This document shows, piece after piece, positions 1-64,000 of a stretch of DNA of 64,000 nucleotides. Positions within the stretch are counted from its first letter, which is position 1, and every line of letters begins with the position of its first letter. Source of the stretch: Myxococcales bacterium (GTDB taxonomy: Bacteria > Myxococcota_A > UBA9042); assembly GCA_009692425.1 (NCBI GenBank), contig SHZF01000002.1, positions 1 through 64,000 on the forward strand, in the 5' to 3' direction. The position numbers were made by a program, and so were the translations under genes. The notes under the pieces are model-generated. The model saw only the letters and a list, made by a program, of their open reading frames with translations, had not been told where the DNA came from and ran no database searches.

Positions 1-105
1 GCTGGCGTCGCTGTGGGGGACTTCAACGGGGACACCAAGCCCGACCTCGCCGTCACGAGCTTCGACAGCGCCACGATGAGCGTGCTGCTGAACCAGTGCA
101 AGTGA
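1..105 (+). CDS. FG-GAP/VCBS repeat protein, C-terminal end (partial)
   Basis: Open from base 1 in frame 1 to a TGA at 103-105, giving the last 34 residues of a larger protein. The visible part is one FG-GAP/VCBS blade with the calcium-loop pattern DFNGDTKPDL followed by a short Leu-rich tail ending in NQCK. Such repeats build beta-propellers in exported or surface proteins. The N-terminus, any signal peptide and the full domain order lie outside the window, so the specific role cannot be given. Confidence 0.75.
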   Translation, partial: AGVAVGDFNGDTKPDLAVTSFDSATMSVLLNQCK

Positions 106-301
106 GCTGACGCCCGCGCCACGTCGGCCACGCACGCCACCGTGGCGCGGATCTGGCCGGCGATTTGTGGGGGCCGGTGCGGTTTTCCAGGAGCGCAGGT
201 GTCCCGCTCCGGCGTAAGCGCCCGACCATCACCGCCTACCACGCCCGTCGTTGACCGAGCACGCTCGCTCCGCCGCGCCCTCCGTGCGCTCAGGAGCCGC
301 C

Positions 302-606
302 ATGCCCGGCCCACTGGCGTTTCGGGAGCGCCACGACCGGCGCTGGTGGCAGGCTGCCGTCGCCCGCCTCGAAGCCTCCGGCCTGCCCACCACCGAGTTC
401 GCCGCCGGTGTCGGCGTCCACCCGTCCACGCTCGCATGGTGGCGCAGTCGCTCGGTCCGTGAGGCGCTCGCACCTGCCGACGCAACCGCCCACGCGTTCG
501 TGCGGGTCGAGGTCGAGCCGGTGCCGGCGATGCCGCAGCGCGTCGCCGTCGAGGCTGCGGTCGGGCCACTGGTCGTGCGGGTGGCCGAGCACTTTCGCCT
601 CCGCCG
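302..606 (+). pseudogene. IS66-type TnpA-like accessory protein, 3'-truncated
   Basis: The ATG at 302 has an AGGAG six bases upstream. About 100 residues read like the small accessory protein of IS66-type insertion sequences: a helix-turn-helix region (residues about 10-45, with a WWRSR segment) and then the start of the usual C-terminal segment (VVRVAEHF). The match stops near base 606. The frame stays open to 1303 only because it runs antisense through the neighbouring UvrA-like remnant. No TnpB, TnpC transposase or terminal inverted repeats were seen, so this is a scar of an element, not a working IS. Confidence 0.55.
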
Positions 607-644
607 CTACCAGCGCGAGGTGCTCGCGTGCCGCTGTGGTGAGT

Positions 645-1212
645 CGATCGTGCGCCATGACCGCCAGGTGGTGCTCGATCACGATGACCGACTTGCCGGA
701 GTCCACCAGGCGGTCAAGCAGCCCAAGCAACTGCTCCAGGTCGGTCAGGTGAAGCCCGTTGGTCGGTTCGTCGAGCCCGTCGATGCCGCCGTCGGCACCC
801 TTGGCCATCGCGAGCTTGAGCCGCTGCCGCTCGCCGCCCGACAGCGTACTGGTCGTCCGGTCGAGGCTCAGGCAGCCCAAGCCGATCTCCGCGAACGCCC
901 GGATGTGCGGCTGCAGCGTCTCGACGTCCTTGGAGAGAAACGATTTCTGGCGCTTCGGGATCAGGCCCTCGCTGGTCAGGTTCAGGTTGCCGATCTTGAC
1001 CTTGACCGGTTCCTTGTGCAGGAAGTCCTTGCGCTCTTTCGGCGTGTAGTCGCGGATCGGCTTGTTCGGGTCGAGAAAGCCCGATTCGGTGAAGATGCGC
1101 ACCTACCAGCCGTCGGCGACGGTGAACGTGCGCCTTTCGGTCTTGCCGCCGCCCTTCTCGACCGTGACCTGACCGACACCGCGGACCGATGCGCCAGCGA
1201 GTTCCTGGGCGG
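645..1212 (-). pseudogene. UvrA-like ABC ATPase remnant
   Basis: The reverse strand reads a recognisable UvrA-like (excinuclease ABC subunit A superfamily) sequence: the segment GFLDPNKPIRDYT, then KVKIGNLNLTSEGLIP, the ABC signature LSGGERQRLKLA, the Walker B/D-loop region DEPTNGLHL and the switch region VIVIEHH. It is not functional. An in-frame TAG lies just upstream of the segment beginning VRIFTES (near 1105). The text jumps from LQPHIRAF straight to AEIGLGCLSL, where relatives carry a zinc-finger-bearing stretch of roughly 70 residues, so there is an internal deletion. Similarity stops near base 647, where the IS66-type fragment begins on the other strand. The 5' part is also missing. 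Confidence 0.8.
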
Positions 1213-1272
1213 CACCCGATTGGACCGCTGCGGCTGCGCGGACCGCCCCGCACCGCACAGCACACATCGCAG

Positions 1273-1301
1273 ATGCCACGCCGCCGCAAATGCATTAGCC
1301 T
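1273..1301 (+). promoter_or_regulatory. Candidate promoter for zwf
   Basis: ATGCCA (1273-1278), 17 bp, then TAGCCT (1296-1301). The predicted start of transcription would lie about 20 bases upstream of the GTG at 1330. It is a sigma-70-like match of moderate quality and shares its 17-bp spacing with the other candidates in the window. Confidence 0.35.
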
Positions 1302-1329
1302 GAACGCCCCGTTGTCGAGGAAATCGCCC

Positions 1330-3294
1330 GTGACCCACACCAACTCAGCACCTCGCGCACCCAGCCAAGACCGCCCGGCCGACCCGTGCGTGCTCGTCAT
1401 CTTCGGCGCCTCGGGCGACCTGACCAAGCGCCTGCTGATGCCCGCGCTCTACAACCTGCACTGCGACGGGCTGTTGAACAACCGCGTTGCCATCGTCGGC
1501 ATGGCCATGGACGAACTGACCACGCAGGTGTTCCGCGACCGCCTGTCGGCCGACATCCGCCGGTTCTCGACGCGCCGGCAGTTTGACGAGGCGGCCTGGC
1601 AGCAGTTGGTCGAGCGCATCCACTACACACCTGGCAGTTTCAACGATCCCGCGGCGTTCTTGCGCCTGGGCGAGGTGTGCGGCGAAGTCAGCCGGGCCGC
1701 CGGCATCGGCGACAACGTCCTGTTCTACTACGCCATCCCGCCGTCGCTGTTCGGCCTGGTGTCGCAGCGCCTGAACGAAGCCGGCCTCACGCGCCCAGGC
1801 AGCGCCAACTGGCGCCGGGTCATCGTCGAGAAGCCGTTCGGCACCGACCTGGCGTCGGCCCTCGCGCTCAACGAGCAACTGCTGGCCCACTGGCAAGAGG
1901 GACAGATCTACCGCATCGACCACTACACCGGCAAGGAAACCGTCCAGAACCTGCTGGCCTTCCGCTTCTCCAACGGTATCTTCGAACCGCTGTGGAACAA
2001 GCAACACGTCGATCACATCCAGATCACGGTGGCCGAGACGGTGAGCGTCGAAGGCCGCGGTCGCTACTACGACAATTCGGGCGTGATGCGCGACATGATC
2101 CAGAACCACATGTTCCAATTGCTCGCGTACCTGTGCATGGAGCCGCCGACGTCGTTCAGGGCCGACGCTGTGCGCAACGAGAAGGTCAAGGTGCTCGACG
2201 CCGTGCGGGTGATGACGCCCGAGCAGGTGCGCAGCCACACCATCGTCGGCCAGTACGGCGCGGGCACCAAGCCCGACGGCACAGCGGTGATCGCCTACCG
2301 CGACGAGCCCGAGGTCCCCGACGATTCGCGCACCGAGACCTTCGCCGCCATCAAGCTTTTTATCGACAATTGGCGCTGGGAGGGCGTGCCGATCTACCTG
2401 CGCAGCGGCAAGAGCTTGTGGACGCGCAGCACAGAGATCCTGGTGCAGTTCAAGAAGGCGCCCGAGGTGCTGTTCCGCGACACCCCGGAAGTCGACGACA
2501 TCGAGCCGAACCAGTTGTTGTTCCACATCCAGCCGGATCAGGGCGTCGAACTGCGCTTCCAGGCCAAAAGCCCCGGTCCCGGCATGGTGCTGCAACCGGT
2601 CAACATGCGTTTCGACTACCAGTACAACTTCGAGGCCAGCCGCTCGACCGGCTACGAAGTGCTCATCTACAACTGCATGACGGGCGATGCCTCGTTGTTT
2701 TCGCGTTCCGATCTGGTCGAGGCGGCATGGCGCATTGCCGAGCCCATCCTCAACGAGTGGAAGCACGGTCCACTGCCGAGCTTCCCCAACTACACGACCG
2801 GCACCTGGGGGCCGCGCGCATCGTTCGATTTCATCGAGCGGGACGGTCGCAAGTGGCTAGAAATCGTTGACAAATCAATCCTAGAGCGCGTGCCGTTGTT
2901 TGCCAGGACGAGCGCGTCGTTCCTGCACGGCCTGGCGCTCTGTCTCAAACCGGTAGCCAAGGCGCCGGGCGAGTTCGTGGTGCGGCGTGGCGAACAGGGC
3001 AGGGAGATGTACTTCGTGGTGCGCGGTGCGATCGAGGTGCTGGGGCCCGATGGCGCCGTGCTCAAGGCGATGGGGCCCGGCGACTTCTTCGGCGAACTCA
3101 GCGTGCTGCTGGCGGGCCCGCGCACGGCGACGGTGGTCGCGCGCAGCGACTGTGACCTGTACTATCTGGAGGGCACGGATTTTTGTCGGGTGCTGAAGAT
3201 CTACCCGGAGTTTGCCCAGTCGATCGTGGAGGTGGCGGCGGATCGCTACAAGGTGGTGGTGGCGGCCGAAGCGATGCTGGGAGTCAAGGCGTAG
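1330..3294 (+). CDS. zwf: Glucose-6-phosphate 1-dehydrogenase with C-terminal cyclic-nucleotide-binding domain
   Basis: Oxidises glucose 6-phosphate to 6-phosphogluconolactone with NAD(P)+, the entry step of the oxidative pentose phosphate and Entner-Doudoroff pathways, in the cytoplasm. The 654-residue product has the nucleotide-binding motif GASGDLTKR (about residues 26-34) and the active-site signature RIDHYTGKE (about 195-203). A normal Zwf is about 490-510 residues. Here about 130 more follow, with the cyclic-nucleotide-binding fold and its phosphate-binding cassette (FGELSVLLAGPRTATV, about 587-602). The fusion is in one frame with no break. The GTG at 1330 was chosen because GAGG precedes it by about nine bases and the Rossmann motif then sits at the usual depth; the frame is open upstream but reads non-homologous sequence. 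The fusion suggests control by cAMP, c-di-GMP or a similar ligand, which is inference. Confidence 0.93.
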   Translation: MTHTNSAPRAPSQDRPADPCVLVIFGASGDLTKRLLMPALYNLHCDGLLNNRVAIVGMAMDELTTQVFRDRLSADIRRFSTRRQFDEAAWQQLVERIHYTPGSFNDPAAFLRLGEVCGEVSRAAGIGDNVLFYYAIPPSLFGLVSQRLNEAGLTRPGSANWRRVIVEKPFGTDLASALALNEQLLAHWQEGQIYRIDHYTGKETVQNLLAFRFSNGIFEPLWNKQHVDHIQITVAETVSVEGRGRYYDNSGVMRDMIQNHMFQLLAYLCMEPPTSFRADAVRNEKVKVLDAVRVMTPEQVRSHTIVGQYGAGTKPDGTAVIAYRDEPEVPDDSRTETFAAIKLFIDNWRWEGVPIYLRSGKSLWTRSTEILVQFKKAPEVLFRDTPEVDDIEPNQLLFHIQPDQGVELRFQAKSPGPGMVLQPVNMRFDYQYNFEASRSTGYEVLIYNCMTGDASLFSRSDLVEAAWRIAEPILNEWKHGPLPSFPNYTTGTWGPRASFDFIERDGRKWLEIVDKSILERVPLFARTSASFLHGLALCLKPVAKAPGEFVVRRGEQGREMYFVVRGAIEVLGPDGAVLKAMGPGDFFGELSVLLAGPRTATVVARSDCDLYYLEGTDFCRVLKIYPEFAQSIVEVAADRYKVVVAAEAMLGVKA

Positions 3295-3300
3295 CCCAAG

Positions 3301-3328
3301 TTGACATCCGGCGGTGCGCGCGCACGCT
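3301..3328 (+). promoter_or_regulatory. Candidate promoter upstream of the 3421 gene
   Basis: A perfect TTGACA (3301-3306), 16 bp, then CACGCT (3323-3328). It lies directly after the zwf stop codon and about 90 bases before the next start codon. The -10 is weak. Confidence 0.3.
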
Positions 3329-3420
3329 TCCACACCGGCACCAAGGTCAGGCAGGCAGGCTCTGGAGTGCCCGCGTTCGTTCCAGCATCCTGTGCGGAGA
3401 TGCCACTCAGAGAGTACCCG

Positions 3421-3948
3421 ATGAAGTCGATTCCCTTCACTGCCGGCGCCGCAATCGTTGGCGTACACCTGCTCGCTCCTGCTGCCTACGCCGAAGACGC
3501 TCCCCTGCCGATGATCGGCATCGGCGTGGCCCTGCCGCTGGCCGGTGTGCCGGGCGGCTCGATCCACGTGCCCGTGAACATCGCCCGCAACATTCGCATC
3601 GAAGTTGGGCTCGGTCGCATCGCCAACTCGACCGAAGTGAAGGGGACCAAGGCCGACCTCGACACGAGTTCGACCATGACGGTCGGGTGCGGCGCCTTCT
3701 GGCTCGTGCGGCCAGACGACAAGTACGTGATCTACGTCGGTCCGCGCTTTTCGCTGGGTGCCGAAGCGGGGTTCGGCGGGGCGGTGATCGGCCAGACGAA
3801 GATCGAGTCCGTCCCTGCCGCTGCGGCCCCCGCGACGCCCGAACCGACGTCTTCCGCCTCGGTGATGTCCACCATCGGGACGGTGTTTGCGCGATTCTAC
3901 TGTAGTCCAGCGCGCGGGGTCGGCGCCGTACGGCCCAGGAGTTCATGA
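3421..3948 (+). CDS. Exported protein of unknown function, possible small beta-barrel
   Basis: A 175-residue product with a cleavable signal peptide (MKSIPF..., hydrophobic core to AAYA, about residues 1-24). The rest is rich in short alternating hydrophobic stretches and glycine (VALPLAGVPGG, IRIEVGLGRI, YVIYVGPRFSLGAEAGFGG), which would fit an outer-membrane beta-barrel; I do not recognise a family. After an Ala/Pro-rich stretch the last 30 residues look unlike a barrel strand, so a late frameshift or truncation is possible. The stop (TGA 3946-3948) overlaps the ATGATG start of the next gene, implying co-translation. Confidence 0.6.
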   Translation: MKSIPFTAGAAIVGVHLLAPAAYAEDAPLPMIGIGVALPLAGVPGGSIHVPVNIARNIRIEVGLGRIANSTEVKGTKADLDTSSTMTVGCGAFWLVRPDDKYVIYVGPRFSLGAEAGFGGAVIGQTKIESVPAAAAPATPEPTSSASVMSTIGTVFARFYCSPARGVGAVRPRSS

Positions 3949-5663
3949 TGTCGCAGAAAAATCGCTCGTCGGTCGTCCACGCGTTGGTCGTCCACACCTC
4001 AGCCGTCCACGCCCCGACCGTTCGCGCCCGCGCCAGGTCTCTTGCGGGCAGGCTGCTCTCGGCCGGCGCCGCGCTCTTGCTGCCCAGCGTGGCGTTCGCC
4101 GCGACCCTGCCGGTCCAGGGCACCCTGCGCACGCCGGGCGGCGGACCCGTTGCGGACGGTGCGTACGTCGCCGTGGTCGCGCTCTATGACGCGCCCGGTG
4201 CCGCCAAGCCCGTCTGGCAGGAATTGCAGAAAAAGGTCGTCGTCTCTGGTGGCTTCTTCGCCTTCGATCTCGGCTCGGCGACGCCGATCGACGACAAGCT
4301 GCTGCTCGCCGGCACACCGCTGTGGGTGGGGCTGCAGATCGGCGGCGACGACGAATTGGCCCGCGTGCCGATGGGCGGGGTGCCGCGCGCCTGGCACGCG
4401 GCGATGGCGGCCGGCCTGGACTGTTCCGGCTGCGTCACCGGCACGCATCTCGCTACGGGCGCGGTCGGCTCCCAGCACGTGGCCTTCAGCTTTGCCGGCT
4501 CGGCGAGCAAGGGTGGCCCGGCGGACGAGGCCCTGCACGCCAAGACGGCGGATACCGCGAAGAACGCCGACTTCGCCGCGGCTGCCGATACCGCAAAGTC
4601 CGCCGGATTCGCCAACGCCGCCAAACAGGCCGACTCCGCGGCCAGCGCCGAAGAGCTGAAGTGCAGCGGCTGCGTCGGTCTCAAGCAACTCGCCCCGGAC
4701 GTCGCCAACGGATTCGTCTCGACCAAGGGCGGCACCATCGACGGCAAGCTGGCGGTGACCCAAGGCCTGGACCTCGGCGCGAGCTTGATCGGTGGCGGCC
4801 GCTTCGAGGCCGTCGATGTCGCCAAGTCGGCGTGCGGCGCGCCGGAGTTGGGGCGCATCAGCGTGGACGCCGCCAACAAGCGGCTCTACTTCTGCGACGG
4901 CACAAAGTTCCGCAAACTCCAGTGGTGCACGGGCGAGTGCAAGGCCCAGGTCGTCGTGCCGTGCGGTCAGGCGCTCGTCGACGATTGCGGCGACCCCGGC
5001 ACGTGCACGGGCAAGGGCACCCTGTGCGCGCCCGGCGAGGTGTGTGACTCCGACAAGTGCACAGGGCTGGGCGAGACGGCCGAATCGGCGGTCGCGAGTT
5101 GCAAGGTGTTGCTCGGTGCCAAGCCGGGGACGGCCGACGGCAGCTATTGGGTCGATCCGGACGGCGCGGGCCCGAAGCCGGCACAGAAGCTGCCGTGCGA
5201 CATGAAGGGCGGCGGCTGGACGCGCGTCGCCTACGATGACTTCGAAGCGAGTGCCGCGGGCTGGACTCCGGGCCCGGTCACGAGTTGTGGCGCGTGGGGC
5301 AAGGTGCTGGGCGGCTACGCTAAATTCGGCGGCGGCGCCGTTACCGCCAAGACCTTTGGCGACCTGCCCGCGCACACGGCGGCGCGCGTGGACGCCGTGT
5401 GGGTGCGCCTCGACTCGTGGGACGGCGAGGAGGCGCGCATGAAAATCGACGGCCAGCAGGTGTGGTCCAAGGTCGGGGTGCACACCGGTGGCGACGGCCA
5501 TGTGTGTGGCGCGGACAACGGTTGGAAGGATGAGCTTTTTCAGGCGAAGGGCGAGCTTGCACACGCCAATGCCACGCTCGAGGTGCAGTTCTCGTCGACG
5601 CTCGACCAGGACCCGTCCGACGAAAGCTGGGCCGTCGACAACGTCGCGGTGTGGGTGAAATAG
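3945..5663 (+). CDS. Secreted multidomain surface protein with fibrinogen-like motif and lectin-like C-terminus
   Basis: A 572-residue exported protein. The long N-region (about 35 residues, containing a fourfold VVHxx repeat) precedes a hydrophobic stretch ending AFAA, a probable signal peptide. Residues about 55-150 form a small beta domain also found at the N-terminus of the protein at 31272-33650 (shared text such as GGGPVADG, near-identical layout). Next come an Ala/Lys/Asp repeat region (TADTAKNADFAAAADTAKSA), CSGC pairs, and a segment like the start of a fibrinogen-like domain (CKVLL...SYWVDPDG...CDMKGGGWTRV). The rest of that fold is replaced by a jelly-roll-like C-terminus (DDFEASAAGWTPG to DNVAVWVK). 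Carbohydrate or matrix binding is plausible but inferred. ATG at 3945 or 3948. Confidence 0.75.
   Translation: MMSQKNRSSVVHALVVHTSAVHAPTVRARARSLAGRLLSAGAALLLPSVAFAATLPVQGTLRTPGGGPVADGAYVAVVALYDAPGAAKPVWQELQKKVVVSGGFFAFDLGSATPIDDKLLLAGTPLWVGLQIGGDDELARVPMGGVPRAWHAAMAAGLDCSGCVTGTHLATGAVGSQHVAFSFAGSASKGGPADEALHAKTADTAKNADFAAAADTAKSAGFANAAKQADSAASAEELKCSGCVGLKQLAPDVANGFVSTKGGTIDGKLAVTQGLDLGASLIGGGRFEAVDVAKSACGAPELGRISVDAANKRLYFCDGTKFRKLQWCTGECKAQVVVPCGQALVDDCGDPGTCTGKGTLCAPGEVCDSDKCTGLGETAESAVASCKVLLGAKPGTADGSYWVDPDGAGPKPAQKLPCDMKGGGWTRVAYDDFEASAAGWTPGPVTSCGAWGKVLGGYAKFGGGAVTAKTFGDLPAHTAARVDAVWVRLDSWDGEEARMKIDGQQVWSKVGVHTGGDGHVCGADNGWKDELFQAKGELAHANATLEVQFSSTLDQDPSDESWAVDNVAVWVK
3972..4031 (+). 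repeat. 15-bp in-frame tandem repeat, four diverged copies
   Basis: Copies at 3972, 3987, 4002 and 4017. The unit GTCGTCCACGCGTTG encodes VVHAL, with variants VVHTS, AVHAP and TVRAR. It sits in the N-region ahead of the hydrophobic core of the signal peptide of the 3945 gene. Confidence 0.7.
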
Positions 5664-5744
5664 CGTCGCAGTGTGGGTGAAGGCATGTCGCAGTGTGGGT
5701 GAAGGCATGTCGCAGTGTGGGTGAAGGCATGTCGCAGTGTGGCT
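5643..5744 (+). repeat. 22-bp tandem repeat made from the 3' end of a gene
   Basis: Copies begin at 5643, 5665, 5687, 5709 and 5731 (the last partial). The first copy is the end of the upstream coding sequence (codons for VAVWVK and the stop), so the tail of the gene has been duplicated downstream with GTCGCAGTGTGGGTGAAGGC as the repeated core. It lies between two convergent genes (ends 5663 and 5761). There are no spacers, so it is not CRISPR. Confidence 0.85.
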
Positions 5745-5760
5745 GCGCCGCCAGCACCCT

Positions 5761-7875
5761 CTAAGGCTGCTGTGCCGTCAGCACCTTGTCGATCGCCGGC
5801 GCGACGACCTTCGTCTTAACCCCATTGGGCCAGTGGACCGTCGCGTACGTGACCTTTGTCGCGGCGCCGAGCCCAAAGTGGACGATCCGCGCCGACTGGC
5901 TCAGGTACCCCTGCGCGCCCTCGAGCGCCCGCCAGTACGTGCGACCGCCGGCGCGGACTTCAACCCACGCGCCGAACGGATCGCGGGGCGCCTTGCCGGC
6001 AAGCTTGACGTCGAGCCAATGCCGCCCCGCCGGCAGGTCGTTGCGGTACAAGTGCACGCGGTGCTGCCAGGTCAAGACGGCCAGGTCGAGGTCACCGTCT
6101 CGGTCGAAGTCGAGCGTCGCTGCGGCGCGCGCACTGGCCACGTACGTCGCCCCGGCCAACTTCTCGGTCGGAACGGTCGCGCCATCGGCTGGTGGGTCCA
6201 GCGCCACCTGTGACTGGCGCTCGACCATGCCCGCGCCGAGGTTCACCAGCATCAGGTTCGGCGTGTAGGGATACGGATTCGACATGCCACTGATGACGAA
6301 GATGTCGAGGTCCCCGTCGTTGTCGAAGTCCGCCGGCACGTGCCCCCACGGCTGGTACGTCTCCGTCTTCCACTGCAACGCCTGCTCACTGTACTTCCCG
6401 CCCGGCTGATGCATCCACAACGAGTTGCCGTACAGCGGGCCACTTGGATTGTCGCCCAGGCCCATGCTCGGGCCCTTGTTGCCTTTGTAGCGGACACCGG
6501 TCTCGATTTTCGCCAGCGGCAGCTTCGGGTCGGCCCACATGTCAGAGTGCATGTCGGTCAGCAGGCAGTCGGGAAAGCCGTTGTTGTCGAAGTCCGCGCA
6601 CGTCACGCCGACGGCGCCATACGAGAGCTGCGGCATCAGGGTCGCACTCTCGTCCTTGAAGTGGCCGGTCCCGTCGTTGATGAGCGTGGCGGAGTGCCCG
6701 AACGCGTCGGCGAGCACGAGGTCCGGGTCGCCGTCGCGGTCGAGGTCAGAAGCGGCGAGGTCGGTAAACGAGCGCGTCAGCTCTGCGGCGGTGGCGCCGA
6801 CCATGCCGTGGGTCTTCGACACGTCCACGTAGGCAAAGCCTTTGCCGGGGCCCTGGTTGCGCAGCATCAGGGTCGGGTCGGCGGTCGAGGCCATCATCAT
6901 CGACATGATCGACTTGCCGACGTAGTGGGCCGGGCAGTCCGGCGATGCTGCCACCAGCGTCTCTTCGGTGTACTTGAGGTTGCCGACCACGACGATGTCC
7001 AGAAAACCGTCACGGTCGAAATCCACGAAAGTCGCGCTGCCGAAGTGCCCCTTGAACCCGGCGCCCGCCGCCACCGCCACGTCGGTAAACGTGCCGTCGT
7101 CGTTCTGACGCAACAGCGCACACGGCCGCCGCACGAACGTCACGAAGAAATCCGTGTCGCCGTCGTTGTCGTAGTCGCCGTGCGTGACCGCCGCGCGCAC
7201 GCCGTCGTCCAGGGTCTTCAGCAGCGCGGACTTGTCGTCGAATTTGCCGTCGCCCTTGCCGAGGTAGTAGCCCGTCGGCCCGCATTGGTTCAGCAACAGC
7301 ATGTCGTCGTGGCCGTCGCCGTTGAAGTCGCCCGTCGCCATGCCGGAGCCGTGCTCGTACAAGGCCGAAACGCCGTTGTTCTCGACGCGCTTGTGCTGCC
7401 ACGGTACGCCGCCGGCCAGCGCAACCTCCGTGAACTTCCAGCCCGCCGCCTCGCCGAGCAGGGGAACGGCCGGGTCGTCGGGGAGCGTGACCCCGTCGCC
7501 GCCATCGCCATCGCCGGCCGCAGCGTCCGCCGCGGTGTCGGTCGCCGTGTCGGTCGCGGTGTCACCGGGTGCAACAGTCCCATCGGCGGCAGCGTCTGCG
7601 ACCGCAACCGTGGCCACGTCAGCCAGGGCGACGGCGTCGACGGGGCCACTGTCGCTCCCGGCCGCTTCCGCCACGCCGTCCTTGGCCGCGCCACCGAGCG
7701 TGTCGGCAACACCATCCTGCGCCGCGTCGGTCGCCTTGGCGGCCAGCTTTTCGGTTTCGCCGCACGCCACCGCCTGAAGCAAACCAACGACGAGCAAGAC
7801 CGCCCGCAGTCCGCGCCGCCACCAACCCGCCGCAGGGATGCCGTCCAAGCTGCCGGCCGGTGTGGATGTCATCAT
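5761..7875 (-). CDS. FG-GAP/VCBS repeat lipoprotein with C-terminal ASPIC/UnbV domain
   Basis: A 704-residue putative lipoprotein: hydrophobic N-terminus ending AVAC, then about 130 residues of Ala/Asp/Thr-rich linker, then a propeller of FG-GAP/VCBS blades carrying Dx[DN]xDG calcium loops (DFNGDGHDD, DYDNDGDTD, DFDRDGFLD, DLDRDGDPD, DFDNDGDLD). It ends in an ASPIC/UnbV-type domain (WVEVRAGGRTYW to VHWPNGVKTK), as in the CRTAC1 family. The start at ATG 7875 (ATGATG) follows GGGAGGGG at good spacing. Its closest relative in the window is the divergent gene at 8095-10230, with long near-identical stretches. Likely surface-exposed; the ligand is unknown. Confidence 0.88.
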   Translation of the reverse strand: MMTSTPAGSLDGIPAAGWWRRGLRAVLLVVGLLQAVACGETEKLAAKATDAAQDGVADTLGGAAKDGVAEAAGSDSGPVDAVALADVATVAVADAAADGTVAPGDTATDTATDTAADAAAGDGDGGDGVTLPDDPAVPLLGEAAGWKFTEVALAGGVPWQHKRVENNGVSALYEHGSGMATGDFNGDGHDDMLLLNQCGPTGYYLGKGDGKFDDKSALLKTLDDGVRAAVTHGDYDNDGDTDFFVTFVRRPCALLRQNDDGTFTDVAVAAGAGFKGHFGSATFVDFDRDGFLDIVVVGNLKYTEETLVAASPDCPAHYVGKSIMSMMMASTADPTLMLRNQGPGKGFAYVDVSKTHGMVGATAAELTRSFTDLAASDLDRDGDPDLVLADAFGHSATLINDGTGHFKDESATLMPQLSYGAVGVTCADFDNNGFPDCLLTDMHSDMWADPKLPLAKIETGVRYKGNKGPSMGLGDNPSGPLYGNSLWMHQPGGKYSEQALQWKTETYQPWGHVPADFDNDGDLDIFVISGMSNPYPYTPNLMLVNLGAGMVERQSQVALDPPADGATVPTEKLAGATYVASARAAATLDFDRDGDLDLAVLTWQHRVHLYRNDLPAGRHWLDVKLAGKAPRDPFGAWVEVRAGGRTYWRALEGAQGYLSQSARIVHFGLGAATKVTYATVHWPNGVKTKVVAPAIDKVLTAQQP

Positions 7876-7903
7876 GAACCCCTCCCCCCAAACACCCGCC
7901 GAA

Positions 7904-7932
7904 ACGCTACACGGTGGGTTCTGGGGCGTCAA
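7904..7932 (-). promoter_or_regulatory. Candidate promoter for the 5761-7875 gene
   Basis: On the reverse strand TTGACG, 17 bp, TAGCGT. Transcription would start near 7897, about 22 bases before the ATG. This is among the best matches in the window. Confidence 0.6.
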
Positions 7933-7962
7933 GCAAGGGGATGGCCCGCACGGGTTTCAGGC

Positions 7963-7991
7963 TTGCGAACCTTGCTGCCAGCGCTCATACT
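7963..7991 (+). promoter_or_regulatory. Candidate promoter for the 8095-10230 gene
   Basis: TTGCGA (7963-7968), 17 bp, CATACT (7986-7991), about 100 bases before the start codon. Its -35 is only 30 bp from the -35 of the opposing promoter, so the paralogous pair is driven from one short back-to-back control region. Confidence 0.5.
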
Positions 7992-8094
7992 CGTTCGCCG
8001 CGGCGTGATCCGGGCGTTCTGGAGCTGAGAAGGCGGGCTGGCGCCGCTTGCCGGGATTCTGGATCAAGACTTCCTTGCGCAATTGGGGCAATTG

Positions 8095-10230
8095 ATGAAA
8101 ACGACCGTGAAACCGCTGCCTTTTCTCTTGATTTTCCTGATGGCGTGGCCACTTGGCGGGTGCGGGAACGACCCGGTCAGCAGCGACGCCAACGCGCCCG
8201 GAGACGCGGCGGCAAGCGGGGATGCGACGGCGGGCGAGACCGCGGTGAAGGACGGCGCCGGGCCGGCTGACTCCGACGCAGCCACCGACGGGGCGACCGC
8301 GGATGCGACGGCGGCCGACACTGCCAGAGCGACCGATGGTGCCGGCCCGAGCGACGCCGACGTCGGGGTCGACGTCACGGATGGTGCTGTGGAGGTTGAA
8401 GCCGACATCGCGGCTGCCGACGATGCCGCGCCCGATGCGGTGCCGACGCCTGACGTGGCGGACGCGAAAGACCTGACGGATGCAGGGGATGGGGCGACCT
8501 TGCCGGGTGATGCGACGGTGGCGCTGCTTGGCGAGCCGGTTGGCTGGAAGTTCACCGAGGTCGCGCTGGCCGCTGGTATCCCTTGGAAACACAACCGCAT
8601 CGAGATCGGCGGGGCGTCGACCTTGTATGAGCACGGCTCCGGCATGGCGGCGGGCGACTTCAACGGCGATGGCCACGCGGACATGCTGCTGTTGAACCAG
8701 TGCGGACCGACCGGCTACTACTTGGGCAAGGCCAATGGCACGTTTTCCGATCAGTCCAAACTGCTGCAGCAACTCGACGACGGCGTACGCGTCCAGGTGG
8801 CCCACGGCGACTACGACAACGACGGCGACACCGACTTCTTCGTGACCTTTGTGCGCCGACCCTGCGCCCTTTTGCGCCAGAACGCCGACGGCAGTTTCAC
8901 CGACGTGGCCGCTGCGGCCGGAGTTGCTGCGGTGGGCCATTACGGCGGCACGACCTTCGTCGATTTCGATCGCGATGGCTGGCTCGACCTGCTGGTAGCC
9001 GGCAACATCAAGTACACTGACGAGAAACTCATCCCTGCGAGCGCGACCTGCAGCGCGTACTATGCCGCCAGCCCCGCGACGATGATGGACCTCACCAAGA
9101 AGCCCCCCGTCGACCCGAGCCTGATGTACCGAAACCTGGGGCCAGGCAAGGGCTTTGCCTTCACCAACGTCGCCAAGACCCACGGCATGCCGGGTGCCAA
9201 CGACTTGGCCCCGGTGCGCGGCTTCACGGACGTTACAATGTCGGACTTCGACCGCGACGGCGACCCGGACCTCACGCTGACCGACGCGTTTGGTGTGTCA
9301 GCGGTGCTCGTGAACGACGGCACGGGCCACTTCAAGGACGAGATTGCGACGTTGATTCCGCAGTTCTCCTACGGGGCGACCAATGCGGTCTGGGCGGACT
9401 ACGACAACGACGGCTTCGCCGACCTGTTTCTGGCCGACATGCATTCCGACATGTGGCACAACCCGAAGCTGCCCTACGAGCAGATCGGACCGGGCCTGCG
9501 CTACAAAGGCTACCTGGGCCCGATGGCGGGAGTCGGCGACAACCCGACCGGGCCGCTCTACGGCAACAGCCTGTGGTTGCACGAGGCTGTCGGAAAATAC
9601 AAAGAAGTTGCGATGACTTGGAAGGCCGAGACCCACCAGCCCTGGGGTGTCCAGCCAGCGGACTTCGACAATGACGGCGACGTCGACCTGTTCGTGGCGA
9701 CCGGCATGGGCAACCCGTACCTCTATGTGGCAAATCGACTGCTCGTCAACCTCGGCGACCATTTCGTAGACCGCCAGGCCCAGGTCGGCCTCGACCCGCC
9801 GGCTGACGGTGCCCTCGACCCGGCCCAGATCGTCGGTGCCGAGGCGTACATTGCGAGTGCGCGGACCTCGGTGGCGCTGGACTACGACAGCGATGGCGAC
9901 CTCGACCTCGCTGTCATGACGTACCACCACCGCATGCACCTGTACCGCAACGATTTACCGGTCGGACGGCACTGGCTGGAAGTCCACCTTGCCGGCAAGG
10001 CACCACGGGACCCGTTCGGGGCCTGGGTCGAGGTGCAAGCTGGTGGACACACGTACTGGCGTGCTCTCGACGGGGCGCGCGGCTACCTCAGTCAGGCCGG
10101 GCGCAGCGTGCACTTCGGCCTCGGCGCCGCGACCCAAATTGCCTATGTGTCGGTCTACTGGCCCGATGGGACGCAAACGAAAGTCTCGCAGCCTGCCATC
10201 GACAAGCCGCTGACCATCCAGCAGAAGTGA
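8095..10230 (+). CDS. FG-GAP/VCBS repeat lipoprotein with C-terminal ASPIC/UnbV domain
   Basis: A 711-residue putative lipoprotein and paralogue of the 5761-7875 product, transcribed away from it. The N-terminus MKTTVKP and a hydrophobic run end at the lipobox LGGC. An Asp/Ala-rich linker of about 120 residues follows, then FG-GAP/VCBS blades with calcium loops (DFNGDGHAD, DYDNDGDTD, DFDRDGWLD, DFDRDGDPD, DYDNDGFAD, DFDNDGDVD), then an ASPIC/UnbV C-terminus (WVEVQAGGHTYW to VYWPDGTQTK). ATG 8095 is preferred over an in-frame TTG at 8083 because of the basic signal-peptide start; the Shine-Dalgarno sequence is weak. Propeller text aligns closely with its paralogue while the linkers differ in sequence, as expected for a spacer. 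Confidence 0.88.
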   Translation: MKTTVKPLPFLLIFLMAWPLGGCGNDPVSSDANAPGDAAASGDATAGETAVKDGAGPADSDAATDGATADATAADTARATDGAGPSDADVGVDVTDGAVEVEADIAAADDAAPDAVPTPDVADAKDLTDAGDGATLPGDATVALLGEPVGWKFTEVALAAGIPWKHNRIEIGGASTLYEHGSGMAAGDFNGDGHADMLLLNQCGPTGYYLGKANGTFSDQSKLLQQLDDGVRVQVAHGDYDNDGDTDFFVTFVRRPCALLRQNADGSFTDVAAAAGVAAVGHYGGTTFVDFDRDGWLDLLVAGNIKYTDEKLIPASATCSAYYAASPATMMDLTKKPPVDPSLMYRNLGPGKGFAFTNVAKTHGMPGANDLAPVRGFTDVTMSDFDRDGDPDLTLTDAFGVSAVLVNDGTGHFKDEIATLIPQFSYGATNAVWADYDNDGFADLFLADMHSDMWHNPKLPYEQIGPGLRYKGYLGPMAGVGDNPTGPLYGNSLWLHEAVGKYKEVAMTWKAETHQPWGVQPADFDNDGDVDLFVATGMGNPYLYVANRLLVNLGDHFVDRQAQVGLDPPADGALDPAQIVGAEAYIASARTSVALDYDSDGDLDLAVMTYHHRMHLYRNDLPVGRHWLEVHLAGKAPRDPFGAWVEVQAGGHTYWRALDGARGYLSQAGRSVHFGLGAATQIAYVSVYWPDGTQTKVSQPAIDKPLTIQQK

Positions 10231-10267
10231 CAGCGCAAGACGTCCAACTCACCATCGCCGCGCAAGG

Positions 10268-12346
10268 CTACTTCCAGACTGCGGTCTTCGTCGCGCCGGC
10301 TGCCACGTCGCCGACCAGGGTCTTCGTGCCGTCGGGCCAGTGTACCGTGACATCGGTCGCCTGGTCCGCTCCGCCCAGGCCGAAGTGCGCGAACCGGGTC
10401 GATGAGCCACCCCAGCCGCCGCTGCCGTTGAGCCAGCGCTTTCGCACGCTTCCGTTCACCTTGGCCGTCACGCGCGTGCCGAGCGCATCGCGGTTGAGCC
10501 CCTTGCCTTCGACGACGACGACCATGTACTTGCCCTGTTTGGCCAAGTCGTTGCGCAGGATGCGGACGCGCGCGGACGGCTTCATGCTCGGACCCGGCCG
10601 CGTCTGCACGACATCGAGGTCACCGTCTGCGTCGAGGTCGATCAGGCGGTGATCGACGAACAGGCCGTGCGCGTACGGGCCGTGGGGCAGGGCCGTCGCG
10701 ACGAGCGCCGGGCCCTTGCCGTGGGTGTACAGCACGTCGATGCTGGGCTTGCTGGAAAACGGGTTCTGCTTGCCCATCGTCAAGCCGCACGACGACACGA
10801 ACTCCGCCAATTGCTCGGCCGTCATGTTGACCGAGATGCCGAGCAGCAGGTCGTCGAGCCCGTCGAGGTCGAGGTCGGCGATGAGCGGCGACCAGGCGCT
10901 CGCACCCCAACTCGGCCCCCAGACGCCCAGCGTGCCGCCGCCGTCGAGGAACTGGGCAGGCTTGCCCGGCTTGGCCGCAGCCTGGAGGTAAGCCGGCGTC
11001 GGACCCGCGTCGGCCAGCACGAGGTCGAACAGGCCGTCGCCGTTGAGGTCGCCCACGGCCCACCCCATCGCGGCGGCCCACGGGTGAAAGCCGATGTCGA
11101 CGTCGTGCACGGCGAACTTGCCGCCCAGGTTGCGCAACAGCCGATGGCCGTCGTTTTCGTCGCCGGCGAGGATGTCCATCTTGCCGTCTTCGTCGACATC
11201 GAGCGCCAGGACGACGGTCTGGTTGCCGCCGGTGGGCACCTGCCAGGCGTCGGTGACATCGGCCATGGGAAGCTTGGAACCCTGGATCAGGACGCGGTCG
11301 TTCATCTTTTTCGTCGGAGGAAACACCGCAAAACTGCAGACGAGATCGCTTTCGGTGTACTGACAGCTCAGCCCACTGCACGGCGGCGGCTCGAATCCCG
11401 CGCCAATGTACAAGTCGAGGTCACCGTCGCCGTCGAGGTCGGCCGGCTGCACGCTGAAGGCGGCGTAGTCGGTGATGTAGGGCATCCATTCCTTCGTCTT
11501 GTCGACGAAGCCGCCCTTGCCGTTGCCGCCGTAGACAGACGCGCCGGAGTAGCCGCCAAAGATCAGGTCCGGCTTCGCGTCGCCGTCCATGTCCACGGCC
11601 GAACAGCCGAAACTGGCCGACGTCAGGCTCGTGTCCAGGTCCGTCATGACATGGACCGGGGCGCCGGGGCCCAGCAGCGCTGCGTGCACCGTCGCCTTGG
11701 TGTTCACGCGCTCGATGACGACGAAGTCTTCGCGGCCGTTGCCGTCAAAGTCGGCGACCGCGACGCAGTATTCGTGCCACTTTGCCGGGTCGACCCCGTA
11801 TTGCGCGGTGACGTCGGTGAACGCGGCGAGCGGCAGGGTCTCCGGGTCGACCGATGGCGAGGTCGGGGCCGTGGCGACGTCGGGGGCGTCCACGGCAGCG
11901 TCCGGTCCGGCGAGGTCGTCCGGCACGGGAGCATCGGGCGCATCCCCGCCAACTGCCGCAGCTTCGGTGTCGGCCGAGGCCACGTCGGAGTCGGGCGCTG
12001 CGCCGGTCGAAGAATCCGCCTCGGCCACCCCGTCTGGCACCGGAGCGATGGTTGCGGTCGTGTCTGCGGCCGTGTCGGCCAATGTGGTGTCGGCAAGCGA
12101 GGGGAGTCCCGGGTCGGCGCCAGCGGCAGGGGCCGCGTCCAGGGTGCCAACAGCCGCTTCGATGAATTCGCCTGCCTCCGCCCCGGGGTCTGCCAGCGTG
12201 GTTGGCGCGTCCAGTCCGCGCCCGGCCGCATCCGGAGTCGCCGCAACCGATCCGCCTCCATTGCCACAGGCCATCGTCGCAAGGACCAAGCCGGTGGCGA
12301 GCACGCAGCCCAGCCAGCCCACAGACTCCTCTCCAGCATCGCTCAC
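10268..12346 (-). CDS. FG-GAP/VCBS repeat lipoprotein with ASPIC/UnbV domain
   Basis: About 692 residues. A hydrophobic N-terminus ends TMAC (lipobox-like), followed by about 140 residues of Ala/Asp/Pro-rich linker, an FG-GAP/VCBS propeller (DFDGNGRED, DMDGDAKPD, DLDGDGDLD, DVDEDGKMD, DLNGDGLFD, DLDLDGLDD, DLDADGDLD) and an ASPIC/UnbV-like C-terminus (RVTAKVNGSVRKRW to VHWPDGTKT). It belongs to the same subfamily as the products at 52031-54157 and 59551-61689. The GTG at 12346 overlaps the stop of the Kazal-like gene as GTGA, suggesting coupled translation. A second in-frame GTG at 12322 is preceded by GGAGAGGAG and may be the true start, leaving a very short signal peptide. Confidence 0.85.
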   Translation of the reverse strand: MSDAGEESVGWLGCVLATGLVLATMACGNGGGSVAATPDAAGRGLDAPTTLADPGAEAGEFIEAAVGTLDAAPAAGADPGLPSLADTTLADTAADTTATIAPVPDGVAEADSSTGAAPDSDVASADTEAAAVGGDAPDAPVPDDLAGPDAAVDAPDVATAPTSPSVDPETLPLAAFTDVTAQYGVDPAKWHEYCVAVADFDGNGREDFVVIERVNTKATVHAALLGPGAPVHVMTDLDTSLTSASFGCSAVDMDGDAKPDLIFGGYSGASVYGGNGKGGFVDKTKEWMPYITDYAAFSVQPADLDGDGDLDLYIGAGFEPPPCSGLSCQYTESDLVCSFAVFPPTKKMNDRVLIQGSKLPMADVTDAWQVPTGGNQTVVLALDVDEDGKMDILAGDENDGHRLLRNLGGKFAVHDVDIGFHPWAAAMGWAVGDLNGDGLFDLVLADAGPTPAYLQAAAKPGKPAQFLDGGGTLGVWGPSWGASAWSPLIADLDLDGLDDLLLGISVNMTAEQLAEFVSSCGLTMGKQNPFSSKPSIDVLYTHGKGPALVATALPHGPYAHGLFVDHRLIDLDADGDLDVVQTRPGPSMKPSARVRILRNDLAKQGKYMVVVVEGKGLNRDALGTRVTAKVNGSVRKRWLNGSGGWGGSSTRFAHFGLGGADQATDVTVHWPDGTKTLVGDVAAGATKTAVWK

Positions 12347-14424
12347 GGCAGGTAGCACTTGCACGTGCATGGGTCCTTTTTCTGGGCAAGCGCGCACGAC
12401 TGCGCCGCAGGGCACGTCCAGCCCGGGCACAGCGTACACTTTGCGTTGAGGCAACCTTCGCCGGGCTGACACTGTTTCGCCGTCGCGCACACCGCGCCGC
12501 TGCCACCGCCGGTGCAGGGCGTCGCGGCCTTCGTGTTCATGAGCGCCTTGGTCGCCTCGCACACGTTGAGGTACGACTTGTCGTTGCAGCCGCACACAGG
12601 CGCGAGCGTCGCGGCACAACTCGACGGCGTCACGGCGCAGGTGCCGACGCCGCTGCATGTGTTGGCCGCCGCCCCCTTGCACCAGTACCCTTGGTAGCAC
12701 GGCACGCCGCCGATCGAGCACGGCTGGCCCGCCAACGGGCACGTGCCCGTCTTGGCCACGTTGACGCCCGCGACCGCCGCCGAACAGCCCGACGCATAGT
12801 GCTTGCCGTCGCACCCGCACACGGTTGCGTTCGGGGGCTGGCAGATCGTTGGCTTGAGCGCACACGTGCCCGCCCCGCCGCACGCATTGGCAAGGCTCGC
12901 CTTGCAATACTCGTTCGCTTGGCATGCGACCGCGCCGCCGACCGTGCACGGACCGCCGCCGCCCGTCGGGCACGCGCCTTCTGCCTTGACGTTCTGGCCC
13001 GCGACCGCCGCCTGGCACGCGTTGCCGTAGGACTTGCTGTCGCAGCCGCACACCGGCTTGAAGACCAGCGGGCACACCTGGCCCTGCACGGCGCACTTGC
13101 CGGCGCCGCCGCATTGGTATGCCAGGTTCGCCTTGCAATACTGGCCCGCCGAGCAGACAGCCGGGCCGCCGACCACGCAGTTCGTGGGCACGGGTGGGCA
13201 CGGTCCCGCGGCTTTTTTCGCGACCCCTGCCGCCAGACGCTGGCAGTCGCTCGCGTACGTTTTCGCATTGCAGCCGCACACCTGCGACTTGCCGTCGGCG
13301 CCGGGGCACGGCACCGGCGGGGCGACGACGCACTTGCCCGGCACGTCGGCCCCGCAACTGGCGATGTCGCAGGCCTGGCCAGCCGGACACTTGATGCCCG
13401 CGAAGCCCCCACAGAGGCCGCTGACCGGGCAGGCGTTGCTGGTCGACAGGTTGCTGCCCGCCAGCGCCGCCGCACACGCGTTGCCGTACGTCTTGTCGTC
13501 GCAGCCGCACACGGGCTGGCTGATGGCCGGGCAGAGTTGGGGCTTGGTGGCGCACGTCCCGCTGCCCCCGCAGACTCCGACGGCAGGCGCGGCGCAGTAT
13601 TCGCCGGCAGCGCAGGCCTTGGCATCACCCAACGTGCACTCCTTGGGCTTGGGTTTGCACTTCCCCTCCGAAGCCTTGGCAGCGCCCGCCTCGATGCGCG
13701 CGCAGTCGTTCGGGTACGTGACACTGTTGCAACCGCACACGTCCGCCCCGCCCGCCGAGCACAGCGCCGGCAGGCTGACACACATGCCGCCGATATCGGC
13801 ACCGCAGCCAACGACGTCGCAGTGCTTGCCGACAGGGCACTTCAGTTCAATCTTGCCGGCGCAGGCGATGGCCGGTTCGGAATCCGGAGTCGTTGCCGCA
13901 TCGGACCCCGCCGCATCGACGGCGTCGGACGGCACGTCGCTGTCGTCCGAACTGGCGGTACCGACGTCGGCAGGGTCGCTCCCATCGTTCACGTTGCCAG
14001 AGTCGCCGAGCGCCGCCCCGACGTCGGCTGGGCCCGCCTCGCCGGTAGCCGTCGTCCCATCGGCGAACTCCCCGCCGTCGAGTGGCGCGACCGGGTCGAC
14101 ATCGGACGCTGCCAGGTCGCTGCCGCCGGGAGCGCTGCCGGCGTCCAGCGGACCCCCTGCGCCGGGGTCTGCCGTCGCCGAGTCGGCGGCCTTGGCGTCG
14201 GTGCTCTTGGCGTCATTGGCCTTTGCATCCGCGGCCGCCCTGCTGGCAGCGGCGCTGTCTGCCCCGCTGACATCGAGGGAGAACTGTGGGGCCAGCGGGT
14301 CTGGCACCGCAGGCTCGCCGCAGGCACTGGCTGCAACGCACCCCGCCCACCACGCGAGCGCGAGCCTCGTTGGGCGTCTCGGACAGAAGTGCGAGAGGGC
14401 CGCTGGTTCCCGTCGCGTCGCCAT
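12343..14424 (-). CDS. Lipoprotein with six Kazal-like cysteine-rich modules
   Basis: A 693-residue putative lipoprotein: basic N-terminus, hydrophobic stretch and lipobox ASAC, then about 170 residues of Asp/Ala/Ser-rich linker. Then come six modules, each carrying the Kazal core pattern VCGC[DN]xxxYxxxC (for example VCGCDDKTYGNAC, VCGCDSKSYGNAC, VCGCDGKHYASGC), alternating with a shorter CxxGxxC segment. A different Cys-rich tail ends KCYLP. Kazal domains are classically serine-protease inhibitors, so protection against proteases or protein binding is plausible; reactive-site residues are not conserved between modules as far as I can judge. ATG 14424 follows GGAAGG. The stop overlaps the start of the downstream FG-GAP lipoprotein, so the two are probably made together. 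Confidence 0.85.
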   Translation of the reverse strand: MATRREPAALSHFCPRRPTRLALAWWAGCVAASACGEPAVPDPLAPQFSLDVSGADSAAASRAAADAKANDAKSTDAKAADSATADPGAGGPLDAGSAPGGSDLAASDVDPVAPLDGGEFADGTTATGEAGPADVGAALGDSGNVNDGSDPADVGTASSDDSDVPSDAVDAAGSDAATTPDSEPAIACAGKIELKCPVGKHCDVVGCGADIGGMCVSLPALCSAGGADVCGCNSVTYPNDCARIEAGAAKASEGKCKPKPKECTLGDAKACAAGEYCAAPAVGVCGGSGTCATKPQLCPAISQPVCGCDDKTYGNACAAALAGSNLSTSNACPVSGLCGGFAGIKCPAGQACDIASCGADVPGKCVVAPPVPCPGADGKSQVCGCNAKTYASDCQRLAAGVAKKAAGPCPPVPTNCVVGGPAVCSAGQYCKANLAYQCGGAGKCAVQGQVCPLVFKPVCGCDSKSYGNACQAAVAGQNVKAEGACPTGGGGPCTVGGAVACQANEYCKASLANACGGAGTCALKPTICQPPNATVCGCDGKHYASGCSAAVAGVNVAKTGTCPLAGQPCSIGGVPCYQGYWCKGAAANTCSGVGTCAVTPSSCAATLAPVCGCNDKSYLNVCEATKALMNTKAATPCTGGGSGAVCATAKQCQPGEGCLNAKCTLCPGWTCPAAQSCALAQKKDPCTCKCYLP

Positions 14425-14454
14425 GGAAGCCTTCCGCTGCATCGGCGGGTGCGT

Positions 14455-14483
14455 AGCGTACCAAGACGGCGCAACGCTTTACA
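14455..14483 (-). promoter_or_regulatory. Candidate promoter for the Kazal-like/FG-GAP pair
   Basis: Reverse strand TGTAAA, 17 bp, TACGCT; the -10 ends about 30 bases before the ATG at 14424. The -10 matches the form seen at pyrD and at 59524; the -35 is weak. Confidence 0.35.
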
Positions 14484-14798
14484 GGGGGAAGTTCACCCAG
14501 GAACCACCAGCCAACCTTCCCCGAAGGCCGCATTCGGACTGCGTTCAGGAGGTTGGCGGTGAAGGCGTACACCGGGTACGTCGAACCGCCAACCGACGAC
14601 GGCAACGACGAAATGCGCCGAAGGCAGCGGATCGGGGTGCACCGACGCGCTACGGTGTTGGTGAGATGGGCGACACGAGCGTGATCGTGCCGGCCAGCAC
14701 CGGGACGACCATCTAGCCGACCGTGCGCCGGCCATCGACCAGCGTCGCTGTCAGCGTCGGCAGCCCCGGCTCCACGCGGGCGCACCCACCGAGCGCGG

Positions 14799-14827
14799 TG
14801 GACACCCGCCAGCCCGCGCCCTACGCT
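14799..14827 (+). promoter_or_regulatory. Candidate promoter for pyrD
   Basis: TGGACA (14799-14804), 17 bp, TACGCT (14822-14827). Transcription would start about 17 bases before the GTG at 14851. Confidence 0.5.
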
Positions 14828-14850
14828 GCCTGCCCCGCCCGGAGCGCCCC

Positions 14851-15906
14851 GTGAACGGACCCTGGCACCGCCTGTTGCGCCCCCTGCTGTTTCGCCTCGA
14901 CGCCGAGGCCGCGCACGAAATGACGTTGGCCGGCCTCGCGCGCGTCAGCCGTTCAAGGGTGTCACTCGATGCCATCGCCCAGGTGCTTTGCGCCGACCTG
15001 TCACCGTGGCCGGTCGCCCTGGCTGGAATCGCGCTGCGCAACCCCATCGTGCTCGCCGCCGGGCTCGACAAGGATGCGGTCGCGATCCCCGCCTGGCATG
15101 CGCTGGGCTTTGGCGGCTGCGAGATCGGCACGGTGACGCCACGGCCACAAGCGGGCAACGCGCGGCCACGGCTGTTCCGACTCGTCGACGACGGAGGGCT
15201 CGTCAACCGCATGGGCTTCAACAGCGCGGGCGCCGCCGCCGTGCGCGAACACCTGGTGCGCGGGCGCGCCGCCGTGGGCGACGGCAGCGACTTCGGTGTC
15301 GGGGTCAACGTCGGCAAGAACAAGGACACCCCGCTCGATCGCGCTGCCGACGACTACGTCGCCGCCATCGCCGTGTTGCGCGACGGAGCCGACTGGATCA
15401 CGGTCAACGTCAGTTCGCCGAACACTCCTGATTTGCGGCGGCTCCAGCAACCCACGGCGGTGGCCCACTTGGTGGCAGCTGCGGTCGCTGAGGCGTCGGC
15501 CGGGGCCAGGCGCGTGCCCGTCCTCGTCAAGCTGGCGCCCGACTGGGAGCACCCCGACGAACTGCACGCGACGGTCGAGGCGGCGCTGCAGGGCGGCGCT
15601 GCCGGCTTCGTGGCGACGAACACGACGTTGCAGCGGCCGCTGAGTTTGCGGTCTAGCCACGCGCTGCAAGCCGGGGGGCTGTCAGGTGCGCCGCTGCGGG
15701 AACTCGCCTTCGACGTGATGCGGCAAGTCGTTGCATCGTGCCAGGGCCGCGCCGCAGTGGTGGCGGCGGGCGGAATCACGGAGCCGGCCGACGTGCGGGA
15801 ACGGCTCGCCGCGGGCGCGGCTGCGGTGCAGGTCTACAGTGCGCTCGTGTTCGAAGGGCCTGGGCTGCCGGGCCGGTGGGTGCGTGACGGGGCGCACGGT
15901 CGCTGA
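14851..15906 (+). CDS. pyrD: Dihydroorotate dehydrogenase (quinone), class 2
   Basis: Oxidises dihydroorotate to orotate with membrane quinone as acceptor, the fourth step of pyrimidine synthesis, at the inner face of the cytoplasmic membrane. The 351-residue product has the N-terminal helical extension of class 2 enzymes (LLRPLLFRLDAEAAHEMTL), the FMN barrel segment NPIVLAAGLDKD, NRMGFNSAG, NVGKNKDTP, the catalytic-serine strand NVSSPNTP, LVKLAPDW and ATNTT. It ends with AAGGITEPADV and QVYSALVFEGPGL. The GTG start has GGAG about seven bases upstream. The next gene is convergent, so pyrD is monocistronic here. Confidence 0.96.
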   Translation: MNGPWHRLLRPLLFRLDAEAAHEMTLAGLARVSRSRVSLDAIAQVLCADLSPWPVALAGIALRNPIVLAAGLDKDAVAIPAWHALGFGGCEIGTVTPRPQAGNARPRLFRLVDDGGLVNRMGFNSAGAAAVREHLVRGRAAVGDGSDFGVGVNVGKNKDTPLDRAADDYVAAIAVLRDGADWITVNVSSPNTPDLRRLQQPTAVAHLVAAAVAEASAGARRVPVLVKLAPDWEHPDELHATVEAALQGGAAGFVATNTTLQRPLSLRSSHALQAGGLSGAPLRELAFDVMRQVVASCQGRAAVVAAGGITEPADVRERLAAGAAAVQVYSALVFEGPGLPGRWVRDGAHGR

Positions 15907-16189
15907 GTCGGGCCGGCGATTCTGATGCCAAAGCCCGCCGAGCCGGATCGAGGGCTCGCGGCGAACGCGGCGAAGTCGCTGGCCCCCGCGTCACGGCTGC
16001 CCGCCTCGCTGCCGCCCTCGTCCCCGCTGACAACGGCATCTAGAAGTTGCGGTGCCGGTCGAGGCCGGCGCCGGCGCAACCGGTGCGAGGCAATTCGCTA
16101 GGCAAGCAACGCTCGGCAGTTCGTGCGGGCCGCAGCGGCGGATCGCCGCACCGGGCAAGGGGACTCCCTTGCTGGATTCCGATCGCCGA

Positions 16190-17014
16190 TCATTCGTCGT
16201 TCACTCCCGCCATGCCGGCGTCGACGGCCACCACCGTCCGATCTTCGAGGCGCACGGCCGTCAGGCGCAGGCCCCACACGCAGCCCGTGTCGAGCGCGAT
16301 GACGTCCTGGCCGAGGTGCAACCCCAGCGCCGCCCAGTGCCCGCATACCACGGTGGTGCCTGCGCTCGCCCGGCCCGGCACGTCGAACCACGGCAACTGT
16401 CCATTTGGAGCGCTGTCGGGCGGTCCGGCGTAGTCCTTGCAGAGTTCGCCCGCGAGCGTACACGTCCGCACCCGCGTCAACCACGCCACGGTCTCGACGG
16501 CCTCGGCGAGCGCATCGTCGGGGCGGGCACCCGGTTGCAACGCAGTCAGCAGGTCGCCGCAGCGATCGCCGCGCAGCCAGGCTTCGGCCCGCGCCGCGCG
16601 CGCCGTGGCCTCAACGACCGACCAGTGCGGATGCAGTCCCGCGTGGAGCAACAGCCGCCCGTTGACCCGGTGCAGCAGCGGTCGGTGGCGCAGCCAGGTC
16701 AACAGCGTCGTACGGTCCGGCGCTGCCAGCACCTCGTCGAGCGTGTCGCGCTTGCCCGGCCCTCGCACACCGGCGGCACGCGCCAGCAGGTGCAGGTCGT
16801 GGTTGCCGAGCACGGCCGTGACGCGATCACCTTGCGCCATGGCCCAGCGCAACACGCCGAGCGAATCCGGGCCGCGGTTGACCAGATCCCCGACGAGCCA
16901 CACGCGGTCGCCGGGGCGCAACTCGAGGCGCGCCACGAGTCGCAGCAATGGCTCCAGACAGCCCTGCACGTCGCCGATGGCCCAAGTTGCGGCATTGGCG
17001 AGCGGAGGAATCAC
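16190..17014 (-). CDS. apaH: Bis(5'-nucleosyl)-tetraphosphatase (symmetrical), ApaH
   Basis: Hydrolyses diadenosine tetraphosphate (and in several bacteria can decap nucleoside-tetraphosphate RNA). The 274-residue product carries the metallophosphoesterase motifs in order: GDVQGC (about residue 15), GDLVNRGPDS (about 43), GNHD (about 71), a later LHAGLHP and CGHWAALG. These fit the ApaH family in length and spacing. The start is GTG 17014, overlapping the upstream stop as GTGA. It is the last gene of a reverse-strand operon running from the PreA-like gene through a nitroreductase, RsuA and a small protein. Confidence 0.93.
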   Translation of the reverse strand: MIPPLANAATWAIGDVQGCLEPLLRLVARLELRPGDRVWLVGDLVNRGPDSLGVLRWAMAQGDRVTAVLGNHDLHLLARAAGVRGPGKRDTLDEVLAAPDRTTLLTWLRHRPLLHRVNGRLLLHAGLHPHWSVVEATARAARAEAWLRGDRCGDLLTALQPGARPDDALAEAVETVAWLTRVRTCTLAGELCKDYAGPPDSAPNGQLPWFDVPGRASAGTTVVCGHWAALGLHLGQDVIALDTGCVWGLRLTAVRLEDRTVVAVDAGMAGVNDE

Positions 17015-17412
17015 GCGGCGGTCCTTTGGCGGCGTGCCAGGTCGCGCACCCAGCGGGCGCGTTGGACCAACGAGTCGATCGAATCGAGGCGGTAGGCCCG
17101 TGCGTCGCCGAGCCGCGCGAAAAAGGCTTCGAGCCGCGCACATTCCGCCGCCAGGGCCGCAGCGCTGTCTGGGTGGAGCGCCGCGAACGATGCCGTCACG
17201 ATGCGATCGACCGACGGGTCGAACTCCCACACGCCGACCAGCCGACCGTCGTCGAGAATGGCGCGGGTCACGGCGACGAACCCAGCGGGGACATCGCTGC
17301 AAGACGGGCATTTGCGCAGCCAGCGCAACGCATGGCAGCGAGCGCCTGCGGACTGGTTCGCCCGCAGCCGTGACACGCGTCCTGCGGCGGCGGAAAGGGC
17401 GGGCGACCTCAT
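17011..17412 (-). CDS. Small protein resembling the C-terminus of AlkZ-like DNA glycosylases
   Basis: 133 residues, with ATGA overlap at its start (stop of rsuA) and GTGA overlap at its end (start of apaH), so it is translated within the operon. The text AILDDGRLVGVWEFDP, then FAALHPDSAAALAAECARLEAFF and GDARAYRLDS, resembles the C-terminal end of winged-helix AlkZ/YcaQ-type glycosylases (HTH_42 family). The catalytic and DNA-binding parts are absent. The first 40 residues contain CHALRWLRKCPSC, a possible metal or zinc ribbon remnant. It may be a domain fragment kept by the operon or an independent small protein; the family match is from memory of the motif. Confidence 0.6.
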   Translation of the reverse strand: MRSPALSAAAGRVSRLRANQSAGARCHALRWLRKCPSCSDVPAGFVAVTRAILDDGRLVGVWEFDPSVDRIVTASFAALHPDSAAALAAECARLEAFFARLGDARAYRLDSIDSLVQRARWVRDLARRQRTAA

Positions 17413-18137
17413 CGGGGCCCCCCTGCGCTACGACCCGTGGCAGTGGCGAGTGCGGCGATTTCGGCGGGCGTCGCGGGCCGCACGGCGCCGACTGGCAACT
17501 GAGGGTCGAGGCAAAGGGGCCCGACACGGTCGCGGTGCAACCGGGCCACACTGCCTCCGCACGCGGCAATCATGCGCTTGACTTGGTGGTAGCGTCCCTC
17601 GCGCACGCCCACGCGCACCAGCGCTGGCCCCAGCCGCTCCAGCGTCGCCGGTTGGCATTCCGTTCCATCGGCGAGGCGCAGGCCGGCGGCGAAGCGGTCC
17701 GCGGCATCGGCATCCACGTCGCGCGCCAGTTCGGCCAGGTAGCTTTTGTCGACGTGGCGGCGTGGGTGCGTCAGCGCGTGCGACAGCCCTCCATCGGTCG
17801 TCAGCAGAAGGAGGCCGGTCGTGTCCTTGTCGAGGCGTCCGACCGGGTGCAGATCGGGATGGCGCAGTTCCCCAGGCACCAGCGCCAGCACGCTTGGTCC
17901 GCCCGCGTCATCTGCCGAGCACACGCTGCCGGCCGGCTTGTGCATCACGAGCACGAGGTGGGAAAAAGGGTGCACGCGCTCGCCGTCGAGCCGCACGTCG
18001 GCCACGCCGCTCGTCACCGCCGCGCCGCCATCCTGGACGACCACGCCATCGACCTCGACCCGGCCGGCCCGCAGCCACCCGCCGACGTCGCGACGCGGGG
18101 CCCCCGTGCCGTGGCTGAGGTAGCGGTCGAGCCTCAC
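17409..18137 (-). CDS. rsuA: 16S rRNA pseudouridine synthase, RsuA family
   Basis: Isomerises a uridine in 16S rRNA (U516 in E. coli) to pseudouridine. The 242-residue product has an N-terminal S4 RNA-binding domain (VRLDRYLSHGTG to GRVEVDGVVV, about residues 1-35), the linker motif HKPAGSVCS and the catalytic motif GRLDKDTTGLLLLTTDG with the conserved aspartate. Next comes LTHPRRHVDKSYL, and the C-terminal VREGRYHQVKRM typical of RsuA/RluB-type enzymes. The start is GTG 18137, overlapping the upstream stop as GTGA. Confidence 0.92.
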   Translation of the reverse strand: MRLDRYLSHGTGAPRRDVGGWLRAGRVEVDGVVVQDGGAAVTSGVADVRLDGERVHPFSHLVLVMHKPAGSVCSADDAGGPSVLALVPGELRHPDLHPVGRLDKDTTGLLLLTTDGGLSHALTHPRRHVDKSYLAELARDVDADAADRFAAGLRLADGTECQPATLERLGPALVRVGVREGRYHQVKRMIAACGGSVARLHRDRVGPLCLDPQLPVGAVRPATPAEIAALATATGRSAGGPR

Positions 18138-18775
18138 GGCGCGCTGTCCGGCGGTGCCCAGCGCTCGCGGTGCAGGAAGCCATCGACCCGGCGGCGCGGC
18201 GGGCGTGGCGTGGGCGCAGCGGCAGAATGGCCGATTGCCACCAGCAGGACGACCACCCACGTCGGCGGGAAGCCTGCGATGGCGCGGACCGCAGCAGGAT
18301 CGAACCCGATGTAGGGGCAGCTCTGCCAGCCGCGTTCGGCTGCGACCAGCATGAGCGCCATGGCGAACATGGACACCGACCGCATGGCCTCGTCGCGTGC
18401 GAGTTGCGGCGCCCCGGCGTAAAAGGCCTCGATGTTCGCGGCGAGGCGATCGCGCTTGCCCGCCGGCAGGTGATCCCAGCGCTCTCGCGCCAACTGCCAC
18501 GCATCGGGGTCGGCCGCCAGCACGAGGACGCACGACGCGTCCGCAACGGATTGCTGGCCGAACGCTGCCGCCGCGAGTTCCACCCGCCGGGCCGGCTCGC
18601 GGATTGCCACGACCTGCCAGTGCTGCAGGTTGTACGACGACGGCGCCAAGCCCGCCGCCGCCACGATGCCGTCCAGTTCGGTGTCGGGCAGTTCGATCGA
18701 TGGATCGAACTGCTTGGTCGCACGTCGGAATTCGAGCGCGGCCGTCACATCGCGCGCGCGCGCTGATTTCGACAC
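18134..18775 (-). CDS. Nitroreductase family protein
   Basis: A 213-residue FMN-dependent, NAD(P)H-using oxidoreductase of the nitroreductase family. Visible features are the N-terminal EFRRATKQFDPS (cf. RRSxRxF), the flavin-binding APSSYNLQHWQVVAI, a central helical region, and PYIGFDPAAVRAIAGFP leading to the last strand VVVLLVAIGH. The likely start is GTG 18775, because the 38 codons upstream are Arg/Pro-rich and unlike the family. No clear Shine-Dalgarno sequence was seen. It lies 22 bp after the PreA-like gene and its stop overlaps rsuA. The substrate is unknown. Confidence 0.88.
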   Translation of the reverse strand: MSKSARARDVTAALEFRRATKQFDPSIELPDTELDGIVAAAGLAPSSYNLQHWQVVAIREPARRVELAAAAFGQQSVADASCVLVLAADPDAWQLARERWDHLPAGKRDRLAANIEAFYAGAPQLARDEAMRSVSMFAMALMLVAAERGWQSCPYIGFDPAAVRAIAGFPPTWVVVLLVAIGHSAAAPTPRPPRRRVDGFLHRERWAPPDSAP

Positions 18776-18797
18776 AGGGCGTGCCAACGGGGCCGGA

Positions 18798-19961
18798 TCA
18801 GGACGCCGCCGGCGCGGCTGCCGACGAAGCCGGGTTTCCACCAGCAGTCGAGGCCGCCGTCTCGTTGGACGTGAGCCGCGCGGTCTCATCGGTGATGCGT
18901 TCCTTGCCCCAGTTCAGGTCGCGGTTCGCCGCCGTGCGCTGAGCCCGCTTTTCGGCTTGCAACTCCACCAGGTGATGATGCGTCGTGAAGTACGGCAGGC
19001 TCGCCCCCACCATCGCCCGCACGTTGGCGAACTTGTGGTCAGCGAGGAACTTCGCCAGCCCTTCCTTCAACTCGTCGACCATCTCGTAGCCGAGCAGCAT
19101 CGCGCCCGTGCACACCTGCACGGTCGAAGCACCGACCAGCAGGAACTCGATGGCGCCCGTCGAATTCCACACGCCGCCGATCCCGGAGATTTCGCACCCG
19201 GGCCGGTCGAGCGCGATCTCCTGCACCATGCGCAGGCCGATCGGCTTGACCGCCTGGGCCGAATAGCCGCCCGGCACCGAATGCCCTTCGACGGTCGGCA
19301 CCGGCCGCAGCGTCTTGAGGTCGATGCCGATGATGCTGAGGATCGTGTTGATCGCCGACACCCCATCCGCGCCGCCGGCAAAGGCCGCTCGCGCCGGCAC
19401 CCGGATGTCGGTGATGTTCGGCGTCAGCTTCGACCACACTGGTCGGCCGTCGGCGGCCGCCTTCACCCAACGCGTGACGGCCTCGACCATCATCGGATTT
19501 TGGCCCATCGCCGCGCCCATGCCGGTCTCGGGGTGGCCGTGCGGGCACGAGAAGTTCAGCTCGAAACCGTCGACGCCGGCGGTCACGCTGCGCCGCGTCA
19601 GTTCCTGCCAGCGCTTCTCGCTGAACGACTCCATCAGCGACGCGATCAGGATCTTGTTCGGGTACGAGGCCTTGATCTCGCGGAAGTCCGCCTCCCAGTC
19701 TTCGAACGGCCGATCCGAAATCAGCTCGATGTTCTGGAATCCAATGACTTCATTCGACTTTGCCGCCCGCAGCTTGCCGTAGCGCGGGCTCACGTTGATG
19801 ACCTCGGTGTCAGTCAGCGCGCACGTCTTGGCGACCACGCCGCCCCAGCCGGCTTCGAAGCAGCGCGCGATCACGTTCGCATTCGTGCCGGGAGGTCCCG
19901 AGCCGATGACGAACGGGTTCTCGAATTTCATGCCGTTGACGTCGATCGACAGGTCGGCCAT
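18798..19961 (-). CDS. preA: Dihydropyrimidine dehydrogenase-like flavoenzyme (PreA-type) without ferredoxin domain
   Basis: A dihydroorotate-dehydrogenase-fold FMN enzyme closest to PreA, the catalytic subunit of NAD-dependent dihydropyrimidine dehydrogenase. Evidence in the 387 residues: NPFVIGSGPPGTN, VAKTCALT, ELNFSCPHG (catalytic cysteine strand), SKLTPNITD, SAINTI, and ISGIGGVWN with VQVCTGAM. PreA of E. coli ends in two 4Fe-4S clusters; here the C-terminus is an Ala/Ser/Thr-rich tail without a CxxCxxC motif, and no PreT partner lies nearby. Electron transfer must therefore differ, or the substrate does. ATG 19961 has GGAGGG five bases upstream. First gene of the operon to apaH. Confidence 0.85.
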   Translation of the reverse strand: MADLSIDVNGMKFENPFVIGSGPPGTNANVIARCFEAGWGGVVAKTCALTDTEVINVSPRYGKLRAAKSNEVIGFQNIELISDRPFEDWEADFREIKASYPNKILIASLMESFSEKRWQELTRRSVTAGVDGFELNFSCPHGHPETGMGAAMGQNPMMVEAVTRWVKAAADGRPVWSKLTPNITDIRVPARAAFAGGADGVSAINTILSIIGIDLKTLRPVPTVEGHSVPGGYSAQAVKPIGLRMVQEIALDRPGCEISGIGGVWNSTGAIEFLLVGASTVQVCTGAMLLGYEMVDELKEGLAKFLADHKFANVRAMVGASLPYFTTHHHLVELQAEKRAQRTAANRDLNWGKERITDETARLTSNETAASTAGGNPASSAAAPAAS

Positions 19962-19997
19962 GGAGCCCTCCGCAGGCAGGAACGGGTGAGGTCGCAA

Positions 19998-20026
19998 CTT
20001 ATGCCGCAGGCACGCGCCGCCTGCAA
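19998..20026 (-). promoter_or_regulatory. Candidate promoter for the preA-apaH operon
   Basis: Reverse strand TTGCAG, 17 bp, CATAAG, with transcription predicted near 19991, 30 bases before the ATG. It faces away from the serB promoter 45 bp further on. Confidence 0.45.
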
Positions 20027-20071
20027 GTCTGTTCCGGACAACTTCGGGCGGTCCATCGGGTTGTGCGGCCT

Positions 20072-20100
20072 TTGCCAACCCGCCGCGGCGGCGGCAGACT
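20072..20100 (+). promoter_or_regulatory. Candidate promoter for serB
   Basis: TTGCCA (20072-20077), 17 bp, CAGACT (20095-20100). The -10 ends only nine bases before the ATG at 20110, so the transcript would be nearly leaderless. Confidence 0.4.
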
Positions 20101-20109
20101 GCTGCGCCC

Positions 20110-21063
20110 ATGCCCGACGCCGCCGCTGCCGCTCCCGAACCCGCACCGCGCACCGAGCGCTGGGTCGTCACGTTGCTCGCGCCTGTGCCCCACGGCCATG
20201 CCCAGCGTGCCTGCGCCGCACTGGCGCGAGGGCACGGCTTTGCCTTCGACATGGTGACGCCTCTGGCCGCCGCGTCGCCATGGGCCCTCGACGTCCACCT
20301 GCTTGGCAGCGCGCGGCCGGATGCCGACGGCCTGCGCGCGGCGCTGCGGGAGATGGCCCGGGCGCTTGCCTGCGATGCCGTTCTGCAGCGCGAGGGACCG
20401 CAGCGGCGTGGTAAGCGGCTCGCCTTGCTAGATGTCGACTCGACGCTCATCCGCCAGGAGGTGATCGACGAGCTCGCCCGCCGTCACGGCGTTTTCGACC
20501 GCGTCGCCGCGATTACCGAGCGGGCCATGAACGGCCACATCGACTTCGACACCGCGCTGCGCGAGCGTGTCGCCCTGCTCGCGGGAGCGCCGGCGGCGAT
20601 CTTGGCCGACGTCGCCGCCGCCATCGAATTGACCCCCGGCGCGGAGCGGCTCGTGCGCGTGCTCCAGCGCCTCGGCTGTCGGATCGCGTTGGTGTCGGGC
20701 GGCTTCCTCGAGATCGTCCGGCCGCTCCAGGCCCGCTTCGGCATCGACCACGCGTTCGCCAACCAACTCGAGCTCCAGGACGGCCACCTGACGGGTCGCG
20801 TGACCGGTCCGATCGTGAACCGGCAGCGCAAGGCGGAACTGCTGGTGGCGACCGCTGCGCACGAGCGCGTCGATCTGCCACTCACGCTGGCGATCGGTGA
20901 CGGGGCCAACGACCTCGACATGCTGGCGCGCGCCGGCCTCGGCGTCGCGTTCCGTGCCAAGCCCGTCGTGCAAGCCCAGGCGCTCGCGGCGATCAACCAG
21001 CCCGGGCTCGACGCCGTGCTGCTGTTGCTGGGTCTGTCTGAGGCAGACGTCGCCGGTTGGTAG
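20110..21063 (+). CDS. serB: Phosphoserine phosphatase
   Basis: Dephosphorylates phosphoserine, the last step of serine synthesis, in the cytoplasm. The 317-residue HAD-superfamily product has motif I DVDSTLI (about residue 114), the substrate-gating helices ERAMNGHIDFDTALRERVALL, motif II VSGGF, the lysine after VNRQRKAELL, and motif IV GDGANDLDML. The N-terminal 100 residues form an ACT-like regulatory region as in longer SerB proteins. There is no Shine-Dalgarno sequence ahead of the ATG, in line with a near-leaderless message. It diverges from the preA operon. Confidence 0.95.
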   Translation: MPDAAAAAPEPAPRTERWVVTLLAPVPHGHAQRACAALARGHGFAFDMVTPLAAASPWALDVHLLGSARPDADGLRAALREMARALACDAVLQREGPQRRGKRLALLDVDSTLIRQEVIDELARRHGVFDRVAAITERAMNGHIDFDTALRERVALLAGAPAAILADVAAAIELTPGAERLVRVLQRLGCRIALVSGGFLEIVRPLQARFGIDHAFANQLELQDGHLTGRVTGPIVNRQRKAELLVATAAHERVDLPLTLAIGDGANDLDMLARAGLGVAFRAKPVVQAQALAAINQPGLDAVLLLLGLSEADVAGW

Positions 21064-21076
21064 CCGGAATTCGCGC

Positions 21077-22504
21077 CTACGGCTTCTTCAGCAGCGCGGC
21101 GAGCGGCGCCACGCGCAGGTCGTCGGGGTCGCCCGCCACGCCGAGATCGTGCAACAGGGCCATGTACACGTGTTCCGGCTTGAGGACCTCGCCGCCGTCT
21201 GCCACCGCGCCCGTCAGGAGGTCGGCCTTCTGCGGCGCCATCGCAACGTTGCCCGAGGCGCCGAGAATGCGTCCGCCCGCGATGCCGGCCCCGCCCACGA
21301 AGCAGCTGTTCGTCAGGTGGTGGTCGCGGCCCATGAAATTGTTCAGCATCGGTGTCCGCGAGAACTCCGAGAATCCGACGAACGTCACATGATCCAGCCA
21401 GGAGTCGCCGGTGCCCGGATGGGGCCGGCTCGCAAGGTCGTCCATCATCTTGCCGACGAGATCGAAGCCCGCCATCTGGCGCGGGCCCTGCACGGTGCCC
21501 CACTCTTCGAAGTGCGTGTCGAGCCCCGATTCCAGCGTCACGGATACGCACCGGCTGAGCCCCGAGGTCACCGCCGTCACCGCCATCGCCGCCTGCGCCG
21601 GGCCCAGCGTCAATGCGGCCGGATCGACGGCACCGATGCCGTAGTAGTCCCGCAGTTGCTCCATCACCGGCGTCTTGGCCTGGAAATCGAACAGGTCGCC
21701 CAGCGTGCCGCCGGCCATCTGCCGCGCCTTGACGCGCGACTGCTCGGCCGTCATCCACGCCACGGACTGTTGGGCCCCGTCGCACAGGGAGTCCTGCGCC
21801 AGCATCGCATCGACCTGCTTGAGCACCGCGACGGGCAGGGCCGAGGGGCTCGTCTTGAGCGCGCGAATGAGGTCGGGAACGCTCGACACCTTCAAGCCAG
21901 ACGCGTAGTTGGGCTGATCGACGTTGTAGCTCTCGCAGCGCAGCGCCAGGTTCGGCACCACGTCGTCCTTGCCGAGCAGCGCGGCCAGGAACGTTGCCCC
22001 CGACGAACCGCGTGCGAGCAGGCCGCTCGGCGGCTTGCCGGTCAGAAAGCGGCGGCGACCGACTTCGTGCGTCAGCGTATCCATCGACATGCCGCGCACG
22101 ATGGCGACACGCTTCTTCTCGAATTGCGCCTTGAGCCCGCCGATGAACGGGCCGAGCAGTTGCGGCTTGCCTGAGGCGTCCAGCACTTCCCACGGCTTGG
22201 CGCCGTTGGGGACCGCGATCTTCTGCTTGTCGTAGCCCGGCAGGATTTGCGTCTTCGCCACGTTGCCTTCATGGAACAGCACCGGGTCGCGCGGGTCCAG
22301 GCCCAACAACACGTCCCAGCCGCCGCCGAAGTAGCAGAAGATAAAGTAGCGGTCCGTGATCTTGGCGGTCGGCGCTGGCGCGGCGGCGTGCGCGAACGAG
22401 AGGAACCTGTCGAGCCCGCCGAACAGGCCGAGGCCCGCGCCGGCGGCGGCGCACGTCCGGATCACCTCGCGGCGGCTCCAACGTTGCTCTGCGCGTTTGC
22501 TCAT
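21077..22504 (-). CDS. DUF1501 family exported protein with Tat signal
   Basis: A 475-residue member of the DUF1501 (sulfatase/alkaline-phosphatase-like) family, common in Planctomycetes and Myxococcota. The N-terminus SRREVIRTCAAAGAGLGL is a twin-arginine signal, so it is exported folded, probably with a metal. Family text includes FCYFGGGWDVLLGLDPRD, GLDTHFEEW, VTFVGFSEFSRTP and GRDHHLTNSCFVGGAGI, with His/Asp residues typical of metal binding. It lies 108 bp downstream of two genes of the planctomycete-cytochrome type, the usual company of DUF1501 genes. The biochemical role of the family is not established. Confidence 0.88.
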   Translation of the reverse strand: MSKRAEQRWSRREVIRTCAAAGAGLGLFGGLDRFLSFAHAAAPAPTAKITDRYFIFCYFGGGWDVLLGLDPRDPVLFHEGNVAKTQILPGYDKQKIAVPNGAKPWEVLDASGKPQLLGPFIGGLKAQFEKKRVAIVRGMSMDTLTHEVGRRRFLTGKPPSGLLARGSSGATFLAALLGKDDVVPNLALRCESYNVDQPNYASGLKVSSVPDLIRALKTSPSALPVAVLKQVDAMLAQDSLCDGAQQSVAWMTAEQSRVKARQMAGGTLGDLFDFQAKTPVMEQLRDYYGIGAVDPAALTLGPAQAAMAVTAVTSGLSRCVSVTLESGLDTHFEEWGTVQGPRQMAGFDLVGKMMDDLASRPHPGTGDSWLDHVTFVGFSEFSRTPMLNNFMGRDHHLTNSCFVGGAGIAGGRILGASGNVAMAPQKADLLTGAVADGGEVLKPEHVYMALLHDLGVAGDPDDLRVAPLAALLKKP

Positions 22505-22612
22505 GCTGCCTCACCGTCTGGGGCGACTGCCCGGGTCGTCTCTGGTTTTGCCGGCGTCGTGCGAGGTGGCACGTTCAGTTCGGGTAGATGCTGTCAGCAC
22601 AGCTAGCCATTC

Positions 22613-23449
22613 TCAGTACAGGTAGAAATTCGGGTGCGTGACGAGGCCGACGCACACGGCCTGCCACCCCAGTTGTGGAGACTTCGTCGCCTTCTGCGCC
22701 GACGCCAACAGAAAGCGCCACTTCTGCAATTCCGGCGCATTGGCCGGCACCGCCCGCCCGTGGAAGCGCAGCAGGAGCTGGCGCAGGTTCGCGTCGACCG
22801 CAGCAAGGTTGCCGTCAGGCGTCGCCGTCGGCCCCGCCGCCACGAAGAATGTCTTGAGCGCGACGGGCCGCGCCGGGTCCTTCTTGATCAGTTCGTCGCA
22901 CACGAAGACCGCGGCGTCCTGCAGGAATTTCTGGAAAAGCGCGGACGGCACCAGGTCCTCGGACGTCATGTCCGCGTAGTCGGGCTTGCCGAGCGTCCGG
23001 GCCAGCGCGACAAACTGGTTCTGGCCCTTGAGCGAACCGGGCGGCGCCGGTGCCCACGCGATGCCGCCCGTCGCCTGCTGGAGCGCGTCGTCGAGTTGGT
23101 CGACGTTCATGCGCTTGAGCGGCCGCGTGGGGTAGTCGGGTTCCGGCATCCGTGCAACGGCCACGCCGGGCGAGCGCGTCCCCTCGATCGGCGGGTCGTC
23201 GCCAACCACGAACTGGGGCTCGACGGCCGGGTGATCGGGCGGCAACTGGCCCGGGTCCCACCCTCGATCCTCGGCGCGCGGCACGACAATCGCCACGGCG
23301 GCCGTCGCGGGGAATTCGACCGCGATGGTCGCGGCATGTGCGGGCTGAGGCGGCCCATCGGCCTCAGGTGACGTGCAGGACAAGGCGCACACCATGACCA
23401 AAGACAGCGCCAACGGGCGTGCAAGGACGGGCCGACCCGACGGGTTCAT
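22613..23449 (-). CDS. Lipoprotein of unknown function linked to the DUF1501 gene
   Basis: A 278-residue putative lipoprotein with the lipobox CALSC at about residue 24. The first 100 residues are Pro/Ala-rich; the rest has predicted helices and ends GWQAVCVGLVTHPNFYLY. That C-terminal pattern recalls the last segment of proteins in planctomycete-cytochrome gene sets, but I cannot assign a Pfam family. There is no CxxCH motif. The start ATG overlaps the stop of the upstream haem-protein gene (ATGA), so the two are translated together, and DUF1501 follows. Confidence 0.7.
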   Translation of the reverse strand: MNPSGRPVLARPLALSLVMVCALSCTSPEADGPPQPAHAATIAVEFPATAAVAIVVPRAEDRGWDPGQLPPDHPAVEPQFVVGDDPPIEGTRSPGVAVARMPEPDYPTRPLKRMNVDQLDDALQQATGGIAWAPAPPGSLKGQNQFVALARTLGKPDYADMTSEDLVPSALFQKFLQDAAVFVCDELIKKDPARPVALKTFFVAAGPTATPDGNLAAVDANLRQLLLRFHGRAVPANAPELQKWRFLLASAQKATKSPQLGWQAVCVGLVTHPNFYLY

Positions 23450-25056
23450 TGCGCCCTCCGGTACACGTCGCTCTGCACGACTGCCTTGACGAGCTTGCGC
23501 CACGAGTACTTCTGCGCGACGAACGAGACGGCGAGTTGGTCGGCCCACGCGAGTTCGTCCCCATCAAGATCACGCCCCAGCAGCCACTCGGCCGTCGATC
23601 GCGCCACGCAGCGCGGCAGCCGGTGGTCTGCGGCCGTCATCATCGCGAGCAGCTTCGGGCCCTGTTCGATGTACTTGACGTGTTCAGGCTGGCGGTAGTT
23701 GTAGGCGTGCAGCCAACCGAGGAACGGCTTCTCTGGCGGCGCATAGGCCTTCGTCAGGTAGAAGCGGGTGCAGTCGGCGCTGCACGCGATGCCCGTCAGC
23801 GCGCACGCCACGCAGTCCGCTCGCGTCGGCGGGTAGGCGACCGAGCCGAGGTAGCCGGCGCCGCTCTGCGTCCAGCGCCCCCAGAACGACGCGGCGGGCT
23901 CGAGCAGCGCATGGCAATACTTGCAGCCGTCGCGCTTCTGCAGGTCCGGCTCGCTGATGGCGGCGACGCCCGCGACCGGGATGCCGCTCGCCGGCGCTTG
24001 GAACGGCTGGCACAGGAATGAGTTGTAGAATCGGTTGGCGCGAGCCCGCAACGTCTGGAATCTCAACAGGAACGCCGGCGAAGTCAGGATGCCCGCGTGG
24101 TGGGGCGGCAATTGGACCTTGATCCACTTCTCCTTGTCGGGAAATTGGAGGTCGGGCAGGGCGGCGAGGTCGAACGCGTATGGCACGAGCCGCACGTTGC
24201 CGGGATTTGTGGCGTGGTAGCGGAAGTAGTGGACGATCGGACCATTGACCCACATCACGGACTCGGTGAACAGGTCGAGGTAGGGTCGATCGTCTAGGAA
24301 CAACTGCAGAATCTGCCGCTCCATCGACGCCACGAAGCTGTTGGCGATCATCGCCTGCGACCCGGCGCCCATGCAGTACCGCAGGTTGGGACCGCAGCCG
24401 CAGCCGAGGTCGGCCAGCGCCCCCGCCGCGCCGCAGTCGGTGCCGTTCGGCGACACGACGTCGTCCTGGGCGTCCTGCGCACACACCTTGATCTGGGTGT
24501 TTGGTGCCCAGTAGGGCGATACCAGCACATAGCCCTCGCGTTTGGAGCCGTCGGGCATCGGCTCGAAGATGATCTGGCCCTGCGGGGTGAACTCAGCTGG
24601 CTCGCTGTTGCACGGGACCTTGAGGCCACGAAACTGCGGCGCCAACTGGGGGCGGTGCCACACGGCCCCTTCCTGGCTGATGTTCACGGCTGTCGGCACC
24701 AATCGGCCCGCCACGCCGGACAGATTCGGCCACAGCAGGTCGCGGTGGCGGCGCACGGCCTGTTCGGCGAAGGCCGGCGTCGCCAACCAGGCGTCGAGCG
24801 TGGCCTCGGGCGTGGCCTTTGCCGCCCCGGGCAGCGCCTCGAACTCCGCAAGAACCGGCAAGGTGCCGCGCACGTCGAGGCTGACGGCGCGCAGGTGCTG
24901 GGCCGCCGTCATCACCGGGGCGTCGGCGGGGCACAGCAGCGCGGCGTTGGGCGGAGTGGCGACGGCGGGCACAGCAAGGCAGAGCGCCAGAACCGGGACG
25001 CAACAGCAAGCAAGGCGTGCCCACGAATCGCGCACCGGGAGGGCGGGCAGCGTCAC
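23446..25056 (-). CDS. Secreted DUF1592/DUF1588-like protein with one c-type haem motif
   Basis: A 536-residue exported protein with a signal peptide (hydrophobic stretch to AVPAVA, about residue 33). It shows the domain order of planctomycete-cytochrome proteins: an N-terminal helical region (LDAWLATPAFAEQAVRRHRDLL), a DUF1592-like part (LFLDDRPYLDLFTESVMWVNG), a DUF1588-like part (HHAGILTSPAFLLRFQT) followed by the haem-binding CKYCH (about 378-382), and a DUF1585-like end (LVKAVVQSDVYRRA). Extra cysteine pairs follow (CVAC, CSADC). GTG 25056 follows AGGAGA at six bases. It likely acts in an extracytoplasmic redox process; the substrate is unknown. Family assignments rest on motif layout. 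Confidence 0.8.
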   Translation of the reverse strand: MTLPALPVRDSWARLACCCVPVLALCLAVPAVATPPNAALLCPADAPVMTAAQHLRAVSLDVRGTLPVLAEFEALPGAAKATPEATLDAWLATPAFAEQAVRRHRDLLWPNLSGVAGRLVPTAVNISQEGAVWHRPQLAPQFRGLKVPCNSEPAEFTPQGQIIFEPMPDGSKREGYVLVSPYWAPNTQIKVCAQDAQDDVVSPNGTDCGAAGALADLGCGCGPNLRYCMGAGSQAMIANSFVASMERQILQLFLDDRPYLDLFTESVMWVNGPIVHYFRYHATNPGNVRLVPYAFDLAALPDLQFPDKEKWIKVQLPPHHAGILTSPAFLLRFQTLRARANRFYNSFLCQPFQAPASGIPVAGVAAISEPDLQKRDGCKYCHALLEPAASFWGRWTQSGAGYLGSVAYPPTRADCVACALTGIACSADCTRFYLTKAYAPPEKPFLGWLHAYNYRQPEHVKYIEQGPKLLAMMTAADHRLPRCVARSTAEWLLGRDLDGDELAWADQLAVSFVAQKYSWRKLVKAVVQSDVYRRAQ

Positions 25057-25103
25057 CAAGGCTCTCCTATCGCCGTGCGCAGGCCACGGGACGTGAATGG
25101 AGA

Positions 25104-25132
25104 AATATGCACACTGCGGCGGCATGGGTCAA
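25104..25132 (-). promoter_or_regulatory. Candidate promoter for the haem-protein/DUF1501 operon
   Basis: Reverse strand TTGACC, 17 bp, CATATT, with transcription predicted about 41 bases before the GTG at 25056. It is one of the strongest matches in the window. Confidence 0.6.
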
Positions 25133-25244
25133 GCGAAAGGACGCCTCGGGCGCAGAGCGCAGAGCGGGCGCGACCCCAGGGCCATCGCAAGATTCGCATC
25201 CGGGCGAGAGCAGTCCAATCGTCGACACCGGGCGGATAGACAAA

Positions 25245-26906
25245 TTACGGCACGAAGCCGCCCTTCTGCCACGCCTTGATCATCGCCTTCTGCTGGGGCG
25301 TCAGTTTTGGGTCGGGCAGCGGCATGTAGTCCTTTTCGAGCTGATAGTTGATCGCGCCGATCCAGTTCTGCCACGCTGCCGCCGAGTCGAGCTTGATCTT
25401 GGGCTTGCCCAGCACGTGGCAATCCGCGCAGCGGGCCTTGAGCAACGGTTCGATGTCTGTCGTCCACGTCGGCGGCGGCGGCGGTTTCGCATCGCCGAGG
25501 CTGAGGCGCACGAGCCCTGCCTTCCCCTTGGCAAGGACACGGCCTTGGTCGTCGAGCGCGATCGCGTGCAGCCCCTGGGTGCCCTGCAGTGGAAAGAACA
25601 CGCCGGCCTCGTGCAGCCACAGCCCGTCCTTCGTCGTCACGACCGCCTCGGGCCGCGTGTCGCGCACTGCCACCGCCGTGACATCGGCGGGCAAGGACAG
25701 CCACTGCCAGGAGCCGTCCGCGTCGCGCCGTCGCAGCTTGCCCGCAACCGGCAGCCACAGCGTCTGCTCACCGTCTGCGACCAGCTGCGTCGTGGGCAGC
25801 CCCGCCTTTTCGAGCCATGCCGTTGCGCTCGCACCTTTCGTCAGCACGGCGTGCAGCGCGCTCCCGCTGTACAGCCACAGCGCCGGGACCCACGACGTCG
25901 GCTTGGGCGCGGTCCCCGGCACGCCGTTGGCGGCGACGAGCACGGCCGGCCCACCCGCGAGCAGGGGCAGGGCCGGCTCCAGGCCTGCGAGATCGACACT
26001 GTGCAGTAGCTTGCCGTCGTGCACCCACAGGCTGCCCGCACAGCCCAGCCAGAGCGCGTCGATCGGCTGCGCACTGACCCGGGCCAGTGCCAGCGGTGGC
26101 CCGGGCAGCAGAGCCTGGAGCGGCGACACCTTCCATTTCTTGGACACGATGGCGTACAGCCCGGCGTCTGTGCCGAACAGCCAGTCTCCGCTGGCGATGC
26201 GGATGGCCGCGCGCACGCCGCCGACGTTGCCGCCCACCTGCTCGGGCGGAATGTCCTGCTTGGCCGCCAGCACCGTCTGGGTGCCGGTCTCCGCCAGCAC
26301 GGTCTCGCCCTGCATCGGCCACGCGAACCCGATTGGGCCCGGCACGAGGACCTCCGCGCTCGTCGCGACGGGTGGGCCGACGGTCGCCGCGACGGGCGTT
26401 TCGATCACCGGCAGCGTGCCGGAATCGTCCTTCTCGGTGTCCGGCGCCGCTGCTGCACCGGTGTCGCCTGCCTCCGGTGCTGCACCGGTGTCGCCTGCCT
26501 CCGGTGCTGCACCGGTGTCGCCTGCCTCCGGTGCCGCGTCGGCCTGCGCGTCTGCCGTGCCATCCAGGGGGCCACCCGGGTCACTGGCTTCCCCTGTCGC
26601 GTCTGGCGCGCCATTTGTGCTCGCGGCATCTCCCGCCGCGCCAGTGTCACCGGCTGCATCCAGCGGCGCGCTAGCCGCGTCGGCGTCGCTCCCTCGCGCC
26701 ACGCCGTCGGCCAGCCCGCCAACCGCATCCGCCGATGCCGCACCGGGCACGTCTGCGGTCGGAACGGGTGCGGCAGCACTACACGCCACCAGCAATGCGG
26801 CCACCAGGCTAGGAAGCGGGCGTGACCCCGAGGGGAACACCGCTGCCGAGACCCAGCGTGGTTCGTGCGTCGGTGCGGGCGCGCTTGCGAGGAGCCGAGG
26901 GGGCAT
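25245..26906 (-). CDS. Lipoprotein with propeller-like region and C-terminal c-type haem site
   Basis: About 553 residues. A hydrophobic N-terminus ends LLVAC (lipobox). A long Ala/Asp/Gly linker with three copies of a nine-residue unit follows. Next is a region of about 300 residues of repeated short beta segments (DGLWLHEAGVFFPLQG, DAL..LGCAGSLWVHDGKLL) that looks like a regulator-propeller fold. The C-terminus is an isolated cytochrome-like module, IEPLLKARCADCHVLGKPK, with the haem motif CADCH at about 493-497 and the possible axial methionine in YMPLPDP. The start is uncertain: ATG 26906 or GTG 26840. It belongs functionally with the downstream haem/DUF1501 genes but has 188 bp and a candidate promoter between. 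Confidence 0.75.
   Translation of the reverse strand: MPPRLLASAPAPTHEPRWVSAAVFPSGSRPLPSLVAALLVACSAAAPVPTADVPGAASADAVGGLADGVARGSDADAASAPLDAAGDTGAAGDAASTNGAPDATGEASDPGGPLDGTADAQADAAPEAGDTGAAPEAGDTGAAPEAGDTGAAAAPDTEKDDSGTLPVIETPVAATVGPPVATSAEVLVPGPIGFAWPMQGETVLAETGTQTVLAAKQDIPPEQVGGNVGGVRAAIRIASGDWLFGTDAGLYAIVSKKWKVSPLQALLPGPPLALARVSAQPIDALWLGCAGSLWVHDGKLLHSVDLAGLEPALPLLAGGPAVLVAANGVPGTAPKPTSWVPALWLYSGSALHAVLTKGASATAWLEKAGLPTTQLVADGEQTLWLPVAGKLRRRDADGSWQWLSLPADVTAVAVRDTRPEAVVTTKDGLWLHEAGVFFPLQGTQGLHAIALDDQGRVLAKGKAGLVRLSLGDAKPPPPPTWTTDIEPLLKARCADCHVLGKPKIKLDSAAAWQNWIGAINYQLEKDYMPLPDPKLTPQQKAMIKAWQKGGFVP
26452..26532 (-). repeat. 27-bp perfect tandem repeat in a lipoprotein linker
   Basis: Three copies at 26452, 26479 and 26506 inside the linker of the propeller/haem lipoprotein, encoding the nine-residue unit DTGAAPEAG on the reverse strand. 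Copies are identical at the base level, so the array is recent or being homogenised. Confidence 0.85.
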
Positions 26907-26965
26907 GACAGCATCCAGCCAGGCGAGGTCCCGCAAGTTCGGTGCAGGGGCCGCGGGGGTTTCCC

Positions 26966-29900
26966 ATGCGTCGTGCCAGCGTCGTGCATTCCGCGCGGAC
27001 TCGTCAAGCCGCCCGCCATTGGTGTGATCCGGTCGGGCACCCCCGTGCGGCCTGGCTTGCGTGGATCGTGCTCGCGGCCGCGTGCGGCGAACCCTCCGTC
27101 TCGGGCGGAGCAGGGGGAGATGCAGCGGCGGGTGTTGCGGATGCGGCCCCCATCGATGGGACTGCGCCAGACTCCACCGCTTCCGATGCCCCGATCCAGG
27201 GTGGCGCGGAGGTCTCCGCCGATGTGGCCGCGCCTCCCGACGTGCCCGCGCCTCCCGACGTGCCCGCGCCTTCGGACGTGGCCGCGCCTTCGGACGTGGC
27301 CGCGCCTTCCGACGTGCCCGCGCCCGTGGATGTCGCTGCGCCCGTGGATGTCGCTGCGCCCGTGGATGTCGCTGCGCCCGTGGACCTGCCGGCGGCTGCC
27401 GATGTGCCGCTGCCCGATGTCCAGCCGAAGCCCGACGCCGTTACCGATGCGCTGGTCGACGCGAATCCCACGGACGCATCGTTGGATGGCCTGGTCGATG
27501 CCGCCAAGGACACCGCCAAGGACACCGCCAAGGACACCGCCAAGCTCGACACGGCGCCCGCGATCGGTCCGTGCCAGCCCGCGCTCCAGATCGTGCCCGG
27601 CAACGCCAAGGTACTGCCTTTGGACCTCGTGCAGCTTTCCGGAGTCGGGGGATCGGGCGCCTACAAGTTCGCCCTGACCCAGAACAACTCGGACGGCCTT
27701 GTCAACGCGCTCACGGGAGCCTACCTCGCCGGCGAGAAAGAAGGTGTCATCGATCAGGTGACCCTGACCGACAAGGGCTGCACCGGCAGCGCCGTTGCCA
27801 TGTTGGGCGTCGTCAAGCCGATGACGGTACAGCCTGCCAGTGCGTTGCTGGCGCCGCTGAAGGGGTTCAAGTTCGCCGTCGCCCACGGCTCGGGGGCCTT
27901 CAAGTTCGAGGTCGTTACCAACAAGACTGGCGCGACCGTCTCGATCAGTGGGCTGTACCAATCGGGCCTCAAGCCCGGCATCGACATCGTCCGCATCTCG
28001 GACGCCAAGACGGGCCAGTACTTCGATGTGCCGATCACCATCGAGGTCGGCTCGACCATGGCCGCGGTGCCGGGCCACGCCGTGCTGCCGATCGGCTCTG
28101 CGCTCGCCGTCCAGGTCATCGGCGGCACTGGCGTTTTCAGCGCAATGCTGGTCGGGACGTCGGTGGTGTTCAAGGACGGCACGGCGAGCGCAGTCGCGGT
28201 GGGCGCGACGACGCTGACTTTGACCGACAGCCTCACGAGCCAGACCGCAACGGTCGAAGTCGAGGTGGTCGAGGCCCACCAGCCGACGTGGGCGCGGACC
28301 GGCGACTTTCTGGAGCAGGGCGTCGCGCTCGGGCTCGACATCGACGGCGACAACCTCAGCGACGCGGCGCTCGGCGTGGCGGAACTCGACTTCGACGACT
28401 ACAACGATGGCGGCGTCCTGGTGTGGCAGGGCAAGGCGGGCGGCTTCAACGCCAAGCCGCACCAGGTGCTGCACGGTGCCGGGCAGGAGGCGCGCTTCGG
28501 CTGGGCGGTTGCCGCGGGCGACGTCGACCAGGAGGGCGCCGATGAACTGGTGGTCGGCGCGCCGCTCGCCGACGTGGGTGCCGTGGATGCCGGCGCCGTC
28601 TACGTCTACCAGGCCAAGGCGGGCACGTACGTCGCGCAGCCGATCCGCACCCTGTCGGGCCCGTTCGCGGGCGACCAATTCGGCGCGGCCGTCGCCGTGT
28701 GCGACTTCAACAAGGACGGCTGGCTCGATCTCGCGGTCGGCGCCCCGACCGGCGAGGATCGCGACTTGAGCCCGGTGGCGACGGATCAAGGCGCCGTGCA
28801 CGTGTTCCTCGGCCACGAGTCGGGCTACCTCGACAAGGCGGAGCAAGTCGTCTACGGCGAACTGCCGACCGCGACCGGTACGTGGAAGGCCGCACCGGCG
28901 CTGCGCCAAGGCACCTGGCTGGCGGCGGGCGACTTCGACGGGGACGGCGCCTGCGACCTCGCAGCCACCGGCCTCAACTACGCGCAGCCCAATGGCGGCG
29001 CGGCCGGCGACGGGGCCGTCATGCTGTACCGGGGCATGCCGGGTTCGAAGCTCACGCTGGGCGGCGTCACCCCAAAGCCCGTGCGCGCCTGGGCGCCGTC
29101 GAAGCCTGCGGATGCGGCCAGCAACTTCGGCCGGTGGCTCGCGTTTGGCGACGTCGACAAGGACGGCAAGGCGGACCTCGCCGTCAGCCAGCGCCTGCAC
29201 GACATCGTGGACAAGAAAATCGTCAACGCCGGCGCGGTGCGCCTGTACCGGGGCACGCCGCTGTCCGACGACGCAACGCCGTCGCTCGCACCGGTCGAGG
29301 CCGACGACTGGTTCGTCGAGGGCGCTGTGGCTAACGACAACCTGGGGGGCAGCGTGCACCTGGGCGACGTCAATGGCGACGGTGCAGCTGACGTCGTGGT
29401 CGGCGTGCTGCTGGGCGAGGCCGCGGCAGTGCCGGGCGCTCCGGCCCCGATCGTAGACACGGGTCTGGTGCACGTGTACTTCGGCAAGACCGGCAAGCTG
29501 CCCGACACGGTCGCGGACGTCGAGATCGCGGGCACGGGCGCCAGCTACCGCATGGGCATGGCCGCCACGGCGCTGGCCAAGTCCGATGGAGACAACAAGC
29601 CGGACTTGTTGGTGTTCGCGGCCTACGACTCCACCATCGGCTCGGCTGTGGGGCGCGCCTACCTCGCGCGCGGCAGCAAGTCCTTCGCGGACCCGACGCC
29701 GCTCGACCTGCCGGGCGAGGCGGCCAATGTGCGGTTCGGCACGGCAGTCGCCATCGTGGGCGACGTCGACGGCGACGGCTTCGCCGACCTCGTCGCGGGC
29801 GCGCCGGCGTACGACGATCCCAAGGCGATACGTGGCGCCATGGGGACCGCGTACCTGTTCAAGGGCGGCAAGACCGGCTTCGCCAAGGTGCCCTCGCAGC

Positions 29901-31204
29901 AGTGGTTCGATTTCTTGGGCCACACCGCGTTCGACGGGTTTGGCCAGGCGGTGGCCGGCATTGGCGACTTCGACAGCGACGGCGCCCCCGATGTCGCGAT
30001 CGTGGCGCGCGCCGAGGACGCCCCGGCGTCTTGGGCCAAGACGTACTGGGCCGACATTACGGTGGCCTCGTGCCTTGCCGACCCGGCCAAGCCTACTCAG
30101 TTCAAGGCGGCAAACGACGCCGGCGCCGTCTACGTGTTCAAGGGCGGCACGAAGAGCGTGGACTCGGTGCCGCGCTACCTGGTGTTTCCGCCGCAAGCGG
30201 GGCAGCTCCTCGACGGCGTGTTCGGCGGTTTCGACTACGACGGCGACGGGTTGAAGGACTTCGCGTTTACCAGTCTGGCGGCCGACAAGGCGGGGCGCCA
30301 GAACGTCGGCGCCGTGTACCTCGTGCGGGGCCGCAAGCCGACCAAGACGGGGCCCGAAATCCAAGTGTTGTGCCCCGACGACGAACTGTATGGCGCAAGC
30401 GTCAACGATGCGTTCGGTCGCAGCGTGGCCGGCCTCGGGGACCTCAACGCCGACGGCTGCGACGAATTGGCCATCGGCGCCAGCGCCGCCGACGCGCCCG
30501 GCAAGGCCGACCAGGGCGCCGTCTACGTCGTCTTTGGCTTCGGGCCGAAATGCCAGCAGCCGGTGCCGACCTACTTCGCCTTGTACCCCGGCCAGACGGG
30601 CGCCCAAGCGGGCTATGCGGTGGCGAGCGGCGACCTCGACGGCGACGCGACGCTCGACCTCGTGGTCGGCGGTGTGGGCAAGGTGAAGGTCGGCAACGTC
30701 GTTGGCGGCGCCTGGATCGTGCTCGGCGCCTACCTCAAGACCTTCACGCCCAACTTGTGGAAGGACGGCGAGGTCCCCATCGACAAGCACCCGCTCGGCG
30801 ACCCGGCCGCCACCGGCCTGTCGATCGAGGGCGCGCTGCCGGGAGAGCGGGCCGGCGCCGCCGTCGCCATCGTGCCGCGCGTAGACAAGAAGGCCGGGTT
30901 CGCCGGCATCGTCATCGGCAGCCCGTTTGGCGACCTCGGCGCGGGACCGTTCACGGGCGCGGCCCGCATCTACCAGTACGCGCCCGTCGGCAATGGCGTG
31001 ACGGCGCTGCTCGAGGTGCCGCGCGCTGGGCTCATCGGCGAGAGTGGCCGCCCGAACGGGCGCCTGGGCGAGGCCGTCTCCGTTGGTGTCCTCGACGGCA
31101 AGCCCTGGGTCGCCGTCGGCGGGCAGTTGGCGACCCCCAAGGCGTGCGGCGGCGTGGACTTGGGCGGCGTCTATGCGTTCTCGACGGCGAAGGTGAAGCC
31201 GTAG
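26966..31204 (+). CDS. Giant lipoprotein with Ig-like and integrin-type FG-GAP repeats
   Basis: 1412 residues. N-terminus MRRASV..., hydrophobic stretch and lipobox AAAC; then a linker of about 150 residues built from PAPxDV and AKDT repeats. Three bacterial Ig-like segments follow, each with a GSGAYKF-like strand (about residues 210-440). Then come about eleven FG-GAP repeats with the integrin alpha pattern, for example RFGWAVAAGDVDQEGADELVVGAP and GDVNGDGAADVVVG, running to the C-terminus. Calcium loops (DxDGDG) are present throughout. It is likely a large calcium-stabilised surface propeller for adhesion or ligand binding; this is inferred from the fold. The start follows GGGGG at 6-7 bases. 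It is divergent from the propeller/haem lipoprotein. Confidence 0.88.
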   Translation: MRRASVVHSARTRQAARHWCDPVGHPRAAWLAWIVLAAACGEPSVSGGAGGDAAAGVADAAPIDGTAPDSTASDAPIQGGAEVSADVAAPPDVPAPPDVPAPSDVAAPSDVAAPSDVPAPVDVAAPVDVAAPVDVAAPVDLPAAADVPLPDVQPKPDAVTDALVDANPTDASLDGLVDAAKDTAKDTAKDTAKLDTAPAIGPCQPALQIVPGNAKVLPLDLVQLSGVGGSGAYKFALTQNNSDGLVNALTGAYLAGEKEGVIDQVTLTDKGCTGSAVAMLGVVKPMTVQPASALLAPLKGFKFAVAHGSGAFKFEVVTNKTGATVSISGLYQSGLKPGIDIVRISDAKTGQYFDVPITIEVGSTMAAVPGHAVLPIGSALAVQVIGGTGVFSAMLVGTSVVFKDGTASAVAVGATTLTLTDSLTSQTATVEVEVVEAHQPTWARTGDFLEQGVALGLDIDGDNLSDAALGVAELDFDDYNDGGVLVWQGKAGGFNAKPHQVLHGAGQEARFGWAVAAGDVDQEGADELVVGAPLADVGAVDAGAVYVYQAKAGTYVAQPIRTLSGPFAGDQFGAAVAVCDFNKDGWLDLAVGAPTGEDRDLSPVATDQGAVHVFLGHESGYLDKAEQVVYGELPTATGTWKAAPALRQGTWLAAGDFDGDGACDLAATGLNYAQPNGGAAGDGAVMLYRGMPGSKLTLGGVTPKPVRAWAPSKPADAASNFGRWLAFGDVDKDGKADLAVSQRLHDIVDKKIVNAGAVRLYRGTPLSDDATPSLAPVEADDWFVEGAVANDNLGGSVHLGDVNGDGAADVVVGVLLGEAAAVPGAPAPIVDTGLVHVYFGKTGKLPDTVADVEIAGTGASYRMGMAATALAKSDGDNKPDLLVFAAYDSTIGSAVGRAYLARGSKSFADPTPLDLPGEAANVRFGTAVAIVGDVDGDGFADLVAGAPAYDDPKAIRGAMGTAYLFKGGKTGFAKVPSQQWFDFLGHTAFDGFGQAVAGIGDFDSDGAPDVAIVARAEDAPASWAKTYWADITVASCLADPAKPTQFKAANDAGAVYVFKGGTKSVDSVPRYLVFPPQAGQLLDGVFGGFDYDGDGLKDFAFTSLAADKAGRQNVGAVYLVRGRKPTKTGPEIQVLCPDDELYGASVNDAFGRSVAGLGDLNADGCDELAIGASAADAPGKADQGAVYVVFGFGPKCQQPVPTYFALYPGQTGAQAGYAVASGDLDGDATLDLVVGGVGKVKVGNVVGGAWIVLGAYLKTFTPNLWKDGEVPIDKHPLGDPAATGLSIEGALPGERAGAAVAIVPRVDKKAGFAGIVIGSPFGDLGAGPFTGAARIYQYAPVGNGVTALLEVPRAGLIGESGRPNGRLGEAVSVGVLDGKPWVAVGGQLATPKACGGVDLGGVYAFSTAKVKP
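27221..27382 (+). repeat. 18-bp tandem repeat in the linker of the giant lipoprotein
   Basis: Nine copies in phase (27221, 27239, ... 27365). Each encodes six residues of the form DVxAPx. The last three copies are base-identical (GATGTCGCTGCGCCCGTG); earlier copies fall into two sequence classes, suggesting stepwise expansion. Confidence 0.85.
27503..27538 (+). repeat. 12-bp perfect tandem repeat
   Basis: Three identical copies of GCCAAGGACACC (AKDT) and a fourth diverged one, at the end of the same linker. Confidence 0.8.
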
Positions 31205-31271
31205 TCGGTTCCAGCGGACTGGACGTTGGTTCGCCGCGGCGTGACACTGTGGGCTCCGTCCGGAGGTTCCC

Positions 31272-33650
31272 ATGCTTCGCTGCAACGCCGTCGTCTGGTT
31301 TTCTGCTGCCTGCGCGCTCTGCCTGCCCGCTGCCGCGCGTGCGGCCCCACCCGCGGGACTGGACGCGCACGGCGCGCTGGGCTCTGCCGGCGGCGGCCCC
31401 GTGGCGGACGGCGTCTACCCCCTGACGTTCCGGCTCTATGACGGCGAGGGTCCACAGGCCAAGCAGCTGTGGGAAGAAATCCTCGTCGCTGTGCCCGTCA
31501 AGGCCGGCACGTTTGCGGTGGTGCTGGGTCAGAAAGTGGCCTTGCCTGTGGCCGCGTTCGCCGACGGCAGCGCCGCGTGGATCGGCGTGACGGTGGCCGG
31601 CGACCCCGAACTCGCGCGCGTCGGCCTGCGCGCCGTGCCGTATGCCTTGCGCGCTGCGGGCGCGGCCAGCGCGGCCGATCTGCAGTGCTCCGGATGCGTC
31701 GAGGCCGGCGAACTCGCGGCGGGCAGCGTGACCAGCGAAAAGTTGGCTGGCGGGGCGGTACAGGCCAAGCACGTGGACTTCAGCTACGCGGGCTCCGACA
31801 GCAAGGGCGGCCCGGCCAACCATGCGTTGACGGCTGACGCGGCCAAGGTCTCCGAGAGCGCCAAAAGCGCCGACACCGCAAAGTCGGCCGAGACAGCCAA
31901 GTCAGCAGAAACAGCCAAGTCAGCAGAAACAGCCAAGTCAGCAGAAACAGCCAAGATCGCCGAATTCGCCGCTTCGGCCGACGAGGCCAAGACCTCGAAA
32001 TCCGCCCAGAGCCTGAAGTGCACCGACTGCGTCACTGCGGCGATGTTCGATGCCAACGTCGCCGCCGATCTCGTTGCGATCAAGAAGCTGGCGCCCATCG
32101 CGCTGTCGGGCCTCGCCAAGGACCTCGGTGGCGCGCTGGCGGGCAACCTCGACTTTGCCGCGAACCAAGCGTTGCTTTTTCGGGTCCAGAACGCCAAGGC
32201 CGAACCCATCAAGTGCGACGCGGCGGCGGCCGGCATGGTCTGGTTCGACACGGCCGCCGGGCTGTTCATGGGGTGCGACGGCAAGGCGTGGGGCCCGCTC
32301 GGTGGCGGCAAGCCTGCGCTCGGCACTGCCCAGAACCCGGCGCTGTCGTGCGCGCACGTGCTGGCCGCCGACGCGGGCGCCAAGACGGGTCCCTACTGGA
32401 TCCAAACGCCTGCTGCGCCGGCACCGTTCGTCGCGCTGTGCGACATGGAGACCGCGGGTGGTGGCTGGATGCTGCTGCTCACCCTGCTGCACCCGCGCGA
32501 CCAGTACGCGGGGTCCGTCAACCCGTTCCTGCACGATCTCAACGCGGGCTCACCCTCGCTCAAGGCGGGCTACAGCCGCGACTGGTCGCGCGACCTCGGC
32601 AACGGCGCGGTGTCCGACGGGCTTACCGAGTTCCTGATCCAGCGGCCCAACGCGCTCGGCAAGCCGGCCATCGCGGCAACGGTCGCCCAGTGGTGCAGTT
32701 GGAAGGGTACGGGTGCGACCTGCGGCGCCGGCACGAATCACGGCTTCCTCGCCCGCATCGACGCGCCGCCGGGCAAGACGGGTTCATGGTACTTCAACCA
32801 ATGTTCGCTCGACGGCAGCTGTCTGACGACCGGCACCGACGGCCCCGGCTTCAACACCAACGCCGACCACTGCAACGGCCCGAACGCCGCGTTCGGCGCG
32901 TGCTGGACCGGCAGCACGGGCACGATGTACTGGGACGGCCAGACGGTCGGCGACAGCGAGGTGCTCGCGTACTGGGTGCGCCAGCCGGTACTGCCCACGA
33001 ACGCGCCAGTCTCGTGCCAGCAGGCCTTGAGCGCGGGCGGCAAGACGGGCGTGACCTGGCTCGACCTAGATGGCAGCGGGCCCGGCGTCCCATTCCGCGC
33101 ATGGTGCGACCAGGGCACCGATGGCGGCGGCTGGATGCTGCTGGCCACCATCACGCACCCGCAGAACCAGTACGCCGGCTCGGTCAATCCCTTCGTGATG
33201 CCGTTGAATGCAGGGGCTCCGGCGCCGGACGCGGCCTATTCGCGCAACTGGCTCAAGACGATCGGAGACGGCGCGGTCGTCAACGGCAAGACCTCGTTCC
33301 TGGTCGCGCACGAGTCGGCGGCCCCGCGCAAGACGCTCTCGGCCACCATCAGCACCTGGTGCGGGTGGGACAAGACGGCGGGCCAGTGCGGCGCGGGCGG
33401 CGGCCACGGCTACTACGGCAAGATCGCGACACCGGGCGGCAAGGCGGGCTCGTGGCATTTCAACGCGTGTTCGAAGGAGGGCGGCTGCCTGTCGACCGGC
33501 ACCGACGGCCCCGGCTTCGGCACGCACGGCGACTACTGCGCTGGCGACCAACAGGGCCACGGCATCTGCTGGACCGGCTCGGACGGCAACTTCTATTGGA
33601 GCGCCGGCGCGCTGGGCAAGGCGCAGGTGTTCACGTACTGGATGCGGTGA
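31272..33650 (+). CDS. Secreted protein with two tandem fibrinogen-like domains
   Basis: 792 residues. A signal peptide ends AARA (about residue 24). Then comes a small beta domain shared with the 3945-5663 product (GGGPVADGVYPLTF), CSGC/CTDC pairs, an (A/T)AKSAE six-residue repeat region and two successive fibrinogen-like C-terminal (FReD-type) domains. The first starts CAHVLAADAGAKTGPYW (about residue 358), the second CQQALSAGGKTGVTW (about 580). Both contain CDMETAGGGWMLL- or CDQGTDGGGWMLL-like signatures and the NQCSLDGSC / NACSKEGGC loop. FReD domains often bind acetylated sugars, so glycan binding is plausible. ATG 31272 follows GGAGG. It is 67 bp after the giant lipoprotein and may be co-transcribed. 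Confidence 0.87.
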   Translation: MLRCNAVVWFSAACALCLPAAARAAPPAGLDAHGALGSAGGGPVADGVYPLTFRLYDGEGPQAKQLWEEILVAVPVKAGTFAVVLGQKVALPVAAFADGSAAWIGVTVAGDPELARVGLRAVPYALRAAGAASAADLQCSGCVEAGELAAGSVTSEKLAGGAVQAKHVDFSYAGSDSKGGPANHALTADAAKVSESAKSADTAKSAETAKSAETAKSAETAKSAETAKIAEFAASADEAKTSKSAQSLKCTDCVTAAMFDANVAADLVAIKKLAPIALSGLAKDLGGALAGNLDFAANQALLFRVQNAKAEPIKCDAAAAGMVWFDTAAGLFMGCDGKAWGPLGGGKPALGTAQNPALSCAHVLAADAGAKTGPYWIQTPAAPAPFVALCDMETAGGGWMLLLTLLHPRDQYAGSVNPFLHDLNAGSPSLKAGYSRDWSRDLGNGAVSDGLTEFLIQRPNALGKPAIAATVAQWCSWKGTGATCGAGTNHGFLARIDAPPGKTGSWYFNQCSLDGSCLTTGTDGPGFNTNADHCNGPNAAFGACWTGSTGTMYWDGQTVGDSEVLAYWVRQPVLPTNAPVSCQQALSAGGKTGVTWLDLDGSGPGVPFRAWCDQGTDGGGWMLLATITHPQNQYAGSVNPFVMPLNAGAPAPDAAYSRNWLKTIGDGAVVNGKTSFLVAHESAAPRKTLSATISTWCGWDKTAGQCGAGGGHGYYGKIATPGGKAGSWHFNACSKEGGCLSTGTDGPGFGTHGDYCAGDQQGHGICWTGSDGNFYWSAGALGKAQVFTYWMR
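31875..31964 (+). repeat. 18-bp tandem repeat encoding TAKSAE
   Basis: Five copies (31875, 31893, 31911, 31929, 31947), the middle three base-identical. It forms the repetitive stem between the N-terminal domain and the fibrinogen-like domains. Confidence 0.85.
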
Positions 33651-33730
33651 CCGCGCCCAAGCCGCGCCCACTGCGGCCGAGGTGGGGTCTGCGCACCGGG
33701 GTCTCGAAGTCCCACCCCCTGCTGCGGGGC

Positions 33731-33759
33731 TTGTCACGCGGGACGATCCTGCGTAGGGT
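33731..33759 (+). promoter_or_regulatory. Candidate promoter for the tube protein gene
   Basis: TTGTCA (33731-33736), 17 bp, TAGGGT (33754-33759). The leader would be about 100 bases. With the terminator at 34342 it makes the gene a self-contained single-gene unit. Confidence 0.5.
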
Positions 33760-33868
33760 CGCCTTGGACTGAGACGCACCTTCCGCCATCTCGGTCCCCG
33801 CGCTCCGGCAACGTCGTCGGTCGTGCGGCAACTGGCGGCGCCCTCATAGGGGGCGACAGGAGCACATC

Positions 33869-34300
33869 ATGCCGAACCGTCGTGCATTCGACCACATCGG
33901 TAACTTCAACTTCAAGATCGAGATCGAAGGCGTGACCACCGGCGCCTTCCGCAATGTCGAGGGCCTCGACTCCGAGACGGAGATCGTCGAGTACCAGGAC
34001 GGCGACGACCTCATCCTGCGCAAGCGGCCGGGCCGCACGAAGTACTCGAACGTCACGCTCAAGCGCGGCTACATCAACAACACCGAGCTCTGGGAATGGC
34101 GCAAGGCCGTCATCGAGGGCAAGGTCCAGCGCAAGTCGGGTTCGGTCATCCTCTGCGCCGACGACGGCTCGGAGATCATGCGCTACAACTTCTTCGAAGG
34201 TTGGCCCACCAAGTGGAAGGGCTTCACCCTCGATGGCAAGGGCACCGACGTCAACGTCGAAGAGATGGAGCTCGCGGTCGAGAAGATCGAGCGCGGCTAG
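33869..34300 (+). CDS. gp19-type phage tail tube / contractile injection tube protein
   Basis: A 143-residue member of the T4-like gp19 tube family (PF06841 type), which also contains the inner tube subunits of extracellular contractile injection systems. Family features are FDHIGNFNFKIEIEGVTTGAFRNVEGLDSETEIVEYQDGD near the N-terminus (seen as short successive motifs), the basic strand RKRPGRTKYSNVTLKRG, ELWEWRKAVIEGK and the C-terminal VNVEEMELAVEKIER. ATG 33869 has AGGAG at seven bases. There are no sheath, baseplate, spike or ATPase genes in the window, so this is an orphan. Whether it assembles into a tube or serves a remote cluster cannot be told. Confidence 0.92.
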   Translation: MPNRRAFDHIGNFNFKIEIEGVTTGAFRNVEGLDSETEIVEYQDGDDLILRKRPGRTKYSNVTLKRGYINNTELWEWRKAVIEGKVQRKSGSVILCADDGSEIMRYNFFEGWPTKWKGFTLDGKGTDVNVEEMELAVEKIERG

Positions 34301-34341
34301 TCGTCTCCTGCCAGATTCTGCACAGTTGAAAGACTGAACGG

Positions 34342-34382
34342 CGCCGGTCGGGGTTCACGCCCCGGCCGGCGTCGGCGTTTTT
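34342..34382 (+). terminator. Rho-independent terminator after the tube protein gene
   Basis: Twelve-base stem 34342-34353 (CGCCGGTCGGGG) pairing with 34360-34371 (CCCCGGCCGGCG) with a single G-U wobble, a six-base loop, and a run of five T at 34378-34382. It begins 41 bases after the stop codon. Confidence 0.8.
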
Positions 34383-34448
34383 GGGCACGCACGCCATCGA
34401 TGGCACCCGCGGTGGCGGTGTTGCGGGCATCTGGCGAACGCGGCCGGG

Positions 34449-34853
34449 CTACGTTCGCCCCCACCCATGGTCCCGCACGAACCCCACCACACGCGCCTCG
34501 ATCGCATCCCGAATCGCCCGCACCTGCTCCATTGCCTGACGCTTCGGGTCCTCGAACGGCCAGTCCTCGCGCCGGACGCTCGGCACCACCGGGCACGCCT
34601 CGCCGCAGCCCATCGTCACGAGCCAGTGGACCTCAGCAGCCAGTTCTGGAGTCAAGAGGCGGGGTACCGTGCCAGCCAGATCGATGCCGCACTCGCGCAT
34701 GACCGTCAGTACTTCTGGGTGAATCGTCGCGCCTGGCTGCGTGCCGGCCGAGAACGCCCGCGCTTGCGTCGGGTCCGCGTGACGGTTGAAAAAGGCCGCC
34801 GCCATCTGGGAACGGCCGGCGTTGTGGACGCATGCGAACAGGACGGTGGACAC
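34449..34853 (-). CDS. arsC: Arsenate reductase, low-molecular-weight phosphatase type
   Basis: A 134-residue cytoplasmic enzyme reducing arsenate to arsenite, using the phosphatase-like P-loop CVHNAGRS (about residues 8-15). The family segment VTMGCGEACPVVPSVRREDWPFEDP supplies the further redox cysteines used with thioredoxin or mycothiol-type reductants. GTG 34853 is preceded by GAGGAG at eight bases; upstream codons are non-homologous. It lies 25 bp behind a DUF2254 gene. No arsR or arsB is present, so induction by arsenic is not shown here. Confidence 0.92.
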   Translation of the reverse strand: MSTVLFACVHNAGRSQMAAAFFNRHADPTQARAFSAGTQPGATIHPEVLTVMRECGIDLAGTVPRLLTPELAAEVHWLVTMGCGEACPVVPSVRREDWPFEDPKRQAMEQVRAIRDAIEARVVGFVRDHGWGRT

Positions 34854-34878
34854 GGCGCACGCTCCTCGCCGCTGCGGC

Positions 34879-36405
34879 CTAGGCGGGTGCAGTCGCGACG
34901 TGAACAGGGGGGTGCACCGTGGCAGCAAATGGCTGGAGATACAGGCGCTTCTCCGGCGGCAGCCATTCGAAATTGGCCTGACGGTCGGTGACTTCCCAGA
35001 AGGCGCGGTCCTGGACCGTCTCGAGCTCGCGCGTCCAGGCCAGCAAGGTCGCTTCGGGCACGTCTTGCAGGTTGGCCGCGACCACGGCGGCCAGGTTCGG
35101 GTGGTGGTGCTCGATGAGGCCCGCGCCGAGGATGATCTTCGCCTTGACCAGCAGTGGCAGCGGCCCGCCGCTCGCCATGTGCTTGAGCAGCAGCGTCTCG
35201 TTCAGCAGGTCGGCCGTGACGTCGGACCTGCGCTCGGCCGCCTGCACCACCACCCAGCCCATGTCGAAGCCCGCAATCTGGGGAATGAAGGCAAGGCCGC
35301 CCGCCGCCGCCTGCTCGCTGTAGAACCGGAAGCGTTTCGCGATCATGCGCACGGTATCGGGCCGGTCCAGCAGGTCCGCCGCAATCAGCCGGTACTGGTA
35401 GAACAGGTCGTAGATTGCGTGGACATCCTTGCGCTTGACCGCCTCGCGCAAGAAGTTGTGGAAGAATCGCAGCGCCAGTTCGAGCGCGCGGGCGTCGCGG
35501 TTCGCCGCCATGTTCTGCGCGATCATGCGGGTGGCGTCGCTGATGGCCGGGATGGCGTCGGTCGATTTCGCCAAGGCATTCTGGTAGCTGAGGTACATCT
35601 GCGTCATGACACGGTGCTCGAACCAGGTGCGCTCCTCGTTCAAGATGCCCAGGGCTTCCTCCGACGCGCCGAGGAAATCGCCGCGGTCGACATGGAACCA
35701 CGCGTCGGGCAGTTTCGACTTCAGTTCTCCGTAGTTCTTCAGAAGCGTACGGCAATCCCAGATGCCCTCGAGCGCGACGGAGCGGTCGGCGCGGTCAATC
35801 GATTTCAGGATGATGGTGCCGATCTGGTGCATGCGCTCGTGCACGATCTCTTGGGCCGCTTCGGGGTCCACCGTGCCGGCCACGACGCCACGCACCGCAT
35901 TCTCGACGTCGACCTGCAGGCGCCGCAAGATGTTCGAGGGGTCGAGGAAGCGCACGACGTAGAAGAAGTACGGGATCAGCGCAGCCCAGCCGACCAGCGT
36001 GCCGAACACCGCGACGCGGATCGTCCAGATCGGCGCGAACTCGGGCCCGACCAGCCAAGCGGCCCACAACACGTGCGCCGCGCTGACTGCGCACAAGCCC
36101 AGCATGATCTGGTTCGTGCGGTCGCGCAGGAACATGTCGATGAGCTTCGGCGTGTGCATGTTCGCCGTCAGCGGGATGGCCAGGCCGATCGTCGCGATCA
36201 GCATCGCCAGAATGTTGTTGTAGGCCCGCGCCATGGGCGACAGGATGTCCACCAGTTTCGCGTTGTTCTTGCCGACCCAGCTCATCTTGTCCGCGCCGGG
36301 GCGGCCGAGATTTTCCCATTCGAGCCAGAGTTCCAGGGAAAAAAACACACACATGCCGACGGCAAGGAGCGCGAAAGCGCGCAGAAAGCGGGTGCGACTC
36401 TCCAT
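34879..36405 (-). CDS. DUF2254-like integral membrane protein
   Basis: 508 residues. The N-terminal third has about four membrane segments (ALLAVGMCVFFSLELWL, ILAMLIATIGLAIPL, LCAVSAAHVLWAAWLVG, VFGTLVGWAALIPYFFYVV) around the conserved TPKLIDMFLRDRTNQ loop. The remaining 330 residues are soluble and mostly helical, with no motif I recognise. The layout matches DUF2254-type predicted membrane proteins. AGGAGG lies seven bases before ATG 36405. It has arsC as its downstream neighbour and its own candidate promoter. Function unknown. Confidence 0.75.
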   Translation of the reverse strand: MESRTRFLRAFALLAVGMCVFFSLELWLEWENLGRPGADKMSWVGKNNAKLVDILSPMARAYNNILAMLIATIGLAIPLTANMHTPKLIDMFLRDRTNQIMLGLCAVSAAHVLWAAWLVGPEFAPIWTIRVAVFGTLVGWAALIPYFFYVVRFLDPSNILRRLQVDVENAVRGVVAGTVDPEAAQEIVHERMHQIGTIILKSIDRADRSVALEGIWDCRTLLKNYGELKSKLPDAWFHVDRGDFLGASEEALGILNEERTWFEHRVMTQMYLSYQNALAKSTDAIPAISDATRMIAQNMAANRDARALELALRFFHNFLREAVKRKDVHAIYDLFYQYRLIAADLLDRPDTVRMIAKRFRFYSEQAAAGGLAFIPQIAGFDMGWVVVQAAERRSDVTADLLNETLLLKHMASGGPLPLLVKAKIILGAGLIEHHHPNLAAVVAANLQDVPEATLLAWTRELETVQDRAFWEVTDRQANFEWLPPEKRLYLQPFAATVHPPVHVATAPA

Positions 36406-36432
36406 CTCGCCCTCCTCGTGCCGACCGGTCAC

Positions 36433-36461
36433 AGCGTGGCACCGGCACGCCTGCCATTCAA
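36433..36461 (-). promoter_or_regulatory. Candidate promoter for the DUF2254 gene
   Basis: Reverse strand TTGAAT, 17 bp, CACGCT; the -10 ends 28 bases before the ATG at 36405. Confidence 0.45.
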
Positions 36462-36485
36462 GGGTCGCGCGGTTTGCCGTAGGCT
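36457..36485 (+). promoter_or_regulatory. Weak candidate promoter for the 3-hydroxyacyl-CoA dehydrogenase gene
   Basis: TTCAAG, 17 bp, TAGGCT. Its -35 overlaps, on the other strand, the -35 of the opposing DUF2254 promoter, both lying in the same ATTCAAG sequence, so the two promoters would compete. Confidence 0.3.
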
Positions 36486-36526
36486 GTCGGTTCGGCCCGT
36501 ACGGTCGAGTGCGGGAGCGGTACGCC

Positions 36527-37417
<891 letters not shown>

Positions 37418-37429
37418 GAGCCTGACACC

Positions 37430-38284
37430 ATGCTGTATCCGCCCGCCTCTGCGCTGCCGGTCCACGTCGTTGCGAACGTCCAACTGACACCTGGCGACAG
37501 CGCCGTGCACCACGTCGTGCTCGGGTGGCAGCCGGGGCACTCGATGCCGGTGCGGCCGGGGCTGTCGGTCGGCATTCCGCCAGCGGGACTGAACGCGCGC
37601 GGCCGACCCCACCCGCCGCGCCTGTTCTCGGTCGCGTCGCCCACGGTCGGTGAGCCGGGCCATGGATCCGACACGCTGGCGCTCACCGTGAAGCGGTTCT
37701 GGGCCACCGACCCGGACACGGGGGTCCGCACGCCGGGGCTGGCGTCGCACGTGCTGTGCGATGCGCAGCCGGGCGCCGAACTGCGCATGACCGGGCCCGT
37801 CGGCGGCGAGATGGAACTGCCCGCCGACCCGAGCGCTCCCTTGCTGCTGATCGCGACTGGCACCGGCATCGCACCGTGCCGTGCGTACGTGCTGGAGCGG
37901 TTCGGGCCGGGTGCGGCGCCCGTGGGGCCAGTCTGGCTCATCCAAGGTGCGGCGAATCGCGAGGAACTGCTGTACGCGGAACTGTGGGAGGCCACGGCGC
38001 GCGCAGAGCCCAGTCTGTTCGCCCACCTGGCGGCCCTGTCGCGGGTGGAGCGCAATCCTGCAGGCGGCCGCATGCACGTCGATGACCGCCTGCGCGAGCA
38101 CGGCGACCGGGTCTGGCAGTGGCTGACGCGCGCCGACGCCCATGTGTTCGTGTGCGGCGTCAAGGGGACGGAGCGGGCCGTGGCGGCGGCGCTGACCGAC
38201 ATCGGGCGCGCTGTGGGCGAGGACGGCGAGGCGTTGCGGCAGCGACTGCGCGCCGAGGGGCGCTGGCGGGTCGAAACGTATTGA
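37430..38284 (+). CDS. Ferredoxin-NADP+ reductase-like flavoprotein
   Basis: A 284-residue plant-type ferredoxin-NADP reductase. Evidence: FAD-binding RLFSVAS, the phosphate-binding segment MTGPVGGEMELP, NADP-binding LLIATGTGIAPCRAYV and near the end HVFVCGVKGTERAV, matching the family's YVCGLKGM. It moves electrons between NADP(H) and ferredoxin or flavodoxin. Related reductase domains occur in benzoyl-CoA epoxidase BoxA, but the iron-sulfur part is absent here. Overlap with the fatty-acid enzyme's operon suggests redox supply for a CoA-linked pathway, which is inference. It is convergent with the MFS gene, seven bases away. Confidence 0.87.
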   Translation: MLYPPASALPVHVVANVQLTPGDSAVHHVVLGWQPGHSMPVRPGLSVGIPPAGLNARGRPHPPRLFSVASPTVGEPGHGSDTLALTVKRFWATDPDTGVRTPGLASHVLCDAQPGAELRMTGPVGGEMELPADPSAPLLLIATGTGIAPCRAYVLERFGPGAAPVGPVWLIQGAANREELLYAELWEATARAEPSLFAHLAALSRVERNPAGGRMHVDDRLREHGDRVWQWLTRADAHVFVCGVKGTERAVAAALTDIGRAVGEDGEALRQRLRAEGRWRVETY

Positions 38285-38291
38285 CGAGCGG

Positions 38292-39497
38292 CTACCCGAG
38301 CGAACGTGCCGGCAGGCGGCGCACCGTTGCGGCCACCGCCCACGGCATGGCGGCGGTACACGCAATCGCGAGACCGACCACCACAGGGAAATTCGTCAAT
38401 CGGCCGCCCACCCCCTCGCCGAGCACCTGGGCCGCGATGAAGGCACCGACCGAGGCCGACAGGTGCTGGACTGATGACTGCAGCGCCATGAAGCGCGCGC
38501 GCTCGGACGGCCCCGGCACCATCGACATGAGCGTGTTGAACGCGACCGTGCGCACGCCCATCGCAAACATGAACCCGGAAAAGGCCAGTGGTGCCGAGAG
38601 CCATGGGCAGTCGCCGAGATAGCCGCCCCCCAGCATGACGATGACGAGGGCCGCGCCTGCAGCCGATACGGCCGGCACGCCGAGACGGTCGACGGCGCGG
38701 CCGCTGAGCCGGGTGGTGAAGAAGCTGACGATGCCGCCGACGAGGTAAAGGCTACCCATGTCCCTGCGCGGGTAGCCGAGGTTGAACTGGAAATATGCGG
38801 AAAAGTTTGGGATGACCGAAAAAGCGCCCACCAGCGCCAGCGCCGTGACGAGAAACGACCCGTGTACCGCCGGCCGCCGCACGAGATCGCCCCAGGTCGG
38901 GCCCAGGTCGCGCCGCGCGGCCTCGATGTGCGCCGTAATCGGGGGCAGCAGCCAGATTGCGGTCCCCGCCACCACGAGGCCGAGCGTCGCCACCGCGAAG
39001 AAGGGCGTCTGCCAGCCGCCGACGCGCGACAATTCGAGCCCCGCCGGCACTCCGAGCACCGAAGCGACCGCAAAGGCACCTGCCATCGCCCCGAGAGCCT
39101 TGCCGCGGCGTTCCTGCGGCACCAAATCGGCGATGATGGCCAAGGCGAGCGCCGTCGCCGGGCCGCCAAATGCGCCTGCCAGCACGCGGGCCGCCACCAG
39201 CGAGCCGAAGCCCGTGGCGAGGCCGCCCGCCGCGGTGGCCGCCGACAGTCCGACCATTGCCACGGCCAGGGCCTTGCGCCGATCGAAGCGCTCGAGGAAA
39301 AGGGACGCGATGATGCCAGCGACGGCGGCAGCCGCCGAATAGCTGCCGCCGATCACGCCCAGGTGCGCCATCGGAATGCCGAGGTCGCGCGCGAAATCGG
39401 GCCCCAGCGGCATCACCATCATGAAGTCCAGGATGTTGACGAACTGCACGGCGCTGACCAGGAACACCAGCGTCCGCTCGTCACGGCCCACCGTCAT
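38292..39497 (-). CDS. Major facilitator superfamily transporter
   Basis: 401 residues with about twelve membrane segments. The first loop has LGVIGGSYSAAAAVAG and the inter-helix motif FLERFDRRKALAVAM (MFS signature A-like); later helices are rich in Gly and Ala. It resembles the drug/proton antiporter and arabinose-efflux type. ATG 39497 overlaps the stop of the hydrolase-like lipoprotein gene (ATGA), so transport may concern a product or substrate of that hydrolase. Substrate unknown. Confidence 0.88.
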   Translation of the reverse strand: MTVGRDERTLVFLVSAVQFVNILDFMMVMPLGPDFARDLGIPMAHLGVIGGSYSAAAAVAGIIASLFLERFDRRKALAVAMVGLSAATAAGGLATGFGSLVAARVLAGAFGGPATALALAIIADLVPQERRGKALGAMAGAFAVASVLGVPAGLELSRVGGWQTPFFAVATLGLVVAGTAIWLLPPITAHIEAARRDLGPTWGDLVRRPAVHGSFLVTALALVGAFSVIPNFSAYFQFNLGYPRRDMGSLYLVGGIVSFFTTRLSGRAVDRLGVPAVSAAGAALVIVMLGGGYLGDCPWLSAPLAFSGFMFAMGVRTVAFNTLMSMVPGPSERARFMALQSSVQHLSASVGAFIAAQVLGEGVGGRLTNFPVVVGLAIACTAAMPWAVAATVRRLPARSLG

Positions 39498-40843
39498 GGC
39501 CACCCCTGACCGAGCACTTCGTGCTGGATGACGCCGCCGTTCTTCGCCGTGCCGCCGTGGGTGCGCAGGTCGCCGTAGGCCCACGCCTTGGCCCCGCCCT
39601 TCCAATGGAAATCGAGCGCGCCGACGGTCAGCTTCCAGTAGCCGTACCAGTCGAGCGCGTCGAGGTAGCTGTCGGTCGTGGCGAAGTCGGCGAGGCCGCC
39701 CGGCTTGCCGACGATGCTCAAGGGCGCCGAATGGTCGTCGTGGAGTTCGGGGTCGGTGGGCGGGTTCTTGTCGCCGGGGCCCGTACCATGCAGCACGATG
39801 ATCTGTTTCTTCTGCGTCTGGAGCGCCGCATAGCACCCGTTGGCGTTGGGTTTTTTCGGGTCCTTGTGCGTTGCCGTCGTGTCGTCGTCGGCCTGGACGA
39901 AGGTGAACCACGTCGGCGCGGCCGGCACGATCTCCTTGGCCTTGGCACAGGCGTCGTAGTAGCCCCCGATGGGTGGCGGCTCGTTGGCGAGCGCAAACAG
40001 CAAGGCCGCCGCCGGCATCGGGTACTCGCCCTTGAGGTCGAGGTTCAGGATCTTCCACGCCGCAATCAGCGCGACCTTGGCGCCCATCGAGTGGCCGGCG
40101 AGTGCGACCTTGGTCGGGTCGGCCGCGTTCACGTCCTTGAGCGTCACCTTCATGGCGGCCAGCAGGTCGTCGGCCATGCGCTCGTGATCGGCATCGATCA
40201 GGCCCGCCTCGACGCGCACGAAGGCGGCGATGTAGCCGTGCGAGGCGACGTGCTCCAAGAAGTCGAGGTAGGGATGGCCCAGCTTCTGCACGAGTCCGCC
40301 GCCCGTCGCGAGTTGCTTGCCGGGCACGAAGAAAAGTACCGGGAACGGGCCGGGCGCGAACGGCTTGACGATCAGCACCGACTTGTAGCCCTGGCCGAAG
40401 CCGCTGCCGTACGCGATCTCCAGCGGTTCGGACAGCGAACTGTACTTGCCGGGGGAGCCGGGATGCGGCGGCAGCGGCTGTTCGTCGAAGGGGCACTTCG
40501 CGCACACGAGAGCCGGTGGTCCCGCGTCGGGGGAGTCCGCAGCAGCGTCCAGAGGCCCCGCGTCCCCCGTCCCTGAGTCCGCGGGCGAAGAATCGGACCC
40601 CGTTCCGTCGCCTGCAGACCCTGTTGTGTCGGGCGGCAGATTGGCCGCAACGTCCGGCACTGCGTCGGTCGCCGCGGTGTCAGCGGCGAGGGCGGCGTCC
40701 GCTCCTGGTCCGCCGGCATCGGCGACGGCATCGGCCTTGCTCGCCGCCGGCATCGCAGCGTCGCCGCACGTCGCGCACGCCAACCCCGTCCACGTCAGCG
40801 CGGCGGCGCGGCTCGCGATCCGAACCCAACGAATCGGGGGCAT
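39494..40843 (-). CDS. Alpha/beta hydrolase lipoprotein (lipase/chlorophyllase-like)
   Basis: 449 residues. A hydrophobic N-terminus ends LACATC, a probable lipobox; about 90 residues of Ala/Asp/Gly linker follow. Then an alpha/beta hydrolase domain has the oxyanion-region strand FPVLFFVPGKQL, the helix SHGYIAAFVRVEAG and the nucleophile elbow AGHSMGAK. The catalytic Asp and His are likely in the C-terminal third (a DDHSAPLS segment is visible). The family resembles chlorophyllase/cutinase-type esterases, acting outside the cytoplasm. The downstream MFS gene overlaps by ATGA. The substrate cannot be read from sequence. Confidence 0.8.
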   Translation of the reverse strand: MPPIRWVRIASRAAALTWTGLACATCGDAAMPAASKADAVADAGGPGADAALAADTAATDAVPDVAANLPPDTTGSAGDGTGSDSSPADSGTGDAGPLDAAADSPDAGPPALVCAKCPFDEQPLPPHPGSPGKYSSLSEPLEIAYGSGFGQGYKSVLIVKPFAPGPFPVLFFVPGKQLATGGGLVQKLGHPYLDFLEHVASHGYIAAFVRVEAGLIDADHERMADDLLAAMKVTLKDVNAADPTKVALAGHSMGAKVALIAAWKILNLDLKGEYPMPAAALLFALANEPPPIGGYYDACAKAKEIVPAAPTWFTFVQADDDTTATHKDPKKPNANGCYAALQTQKKQIIVLHGTGPGDKNPPTDPELHDDHSAPLSIVGKPGGLADFATTDSYLDALDWYGYWKLTVGALDFHWKGGAKAWAYGDLRTHGGTAKNGGVIQHEVLGQGWP

Positions 40844-40927
40844 GGGGATCTTCCTGGGCCGCAGCGGGCGGCGGGGCGCAGAGGGTAGCAGCGGACGCGG
40901 CAGCGTGCGAGTTCGCCGCGTGGACCT

Positions 40928-43198
40928 TCAGGGCCGTCGCTGGATGCGGATTCGCACCGCCTTGCTCGCAGGCGTTCGGCTGCGCTCTGCGCGGTGCTCG
41001 AGAGGCACCAGCACATTCGCCTCGGGAAAATAGGCGGCCGCATTGCGGCGCGGGATCGCATAGGGGACCACCGTGAAGTCGGGCGCGACCCGCGCGCCGT
41101 CGCCGTCTACGCCGACCAGATCGACCTGCATGCCTTGGGTCAGTCCGGCTTCGACGATGTCTTCCGGAGCCAACAGCACGACGCGCCGGCCGTTCGCGAT
41201 GCCCCGGTAGCGGTCGTCCAGACCGTAGAGGGTCGTGTTGTACTGATCGTGGCTGCGGATCGTCATCAGCAGCCATTCGTCGGGCCCGAGTTCCGCGCGG
41301 CGCAGCGGCGACACCAAGAAACGGGCGCGCCCCGTGTCGGTGCGAAAATCGCGCTCGCGGGCGGCATTCGGCAGCACGAAGGACCCCTCGGCCTCCAGCT
41401 TCCGCTCGTAGCCGTCAAACCCGGGCACCACGTCGGCGATGTGCGCCCGGATGCGGCGGTAGTCGTCGGCCAGCGCGCCCCACGGCACCCGCGGCCCGCC
41501 ACCCGGGTGCCCGGCGAACAGCGCCGTGCCGAGGTCCGCGACGATGCGCGGCTCGCTCCGCAGGTGGGGCGAGGCCGGCTCCAGGTGCCCGCGCGACCGG
41601 CTGACCACGCCCATCGAATTCTCGACCGTCACGAATTGAGGGCCGGCGGGCTGCACGTCGCGTTCCGTGCGGCCGAGGCAGGGCAAGATCAGCGCCTCGC
41701 CACCAGTAACGAGGTGCGAGCGGTTGAGCTTCGTCGAGACCTGCGCGGTCAGGGCACAGCGCTGCAGCGCCCGTGCGGTGCGCTCGGTGTCGGGCGCCGC
41801 CGACAGGAAGTTGCCGCCGAGCGCGAAGAACACGCCGACGTCGCCGCGCTCCATCGCCTCGATCGTGCCGACGACATCCAGGCCCTCGTGCCGCGGCGGC
41901 GCGAAGCCGAACACTTCGCCCAGCCGATCCAGCCAGGCCGGCGGCCGCTCGCAGATGCCCATCGTGCGGTCGCCCTGCACGTTGCTGTGGCCACGCACCG
42001 GACAGACCCCGGCGCCGGGCCGGCCGATGTTGCCGCGCAGCAGCAGGAAGTTGACGACTTCTTGAATCGTTTCGACGGCATGGATGTGCTGCGTCAGTCC
42101 CATCGCCCACGTGCAGATCGTGCGCTCTGAACGCCGCGCGATTTCGGCCATCCGTTCGACGGTGAGGCGATCGACGCCCGCCTCGGCCAACAGCACGTCC
42201 CACGGCAGCGCGAGCGTCGCAGCGCGCCAGGCCTCGAATCCGCTCGTGTGGTCGTCGACGAACGCGGCGTCGAGCACCGTGCCCGGGCGCGCGGCTTCGT
42301 GCTCGAGCAGGCTTTTGTTCACGGCCTTCCACAGCGCCGCGTCGCCGCCGATGCGAACCGGCACGAACAGGTCGGCGATGCGCGTGCCGCGGCCGGGCCA
42401 CTCCCACGGCTCCTGCGGGTGCGCAAAGTGGTCCAGCCCTGCCTCGCGCAGCGGATTGACGCTCACGATGCGACAGCCACGCCGCGCGGCGGCCTGCAAC
42501 GTCGTCAGCATGCGCGGGTGGTTCGTGCCGGGATTCTGGCCGATGACGAAGATCGCGTCGGCCGCGTCGAAGTCTTCGAGTTGAACGGTGCCCTTGCCGA
42601 CGCCCAGCGACTCGATCAACGCGAAACCGCTGGACTCATGGCACAGGTTCGAGCAGTCCGGCAGGTTGTTGGTGCCGAACGCGCGCACGAAAAGCTGGTA
42701 CAGGAATGCCGCCTCGTTGCTCGTGCGCCCCGAGGTGTAGAACGCGGCGGCGTTGGGGCAACGCAACCCTCGCAGGTGGTGGGCGAGGCGGGCGAATGCG
42801 GCGTCCCACGCCAGCGGCTCGTAGTGGGCGGCACCCACGGGCTTCCACATCGGCTCGGTCAGGCGACCTTGCTGCGACAGCCAGAAATCGTCGCGGGCGG
42901 CGAGGTCGGCCACGCTGTGGCGCGCAAAAAACGCGCGGTCGATGCGCCGCTCCGTCGCTTCCTCGGCGACGGCCTTGGCGCCGTTCTCGCAGAACTCGAA
43001 GGCCGAGCGGTGCTCCGGTTCCGGCCACGCACAGCCGGGGCAGTCGAAGCCGTCGGGCTGGTTCATGCGCAGCAGCGTCCGCGTCGCCCGCACGGGACCC
43101 ATTTGTGCGAGGACATGGCGGGCCGTCGCAGCCAGCGCGCCAAGGCCGCCGGCGCCGTTCGGCGGTTCCTGGAGGTCGAGGTCGTCCGGTTCGTTCAT
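40928..43198 (-). CDS. FdhF/YdeP-type molybdopterin oxidoreductase
   Basis: A 756-residue member of the molybdopterin oxidoreductase superfamily in the YdeP branch. Evidence: N-terminal DGFDCPGCAWPEPEH (cysteines replacing the usual 4Fe-4S set), YTSGRTSNEAAFLYQ, NNLPDCSNLCHESSG, VIGQNPGTNHPRM, GVCPVRGHSNVQGDRTMG, and in the dinucleotide-binding C-terminal part RSHDQYNTTLYGLDDRYRG. Cytoplasmic, without a Tat signal. Relatives are linked to acid resistance or formate-like chemistry, but no substrate is proven. It follows, through a 17-bp repeat array, the MobA-FdhD fusion needed to finish its cofactor. ATG 43198. Confidence 0.92.
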   Translation of the reverse strand: MNEPDDLDLQEPPNGAGGLGALAATARHVLAQMGPVRATRTLLRMNQPDGFDCPGCAWPEPEHRSAFEFCENGAKAVAEEATERRIDRAFFARHSVADLAARDDFWLSQQGRLTEPMWKPVGAAHYEPLAWDAAFARLAHHLRGLRCPNAAAFYTSGRTSNEAAFLYQLFVRAFGTNNLPDCSNLCHESSGFALIESLGVGKGTVQLEDFDAADAIFVIGQNPGTNHPRMLTTLQAAARRGCRIVSVNPLREAGLDHFAHPQEPWEWPGRGTRIADLFVPVRIGGDAALWKAVNKSLLEHEAARPGTVLDAAFVDDHTSGFEAWRAATLALPWDVLLAEAGVDRLTVERMAEIARRSERTICTWAMGLTQHIHAVETIQEVVNFLLLRGNIGRPGAGVCPVRGHSNVQGDRTMGICERPPAWLDRLGEVFGFAPPRHEGLDVVGTIEAMERGDVGVFFALGGNFLSAAPDTERTARALQRCALTAQVSTKLNRSHLVTGGEALILPCLGRTERDVQPAGPQFVTVENSMGVVSRSRGHLEPASPHLRSEPRIVADLGTALFAGHPGGGPRVPWGALADDYRRIRAHIADVVPGFDGYERKLEAEGSFVLPNAARERDFRTDTGRARFLVSPLRRAELGPDEWLLMTIRSHDQYNTTLYGLDDRYRGIANGRRVVLLAPEDIVEAGLTQGMQVDLVGVDGDGARVAPDFTVVPYAIPRRNAAAYFPEANVLVPLEHRAERSRTPASKAVRIRIQRRP

Positions 43199-43243
43199 GC
43201 GGCTTTGCCGTCGCGTGGCCTGCGAAGTCTCGAGGCCTGTGCA

Positions 43244-43345
43244 GTGTCTTGGCCCACGCAGTGTCGTAGACCACGCAGTGTCGTAGACCACGCAGTGTCG
43301 TAGACCACGAAGCGTCGTGGCCCACCAAGTGTCGTCGTCCGCGGA
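43244..43345 (-). repeat. 17-bp tandem repeat, six copies, between fdhD and the oxidoreductase gene
   Basis: Copies start at 43244, 43261, 43278, 43295, 43312 and 43329. The centre two are identical (GTGTCGTAGACCACGCA) and the outer ones diverged. It fills almost the whole gap between the two genes. There are no spacers and no recognisable hairpin unit. Confidence 0.9.
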
Positions 43346-43353
43346 GTTTTGCG

Positions 43354-44793
43354 CTACGTCACGTCGGCGATGCGCTCGCTTCCCGCGTACACCGAAAACC
43401 CGCCGCCCCGCGCGAACGCCAGCAGCGTCAGGCCTGCCGTCGTGGCCAGTTCGACCGCCAGCGACGACGGTGCCCCGACCGCGACGACGATGGGGATGCG
43501 GGCGGCGAGCGCCTTTTGCACGATCTCGAAGCCGGCCCGGCCGCTCGTCAGCAGGACGCACCCGTGTGCGGGGAAGCGACCTTGCCGGGCCGCGCACCCC
43601 ACCACCTTGTCGATCGCGTTGTGGCGCCCGATGTCCTCGCGCACCGCGATCAGGTTGCCGTCCGCGCCGAACAGGGCCGCGGCATGGACGCCGCCGGTCG
43701 CATCGAACGCGCGCTGGTGGGCGCGCATCTGCGCCAGCATGCCGCCCACCCGGGCGGGGTCGAGCCTGACGGCGTCCTCCAACCGGCGCAGATCGACGCT
43801 GGCTTCGACGGCCTGCCGCGACGCCTTGCCGCACACCCCGCACGCTCCCGACGCCGGCAGCACGCGCGCCGTTGCCGCCATGCGCGGGACCACACCGTCG
43901 ACCAACCTGACCGATACGACGCCGTCCGCAACGACCTGGACGGACTCGATGTCTGCCGGCCCCAGCACGACCCGTTCGCCCAGCACGAGCCCGCGGGCCA
44001 GATCGGCGTCGTCGCCGGGCGTGCGCATCGTGACGGTGAGCGGCGCCGACTCCTCCAGCCGACCGCCGCGCCACACCACATGGACTTCGAGCGGCGCCTC
44101 TACGGCTACGCTGTCGGTCGCGTGTTCCAGCGGCGCGCGCTGGCCAGGTGTGGACGGCACCGGCTGGCGCCCCACCGCGACCTGCTGCAGCGCCGCGGCC
44201 TCGGCTGCCAGGCGCGCCAGGCACGCGGTCGCCGCGGGGAGGTCCGCAGGTGTCGTCACACGCACCGCAGTGTCCCAGTCCAACGGCAGCGGCAGCGCCA
44301 CCGCGTCGCACGCTGCGAGCAGGCGATGTAGTGCCCCCGTCCCATCGGCCAGCGCCTGATCCACGGCACCGAGGGCATCAGTGTGCCACAGCGATGGCAG
44401 CGGCTCCCAGCGCTCGCCACGAAACGCCACCGCGCGGGCACCGGGGACGCGCGCCGTAGCCAGTACCTCCAACCAAGGGGCGCGCAGGCCGACGACGTCG
44501 CACGGCGCGAGCACGATCCAGCCCGCACCGACGTCGATGAGCGCGGCGCGCAGGCCCCCGATTGGACCACTGGCCGGCACGCCATCGAGAATCCGCCGCA
44601 GCCCGAGCCCGTCGAGTGCCGCAGCGCCGGCCCCGACAAGGGTCGCTCTGCCCGCATCTGCAAGCGCGTCGACCACACGGAGCGCCAGCGGCTTGCCCTC
44701 CACTGGCTCGATCGCCTTGGGCCGACCGAAACGCTCGCTGCGGCCACCGACCAGCACGTACAAGGGCAACGGCGCAGCGCGGTTCGGGGCCAC
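43354..44793 (-). CDS. fdhD: MobA-FdhD fusion: molybdenum cofactor guanylyltransferase plus sulfurtransferase
   Basis: A 479-residue two-domain protein. Residues about 10-200 are MobA-like (nucleotide-binding LVGGRSERFGRPKA, then GPIGGLRAAL and the metal-site APCDVVGL), which attaches GMP to molybdopterin. Residues about 230-479 are FdhD: the paired cysteines CGVCGK (318-321) that pass sulfur to the cofactor, DIGRHNAIDK (387-396), LLTSGRAGFEIVQKA and VAVGAPSSLAVELA. Both parts keep their signatures and the frame is unbroken. The start is GTG 44793, eight bases after the SprT-like gene. It is upstream of the YdeP-type enzyme, whose cofactor it would complete. Confidence 0.93.
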   Translation of the reverse strand: MAPNRAAPLPLYVLVGGRSERFGRPKAIEPVEGKPLALRVVDALADAGRATLVGAGAAALDGLGLRRILDGVPASGPIGGLRAALIDVGAGWIVLAPCDVVGLRAPWLEVLATARVPGARAVAFRGERWEPLPSLWHTDALGAVDQALADGTGALHRLLAACDAVALPLPLDWDTAVRVTTPADLPAATACLARLAAEAAALQQVAVGRQPVPSTPGQRAPLEHATDSVAVEAPLEVHVVWRGGRLEESAPLTVTMRTPGDDADLARGLVLGERVVLGPADIESVQVVADGVVSVRLVDGVVPRMAATARVLPASGACGVCGKASRQAVEASVDLRRLEDAVRLDPARVGGMLAQMRAHQRAFDATGGVHAAALFGADGNLIAVREDIGRHNAIDKVVGCAARQGRFPAHGCVLLTSGRAGFEIVQKALAARIPIVVAVGAPSSLAVELATTAGLTLLAFARGGGFSVYAGSERIADVT

Positions 44794-44801
44794 CGGACGG
44801 C

Positions 44802-45866
44802 TCAGTGGCCCAGCAGCAGGCCGCTGCTGGAACTGGCATGGACCCCACGGTGCAGGTTCAGCGCCCGCCCGGCCTGTTGGCCCGCCGCGTGTACCTCGCC
44901 ATGCCGCACGCCGCCGCCGCCGATCTGCTTGAGTTGGGGATAACGCGCGCGGAGGAAGCTGTCGAGCGCCGGGTCGCCGACCCACACGAGACCCTGGCCC
45001 GCATGGCTGCGCCGCTCCTCGGCAAGGCGTTCGCGAAACCCGCTCAGCACACCGGCGACGTATTCGCGGCGCAGGCTGCGGCGGTCCTGCCCGAGCAAAC
45101 GCGGCAGCGTGCGCACCGCCCCACGAAACAGGGTCGCCACCGACGCGTGCAGCCAGTCGTGTACATAGTGCGCGAGTTCAAGGTTCGTCGCGCTGCCGAT
45201 CAGTTCCAACTGCCGCTCGTTGCGGTCGCGCCGCGCATTGTAGGCCAGCGCCCATACGGTCTCGACGAAGAAGTACTCGCCGACGATGGCAGCCACGAGC
45301 TTCCAGTCCAACGGCAGCGACGCCGCGGTGGCACCGACCCGCTTCCAACCGTAGCCGCGCCCGTCCACGTGGCCGGTCAATTCGAGGTTGTACTCCAGCA
45401 GCAGCCGGTTTGCCGCCGCCATCGCCTGCTGCGCCTCGTGCACGTTGGGGCTTTCGGCGAGTGCCATCAGTTTGCGCACGCGCTGCAGGATGCGGTCAGC
45501 CTCGCCGTTCGGCTCGCCTCCGAGCGATCCGGTCGCCGTCGCTACGACGCCCACCTTGCGGCACGCCTCGGCAAACGTCGGTCCATGCGGCGTCTCGTCG
45601 CGTGCGCCCAGGACTTCGTGGGCATACTGGTGCGCGATCTCGTGGCGGAGCGTCTCGAGCACGTCGCTCCACGGCGCATTCCAGATGTGGGCCTCGGCGA
45701 TGCCGATTAGCCGGCCCGTGCGCTCCCAGCGCCCGAGCCGGCGCGAGCCTTGCACGTCGATGACGAAGGCGGGCGGCCGCAGGGCACCGCCCAACCGGAT
45801 GTCGTTGATGAGGTGCCACGCGGCGCGCAGTTGGGTCAGCCAGGCGGTGTGGAATTCGGCGCGCAT
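44802..45866 (-). CDS. SprT-like metalloprotease domain with DUF2786 domain
   Basis: 354 residues. The N-terminal domain is SprT-like, with the zinc motif HEIAH in LRHEIAHQYAHEVLG and a later AEACRKVG. From about residue 130 comes a DUF2786 domain (ADRILQRVRKLMALAESPNVHEAQQAMAAANRLL), then about 150 residues of helical sequence with charged segments. SprT-type proteases cut DNA-protein crosslinks in eukaryotes (Spartan); the bacterial role is not defined. GGAG precedes ATG 45866. It may be co-transcribed with the MobA-FdhD fusion; the link to molybdenum is by position only. Confidence 0.86.
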   Translation of the reverse strand: MRAEFHTAWLTQLRAAWHLINDIRLGGALRPPAFVIDVQGSRRLGRWERTGRLIGIAEAHIWNAPWSDVLETLRHEIAHQYAHEVLGARDETPHGPTFAEACRKVGVVATATGSLGGEPNGEADRILQRVRKLMALAESPNVHEAQQAMAAANRLLLEYNLELTGHVDGRGYGWKRVGATAASLPLDWKLVAAIVGEYFFVETVWALAYNARRDRNERQLELIGSATNLELAHYVHDWLHASVATLFRGAVRTLPRLLGQDRRSLRREYVAGVLSGFRERLAEERRSHAGQGLVWVGDPALDSFLRARYPQLKQIGGGGVRHGEVHAAGQQAGRALNLHRGVHASSSSGLLLGH

Positions 45867-45890
45867 GGGGCTCCGCTGCGAAGGTGCAGC

Positions 45891-45919
45891 AATGTAGGGG
45901 CGCCCACGAGCGCGTGCAA
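45891..45919 (-). promoter_or_regulatory. Candidate promoter for the SprT/MobA-FdhD/oxidoreductase operon
   Basis: Reverse strand TTGCAC, 17 bp, TACATT, predicted to start transcription about 18 bases before the ATG at 45866. Confidence 0.55.
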
Positions 45920-46046
45920 GGCCTGCGCAGGCCCCGCGGCTACCCGGCCGCCCGGGACCGGGTCGCGCCGTAGCCGCCCGCCGCCTCCCCATGCTAGAAA
46001 CGCGCCTCCCGCCGGCCTCCCTTCCCCGGCGGGCCGGACGCGCGCC

Positions 46047-47222
<1,176 letters not shown>

Positions 47223-47245
47223 CCGCGTCTGCGAGGAGGTTTCCC

Positions 47246-48595
47246 GTGACCGATTCGTCGCCTGTGAGGCGCCATCGAGCGTCGCCCGTCTCGGCCCTTG
47301 CGCTTGCGTTGGCCCTGCTGGCCTCGACTTCTGGCTGTGGCAAGAAGCCCATGCGCTCGCCAGTGCCGGAACCCACCGCGGCGGGGGCAGGCATCGACCC
47401 GAACGGGGCACTGGCCGCGACAGGGACCGCCGCGCCCGCCACCGCGCTGCCCGCTGCACCGGTCGCCGTCAAGCTCTGGCACAGCTACCGCGACGATGAA
47501 CGCAAGGCGCTCGACCAACTCGTCGTCCATTGGAACCGAAATCACGCCGAGGTCCAGATCGATGCGCTCGCGGTGCCGTACGACGCCATCATCGACAAAT
47601 TCCAGGTCGCCGCCCCGCGCGGCAACGGCCCCGACCTCATCGTGATCGCGCACGACAAGATCGGCGGCTGGGCGCGCTCGGGCCTGATCCAGCCGCTCGG
47701 TGACTTCGCGACGCCCGAGCGCCTGCAGCGCTTCTTGCCCCAGACCGTCAAGCCACTCGTGTTCGAGCGGGCGCTGTACGGCTTGCCGCTCGCGTTCAAG
47801 ACGCTGGCCATGTTTTACAACAAGAACATGGTGTCGGGCGCGCCGACGACCCTGGCGCAACTCATCGAGGTGGCCAAGGTGATGACGAAGCCCGACGACG
47901 GCCAGTTCGGCTTTGCCTACGACGCGGGCGACCTCTACTTCCACGCGCCGTTCCTGCTCGCAGGCGGGGGCGCGGTGTGGGACGAGGCGACCCAAAAGAT
48001 GGCCATCGACACCCCGGCCGCGCGCGCAGGCATCCAAGTGGCGCGTGACCTCGTGCAGGTCCACAAGATCGTGCCCAAGGGCATGTCGGGATTCGTGATC
48101 ACCGCGATGTTCAACGACGGCAAGGCGCCGTTCGTGATGCAGGGGCCTTGGTTCATCCCCGAGATCGCGGCCAACGTGCAATGGGGCGTCGCGCTGCTGC
48201 CCGACCTCGAACCGGGCAAGCCGATGCGCCCGTTCCTCGGCTCCGAGGCGCTGTTGCTGACGCAGACGACGCCAGCCAAGGAAGCGGCTCTTCGCGTGCT
48301 CGACTACCTGACCAGCGACGAGGCCGCGTTGACCCGGCTCGAAGTCGGCCGCCAGATGGTCGCCAATGCCAAGGTCTACGAGAACCCGCGTTGGCTCAAC
48401 GACCCGGTCGTCAAAGTGTTCCGCGCCCAGGCTGAACTCGCGGTGCCGATGTCGAACGCCGCGGAGACGAACGTGGCGTGGAATCCATACAATACCGCGC
48501 TTCGGAAGACGATTTTCGGCGACGCGAAGATCGATGCCGCGCTCGCCGAAGCCCAGAAAGCCTGCGACGAAGCCGTCGCGCAGTTGGGCAAGTAG
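47246..48595 (+). CDS. Extracellular solute-binding lipoprotein of a sugar ABC importer
   Basis: 449 residues. N-terminal basic stretch, hydrophobic run and lipobox STSGC (about residue 31), an Ala/Pro linker, then the family 1 solute-binding fold starting VAVKLWHSYRDDERKALDQL. Family text includes FQVAAPRGNGPDLIVIAHDKIGGWA, YGLPLAFKTLAMFYNKN, GQFGFAYDAGDLYFHAPFLLAGGG and KEAALRVLDYLTSDEA. This is the maltose/maltodextrin-type binding protein, anchored in the periplasm. GTG 47246 follows GAGGAGG. It is 23 bases after the ATPase and five before the first permease. Confidence 0.93.
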   Translation: MTDSSPVRRHRASPVSALALALALLASTSGCGKKPMRSPVPEPTAAGAGIDPNGALAATGTAAPATALPAAPVAVKLWHSYRDDERKALDQLVVHWNRNHAEVQIDALAVPYDAIIDKFQVAAPRGNGPDLIVIAHDKIGGWARSGLIQPLGDFATPERLQRFLPQTVKPLVFERALYGLPLAFKTLAMFYNKNMVSGAPTTLAQLIEVAKVMTKPDDGQFGFAYDAGDLYFHAPFLLAGGGAVWDEATQKMAIDTPAARAGIQVARDLVQVHKIVPKGMSGFVITAMFNDGKAPFVMQGPWFIPEIAANVQWGVALLPDLEPGKPMRPFLGSEALLLTQTTPAKEAALRVLDYLTSDEAALTRLEVGRQMVANAKVYENPRWLNDPVVKVFRAQAELAVPMSNAAETNVAWNPYNTALRKTIFGDAKIDAALAEAQKACDEAVAQLGK

Positions 48596-48600
48596 CCACG

Positions 48601-50412
48601 ATGGAAGGCCTCGACGACGCGCCGCCCGACGAGGGCCGCTGGCCGATCGCGCTGTGGTGGCCCGACGCGCTTGCGGCGGCGCTGCTGGCGGGCCTGGGTG
48701 TGCTGCTCGTGGCGACGCTCTACGGTTGGCTGGCGCGCTCACACGACGAGTCGGTCGCCCTGCTGCGGGCGGGCGGCGTGGCCGACGCGGCGGCCCAGGC
48801 GTGCGGCAATGCTGGTGGCGACGCCGCGGCACGGTCGCGTGCGCTCGATGCGGTGGCGGCCGCGCACGCCGACACGGTCGCCGGCGTTTGGTGCGTCGCG
48901 GCGGGTGGTGAAGACGCGTATGGCATCGCGCGCGGTCACGCCCTCGTGTACGCGAGCGCCACGCTCGGATTGCGCGCCGGCGACGCTCACGGACCACTCG
49001 CGGGTGCGCTGCTGGCGTTTGCCAAGTCGAGCCAAGCCGCGGGCGAAGCGGCCTTGCGCAGCGATGGGTTCGTGGCGGCGGATCGGTTGATGCGCCGGTT
49101 GCCCGACGGCCGCGACGCGCTGGGCGTGCCGTTTCGCGCCGGGCCGAATTCGCCAGACATTGCAGGGGTCGCCGGGCATGTGCTCACTCCCGTCCGAGAT
49201 GCAGCGCTGCCGTGGTGGCTGTGGACGCTGCCGTTGCTGGCGGCGGGGCTTTTCGTCGGCCTGCTGATTGCGGCGCCCATCGACCCGCGCGCCTCGGGTG
49301 GCGTGGCGGTGACGGCGGCGCTGCTGGCGGCGGTGTTCGGCCTGCCGCCGATCGCGACGCCCGACGATTTCGCCATGGTGCGCGTGCTGGCCGCCGAATG
49401 GATCGCCCCGCACGACCCGACCTGGCGCCCGTTCACCGGTTCGGCCGACGCGTGGATGGACGTGGTGGCCGTGGCGCTCGGCGCCGCGCTCGGGACGTTG
49501 GGACGCGGGCTCGGCGACGTAGTGCGGGCGGCGCGGCGCGACCCGGGGCCGTACGCATATGTCGGCCCGGCGGCGCTGGCGACGGGACTGCTCGTGTTCG
49601 TGCCGTTCGCGATGGGCGTGGGCCTGTCGTTCGTGTCTCCTGGCGGCGATTTCGTCGGCCTCGCCAACTTCCGCGAGATTGCCCGCAGCGCCGTGGACGC
49701 CGAGACCTCGACCCATTTTTTTCGCACGCTCGCCATGACCGTGCTGTGGACCGTCACCAACGTCGCCGTGCATGTCGTGTTCGGCCTCGCACTTGCACTC
49801 GTGCTCGATCGGCCCGGCTTGCGGTTCCGCAAGGGCTATCGGCTCCTGCTCGTGCTGCCGTGGGCCGTGCCGAGCTATATCACGGCGCTGACGTGGAAGT
49901 GGCTTTTCAACACCCAATACGGTCCATTGAATGCCATGCTTCAGGTGCTCGGCGTCGAGCGTGTCGATTGGCTGGGCACGTCGGTCGCCACGAACTTCTT
50001 GGCCAACCTCGCCACGAACGTGTGGCTCGGCTTTCCGTTCATGATGGTCGTGTCGCTCGGCGCGTTGCAGTCGATCCCCGCCGAGCTCTACGAAGCCGCG
50101 GCCATCGATGGGGCCAGCGCACGCCAACGCTTCCGCCACATTACGCTGCCGTTGCTGCGGCCGGCGCTGTTCCCAGCCGTGATCCTGGGCACCATCTGGA
50201 CCTTCAACGCTTTCAACGTGATCTGGTTGGTGTCGGGGGGCGGACCTGACCACCGCACGGACATCCTGATTACCGAGGCCTATCACGCCTTTGCGGTGCT
50301 GCGGCGCACGGGCCTGGCCGCGGCCTATTCGGTGCTCATCTTCGCGCTGCTGCTCGGCTACACCCTGGTCACGAACCGCCTGACGAAGGCGACGGAGAAC
50401 GTCGCCCGATGA
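48601..50412 (+). CDS. Sugar ABC transporter permease (MalF-like) with long N-terminal extension
   Basis: 603 residues, about twice a minimal permease. A first membrane segment (residues about 20-42) is followed by some 150 periplasmic residues (Ala-rich, with one Cys pair), then further membrane segments (WWLWTLPLLAAGLFVGLLI, VAVTAALLAAVFGLPP). The standard permease core starts at about residue 320 (YVGPAALATGLLVFVPF) and has the EAA loop EAAAIDGASARQRFRHITLPLL for ATPase contact. MalF also carries an extra periplasmic domain, but the N-terminal part here is longer and I recognise no homologue; a sensor role is conceivable. It overlaps the next permease by ATGA. Confidence 0.9.
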   Translation: MEGLDDAPPDEGRWPIALWWPDALAAALLAGLGVLLVATLYGWLARSHDESVALLRAGGVADAAAQACGNAGGDAAARSRALDAVAAAHADTVAGVWCVAAGGEDAYGIARGHALVYASATLGLRAGDAHGPLAGALLAFAKSSQAAGEAALRSDGFVAADRLMRRLPDGRDALGVPFRAGPNSPDIAGVAGHVLTPVRDAALPWWLWTLPLLAAGLFVGLLIAAPIDPRASGGVAVTAALLAAVFGLPPIATPDDFAMVRVLAAEWIAPHDPTWRPFTGSADAWMDVVAVALGAALGTLGRGLGDVVRAARRDPGPYAYVGPAALATGLLVFVPFAMGVGLSFVSPGGDFVGLANFREIARSAVDAETSTHFFRTLAMTVLWTVTNVAVHVVFGLALALVLDRPGLRFRKGYRLLLVLPWAVPSYITALTWKWLFNTQYGPLNAMLQVLGVERVDWLGTSVATNFLANLATNVWLGFPFMMVVSLGALQSIPAELYEAAAIDGASARQRFRHITLPLLRPALFPAVILGTIWTFNAFNVIWLVSGGGPDHRTDILITEAYHAFAVLRRTGLAAAYSVLIFALLLGYTLVTNRLTKATENVAR

Positions 50413-51260
50413 CGCCCCCGCCCACCGCGCGCCCGGCCCTGTGGCCGCACCTCCTGCTCGTGCCGGTGACGGTGGCGACGCTGTACCCCGTGCTGTACGT
50501 GATCAAGCTCGCGTTCTCGGGCACGGGAGGCGTGTCGGCGTCGCCGTGGCCGTTCCCGACCGCCGCGAGCCTCGACGCCTTCGCCGCGGTGGTCCAGCGC
50601 ACGGATGCGGACGGTCGTTGGATTTTCGGCGCCCAGTTCGGCAACTCGCTGGTCGTCGCCACGGCAGCCACCGCGATCGGCATCACGCTGTCTTGTTCGG
50701 CGGCATATGCGTTCGCGCGCTTCGATTTTCCGGGTCGCCGCTTCGGCATGATCGCCTTCCTGGCGACGCAGATGTTCCCGGGCATCCTGACGATGATCCC
50801 GCTCTACGTGCTGATGCAACGGCTCGGCCTGCTCGACTCGATGTTGGGGCTGGCGCTGGTGTACTCGACCACGTCGGTGCCGTTCTGCACGTGGACGCTG
50901 AAGGGCTGGTTCGACACGTTGCCCAAGGAACTCGAGGAGTCGGCGCGCATCGACGGCGCCACACGGCTGCAGGTGTTCACGCGCATCATCTTGCCCTTGT
51001 CGGCGCCAGCGGTGGCGGTGACGGCACTTTTCAGCTTCATGACCGCGTGGAACGAATTCGTGCTCGCCTACACCTTCCTGTCGGACGAGGCGGCGTGGAC
51101 CCTGCCGGTGCAGATTCGCGCGTTCGTGGGCGACAAGGATGTCCAGTGGGCGCTTTTCGCGTCGTCGTCGTTGATTGCCAGCCTGCCCGTCATCGCGCTT
51201 TTCTACGCGCTGGAAAAACACCTCGTCGGGGGACTGACCGCTGGCGGTGTCAAGGGATGA
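50409..51260 (+). CDS. Sugar ABC transporter permease, MalG-like
   Basis: 283 residues with six membrane segments. The EAA loop, EESARIDGATRLQVFTRIILPLSAP, contacts the ATPase, and the family segment FLATQMFPGILTMIPLYVLMQRLGL lies before it. It pairs with the MalF-like permease in the membrane. The start ATG overlaps the upstream stop (ATGA), and its own stop overlaps the methyltransferase start. Well conserved, without unusual features. Confidence 0.94.
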   Translation: MTPPPTARPALWPHLLLVPVTVATLYPVLYVIKLAFSGTGGVSASPWPFPTAASLDAFAAVVQRTDADGRWIFGAQFGNSLVVATAATAIGITLSCSAAYAFARFDFPGRRFGMIAFLATQMFPGILTMIPLYVLMQRLGLLDSMLGLALVYSTTSVPFCTWTLKGWFDTLPKELEESARIDGATRLQVFTRIILPLSAPAVAVTALFSFMTAWNEFVLAYTFLSDEAAWTLPVQIRAFVGDKDVQWALFASSSLIASLPVIALFYALEKHLVGGLTAGGVKG

Positions 51261-51985
51261 GCGCCGCACCGCCGCCCTACGACGGCCACGACCTCGAGGC
51301 GCTCGCCGACCTGCCGCGCTATACCGGCTGGATTCTCGACGAATTTGACCCGTGGCTGCACGGCCGTGTGATCGAGGTGGGCGCCGGCATCGGCAACGTC
51401 GCCCTGCGCTACCTCGACCGCGCCGGGCCCCGCCCGGTCACCGACGCCGTGCTGGTCGAACCCGCGGCCAACCTGTACGCCCGGCTGCAGCAGCGCGTGG
51501 GCAGCGACCGGCGTGTGCAGACGGTATGCGCCACGCTGGACGGGCTGCCTGCCGAACTGGCGGCGCCGCCGTTCGATGCCGCCGTCCTGGTCAACGTGCT
51601 CGAACACATCGAAGACGACCTCGGCACGCTGCGGCGCCTGCACGGCCTGCTGCGCCCGGGCGGTGCCGTGTGCCTGTTCGTGCCGGCCGGGCCGTGGTTG
51701 TTCGGGTCACTGGACCGCGCGGTCCACCATGTGCGGCGCTACCGGCGGCGCGAACTGGAGGGTGTGGTGCGCGCCGCCGGCTTCGACGTGGCCAAGCTGG
51801 CGTGGTTCGACGCGCTCGGCATGGTGCCGTGGTTTGTCGCGGGGCGCGTGCTGCGGCGGAGGCAGTTCGACCGTGGCGCGGCGGCACTTTACGACAAGGT
51901 GGGCGTGCCGTTGACGCGGGCGGTCGAGGCGCGGCTGCGGCTGCCGGTAGGGAAAAGTCTGGTGGCGGTGGGCGTGCGTGGGTAG
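51257..51985 (+). CDS. Class I SAM-dependent methyltransferase
   Basis: 242 residues. The SAM-binding motif VIEVGAGIGNVALRYL (about residue 37), the acidic end of strand 2 VLVEPAANLYARL, and post-motif segments VLVNVLEHIEDDLGTLRRLHGLLRPGG and CLFVPAGPWLFGSLD are typical of ubiE/Coq-type and polyprenyl-glycan-linked methyltransferases. The C-terminus is basic (RRRQFDRG). It is translationally coupled to the MalG-like permease by ATGA. The combination with an importer is unexplained; it could modify the transported sugar or a surface lipid, which is inference. Confidence 0.87.
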   Translation: MSAAPPPYDGHDLEALADLPRYTGWILDEFDPWLHGRVIEVGAGIGNVALRYLDRAGPRPVTDAVLVEPAANLYARLQQRVGSDRRVQTVCATLDGLPAELAAPPFDAAVLVNVLEHIEDDLGTLRRLHGLLRPGGAVCLFVPAGPWLFGSLDRAVHHVRRYRRRELEGVVRAAGFDVAKLAWFDALGMVPWFVAGRVLRRRQFDRGAAALYDKVGVPLTRAVEARLRLPVGKSLVAVGVRG

Positions 51986-52030
51986 GTCGGCGCTGCCAAC
52001 ACCAGCGTTGGGGCGCGTTCGTCGTTCGCC

Positions 52031-54157
52031 CTACTTCCACACCGCCTTCAGCGTCGCCCCCGCCGCGCCGTCGCCCAGCACCGTCTTGGTGCCATCGGGC
52101 CACGTCACCGTGATGTCCGTCGCCTTGCCCGCCGCCCCGAGCCCGAAGTGGGCGAAACGGCTCGGTGTGCCCCCGAACGCGCCACTGCCAGCCAGCCACC
52201 GCGTGCGGGTGATGCCGCCGACCTTCGCCGAGACGATCGCGCCCAGCGCCGCCGTATTGCCGCCTTTGCCGGTGACGATGACGGTCAGGCTCGGCCCCTG
52301 CTTGGGCCAATCGTTGCGCAGGATGCGCACCAGCGACGTCGGGTTCATCGAAGCGCCGGGCCGCGTCTGCACAATGTCGAGGTCGCCGTCGCCGTCGAGG
52401 TCGATCGGCTGTTGGTCGACGAAGACGATGTGCGCGTACTTGCCCGGTGGCAGCGCGTACGGCTCGAAGCCCTTGCCGGTCAGGTTCAGGTAGAGCACGT
52501 CGATGCTCGTCTGGCCAATGAAGATGCCCTTGCCGCCGGGCTTCGGGCCCGCCGAACAGAATCCGGTGACGCTGGCGACCATCTCGGGGCTGAAGTTGAC
52601 GGACGCGCCAACGAGCAGGTCGTCGAGGCCGTTGTGGTCGAAGTCGGCGGCGATCGGCGACCACGCGCTGGAACCCCAGGTCGTTGACCACACGCCCCAC
52701 TTGCCGCCCTGGTCCTCGTACTGGACTGGCGTGCCGGGCTTGCCCTTGACTTGCATGTAGAGCGGCGTCGGTCCGCCCTCGGCGAGCACCAGATCGGCCT
52801 TGCCGTCGCTGTCAAAGTCGCCCGCCGTCCACCCCATCGAGCCGGAGTACTCATGCATGCCGATGGCCGTCGCCCACGACTGGAACGACTTGCCCGTGTT
52901 GTGCAGCAGTCGGCTGCTGCCGAAGTCGTCGCCGACCAGCACGTCCATCTTGCCGTCCGCATCGACATCGAGCGCCATCGCCACGGTCTGGCTGCCGCCA
53001 CCGGGCACGTTCCAGGCCTCGGTCGCATCGACGAGCGGCAGCGTGGGGCCATGAATGAGCACGCGATCCTGCAAGTCGTTGCTCATCGGCAGCGGGGGAT
53101 CGACCTTGCAGACGAGGTCCGTTGCCGTGAAGGCGCAGTCCAGCGACGCGCAATTGGGCGACTGAAAGCCGGACCCGATGTACAGGTCCAGGTCGCCGTC
53201 GCCGTCGAGGTCGGCGGGAACCATAGAAAACGCTGAGAAATCCATGACATATGGCATCCACTGGGCGGTCTTGTCGACGAAGCCGCCCTGGCCGTTGCCG
53301 AGGTAGAGCGCGACGCCCGAAAATCCGCCGAACAGGAGGTCGGGCATGCCGTCGGCGTTCATGTCGGCGGCCGTGCAGCCGAAGTTGGCCTGCAATACCG
53401 TGGTGTCGAACTTCGACGAGACGTGCGCGGGAGCACCCGGCCCGAGCAGCACCGCGTGGATGTTCGACTTGGAGCCGAGGACTTCGACCGCCGCGAAGTC
53501 CTGGCGGCCGTTGCCGTCGAAGTCGGCCACCGCGACGCAGGGCTGGTGGACGGCTTTCGGGTCGAAGCCGTACTCCGTCGTGACCTCGACCATTGGGGCC
53601 GGCGGCAGCGTCTTGGGCTCGATCTGCACGGGCGCCACGGCGTCGGCGTCTGCTGCGGACACGTCGGCTGGTGAGACTTCTGCGTCGAAGCCGGCGTCGG
53701 CGCCGTCGTTGGCGTCGCTGACCGTGCCGGATTCTGGGCTGTCGGCAGCCAGAGCGTTGGGCCCGATCGGCGTATCGACAAGGCTGGTCTCTGCGAGGTC
53801 AGGGCTGGCATCGACTTGCACCGTCGCCGTCACGGTGTCAGCCCCGTCGGCAGCCGGGGCCGCCGTGTCCGCGCGTTGGGGCAAGGCGCCGGGGTCAGCG
53901 GCAACATCTTCGAGGCCCGGCGGGCTGTCCGCGAGCCTTGCGGGCGCATCGGGCGGTGCGCCACCATCGAAGGCAACGTCCGTGGCGGCGGCCTTGGCGT
54001 CGAGGGCGTTCGCGGCGGGCGTAGGTGCAGGGTCGGGAGCCGTGCACCCGGCGGCCCAGCCAGCGGCTGCAGTCAGGACCAGGCCAGCGCTGCGCCGGTC
54101 GATGCCAGCCCAACGCGGGGCCGTCAAGGCGCAGGGAGTGCGTGCCTGTCGCGCCAT
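52031..54157 (-). CDS. FG-GAP/VCBS repeat lipoprotein with ASPIC/UnbV domain
   Basis: A 708-residue putative lipoprotein: basic N-terminus, hydrophobic run and lipobox AAGC, an Ala/Asp-rich linker of about 170 residues, then the propeller (DFDGNGRQD, DMNADGMPD, DLDGDGDLD, DVDADGKMD, DFDSDGKAD, DFDHNGLDD, DLDGDGDLD). The ASPIC/UnbV-like C-terminus runs AIVSAKVGGITRTRW to VTWPDGTKTVLG. It is a close paralogue of the products at 10268-12346 and 59551-61689, sharing text such as DGDLDIVQTRPG and the W-x-RNDLA/W segment. ATG 54157 has no clear Shine-Dalgarno sequence; the leader holds GACCAC repeats. Confidence 0.88.
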   Translation of the reverse strand: MARQARTPCALTAPRWAGIDRRSAGLVLTAAAGWAAGCTAPDPAPTPAANALDAKAAATDVAFDGGAPPDAPARLADSPPGLEDVAADPGALPQRADTAAPAADGADTVTATVQVDASPDLAETSLVDTPIGPNALAADSPESGTVSDANDGADAGFDAEVSPADVSAADADAVAPVQIEPKTLPPAPMVEVTTEYGFDPKAVHQPCVAVADFDGNGRQDFAAVEVLGSKSNIHAVLLGPGAPAHVSSKFDTTVLQANFGCTAADMNADGMPDLLFGGFSGVALYLGNGQGGFVDKTAQWMPYVMDFSAFSMVPADLDGDGDLDLYIGSGFQSPNCASLDCAFTATDLVCKVDPPLPMSNDLQDRVLIHGPTLPLVDATEAWNVPGGGSQTVAMALDVDADGKMDVLVGDDFGSSRLLHNTGKSFQSWATAIGMHEYSGSMGWTAGDFDSDGKADLVLAEGGPTPLYMQVKGKPGTPVQYEDQGGKWGVWSTTWGSSAWSPIAADFDHNGLDDLLVGASVNFSPEMVASVTGFCSAGPKPGGKGIFIGQTSIDVLYLNLTGKGFEPYALPPGKYAHIVFVDQQPIDLDGDGDLDIVQTRPGASMNPTSLVRILRNDWPKQGPSLTVIVTGKGGNTAALGAIVSAKVGGITRTRWLAGSGAFGGTPSRFAHFGLGAAGKATDITVTWPDGTKTVLGDGAAGATLKAVWK

Positions 54158-54167
54158 GTGCGGTCTC

Positions 54168-54191
54168 GTGGTCGTGGTCGTGGTCGTGGTC
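54168..54191 (-). repeat. Hexanucleotide repeat in the 5' leader of the 52031-54157 gene
   Basis: Four perfect copies of GTGGTC on the forward strand (GACCAC in the transcript), ten bases upstream of the start codon and inside the predicted untranslated leader, where a ribosome-binding site would normally be. Confidence 0.75.
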
Positions 54192-54248
54192 GGCTCGCGT
54201 GCGCCCGCCGGGTGCGCGGGTCTGCTGGAACCCGCCGCTTCGATTTGA

Positions 54249-54277
54249 ACCGTACGTGCGGCGCGCGGCGCTGGCAA
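54249..54277 (-). promoter_or_regulatory. Candidate promoter for the 52031-54157 gene
   Basis: Reverse strand TTGCCA, 17 bp, TACGGT, leaving a leader of about 85 bases that contains the hexamer repeat. Confidence 0.55.
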
Positions 54278-54296
54278 GGCGAGTTTGCGGGCGCCC

Positions 54297-55172
54297 TCAG
54301 CCGACGTACAGGACCGCGACCCCTGCGACGGCGAACAGCGTGCCGATCACGCCCGCCAGCGCCACCCTTTCACGCAGCCACCACGCCGCCAGCGGCAGCA
54401 CCAGGATCGGTTCAGTCGCCGCGACCGCTCCGGCCACGGCAAGGTCGATGCGCTGCAGCGCGGCGTGCAGGGCCCAGAACCCTCCGAGCGTGATGGTGGC
54501 CACCGCCGCGAGCAGCCCGGCCAACAGGCGCAAGTCTGAAAGTGGTGCGACGGCACTGCGCAAGCGGCCCGTGGCGAGGCCTGCTAGGGCGAGGCCGAGT
54601 GCGCTGGCACCGAGGCGCACGATCGTGGCGTCCGCGGCAGACACGGACCCGAGCGCTCGTTTGGTCAAGACCGTGCCGACGGCCATCGCGACGACCGCAC
54701 CCAGGCCGAACCACAGGCCGCGCCGCGTCGTCCGCGTGCCGCCACCTTGCACCTTGGCAAGCGTCACGCCCGCGACGCCCACCAGCACCAGGCCGATGCC
54801 GACCCACGCGCCAGGGCCGGGACTTTCGCCGAGGACCACCACCGCCAGCGCGACCGTCAGCACGGGGGCCAGGCACGCCAGCACCGCCAGCGCGTGGGCG
54901 CCGAGGTCCTGCAGCGCGAGGAAGAACAGGGTGTCGCCCAGCGCAATGCCGACCGTGCCGCTCGCCACGAGCCACAGCAACGATGCGCCGTCGATGCTGG
55001 CCGGCGCCGGTAGACCTGCCACCGCCAACATCAGGACGCAGCCGAGCGCGGAACTGGCGAGGTTCAGACCATAGGCGCTCAGCCGCTCGCCAATGCGCTT
55101 GTACAACACTGAGCCCACGGCCCAGCCTGCGGCCGACGCGAGTGCAAGGCTGATGCCGACCGGGGTGTCCAC
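54297..55172 (-). CDS. EamA/DMT family transporter
   Basis: 291 residues with about ten membrane segments in two EamA halves: VGISLALASAAGWAVGSVLYKR at the start and GLWFGLGAVVAMAVGTVLTKR for the second. It ends ERVALAGVIGTLFAVAGVAVLYVG, the usual second-repeat tail. Drug/metabolite exporters of this type pump amino acids, nucleosides or other small molecules; the substrate is unknown. GTG 55172 gives the typical start; upstream codons are not family-like. Confidence 0.9.
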   Translation of the reverse strand: MDTPVGISLALASAAGWAVGSVLYKRIGERLSAYGLNLASSALGCVLMLAVAGLPAPASIDGASLLWLVASGTVGIALGDTLFFLALQDLGAHALAVLACLAPVLTVALAVVVLGESPGPGAWVGIGLVLVGVAGVTLAKVQGGGTRTTRRGLWFGLGAVVAMAVGTVLTKRALGSVSAADATIVRLGASALGLALAGLATGRLRSAVAPLSDLRLLAGLLAAVATITLGGFWALHAALQRIDLAVAGAVAATEPILVLPLAAWWLRERVALAGVIGTLFAVAGVAVLYVG

Positions 55173-55278
55173 GTTGCAGTTCCGCGCCGGCACCGCGCCA
55201 CGGCGTGCAGGCCACGGCAGACATTGGTCGGCGCGGCTCGGGTATGCAAGGCCTAGGTGGACCGTTCCCTTCCCCGAG

Positions 55279-55307
55279 TTGCGCGGCCGCAGCGACCCCG
55301 CTAGCGT
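55279..55307 (+). promoter_or_regulatory. Candidate promoter for the membrane-anchored methyltransferase
   Basis: TTGCGC (55279-55284), 17 bp, TAGCGT (55302-55307), with a leader of about 26 bases to ATG 55340. Confidence 0.55.
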
Positions 55308-55339
55308 CACCGCGCGGCGGTGGCCGCGGTGGGCGACGG

Positions 55340-57109
55340 ATGGTGCGACGTGTTTCCCGGTGGCGAGGGGCGGCCGTCGTGGTAGTCGGCGCCGCACTGC
55401 TCGCCGTGTGGTCGGTACAACGGGACCGACGCCCCAGCCCGTCGCAACCGGTCGCGACGGAGACACCCCCGCAAACGGTGCCGCGCGCCGCTTGGGATCG
55501 AGCAGACCCGACGAAGGTGCGCTTCTCCGCCGCCGACTTCGGGCCGGACTTTCTCGATCGCTGGTGGCAGGCCCCGGCCGCAGATCGCCGGGCGCTGGCA
55601 CCGCTGCGCGAGGTGTTCCGACTGCGGCTGCGGCCCACGCTGGCGGCGGCACTGGCACGACCTGCCGAGGTTGGCGTGGACCCACGCCTCGCACAACGAC
55701 TCGCCGATGACGCCAACACATTCCTCGACGACGCGGGCCTCGTGGCGGCGCTGGCTGTCGCATACGGGGCCGAGGGCACCGCGGTCCCGCCCGACCTGGT
55801 CGCCCTGCTCACCCTGCCCGATGCGCGCCTGCTGCAATGGCTCGTGCTGGAGTTCGACGACCGAGGCCTGTTCGACCCAGGCCGCGCGTTTCGCCCTGGA
55901 CTCGACCGCGAGGCGCGGCGCTCGGTGAACGCGCTCGCGTTGGCGCCCTTGTTCGGCCCCGGTGCGCGCGTGCCCGGTCGTCTCCCCGCCGTCACGGGCC
56001 TTGCCGACGCCCTGACCGCTACAGACCTGCCCGACACCCCGACTGCCACGGGGCGCTCGCGCTTCGAGGGGCTCGCCGCCTCGCTGGCCGACGAAGAACG
56101 CCAGCGCTCCCTTGAACGGAAGCTCGCAGCCCTTGAGCACCCGGTGCGCCAACACCTGCTACAGCCCGCCGTCGTCGTGCGCGAGCTCGGCGTGCGACCC
56201 GGGATGGAAATCGTCGACATCGGTGCCGGTGGGGGTCACCTCAGCCTGCCGCTCGCGACGGCGCTGGCGGGGACGGGGCACGTGTGGGCGACCGACGTCG
56301 ACGAGCGCATGGTTGAGCTCCTCCAGCAGCGGGGCCGCGACCAAGGGCTGGCGGCGCTCAAGCCCGTGTCCGTGCAGCCGGGCAGCGACGTGTTCTACCG
56401 CGCCCACACTTTCGACCTCGCCGTGCTGTGCAGCGTGTACGAGTATCTCGGCGCGCCCGACTCGTTCTTTCACATGTTGGCGCCTACACTGCGGTCGGGC
56501 ACCGGCCGGCTCGCCATCTTGCAGGGGCATACCGCCGAGCGCTGGTTCCCGGCGGACTTCGACGCGCCGTTTCGCCATGCCGTGTTGAAGGCCACGGCGC
56601 CGCACGGGCCGGTGTGGCGGCGCCTGCAACCGTCGGTGCACGCCGCGCTGCTGGCGCTGGCTTCGACAGAGACGGTCAACGCCAGCGTGCAGGATGCGCT
56701 GGCCGACGATTTCACCCGGATGCTCGACGACGCGCAACTGCTGGCCGACCTGGGCGCGTTTGCGGACCCGGCCGGCAAGCGACCCGACGCTTGGCTGGCG
56801 GCGCTCGGTCCGGACGATTGGCGGCTCGTGCAGTGGATTCGCGGCACATTCGGCGAGGCGTTGATCCACGCGGGTACGGCACCGGCAGGCACCTTGGAGC
56901 GCCGCGCCCTGCGCAGCGTGAACTGGTTGGCGCTGCTGCCGTTCTTTCACGAGTCGCTGCCGCGTGAAGTCTACCCGCGCGGCATCTACCTGACGCCTGC
57001 CGGCATCGCGCGACGCATGGCGCGGGTCGGCTATCGGTTGGAGCGCACGGTCACGGCGCTGCCTGCACACGATTTTCTCGTGTTTGCGCCCGCTACGCCG
57101 GGGCGTTGA
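55340..57109 (+). CDS. Membrane-anchored protein with class I methyltransferase domain
   Basis: 589 residues. N-terminal MVRRVSRWRG and a single hydrophobic segment (AAVVVVGAALLAVW, about residues 11-24) anchor the rest, probably outside the cytoplasm, which is odd for a SAM enzyme. Residues about 65-215 are helical with Leu/Asp-rich repeats (RLLQWLVLEFDDRGLFDPG). A related motif recurs late (WRLVQWIRGTFGEALIHAG ... LRSVNWLALLPFFHE), suggesting an internal duplication around the methyltransferase core (MEIVDIGAGGGHLSLPLATAL, about 285-310; ATDVDERMVELL). No peptidoglycan or protein substrate domain is recognised. The Shine-Dalgarno sequence is weak. Confidence 0.78.
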   Translation: MVRRVSRWRGAAVVVVGAALLAVWSVQRDRRPSPSQPVATETPPQTVPRAAWDRADPTKVRFSAADFGPDFLDRWWQAPAADRRALAPLREVFRLRLRPTLAAALARPAEVGVDPRLAQRLADDANTFLDDAGLVAALAVAYGAEGTAVPPDLVALLTLPDARLLQWLVLEFDDRGLFDPGRAFRPGLDREARRSVNALALAPLFGPGARVPGRLPAVTGLADALTATDLPDTPTATGRSRFEGLAASLADEERQRSLERKLAALEHPVRQHLLQPAVVVRELGVRPGMEIVDIGAGGGHLSLPLATALAGTGHVWATDVDERMVELLQQRGRDQGLAALKPVSVQPGSDVFYRAHTFDLAVLCSVYEYLGAPDSFFHMLAPTLRSGTGRLAILQGHTAERWFPADFDAPFRHAVLKATAPHGPVWRRLQPSVHAALLALASTETVNASVQDALADDFTRMLDDAQLLADLGAFADPAGKRPDAWLAALGPDDWRLVQWIRGTFGEALIHAGTAPAGTLERRALRSVNWLALLPFFHESLPREVYPRGIYLTPAGIARRMARVGYRLERTVTALPAHDFLVFAPATPGR

Positions 57110-57130
57110 GGGTCGCCTGTGGGCGAGGCT

Positions 57131-58540
57131 CTAGATGTCTGCGTGCAGCCCCATGTCGGCCTGCGGCCCCGCCGCCCGGCGCAGGACGCCGTTGCGCGGT
57201 TCGGACAGGCAGCGCTGGATTTCGGACGTGTAGAAGATGCCCGCGCCCTGCAGCATCGGCCGGCCATCGTTCCACGCCAGCCAGCCGCGGGCGCTGAGCG
57301 CCTCCCACCAAGGTGCAAAATCGCGGGCAAGATCGCGGCCAAATTCGCGGGCGTAGTCTGTCGCGTCGAGCCAGGGGCAGCCTTCGAGGCCCTTGAGCAC
57401 GTAGATCAGGCGTAAATCTATGGCATCAAACGTGAAAATCGCGTCGATGCAACTCGCGTCGGCGTCTGCCGGGGCACCGGCCGGCGTGGCGTTGCGCGCA
57501 TGGTATGCCTCGCGTCCGACGACGTTCTTGTACGTGTGGCCGGGTGCGGCGTGCGTGCCCGACAACAGTGAGTTGGCGCCGTACCCGATGCCCACCCGGT
57601 CGTTGTGCAGCACGTCGCGGTACATCTCGAGAAACTGGACCGGTGGCAGGTGGCTCCGGCAATAGTCCGTATACCCATCGGCCCGAAAACCGCGCGCGAG
57701 CAACGCGTCTCGCCCGCCAAGGAACGCATCGCGCGTGACCTCGACTGGCGGCAGTTCGTGCTTGCGTCGCGCGAACGCCGAGTCGCCACCCAACGTCAGC
57801 GGGTGGTTGACGATGCCATCGACGCCCCAATCGTCGAGCAGGGCGATGTCGGCCACGACGTCGGCGGGCGTCTGCTCGAACCAGCCGGTGATGAGGTCCA
57901 CCGAGCAGTGGATGCCGTGCTCGCGGCAGAACGTCGCCGTACGCTGGATGTGCTCGTGGCGCTGCGTGCGGCCGCTGTACGCGATCAGGTGCGACTGCAG
58001 GGTCTGGGCGCCGACACTGATGCGGTTGACGCCCACGGCCGCCAGTGCCTCGAGGCGTCCGGGCGTGAAAAGCCCCGGGGTCCCTTCGAAGGTAGTCTCG
58101 CAACTCTTTGGAATGTCGAACTTCTCGTGCAGACGGTCGAACACTTCGTGGATGCTCGCCTCGTGCAACACATTGGGCGTGCCGCCGCCGAAATAGAGCG
58201 TCTTCAACGTACGGCGGCCGAGTCGGGCGGCGACGCGGTCGAGTTCTGCGTAGAGGTCGGCGAGGTACGCCTCGACGTGGGCGTAAGAGCGGAAGTCCTC
58301 GCGCGCGAACAGGCAGAATCCGCAGGCTTCCGGCTCGGTCGGCGGGCAGAACGGGATGTGGACGTAGAAGTTGAGCGACCGCTGGGCGTCGACAGGTGCC
58401 AGGGCCTCAGACAAGGGTGGTTGGCGGCGCTGCCAGAAGCGCGGGCTCGGGTGCCCGTACTGGATTTTCGTGCCGGGCTCGCGCCCGATGTGCCGGTCCA
58501 AGTATTGGGAAACCCCTTCGGCGGTGGCGAGCAGCGGCAT
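57131..58540 (-). CDS. HemN/HemW-like radical SAM protein with atypical cysteine spacing
   Basis: 469 residues of the oxygen-independent coproporphyrinogen oxidase-like family: FYVHIPFC at the motif start, LYFGGGTPNVL, FEGTPGLFTPGRLEALAAVGVNRISVGAQTL, VDLITGWFEQT and HPLTLGGDS. The iron-sulfur motif is C65-x7-C73-x2-C76 (FCPPTEPEACGFC) instead of the family's Cx3Cx2C. An extended C-terminal domain runs to HADI. Start ATG 58540 (AAGGA five bases upstream) rather than 58561. Heme synthesis is possible, but HemN-like proteins also include HemW chaperones and methyltransferases; the cluster motif makes the role uncertain. Confidence 0.85.
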   Translation of the reverse strand: MPLLATAEGVSQYLDRHIGREPGTKIQYGHPSPRFWQRRQPPLSEALAPVDAQRSLNFYVHIPFCPPTEPEACGFCLFAREDFRSYAHVEAYLADLYAELDRVAARLGRRTLKTLYFGGGTPNVLHEASIHEVFDRLHEKFDIPKSCETTFEGTPGLFTPGRLEALAAVGVNRISVGAQTLQSHLIAYSGRTQRHEHIQRTATFCREHGIHCSVDLITGWFEQTPADVVADIALLDDWGVDGIVNHPLTLGGDSAFARRKHELPPVEVTRDAFLGGRDALLARGFRADGYTDYCRSHLPPVQFLEMYRDVLHNDRVGIGYGANSLLSGTHAAPGHTYKNVVGREAYHARNATPAGAPADADASCIDAIFTFDAIDLRLIYVLKGLEGCPWLDATDYAREFGRDLARDFAPWWEALSARGWLAWNDGRPMLQGAGIFYTSEIQRCLSEPRNGVLRRAAGPQADMGLHADI

Positions 58541-58605
58541 CCAGTTCCTTCGGGCGGCCATGCAGCGAGTGCAAGGGGGGCCGCCCCGCCCGCGGCGACA
58601 GCGCT

Positions 58606-58634
58606 ATCGTAGCCCAAGGGGTTGCGGGTTGCCA
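58606..58634 (-). promoter_or_regulatory. Weak candidate promoter for the radical SAM gene
   Basis: Reverse strand TGGCAA, 17 bp, TACGAT, about 65 bases before ATG 58540. Good -10, weak -35. Confidence 0.3.
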
Positions 58635-58691
58635 CGGTTGGCGAGGTAGACCCGCTCCCGGCCCCGACGGGGCCCTCCCCGCCGACCGCCG

Positions 58692-59084
58692 CTAGCCGAT
58701 CCGCGCCACGCCCCAAGCGTCGAACACCGGATCGACGCTCACCAACACCGCCCCCAGCGCCAAAGCCTGGGCAGCCAGCATCCGGTCGAAGGGGTCGCGG
58801 TGGTCGCCCGGCAGCAGGCCGGCACGCAGTCCGTGTTCGGGCAGGACGGGCAGCCCCTCCACTTGGAGCGCGGCCAGGGCGGCGGGCAGGTCGAGGAGGC
58901 TGACGCCGCGCAACCGCAGCTTGCCGATGCGGACCTTGGTCGCGATTTCCCACATGGACGCCGCGCTGTAGTAGGCGGGCCCGTCACGGCGGTTGACCTC
59001 TGTGCGCGCCGTCATCGGCATTCGCTCGTTGCCTTCAAACATCCACACGATGATGTGCGTGTCGAACAACCGCGGCCGCGTCAC
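58692..59084 (-). CDS. vapC: VapC-type PIN-domain toxin
   Basis: A 130-residue PIN-domain ribonuclease toxin: N-terminal FDTHIIVWMFEGNERM (first acidic residue), SAASMWEIATKVRIGKLRLRG (central acidic residue), HRDPFDRMLAAQALALGAVLVSVDP (third and fourth acidic residues). The acidic cluster needed for metal-dependent RNA cleavage is present. GTG 59084 has GGAGGG just upstream and overlaps the antitoxin stop as GTGA; an in-frame GTG at 59096 is an alternative. It would be inhibited by the product of the gene directly upstream. Confidence 0.92.
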   Translation of the reverse strand: MTRPRLFDTHIIVWMFEGNERMPMTARTEVNRRDGPAYYSAASMWEIATKVRIGKLRLRGVSLLDLPAALAALQVEGLPVLPEHGLRAGLLPGDHRDPFDRMLAAQALALGAVLVSVDPVFDAWGVARIG

Positions 59085-59326
59085 TTGCCCTCCCACGCGT
59101 CCAGTTCTTCGTCGGGCAAGGGCTCCAGCAGGTCGCCTTCAACCAGCAGGATGCCTTTGAGCGCCCCGAACCTGCCCTGAACCACCGGCGCCGCGGGCTG
59201 CACGACGGGCACCAAGCGCGCCACGGGCACGGCGCCTCGCGCAATCACGATCTCCTCTCCGGCTTCGACGCGGGCCAGCAGGCGCGACAGGTGGGTCTTG
59301 GCGGCGTGGACGGTGACAATTTCCAT
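59081..59326 (-). CDS. vapB: Phd/VapB-type antitoxin
   Basis: An 81-residue antitoxin of the Phd/YefM family: VTVHAAKTHLSRLLARVEAGEEIVIARGAVPVARLVPV is the classic DNA-binding N-terminal domain, followed by a flexible toxin-binding tail rich in Leu and Glu (DLLEPLPDEELDAW). It should neutralise the overlapping VapC-type toxin and bind the operator. Its ATG lies seven bases after the -10 hexamer of the candidate promoter, so the message may be leaderless. Confidence 0.92.
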   Translation of the reverse strand: MEIVTVHAAKTHLSRLLARVEAGEEIVIARGAVPVARLVPVVQPAAPVVQGRFGALKGILLVEGDLLEPLPDEELDAWEGK

Positions 59327-59332
59327 GGGGGT

Positions 59333-59361
59333 AGACTAACCGGGTTGGTCCAGGGGGTCAA
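59333..59361 (-). promoter_or_regulatory. Candidate promoter for vapBC
   Basis: Reverse strand TTGACC (59361-59356), 17 bp, TAGTCT (59338-59333). Only six bases separate the -10 from the antitoxin ATG at 59326, so transcription should begin at or next to the start codon. Confidence 0.6.
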
Positions 59362-59500
59362 TGCCGGCACCGGGAACCGGGCCAGGCTCCTCTCGGAACT
59401 GCCGGTTGTCGATGGAGCGCGCTTGGTCCAGCATGATTTCACAAGCCTCGGCGTTGCCTCCAGAGTTGACGCCATCACCTCCGCCATGACGCACGTGCGT

Positions 59501-59529
59501 TTGCCGCACCCCCCACCCGCTGCTACGCT
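59501..59529 (+). promoter_or_regulatory. Candidate promoter for the 59551-61689 gene
   Basis: TTGCCG (59501-59506), 17 bp, TACGCT (59524-59529). Predicted start near 59536, which coincides with the Shine-Dalgarno GGGGAGG at 59536-59542, leaving a very short leader. Confidence 0.55.
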
Positions 59530-59550
59530 GCTTCCGGGGAGGTGGCGCCG

Positions 59551-61689
59551 TTGCCTGGAGTATCGACGCACAGGGTGTGGGCAACCTCCAAGGCTCGCCA
59601 GCGACGCAGCCCGATCCCCGCCGCGGTCGCCCTCGCCGCGCTGGCCCTGGCGCCGCTCTCCTGTACGGACCCGACCCCGGCGTCGGCGCCTCGCGATGTC
59701 CTTGGTTTGCTCGACGTCGTCGCCGCGACCCTTGATGTCATGCCGGTGCTCGACGCCGCTACGCTGCGCAACGATGCCCCCGGTGGACCCGACAGCCCTC
59801 CGCCAACCGACGCCGCCAAGGATGGGAGCGCCAGCCTCGACAACTTCCCCGACAGGACCCCCGACCCCACAGACGTCGGCACCGCTGGCGAACTGCAGCT
59901 TGACACCGACGCCGCGACAGCGTCCGACATCGACAGTGCCGCCACACCCGATGCGCCGGACGCCCCAGCCGCCGACGCACCCGATTCAGCCGACGCACCC
60001 GATTCAGCCGACGCACCCGATTCAGCCGACGCAGATGTCGCCCCCGACGACCCGCCCGACACTGCCGTGGCGCCACCACCCAAGCCCATCGATCCTGCGA
60101 CCCTGCCGCTTGCCGCATTCACCGACGTGACGGCCGCGCTCGGCATCGACCCCACGCAACCCCACGGCATCTGCGCGGGCGCTGCCGACCTCGACGGCAA
60201 TGGGCGCGACGACCTCGTGGTGATCGAGCGCAGCGGCAAGCTGGCGACGATCCACGCGGTCCTGTTGAGCGCGGCAGCGCCCCAGCACGTGCTGACGCCC
60301 GTCGATACGACGCTGCTGCTGCCGACGATGGCGTGCACGCTCGTGGACCTCGACGGCGATGCCAAGCCCGACTTGCTGGTCGGCGGCCCGTCTGGCCTGG
60401 CGCTCTACCTCGGCACCGGCAAGGGTGGGTTCGTCGACAAGAGCGAGACGTGGCTGCCGTACATCCTCGATTTCTCGGCGTGGTCCATCGCGCCGGTAGA
60501 CCTCGACGGCGACGGCGACCTCGATCTGTTCATCGGTGCCGGCTCGCCGTCGCTCGACGCGGCCAACCCGGGCATCGGGCCGGCGTGCGGGTCGAACAAG
60601 TGTGGCTACGAAGGCAACGACTTCACGTGCGCGCTCGTCACCAAGGTGCCGAACAGCGACGACCTGCAGGACCGTGTGCTGATCCGCGGGGCCGAACTGC
60701 CGTACACCGACGCGACGAAGCAGTGGCAGGTGCCGCCCGGCGGCTTGCTGTCCGCGGCCCTGCCGATCGACATCGACCTCGACGGCAAGATGGACGTGTT
60801 CGTCACCGACGACTTCGGGGGCCACCGCCTCCTGCACAACAAAGGCGCGACCTTCGACGTTCAGGACACCGGCATCGGCTTCTCTCCCTACGCGCACGGC
60901 ATGGGCTGGGGCGTGGGCGATTTCAACAGCGACGGGCTGGCCGACCTCGTGATGGCCGACGTTGGCCCCAACCCAATGTATGTACAGGTGAAGGCTACGC
61001 CGGGCAATCCCGTCGAGTTCGAGGACCACGGCGGCGCACTCGGCATCTGGGGGCCGACCTGGAGCGCCAGCACGTGGTCGCCGCTGGTCGCCGATTTCGA
61101 CCTCGACGGGCGCGACGACCTGTTCATGGGCAGCGCGCTGAACACGACGCCAGAGAAACTGCCGGCGGTCACAGCGGGTTGTACGGTGGCGGGCAAGCTG
61201 CCTTATGGCGGCCACCCGAACATTGACCTGCTGTTCTTGCGGTTGCCGCAGGGAGGGTTCACGGCGCAGCGCTTCGAGACGGGGCCGCACTCGCACTTCA
61301 TGGCGATTTCGCAGGCGCTGGTGGACCTCGATGACGACGGCGACCTCGACATCGTGCAATCGCGCCCGGGGCCGAGCCTGACCTCGCGCATCCGCGTGCT
61401 GCGCAACGACCTGGCCAAGGGCGGCGGACACGCGAAGATCGTGCTGCAGGGCAAGAAGGGGAATACAGACGCCTTGGGCGCGGTGGTGAGCGCCAAGGTG
61501 GGCGGCCAGTTGCGCACGCGCTGGCTGAGTGGCACCGGCGGTTTCGGCGCGAACCGGAGCCGCATCGCGGAGTTCGGCCTCGGCACCGCGGGCAAGGCCA
61601 CGGACGTGAGCGTGAAATGGCCCGACGGCGCGAAGACCGTTGTGGGCGAGCTCGTCGCCGGGACGACGAAAACGCTCGTGTGGCCATAG
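59551..61689 (+). CDS. FG-GAP/VCBS repeat lipoprotein with ASPIC/UnbV domain
   Basis: A 712-residue putative lipoprotein: hydrophobic N-terminus ending APLSC (lipobox), then an Ala/Asp/Pro linker containing a DSADAP repeat, FG-GAP/VCBS blades (DLDGNGRDD, DLDGDAKPD, DLDGDGDLD, DIDLDGKMD, DFNSDGLAD, DFDLDGRDD, DLDDDGDLD) and an ASPIC/UnbV-type end (VVSAKVGGQLRTRW to VKWPDGAKTVVG). It is the third member of the subfamily also found at 10268 and 52031. The start is TTG 59551 or GTG 59542: the SD GGGGAGG sits eight bases before TTG 59551 but overlaps GTG 59542. The PQQ-type dehydrogenase gene follows 23 bases downstream, probably in the same operon. Confidence 0.86.
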   Translation: MPGVSTHRVWATSKARQRRSPIPAAVALAALALAPLSCTDPTPASAPRDVLGLLDVVAATLDVMPVLDAATLRNDAPGGPDSPPPTDAAKDGSASLDNFPDRTPDPTDVGTAGELQLDTDAATASDIDSAATPDAPDAPAADAPDSADAPDSADAPDSADADVAPDDPPDTAVAPPPKPIDPATLPLAAFTDVTAALGIDPTQPHGICAGAADLDGNGRDDLVVIERSGKLATIHAVLLSAAAPQHVLTPVDTTLLLPTMACTLVDLDGDAKPDLLVGGPSGLALYLGTGKGGFVDKSETWLPYILDFSAWSIAPVDLDGDGDLDLFIGAGSPSLDAANPGIGPACGSNKCGYEGNDFTCALVTKVPNSDDLQDRVLIRGAELPYTDATKQWQVPPGGLLSAALPIDIDLDGKMDVFVTDDFGGHRLLHNKGATFDVQDTGIGFSPYAHGMGWGVGDFNSDGLADLVMADVGPNPMYVQVKATPGNPVEFEDHGGALGIWGPTWSASTWSPLVADFDLDGRDDLFMGSALNTTPEKLPAVTAGCTVAGKLPYGGHPNIDLLFLRLPQGGFTAQRFETGPHSHFMAISQALVDLDDDGDLDIVQSRPGPSLTSRIRVLRNDLAKGGGHAKIVLQGKKGNTDALGAVVSAKVGGQLRTRWLSGTGGFGANRSRIAEFGLGTAGKATDVSVKWPDGAKTVVGELVAGTTKTLVWP
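59983..60036 (+). repeat. 18-bp tandem repeat in a lipoprotein linker
   Basis: Three copies (59983, 60001, 60019) of GATTCAGCCGACGCACCC encoding DSADAP; the first two are identical. It lies in the linker of the FG-GAP lipoprotein. Confidence 0.85.
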
Positions 61690-61712
61690 CCAGCCAGGGC
61701 AAGGTGCAACAG

Positions 61713-62951
61713 ATGCCGAGCTTGTCGCGCAAGCACTTGATCCTGATTGGATTGCTGGCCGTGCTGGCTGCGGTCACGTGGCTCGAATGGCGCCGTTCGG
61801 ACCCAACCCTGCCGCCGTCCTCCTCCGCGCCGCCGTTGCCGAAGCTCGCGGTCTCTCTGCGCCAGATCGCCGCGGGGTTTCGCGAGATCACCGACCTGGC
61901 CGCCGTGCCCGCACCGCACCCCGCCACGCTCCTCGTCGTCGTTGAAAAGCCCGGCACCGCGCACCTGCTCGACACCGCAACCGGCAAGCGGTGGCTGCTT
62001 TTGCAGAAGGCGGTCGCCACGGCGTCGGAAGAAGGGCTGCTCGGCCTCGCGTTCGACCCACAGTTCGCTGTCAACCGGCGCTTCTACACGAACAGCGTGG
62101 TCACCGAGGGTGGCCAGGGGAAGACGACGCGCCCGGGCAACCCGACGATGCAGGACAAAACAACCATCGACGCGTGGCTGTTTCCGCTTGATGCACTGGG
62201 TGCCGAGCCCGCCCAGCCCCTGTGGCGCGTGCTCTCGTTCGACCAACCGTACGCGAACCACAACGCAGGGCAGTTGGCGTTCGGCCCGGACGGCATGCTC
62301 TACATCGGCACCGGCGACGGCGGCTCGGGCGGCGACCCGCACGGCCACGCACAGAACCCACGGAGTTGGTTGGGCAAGATGCTGCGGATCGACGTCGCGG
62401 GGAGCACCGCGGCCCAGCCGTATCGCGTGCCCACCGACAACCCGTTCGTCGGCAACACCGCGTACTTGCCAGAAATCTGGGCCACCGGCCTGCGCAATCC
62501 GTGGCGCTACAGTTTCGACGACACGGGTCGGCTGTGGGTGGGCGACGTGGGCCAGAACGCCTGGGAGGAGATCGACCTCGTCGAGCGCGGCGCCAACCTC
62601 GGCTGGAATGTGCGCGAGGGCCGCCACTGCTTCGCGCCGCCCGCAGGGTGCTCGACAGCTGGGCTGGTCGACCCGGTCTGGGAAGGCGCGCATCCGTCCT
62701 ACGTCTCACTCACGGGCGGCTTCGTCTATGCGGGAGTTGCCATCCCGGCGTTGCGCGGCAAGTACGTGTTCGGCGACTTCCTGGTCGGCCGGCTGTGGGC
62801 GATCGAGCCACCGGCTGTGGGGTCGAGCACCAGCACGGCACAATTCTGGCTCACGGATCACGGTCTGATGGTGACCACGCTTGGCCGGCGCCGCGACGGC
62901 GAACTGTGGGTCGGCGATTTCAAGGGGACGGTGTGGCTGCTCGTGCCGTGA
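61713..62951 (+). CDS. PQQ-dependent glucose/sorbosone dehydrogenase-type beta-propeller protein
   Basis: 412 residues. An N-terminal hydrophobic segment (HLILIGLLAVLAAVTWL, about residues 8-24) acts as signal or anchor. Then a six-bladed propeller of the soluble PQQ glucose dehydrogenase / sorbosone dehydrogenase family: VEKPGTAHLLD, EEGLLGLAFDPQF, NHNAGQLAFGPDGMLYIGTGDGGSGGD, EIWATGLRNPWRYSFD, VGDVGQNAWEEID and GGFVYAG. It would oxidise aldose sugars in the periplasm if the quinone cofactor is bound; no PQQ synthesis genes are in the window. ATG 61713 follows AAGG. It sits 23 bp after the FG-GAP lipoprotein. Confidence 0.9.
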   Translation: MPSLSRKHLILIGLLAVLAAVTWLEWRRSDPTLPPSSSAPPLPKLAVSLRQIAAGFREITDLAAVPAPHPATLLVVVEKPGTAHLLDTATGKRWLLLQKAVATASEEGLLGLAFDPQFAVNRRFYTNSVVTEGGQGKTTRPGNPTMQDKTTIDAWLFPLDALGAEPAQPLWRVLSFDQPYANHNAGQLAFGPDGMLYIGTGDGGSGGDPHGHAQNPRSWLGKMLRIDVAGSTAAQPYRVPTDNPFVGNTAYLPEIWATGLRNPWRYSFDDTGRLWVGDVGQNAWEEIDLVERGANLGWNVREGRHCFAPPAGCSTAGLVDPVWEGAHPSYVSLTGGFVYAGVAIPALRGKYVFGDFLVGRLWAIEPPAVGSSTSTAQFWLTDHGLMVTTLGRRRDGELWVGDFKGTVWLLVP

Positions 62952-62970
62952 TGCGCGAAGTCGGGCGCGG

Positions 62971-63804
62971 CTACTTTTTCATCCCCACCGACGTGTCGTA
63001 GGCCCGCACGCGGACAGATGCGGTGCCCCACTTCTGCGTCGCCATGTCGCGCGCGGCCACGCGGAGTTCGTACCAACGGTTGCAAAACTTGCCTACGATC
63101 GCAGAGTTGACTTCGGATCCAGTTTCGTCGGCGGAAAAACGCATCTCGAGTCCAGGCGTGGCCGCGTTGCCGAGCACGTAGCTGCCGTCACCCTGCAACT
63201 CCGGGTAGATGACGGGGTTGTTGCCATACGCCACCTGCGCGCATCCGGCCCGGACGACCATGTCGGTCTGCAGCTTGGCCTTGGGAACCGCGCTGCCGGG
63301 CAACTTGAAGCGCAGTCCCGCCCACACGTGGAAGCCGCCTTGGGACCCGTGCACCAACGGAACCCAGTCGCCGTCTTGATACGGCACGAAGACGCCGCCG
63401 GGGTTCACGACTCCGACCTCGATTGCGAGGGATTGCGGCGGCGGGGCCGTGCCCTTGAAGAACTGCGGGTCCTCCTTGGCACAACCGGCCGTGTCGGGCA
63501 CCGCCACGTCGCCCCAGCTTGCGTCGGCCGCGGGCTTCGCGGGGCCCGGACACACGATCGCGGTCACGGCATCGGCCAATTCGGCGCCGCCATCGACCGG
63601 GCCCGTGGCGCCGTCAGCCAGGGGCGCTGCGGTGTCTTTGAGGGCGTCCGGCACCGTGCCCGCCTGCGCGTCCGTGGGGGTCGCTGTTGCATCCGCTCCG
63701 TCGGTTGCCGCCGCCTTTGCGTCCGCGGAATCGGCCCCACCATTGCCGCAAGCCGCGGTGGTTGCGGCAACACACAGCGCCGCGGCAAGCTGTCGCCCCT
63801 GCAT
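62971..63804 (-). CDS. Lipoprotein of unknown function with Ala/Asp-rich linker
   Basis: A 277-residue putative lipoprotein: basic start MQGRQL, hydrophobic run and lipobox TAAC, then about 85 residues of Ala/Asp/Thr linker, then a domain with IEVGVVNPGGVFVPYQDGDWVPLVHGSQGGFHVWAGL and a later RWYELRVAARD. The LVHGSQGGFHVW stretch looks like a conserved motif of myxobacterial lipoproteins, but I know no name or function for it. ATG 63804 follows GAAGG. It is convergent with the PQQ-type dehydrogenase gene. Confidence 0.8.
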   Translation of the reverse strand: MQGRQLAAALCVAATTAACGNGGADSADAKAAATDGADATATPTDAQAGTVPDALKDTAAPLADGATGPVDGGAELADAVTAIVCPGPAKPAADASWGDVAVPDTAGCAKEDPQFFKGTAPPPQSLAIEVGVVNPGGVFVPYQDGDWVPLVHGSQGGFHVWAGLRFKLPGSAVPKAKLQTDMVVRAGCAQVAYGNNPVIYPELQGDGSYVLGNAATPGLEMRFSADETGSEVNSAIVGKFCNRWYELRVAARDMATQKWGTASVRVRAYDTSVGMKK

Positions 63805-63896
63805 GGACCGCGCCTTCGGGTGGGAACAAGGCTGGCTGAGGGGCACGCTCGCCTCCGACGTCGGGCAGGCACGCCGCGCCTGCCGACCCTTTTTGC

Positions 63897-63925
63897 ACAC
63901 TAGCCAACGCCGCCGCCGAAGTCAC
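63897..63925 (-). promoter_or_regulatory. Candidate promoter for the 62971-63804 gene
   Basis: Reverse strand GTGACT, 17 bp, TAGTGT, with a leader of about 85 bases to ATG 63804. Confidence 0.45.
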
Positions 63926-64000
63926 GGCGGATGGCGCGGCGGCCGGGTCGCCGACACTGCCTGACACGATTCTGCATTGTCCCGCGCTCTGTGGAGGTGG

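Follow-up and report, generated by a model that had tools for sequence, protein, structure and literature searches.

The window, a stretch of 64,000 nucleotides from a Myxococcales bacterium (contig SHZF01000002.1), carries at 43354-44793 on the minus strand a gene encoding a single chain of 479 amino acids. This protein joins a MobA-like GTP:Mo-molybdopterin guanylyltransferase domain (residues ~10-200; 44194-44766, minus strand) to an FdhD sulfurtransferase domain (residues 227-479; 43357-44115, minus strand) via a linker (residues 206-226; 44116-44178, minus strand). Read from the sequence, the frame extends over 607 aa from stop to stop, and neither a stop nor a frame change separates the two halves within 43354-44793, as expected from a preliminary description of the locus as one polypeptide. 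The start codon is uncertain, as the GTG at 44793 lies 8 nt past the stop of an upstream SprT-like/DUF2786/DUF7168 gene (44802-45866, minus strand; context only) and later TTG or GTG codons are also possible. Located 155 bp downstream is a gene (40928-43198, minus strand) for a 756-aa Mo-bisPGD oxidoreductase of the FdhF/YdeP family, which scored 878 bits against the TIGR01701 cut-off of 582 and has a Cys-His pair (CHESSG, C186) at the expected metal-ligand position. Positions 43241-43335, in the gap that separates the fusion stop from the start of ydeP, contain 5.6 copies of a tandem 17-bp unit (GCAGTGTCGTAGACCAC). Elsewhere in the window, a small protein encoded at 33869-34300 (MPNRRAFDHIGNFNFKIEIEGV) resembles, by eye, the tube protein of contractile tails, which hints at an injection-type cluster.

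Pfam assigned residues 13-161 of the fusion to NTP_transf_3 (PF12804; 6e-24) and residues 250-475 to FdhD-NarQ (PF02634; 4e-60); both matches were above cut-off in the window protein, and both domains were found in 15/15 aligned fusions. When searched against solved structures, the N-terminal half matched MobA entries only, and the family profile matched E. coli MobA (1e5k) over its whole length (2e-28). An AlphaFold model of residues 1-205 folded alone had a mean pLDDT of 85.6 (this half was unmodelled in the full-length model, where its alignment rows were misaligned). The top eight Foldseek hits of this model in the PDB were all MobA, including E. coli 1e5k with a TM score of 0.77. The two proteins have in common the fold, the GGxxxRxGxxK signature, and the GP and Asp of the nucleotide/metal site, but they are only 22% identical in the structural alignment, differ by a few active-site substitutions, and the fusion half is not free-standing. 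The signature reads GGRSERFGRPK at residues 16-26 (44716-44748, minus strand), and G16, G17, R21, K26, D70, G76, P77 and the D99 position were invariant in the 15 aligned fusions. The earlier statement that both halves keep their key residues holds for GGxSxRFGxxK, D70, GP76-77 and D99 of the MobA half, among them the catalytic Asp, and for CGVCG 318-322 of the FdhD half, but not for two positions at which alignments place P25 for D24 and T180 for N182 of E. coli MobA; the extra Gly22 is absent from the window protein as well. The Gly-Gly pair of the signature helps to select GTP over CTP, and its retention as in MobA is suggestive, though no more, of GTP specificity. The fusion scored 60 bits against the TIGR02665 equivalog, below the cut-off of 151.85; since no MobA match among 53 relatives reached this cut-off, the equivalog is uninformative in this phylum, and we describe the half as MobA-like by homology and fold.

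The FdhD half exceeded the cut-offs of both PF02634 (204 bits against 27.2) and TIGR00129 (147.5 against 140.9), and a sequence search matched it to the solved FdhD structures 4pde (4.8e-25) and 2pw9. The Cys-x-x-Cys loop, putatively used in sulfur transfer, is present as CGVCG at 318-322, with C318 and C321 (43831-43842, minus strand) aligning with GCGVCG of E. coli FdhD (4pde). Together with G319, G322, E386-D387, G389-R390, N392 and D395-K396, both cysteines were invariant in the 15 aligned fusions. The fusion and 4pde share the whole domain, the CxxC loop and motifs of the EDxGRHNAxDK and SGRxxFExxQK type; E. coli FdhD differs in having no N-terminal MobA domain. In the full-length model, pLDDT was mostly > 90 across the FdhD half and < 50 at residues 206-224, and the ~20-residue linker is thus probably disordered. 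These matches uphold the original assignment of the halves to MobA and FdhD. The domain reading is correct; each half is ordinary by itself, and the architecture is a fresh variant on known protein families, akin to other Moco-gene fusions.

FdhD was found in 17 family members besides the window genome in a screen of 53 relatives, and domain scans of the FdhD loci revealed the MobA-FdhD order in 14 of the 21 other family genomes (G001, G005, G007, G009, G010, G011, G013, G014, G015, G016, G017, G019, G021 and G020, in which a contig end cuts the gene). Single-chain PF12804+PF02634 proteins, for which a search had been proposed, thus occur in the family, and a plasmid search added the Qipengyuania protein described below. 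In G003 (L124), mobA and fdhD are separate genes in the order of the fusion; they overlap at an ATGA that a GGAG ribosome site precedes, and represent a natural unfused state. The two genes are apart in G006, contig ends truncate the FdhD loci of G008 and G012, and no FdhD was seen in G002, G004 or G018. No internal start behind a Shine-Dalgarno-like sequence was present in the window linker, and none was conserved across the family.

To assess selection, NG86 dN/dS was calculated for the six closest pairs and was 0.17-0.31 for MobA, 0.18-0.29 for FdhD and about 0.5-1.3 for the linker (residues 191-226). Across nine pairs, the MobA values ranged from 0.15 to 0.44, the 0.44 coming from one more distant pair; such pairs are near saturation, so their ratios are rough. 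Purifying selection acts on both halves and not on the linker. The architecture is shared by 15 species of the family, and dN/dS of each half is well below 1; it is thus not the result of chance, a frameshift or a chimeric assembly. A chance open frame in high-GC DNA was also ruled out, as 15 family members have both domains, homologous and in frame, and none of 68 other long-frame FdhD loci (40 from the phylum, 15 from Acidobacteriota and 13 from Gemmatimonadota) had MobA within that frame. The same architecture in independent species and the lack of a conserved internal start confirm that 43354-44793 is a genuine single-chain fusion.

In the window genome (G000), the only FdhD and the only TIGR02665 match (at 1e-5) are both the fusion. 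On the proposed check for separate mobA and fdhD, neither a separate fdhD nor a separate MobA-type gene was found in this assembly, which is about 96% complete, so that a missed gene is possible. A separate mobA among the other PF12804 matches was rejected: seven of the eight were examined by sequence or family scan and resemble GlmU, sugar-nucleotide transferases or, in one case, an NTP transferase linked to XdhC (the weakest, on contig 63 and below cut-off, was left out). MoeA is present, and the genome encodes two Mo-bisPGD enzymes, the downstream FdhF/YdeP protein and a 713-aa FDH/DMSO-reductase-like protein on contig 43.

Our survey beyond the family covered samples of the rest of the phylum, of Acidobacteriota and of Gemmatimonadota, and plasmids. 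FdhD occurred in 169 of 286 genomes in an even sample of the phylum, and among the matches listed, none of 40 long-frame FdhD loci outside the family was fused, while one had mobA just upstream. In Acidobacteriota (FdhD in 79/198 genomes) and Gemmatimonadota (121/150), 0 of the 15 and 0 of the 13 long-frame loci examined, respectively, were fused. In most of the Gemmatimonadota loci L225-L237, a separate mobA follows closely after fdhD on the same strand, the reverse of the fusion order. The plasmid search yielded one more fusion, in the alphaproteobacterium Qipengyuania citrea (WP_301643175.1, 451 aa, annotated only as "FdhD"). It has both Pfam domains, ordered as in the window protein, and its gene is flanked by FdhF/YdeP and MoeA genes. 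This alphaproteobacterial protein differs from the window protein in that they are 33% identical and its FdhD half lies far off in the tree; it probably arose by an independent fusion. On Sphingomonas parapaucimobilis plasmid NZ_CP155750, FdhF/YdeP, MobA and FdhD are encoded by three consecutive same-strand genes, which places the same three functions side by side as in the window but as three separate proteins. Within this survey, then, the MobA-FdhD fusion is uncommon and the mobA-fdhD neighbourhood frequent.

We found no report of a MobA-FdhD fusion in the open-access literature searched, though an earlier mention may exist; a match to 'mobA-fdhD' proved to be a gene order in Gottschalkia and not a fusion. 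Known Moco-gene fusions include MobA-MobB (NF011056, NF011059), MoaC-MobA (NF011070) and MoeA-MobB, the last mentioned in PMC13197769. They likewise join MobA or a different late Moco enzyme to a second cofactor-assembly protein, but in no case are MobA and the client-specific sulfurtransferase FdhD the partners.

The MobA tree placed 12 family fusions and the unfused G003 protein in one supported group (95/90), with the two fusions of genus g9 elsewhere. A single origin of all 14 family fusions was rejected on FdhD (AU p 0.008), but a single clade of all 14 was not rejected on MobA (AU p 0.176). The 12 main fusions as one clade were not rejected on either half (FdhD, with unfused G003, p 0.58; MobA, alone, p 0.55). 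Deep nodes were weakly supported in the two trees, and in the free tree the position of the window FdhD half was uncertain. Taken together, the trees point to two or more origins within the family in addition to the alphaproteobacterial one. They are best read as a main event, or operon lineage, with further separate events in g9 and in Qipengyuania. The separate genes of G003 may be the primitive state or the product of a fission.

The preliminary description had placed the fusion next to its probable target. This is borne out in the window and in G001, which has the same fusion-ydeP pair with a YdeP protein 65% identical to that of the window, but it does not extend to the family: ydeP adjoins the fusion in only 2 of 15 members, and in the other fusion genomes it is not nearby and FDH-like genes lie elsewhere. 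Except for G006, all FdhD-bearing family members had an FDH/YdeP-type match, and G002, which has no FdhD, had none. The FDH-like enzyme is of the Cys type in G005 and also in the unfused G003. In P. putida, fdhD is co-transcribed with an FdhF/YdeP gene, and deletion tests link that family to formate oxidation (PMC10308882). Since ydeP is near only some fusions and FDH-type genes are elsewhere in others, the general client would be a formate-dehydrogenase-type enzyme, and the FdhF/YdeP protein next door is the likely local client of the window fusion. YdeP is less characterized than FDH-H. On contig 39 of G011 (L240), a formate dehydrogenase gene has an in-frame TGA at the metal-ligand position (TUHAPT), and in-frame TGA was seen in many family genomes; these organisms thus probably use selenocysteine.

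The best explanation as a whole, with a probability of roughly 0.8, is that the fusion is a bifunctional enzyme of late-stage Mo (or W) cofactor maturation. It builds on the single chain, its conservation, the selection and the lack of other copies, all observed here, and on the activities expected from what is known of the two families. The N-terminal MobA half would attach GMP from GTP to Mo/W-molybdopterin to form bis-molybdopterin guanine dinucleotide (bis-MGD), and the flexibly tethered FdhD half would bind it. FdhD would then put a terminal sulfur, supplied by a cysteine desulfurase via the CxxC loop, on the metal and load the cofactor into formate-dehydrogenase-type enzymes, most likely FdhF/YdeP in the window and canonical Cys/Sec FDHs in relatives. 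FdhD forms a dimer whose two GDP sites lie on one face; a pair of tethered MobA domains per bis-MGD site thus seems geometrically natural, and a fusion dimer would set two MobA domains beside one such site. Studies of the separate proteins showed that MobA makes bis-MGD and that FdhD, a bis-PGD-binding sulfurtransferase dimer (PMC10609526), binds, sulfurates and delivers it (PMC10609526, PMC13197769).

A physical hand-over between the MobA and FdhD halves is hypothetical, and the identity of the client putative. Channelling, which the preliminary description took the fusion to imply, is no more than possible: a tether that fixes stoichiometry accounts for the sequence data equally well, and the disordered linker would also suit mere tethering or co-expression. 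Tentatively, and with the odds somewhat against it, we propose that MobA and FdhD fused repeatedly because new bis-MGD passes directly from one to the other, two MobA domains and an FdhD dimer forming a self-contained factory that would make, sulfurate and deliver bis-MGD for formate-dehydrogenase-type enzymes alone. Nearly an even chance goes to the alternative that both halves are active with no channelling, which departs from the bifunctional reading in the hand-over step only. The fusion would then fix 1:1 co-expression of neighbour genes after loss of a stop between coupled frames, and the cofactor would diffuse or be relayed as in other bacteria. Consistent with this, separate mobA and fdhD are neighbours in many lineages (G003, S. 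parapaucimobilis, family f9 of the class and most Gemmatimonadota loci examined), and the linker is unconstrained and disordered; however, the repeated origin in the same order and the above-background two-hybrid signal of M. extorquens FdhD with MobA (PMC13197769) both suggest, without being decisive, that proximity is useful.

It is unlikely that the N-terminal half has ceased to be a guanylyltransferase and is instead a degenerate docking or nucleotide-binding domain, or a CTP-using, MocA-like one, with bis-MGD coming from another protein such as the NTP transferase on contig 57. P25, T180 and the low equivalog score would fit such a loss, but the eight invariant positions, the purifying selection and the MobA-type Gly-Gly argue against it, and MobA came first among solved-structure matches with MocA-related entries far behind. 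In addition, the contig 57 protein adjoins XdhC and had no TIGR02665 match at 1e-5; MocA genes are often beside XdhC (PMC2997495). An artefact, whether a faulty join in sequencing or assembly or an internal start that yields two products from the one frame, is highly improbable given 14 other family genomes with the fusion, one in another phylum and the missing internal starts noted above, even though the genome is high in GC with long chance-open frames and the G003 genes are separate.

In M. extorquens, only a relay of contacts has been reported for the passage of bis-MGD, a labile cofactor, from MobA to the client-specific chaperone (PMC13197769). A natural covalent MobA-FdhD unit that apparently arose more than once provides independent evidence that both act in sequence, and it would allow a hand-over to be probed, and perhaps captured in a structure, within one protein. 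The fusion may also be useful for producing formate dehydrogenases in heterologous hosts. As it is often the only MobA-type gene in the family, the question arises of where the other bis-MGD enzymes obtain their cofactor. Directly after the XdhC gene on contig 57 of the window genome (L003, 25-2079), one frame combines DUF309 with a second NTP transferase domain that is MobA-like; this is possibly another fusion.

Follow-up and report, generated by a model that had tools for sequence, protein, structure and literature searches.

In polycyclopropane pathways the stand-alone cyclopropanases are similar to HemN (PMC13389473, excerpt). According to this excerpt a Cx7CxxC motif, which was modelled as coordinating a 4Fe-4S cluster, is invariant in Jaw5, Pfl2 and Log2; in Jaw5 it comprises C68, C76 and C79. 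The context described for them is an iterative PKS in Streptomyces. Within the class C enzymes Jaw5 forms a cluster of its own (Wilkens et al. 2021, cited after an excerpt of PMC10320005). Also HemN-like are the class C methylases NocN and NosN (9p2u; PMC12871812, excerpt), which carry a CX3CX2C motif and act on RiPP substrates, as well as C10P, which is partnered by the methyltransferase C10Q (PMC6050322, excerpt). E. coli HemN itself (1olt) carries CX3CX2CXC. Outside of this group, the unusual Cx7Cx2C spacing is described for PoyC, a B12-dependent class B methyltransferase of another subfamily (PMC5682303 and PMC11285071, excerpts).

Here we analysed a HemN-like gene with a CX7CX2C motif within a 64,000 nucleotide long stretch of DNA (in the following called the window), whose phylum was labelled Myxococcota via the relative L047. 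Its product belongs to a separate CX7CX2C clade of radical SAM enzymes with a predicted HemN fold, for which a Jaw5-type cyclopropanase is the nearest functional match in print; we regard it as an even call that the complete reading, with the chemistry proposed below, holds. The novelty is limited, because the motif of Jaw5-type enzymes is already in the literature. New are the spread of this motif to other phyla, a clade signature and settings without an iterative PKS.

The gene and its predicted product

The gene is encoded on the reverse strand (57131-58540). A longer in-frame ORF (57131-58561, reverse strand) would provide 476 aa; however, in the orthologues L046 and L047 the initial Met aligns with Met8 (58540), such that Met8 is probably the true start. 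Residue numbers below refer to the longer ORF unless stated otherwise. Pfam recognised PF04055 Radical_SAM with 52.7 bits, above the curated cut-off of 29.5. The best NCBIfam model was that of the STM4012 family (NF006067), for which 153.2 bits were obtained compared to a cut-off of 380. STM4012 proteins differ from the window protein by a CX3CX2C motif and another operon, and a search for literature on STM4012 as a radical SAM protein returned nothing. Scores far below the respective cut-offs were also obtained for HutW/ChuW (TIGR04107, 121.3 bits versus 400), HemZ (118 bits), HemW (TIGR00539, 116 bits versus 205.4) and HemN (TIGR00538, 90.3 bits versus 324.95).

An AlphaFold2 model, calculated from six alignment rows, reached a mean pLDDT of 75.9 and a pTM of 0.80. 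Its top match in Foldseek was HemN 1olt (E 1.5e-23, TM 0.69/0.75). A profile of the clade covered residues 48-446 of HemN (E 5.6e-46). As modelled, the window protein is a full-length HemN-fold radical SAM protein. The statement of the preliminary description that it closely follows HemN/HemW was too loose, with STM4012 as the best-scoring family and the HemN and HemW models below cut-off.

Cluster motif and clade signature

The C-x7-C-x2-C motif (58313-58348, reverse strand) is formed by C72 (codon 58348-58346), C80 (58324-58322) and C83 (58315-58313), with the conserved T75 and P77 lying in the insert. In Met8 numbering these cysteines are C65, C73 and C76, just as originally noted. At the motif the window translation reads YVHIPFC-PPTEPEA-CGFCLF. 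Aligning homologues, which had been proposed as a check of the insertion, revealed that the spacing and the three cysteines are kept in 9/9 clade members. In comparison, CX3CX2C was found in all 56 other HemN-like proteins compared, i.e. in the other 46 rows of our tree and in 10 proteins that had been filtered out of it.

Two sequence features separate the clade from the CX3CX2C rows of the tree. The pattern P-[FY]-C-x2-T-x-P-x2-C-G-[FY]-C-L-F, in which the insert carries T at +3 and P at +5 and is followed by CG[FY]CLF, is common to 9/9 clade members and occurs in 0/46 of the CX3CX2C proteins. Closer to the N-terminus a clade-specific motif K32-x5-P38-S-P-x2-W43 is encoded (58433-58468, reverse strand). 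K-x5-PSP-x2-W was present in 10/10 CX7 rows, which represent nine distinct proteins as L048 and L083 are identical, and in 0/46 CX3 rows.

The CX7CX2C proteins were also grouped by phylogeny. In a maximum-likelihood tree of 56 rows a single label change sufficed to place the CX7CX2C rows (support 99/96), and this grouping was matched in 0/500 label shuffles; since the tree is unrooted, calling the CX7CX2C side a clade presupposes a root outside of it. Judged from sequence, the CX7CX2C subclass is real and conserved. The earlier suggestion of a functional subclass thereby gains support from the conserved insert with its own signature, the single clade and the separate N-terminal motif. Given their conservation and the published excerpts on Jaw5 and PoyC, the three cysteines are likely to bind a [4Fe-4S] cluster. 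The CX7CX2C cluster loop is a stable clade marker within the HemN-like enzymes, in phyla beyond the iterative-PKS pathways of Streptomyces.

Clade members and distribution

The nine distinct members include, besides the window protein, three from the same family as the window genome (G021, which is L046; G014, which is L047; and G012), one from another family of the phylum (G054), one from a Gemmatimonadetes MAG (G377, which is L048), two from Deinococcus plasmids (L064 and L065) and one that was found when sampling the phylum of the Acinetobacter genome G675 (G871, which is L094). In this order their identities to the window protein are 70, 69, 62, 58, 51, 31, 30 and 32%, such that a close group (51-70%) and a distant group (about 31%) can be distinguished.

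Carriers were rare in every sample, where samples overlap and E thresholds differ among them. Reading the motif in the fetched loci provided 4/52 carriers in the first set of relatives, including the window genome, and the same four were found among 52 genomes of its class. The phylum sample contained 5/377 carriers at E<=1e-45, and the phylum of G377 1/298. For the phylum of G675 eight proteins passed E<=1e-50, seven of which had CX3CX2C, leaving 1/398 carriers. The single carriers in the family (1/200) and the class (1/369) of G871 were both G871 itself. Such a scattered occurrence in several phyla is suggestive of horizontal transfer.

A scan of genome contigs provided four relatives, three of which belong to the clade, while the seven distant relatives on viral contigs all had CX3CX2C. 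Among phages 36 records gave distant matches, none of them with at least 80% query coverage. Three queries against a plasmid collection, in which we also sought relatives of Jaw5, matched 385, 294 and 372 records; in terms of identity and coverage, the two Deinococcus records alone were conspicuous. Of 12 fetched plasmid loci in which the motif was read, two had CX7 and 10 had CX3.

Active site and proposed chemistry

Using pairwise alignment we compared the clade with NocN, for which the roles of the SAM-II-contacting and catalytic residues are given in PMC12871812 (excerpt). The contacts Y34, R153 and D196 correspond to Y66, R180 and D222 and are kept in 9/9 members, and Y96 corresponds to Y or F at position 123. 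Not kept are Arg230, Ser225, which is V or T in the clade, and the catalytic Tyr276, which is H, D, N or E. The comparison with HemN gave retained equivalents of Y56, E145, R184 and D209, with R184 and E145 corresponding to R198 and E159 in 9/9 members. Both R184 and E145 are functionally important in HemN. Overall, the two-SAM pocket looks mostly intact and the substrate side different. Two-SAM methylene chemistry appears likely for the clade, because it retains the majority of the residues by which NocN contacts SAM-II.

We consider the window enzyme a probable methylene transferase of the Jaw5-like kind that uses two SAM molecules and may be a cyclopropanase. In such a mechanism the three cysteines on the longer loop would hold the [4Fe-4S] cluster and SAM-I would be cleaved to give a 5'-deoxyadenosyl radical. 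A methylene radical would then add to a C=C bond of the substrate, such that a cyclopropane or a methyl group is formed. The protein shows the feature that marks the Jaw5 type in the excerpt of PMC13389473, namely a Cx7CxxC motif that is invariant and sits at almost the same position of a HemN-like protein. Spacing and fold suggest a kinship of the clade with Jaw5. The spacing by itself is no proof of it, because the B12-dependent PoyC also has CX7CX2C, probably by convergence. The loss of the equivalents of NocN Ser225 and Tyr276 speaks against the Jaw5-like reading, as does the model at residues 72-91 including the cluster loop, where the pLDDT is <50 and too weak to judge the loop.

The neighbouring genes of the Deinococcus relatives fit acyl-ACP chemistry. 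On the Deinococcus plasmids (L064:393-8843 and L065:1-8842) the enzyme gene is part of a natural-product-like cluster, together with genes for thioester reductase, class III aminotransferase, GNAT, KAS III and ACP, to which Deinococcus QL22 adds an adenylation-domain protein. An ACP-bound acyl chain is probably the substrate of these relatives. In contrast to the Streptomyces pathways of Jaw5, Pfl2 and Log2, as far as these are described in the excerpt, no PKS, ACP or KAS genes were seen near the window copy among those window genes that were scanned with Pfam (part of the genes), which speaks against the Jaw5-like reading. The enzyme of G871 adjoins an alpha/beta hydrolase gene. If the proposed chemistry holds, the clade would contain untapped cyclopropanases or methylene transferases, and the automatic label 'coproporphyrinogen-III oxidase family' in Deinococcus QL22 would be misleading.

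Methyltransferase neighbours

An alternative would be a cyclopropanase or methylase with two components, as in C10P/C10Q, for which a class I methyltransferase is an obligatory partner. A class I SAM methyltransferase gene indeed adjoins the enzyme gene in G054 and G377, and the two methyltransferases are 36% identical to each other. This arrangement, which recalls C10P as described in the excerpt of PMC6050322, speaks for the Jaw5-like reading as well. Besides the radical SAM enzyme, the Gemmatimonadetes locus (L048:686-9407) encodes ATP-sulfurylase/APS kinase, a sulfotransferase and two class I methyltransferases. The lineage of the window lacks such a neighbour. At E<=1e-20 no close match to the methyltransferases was found in G000, G012 and G014; the match in G021 was weak and no stronger than in some non-carriers, and the methyltransferase of the window (55205-57109) scores weakly and has a hydrophobic N-terminal stretch. 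An obligatory two-component system is thus unlikely, and for the lineage of the window we rejected the rule that the enzyme comes with a methyltransferase partner. The gene at 55205-57109, which encodes a methyltransferase-domain protein, is located on the forward strand and convergent with the enzyme gene.

FG-GAP/ASPIC-UnbV neighbours

In the window the enzyme gene is located between genes for FG-GAP/ASPIC-UnbV proteins, two of which are linked to it as putative partners: a lipoprotein-like gene at 59542-61689 (forward strand) and a second gene at 52031-54277 (reverse strand). The enzyme may accordingly modify proteins, altering the adjacent secreted FG-GAP/ASPIC-UnbV proteins in the phylum of the window, an idea for which we see a rather low probability. 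The distance between the enzyme and an ASPIC domain is 0.17-3.0 kb in 5/5 carriers of this phylum, despite only 10-13 ASPIC hits per carrier genome at E<=0.001. The probability of such proximity by chance was 0.3-1.7% per genome, where one of the ten ASPIC hits of G014, being below the curated cut-off, was left out of the calculation. In G054 the genes for ASPIC, methyltransferase and radical SAM enzyme follow each other on one strand. This linkage statistic was, however, made after the pattern had been noticed, and four of the five carriers belong to one family, such that approximately two independent cases are left. Moreover, the window contig is enriched in ASPIC genes anyway, holding 7/11 of the hits of the genome, and an ASPIC domain scan, which outside of this phylum covered the carriers G377 and G871, found none in these two.

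The Jaw5-like reading and the ASPIC linkage can be combined. A methylene transferase with the Jaw5 motif could have been recruited outside polyketide synthesis in the phylum of the window, where it would modify, or act together with, the secreted FG-GAP/ASPIC-UnbV proteins or a lipid carried by them. We consider this combination even less probable than a protein-modifying enzyme as such; if true, it would tie a chemistry to the FG-GAP/ASPIC-UnbV domain. Genes for secreted proteins of this type were seen at five places of the window, which in addition to the two given above are 5761-7932 (reverse strand), 8083-10230 (forward strand) and 10268-13555 (reverse strand).

Heme-pathway reading and sequence integrity

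A heme-pathway enzyme or chaperone like HemN, HemW or HutW/ChuW would share the fold, and among the named rows of the tree HutW comes closest (94/89), though on a very long branch (3.05) that makes its placement unsure. The motifs GPRYTSYP, NFQGYTT and HNxxYW, which are diagnostic according to the excerpt of PMC10320005, as well as CX3CX2CXC are missing in 9/9 clade members. In addition to the low scores of the HemN and HemW models, the genome encodes a separate HemW (235 bits versus a cut-off of 205). We therefore rejected the window enzyme as HemN or HemW and consider any heme-pathway role very improbable. The same genome encodes a further HemN-like protein with CX3CX2C.

An artefact of sequencing or assembly is practically excluded, and so is gene decay, since the frame is intact, the core is conserved and the insertion, which might have been unique to the window sequence, recurs with identical spacing in orthologues from independent genomes. 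Directly upstream of the enzyme gene two overlapping small ORFs (58692-59096 and 59081-59326, both reverse strand) have, by their translation, the look of a PIN-type toxin/antitoxin pair.
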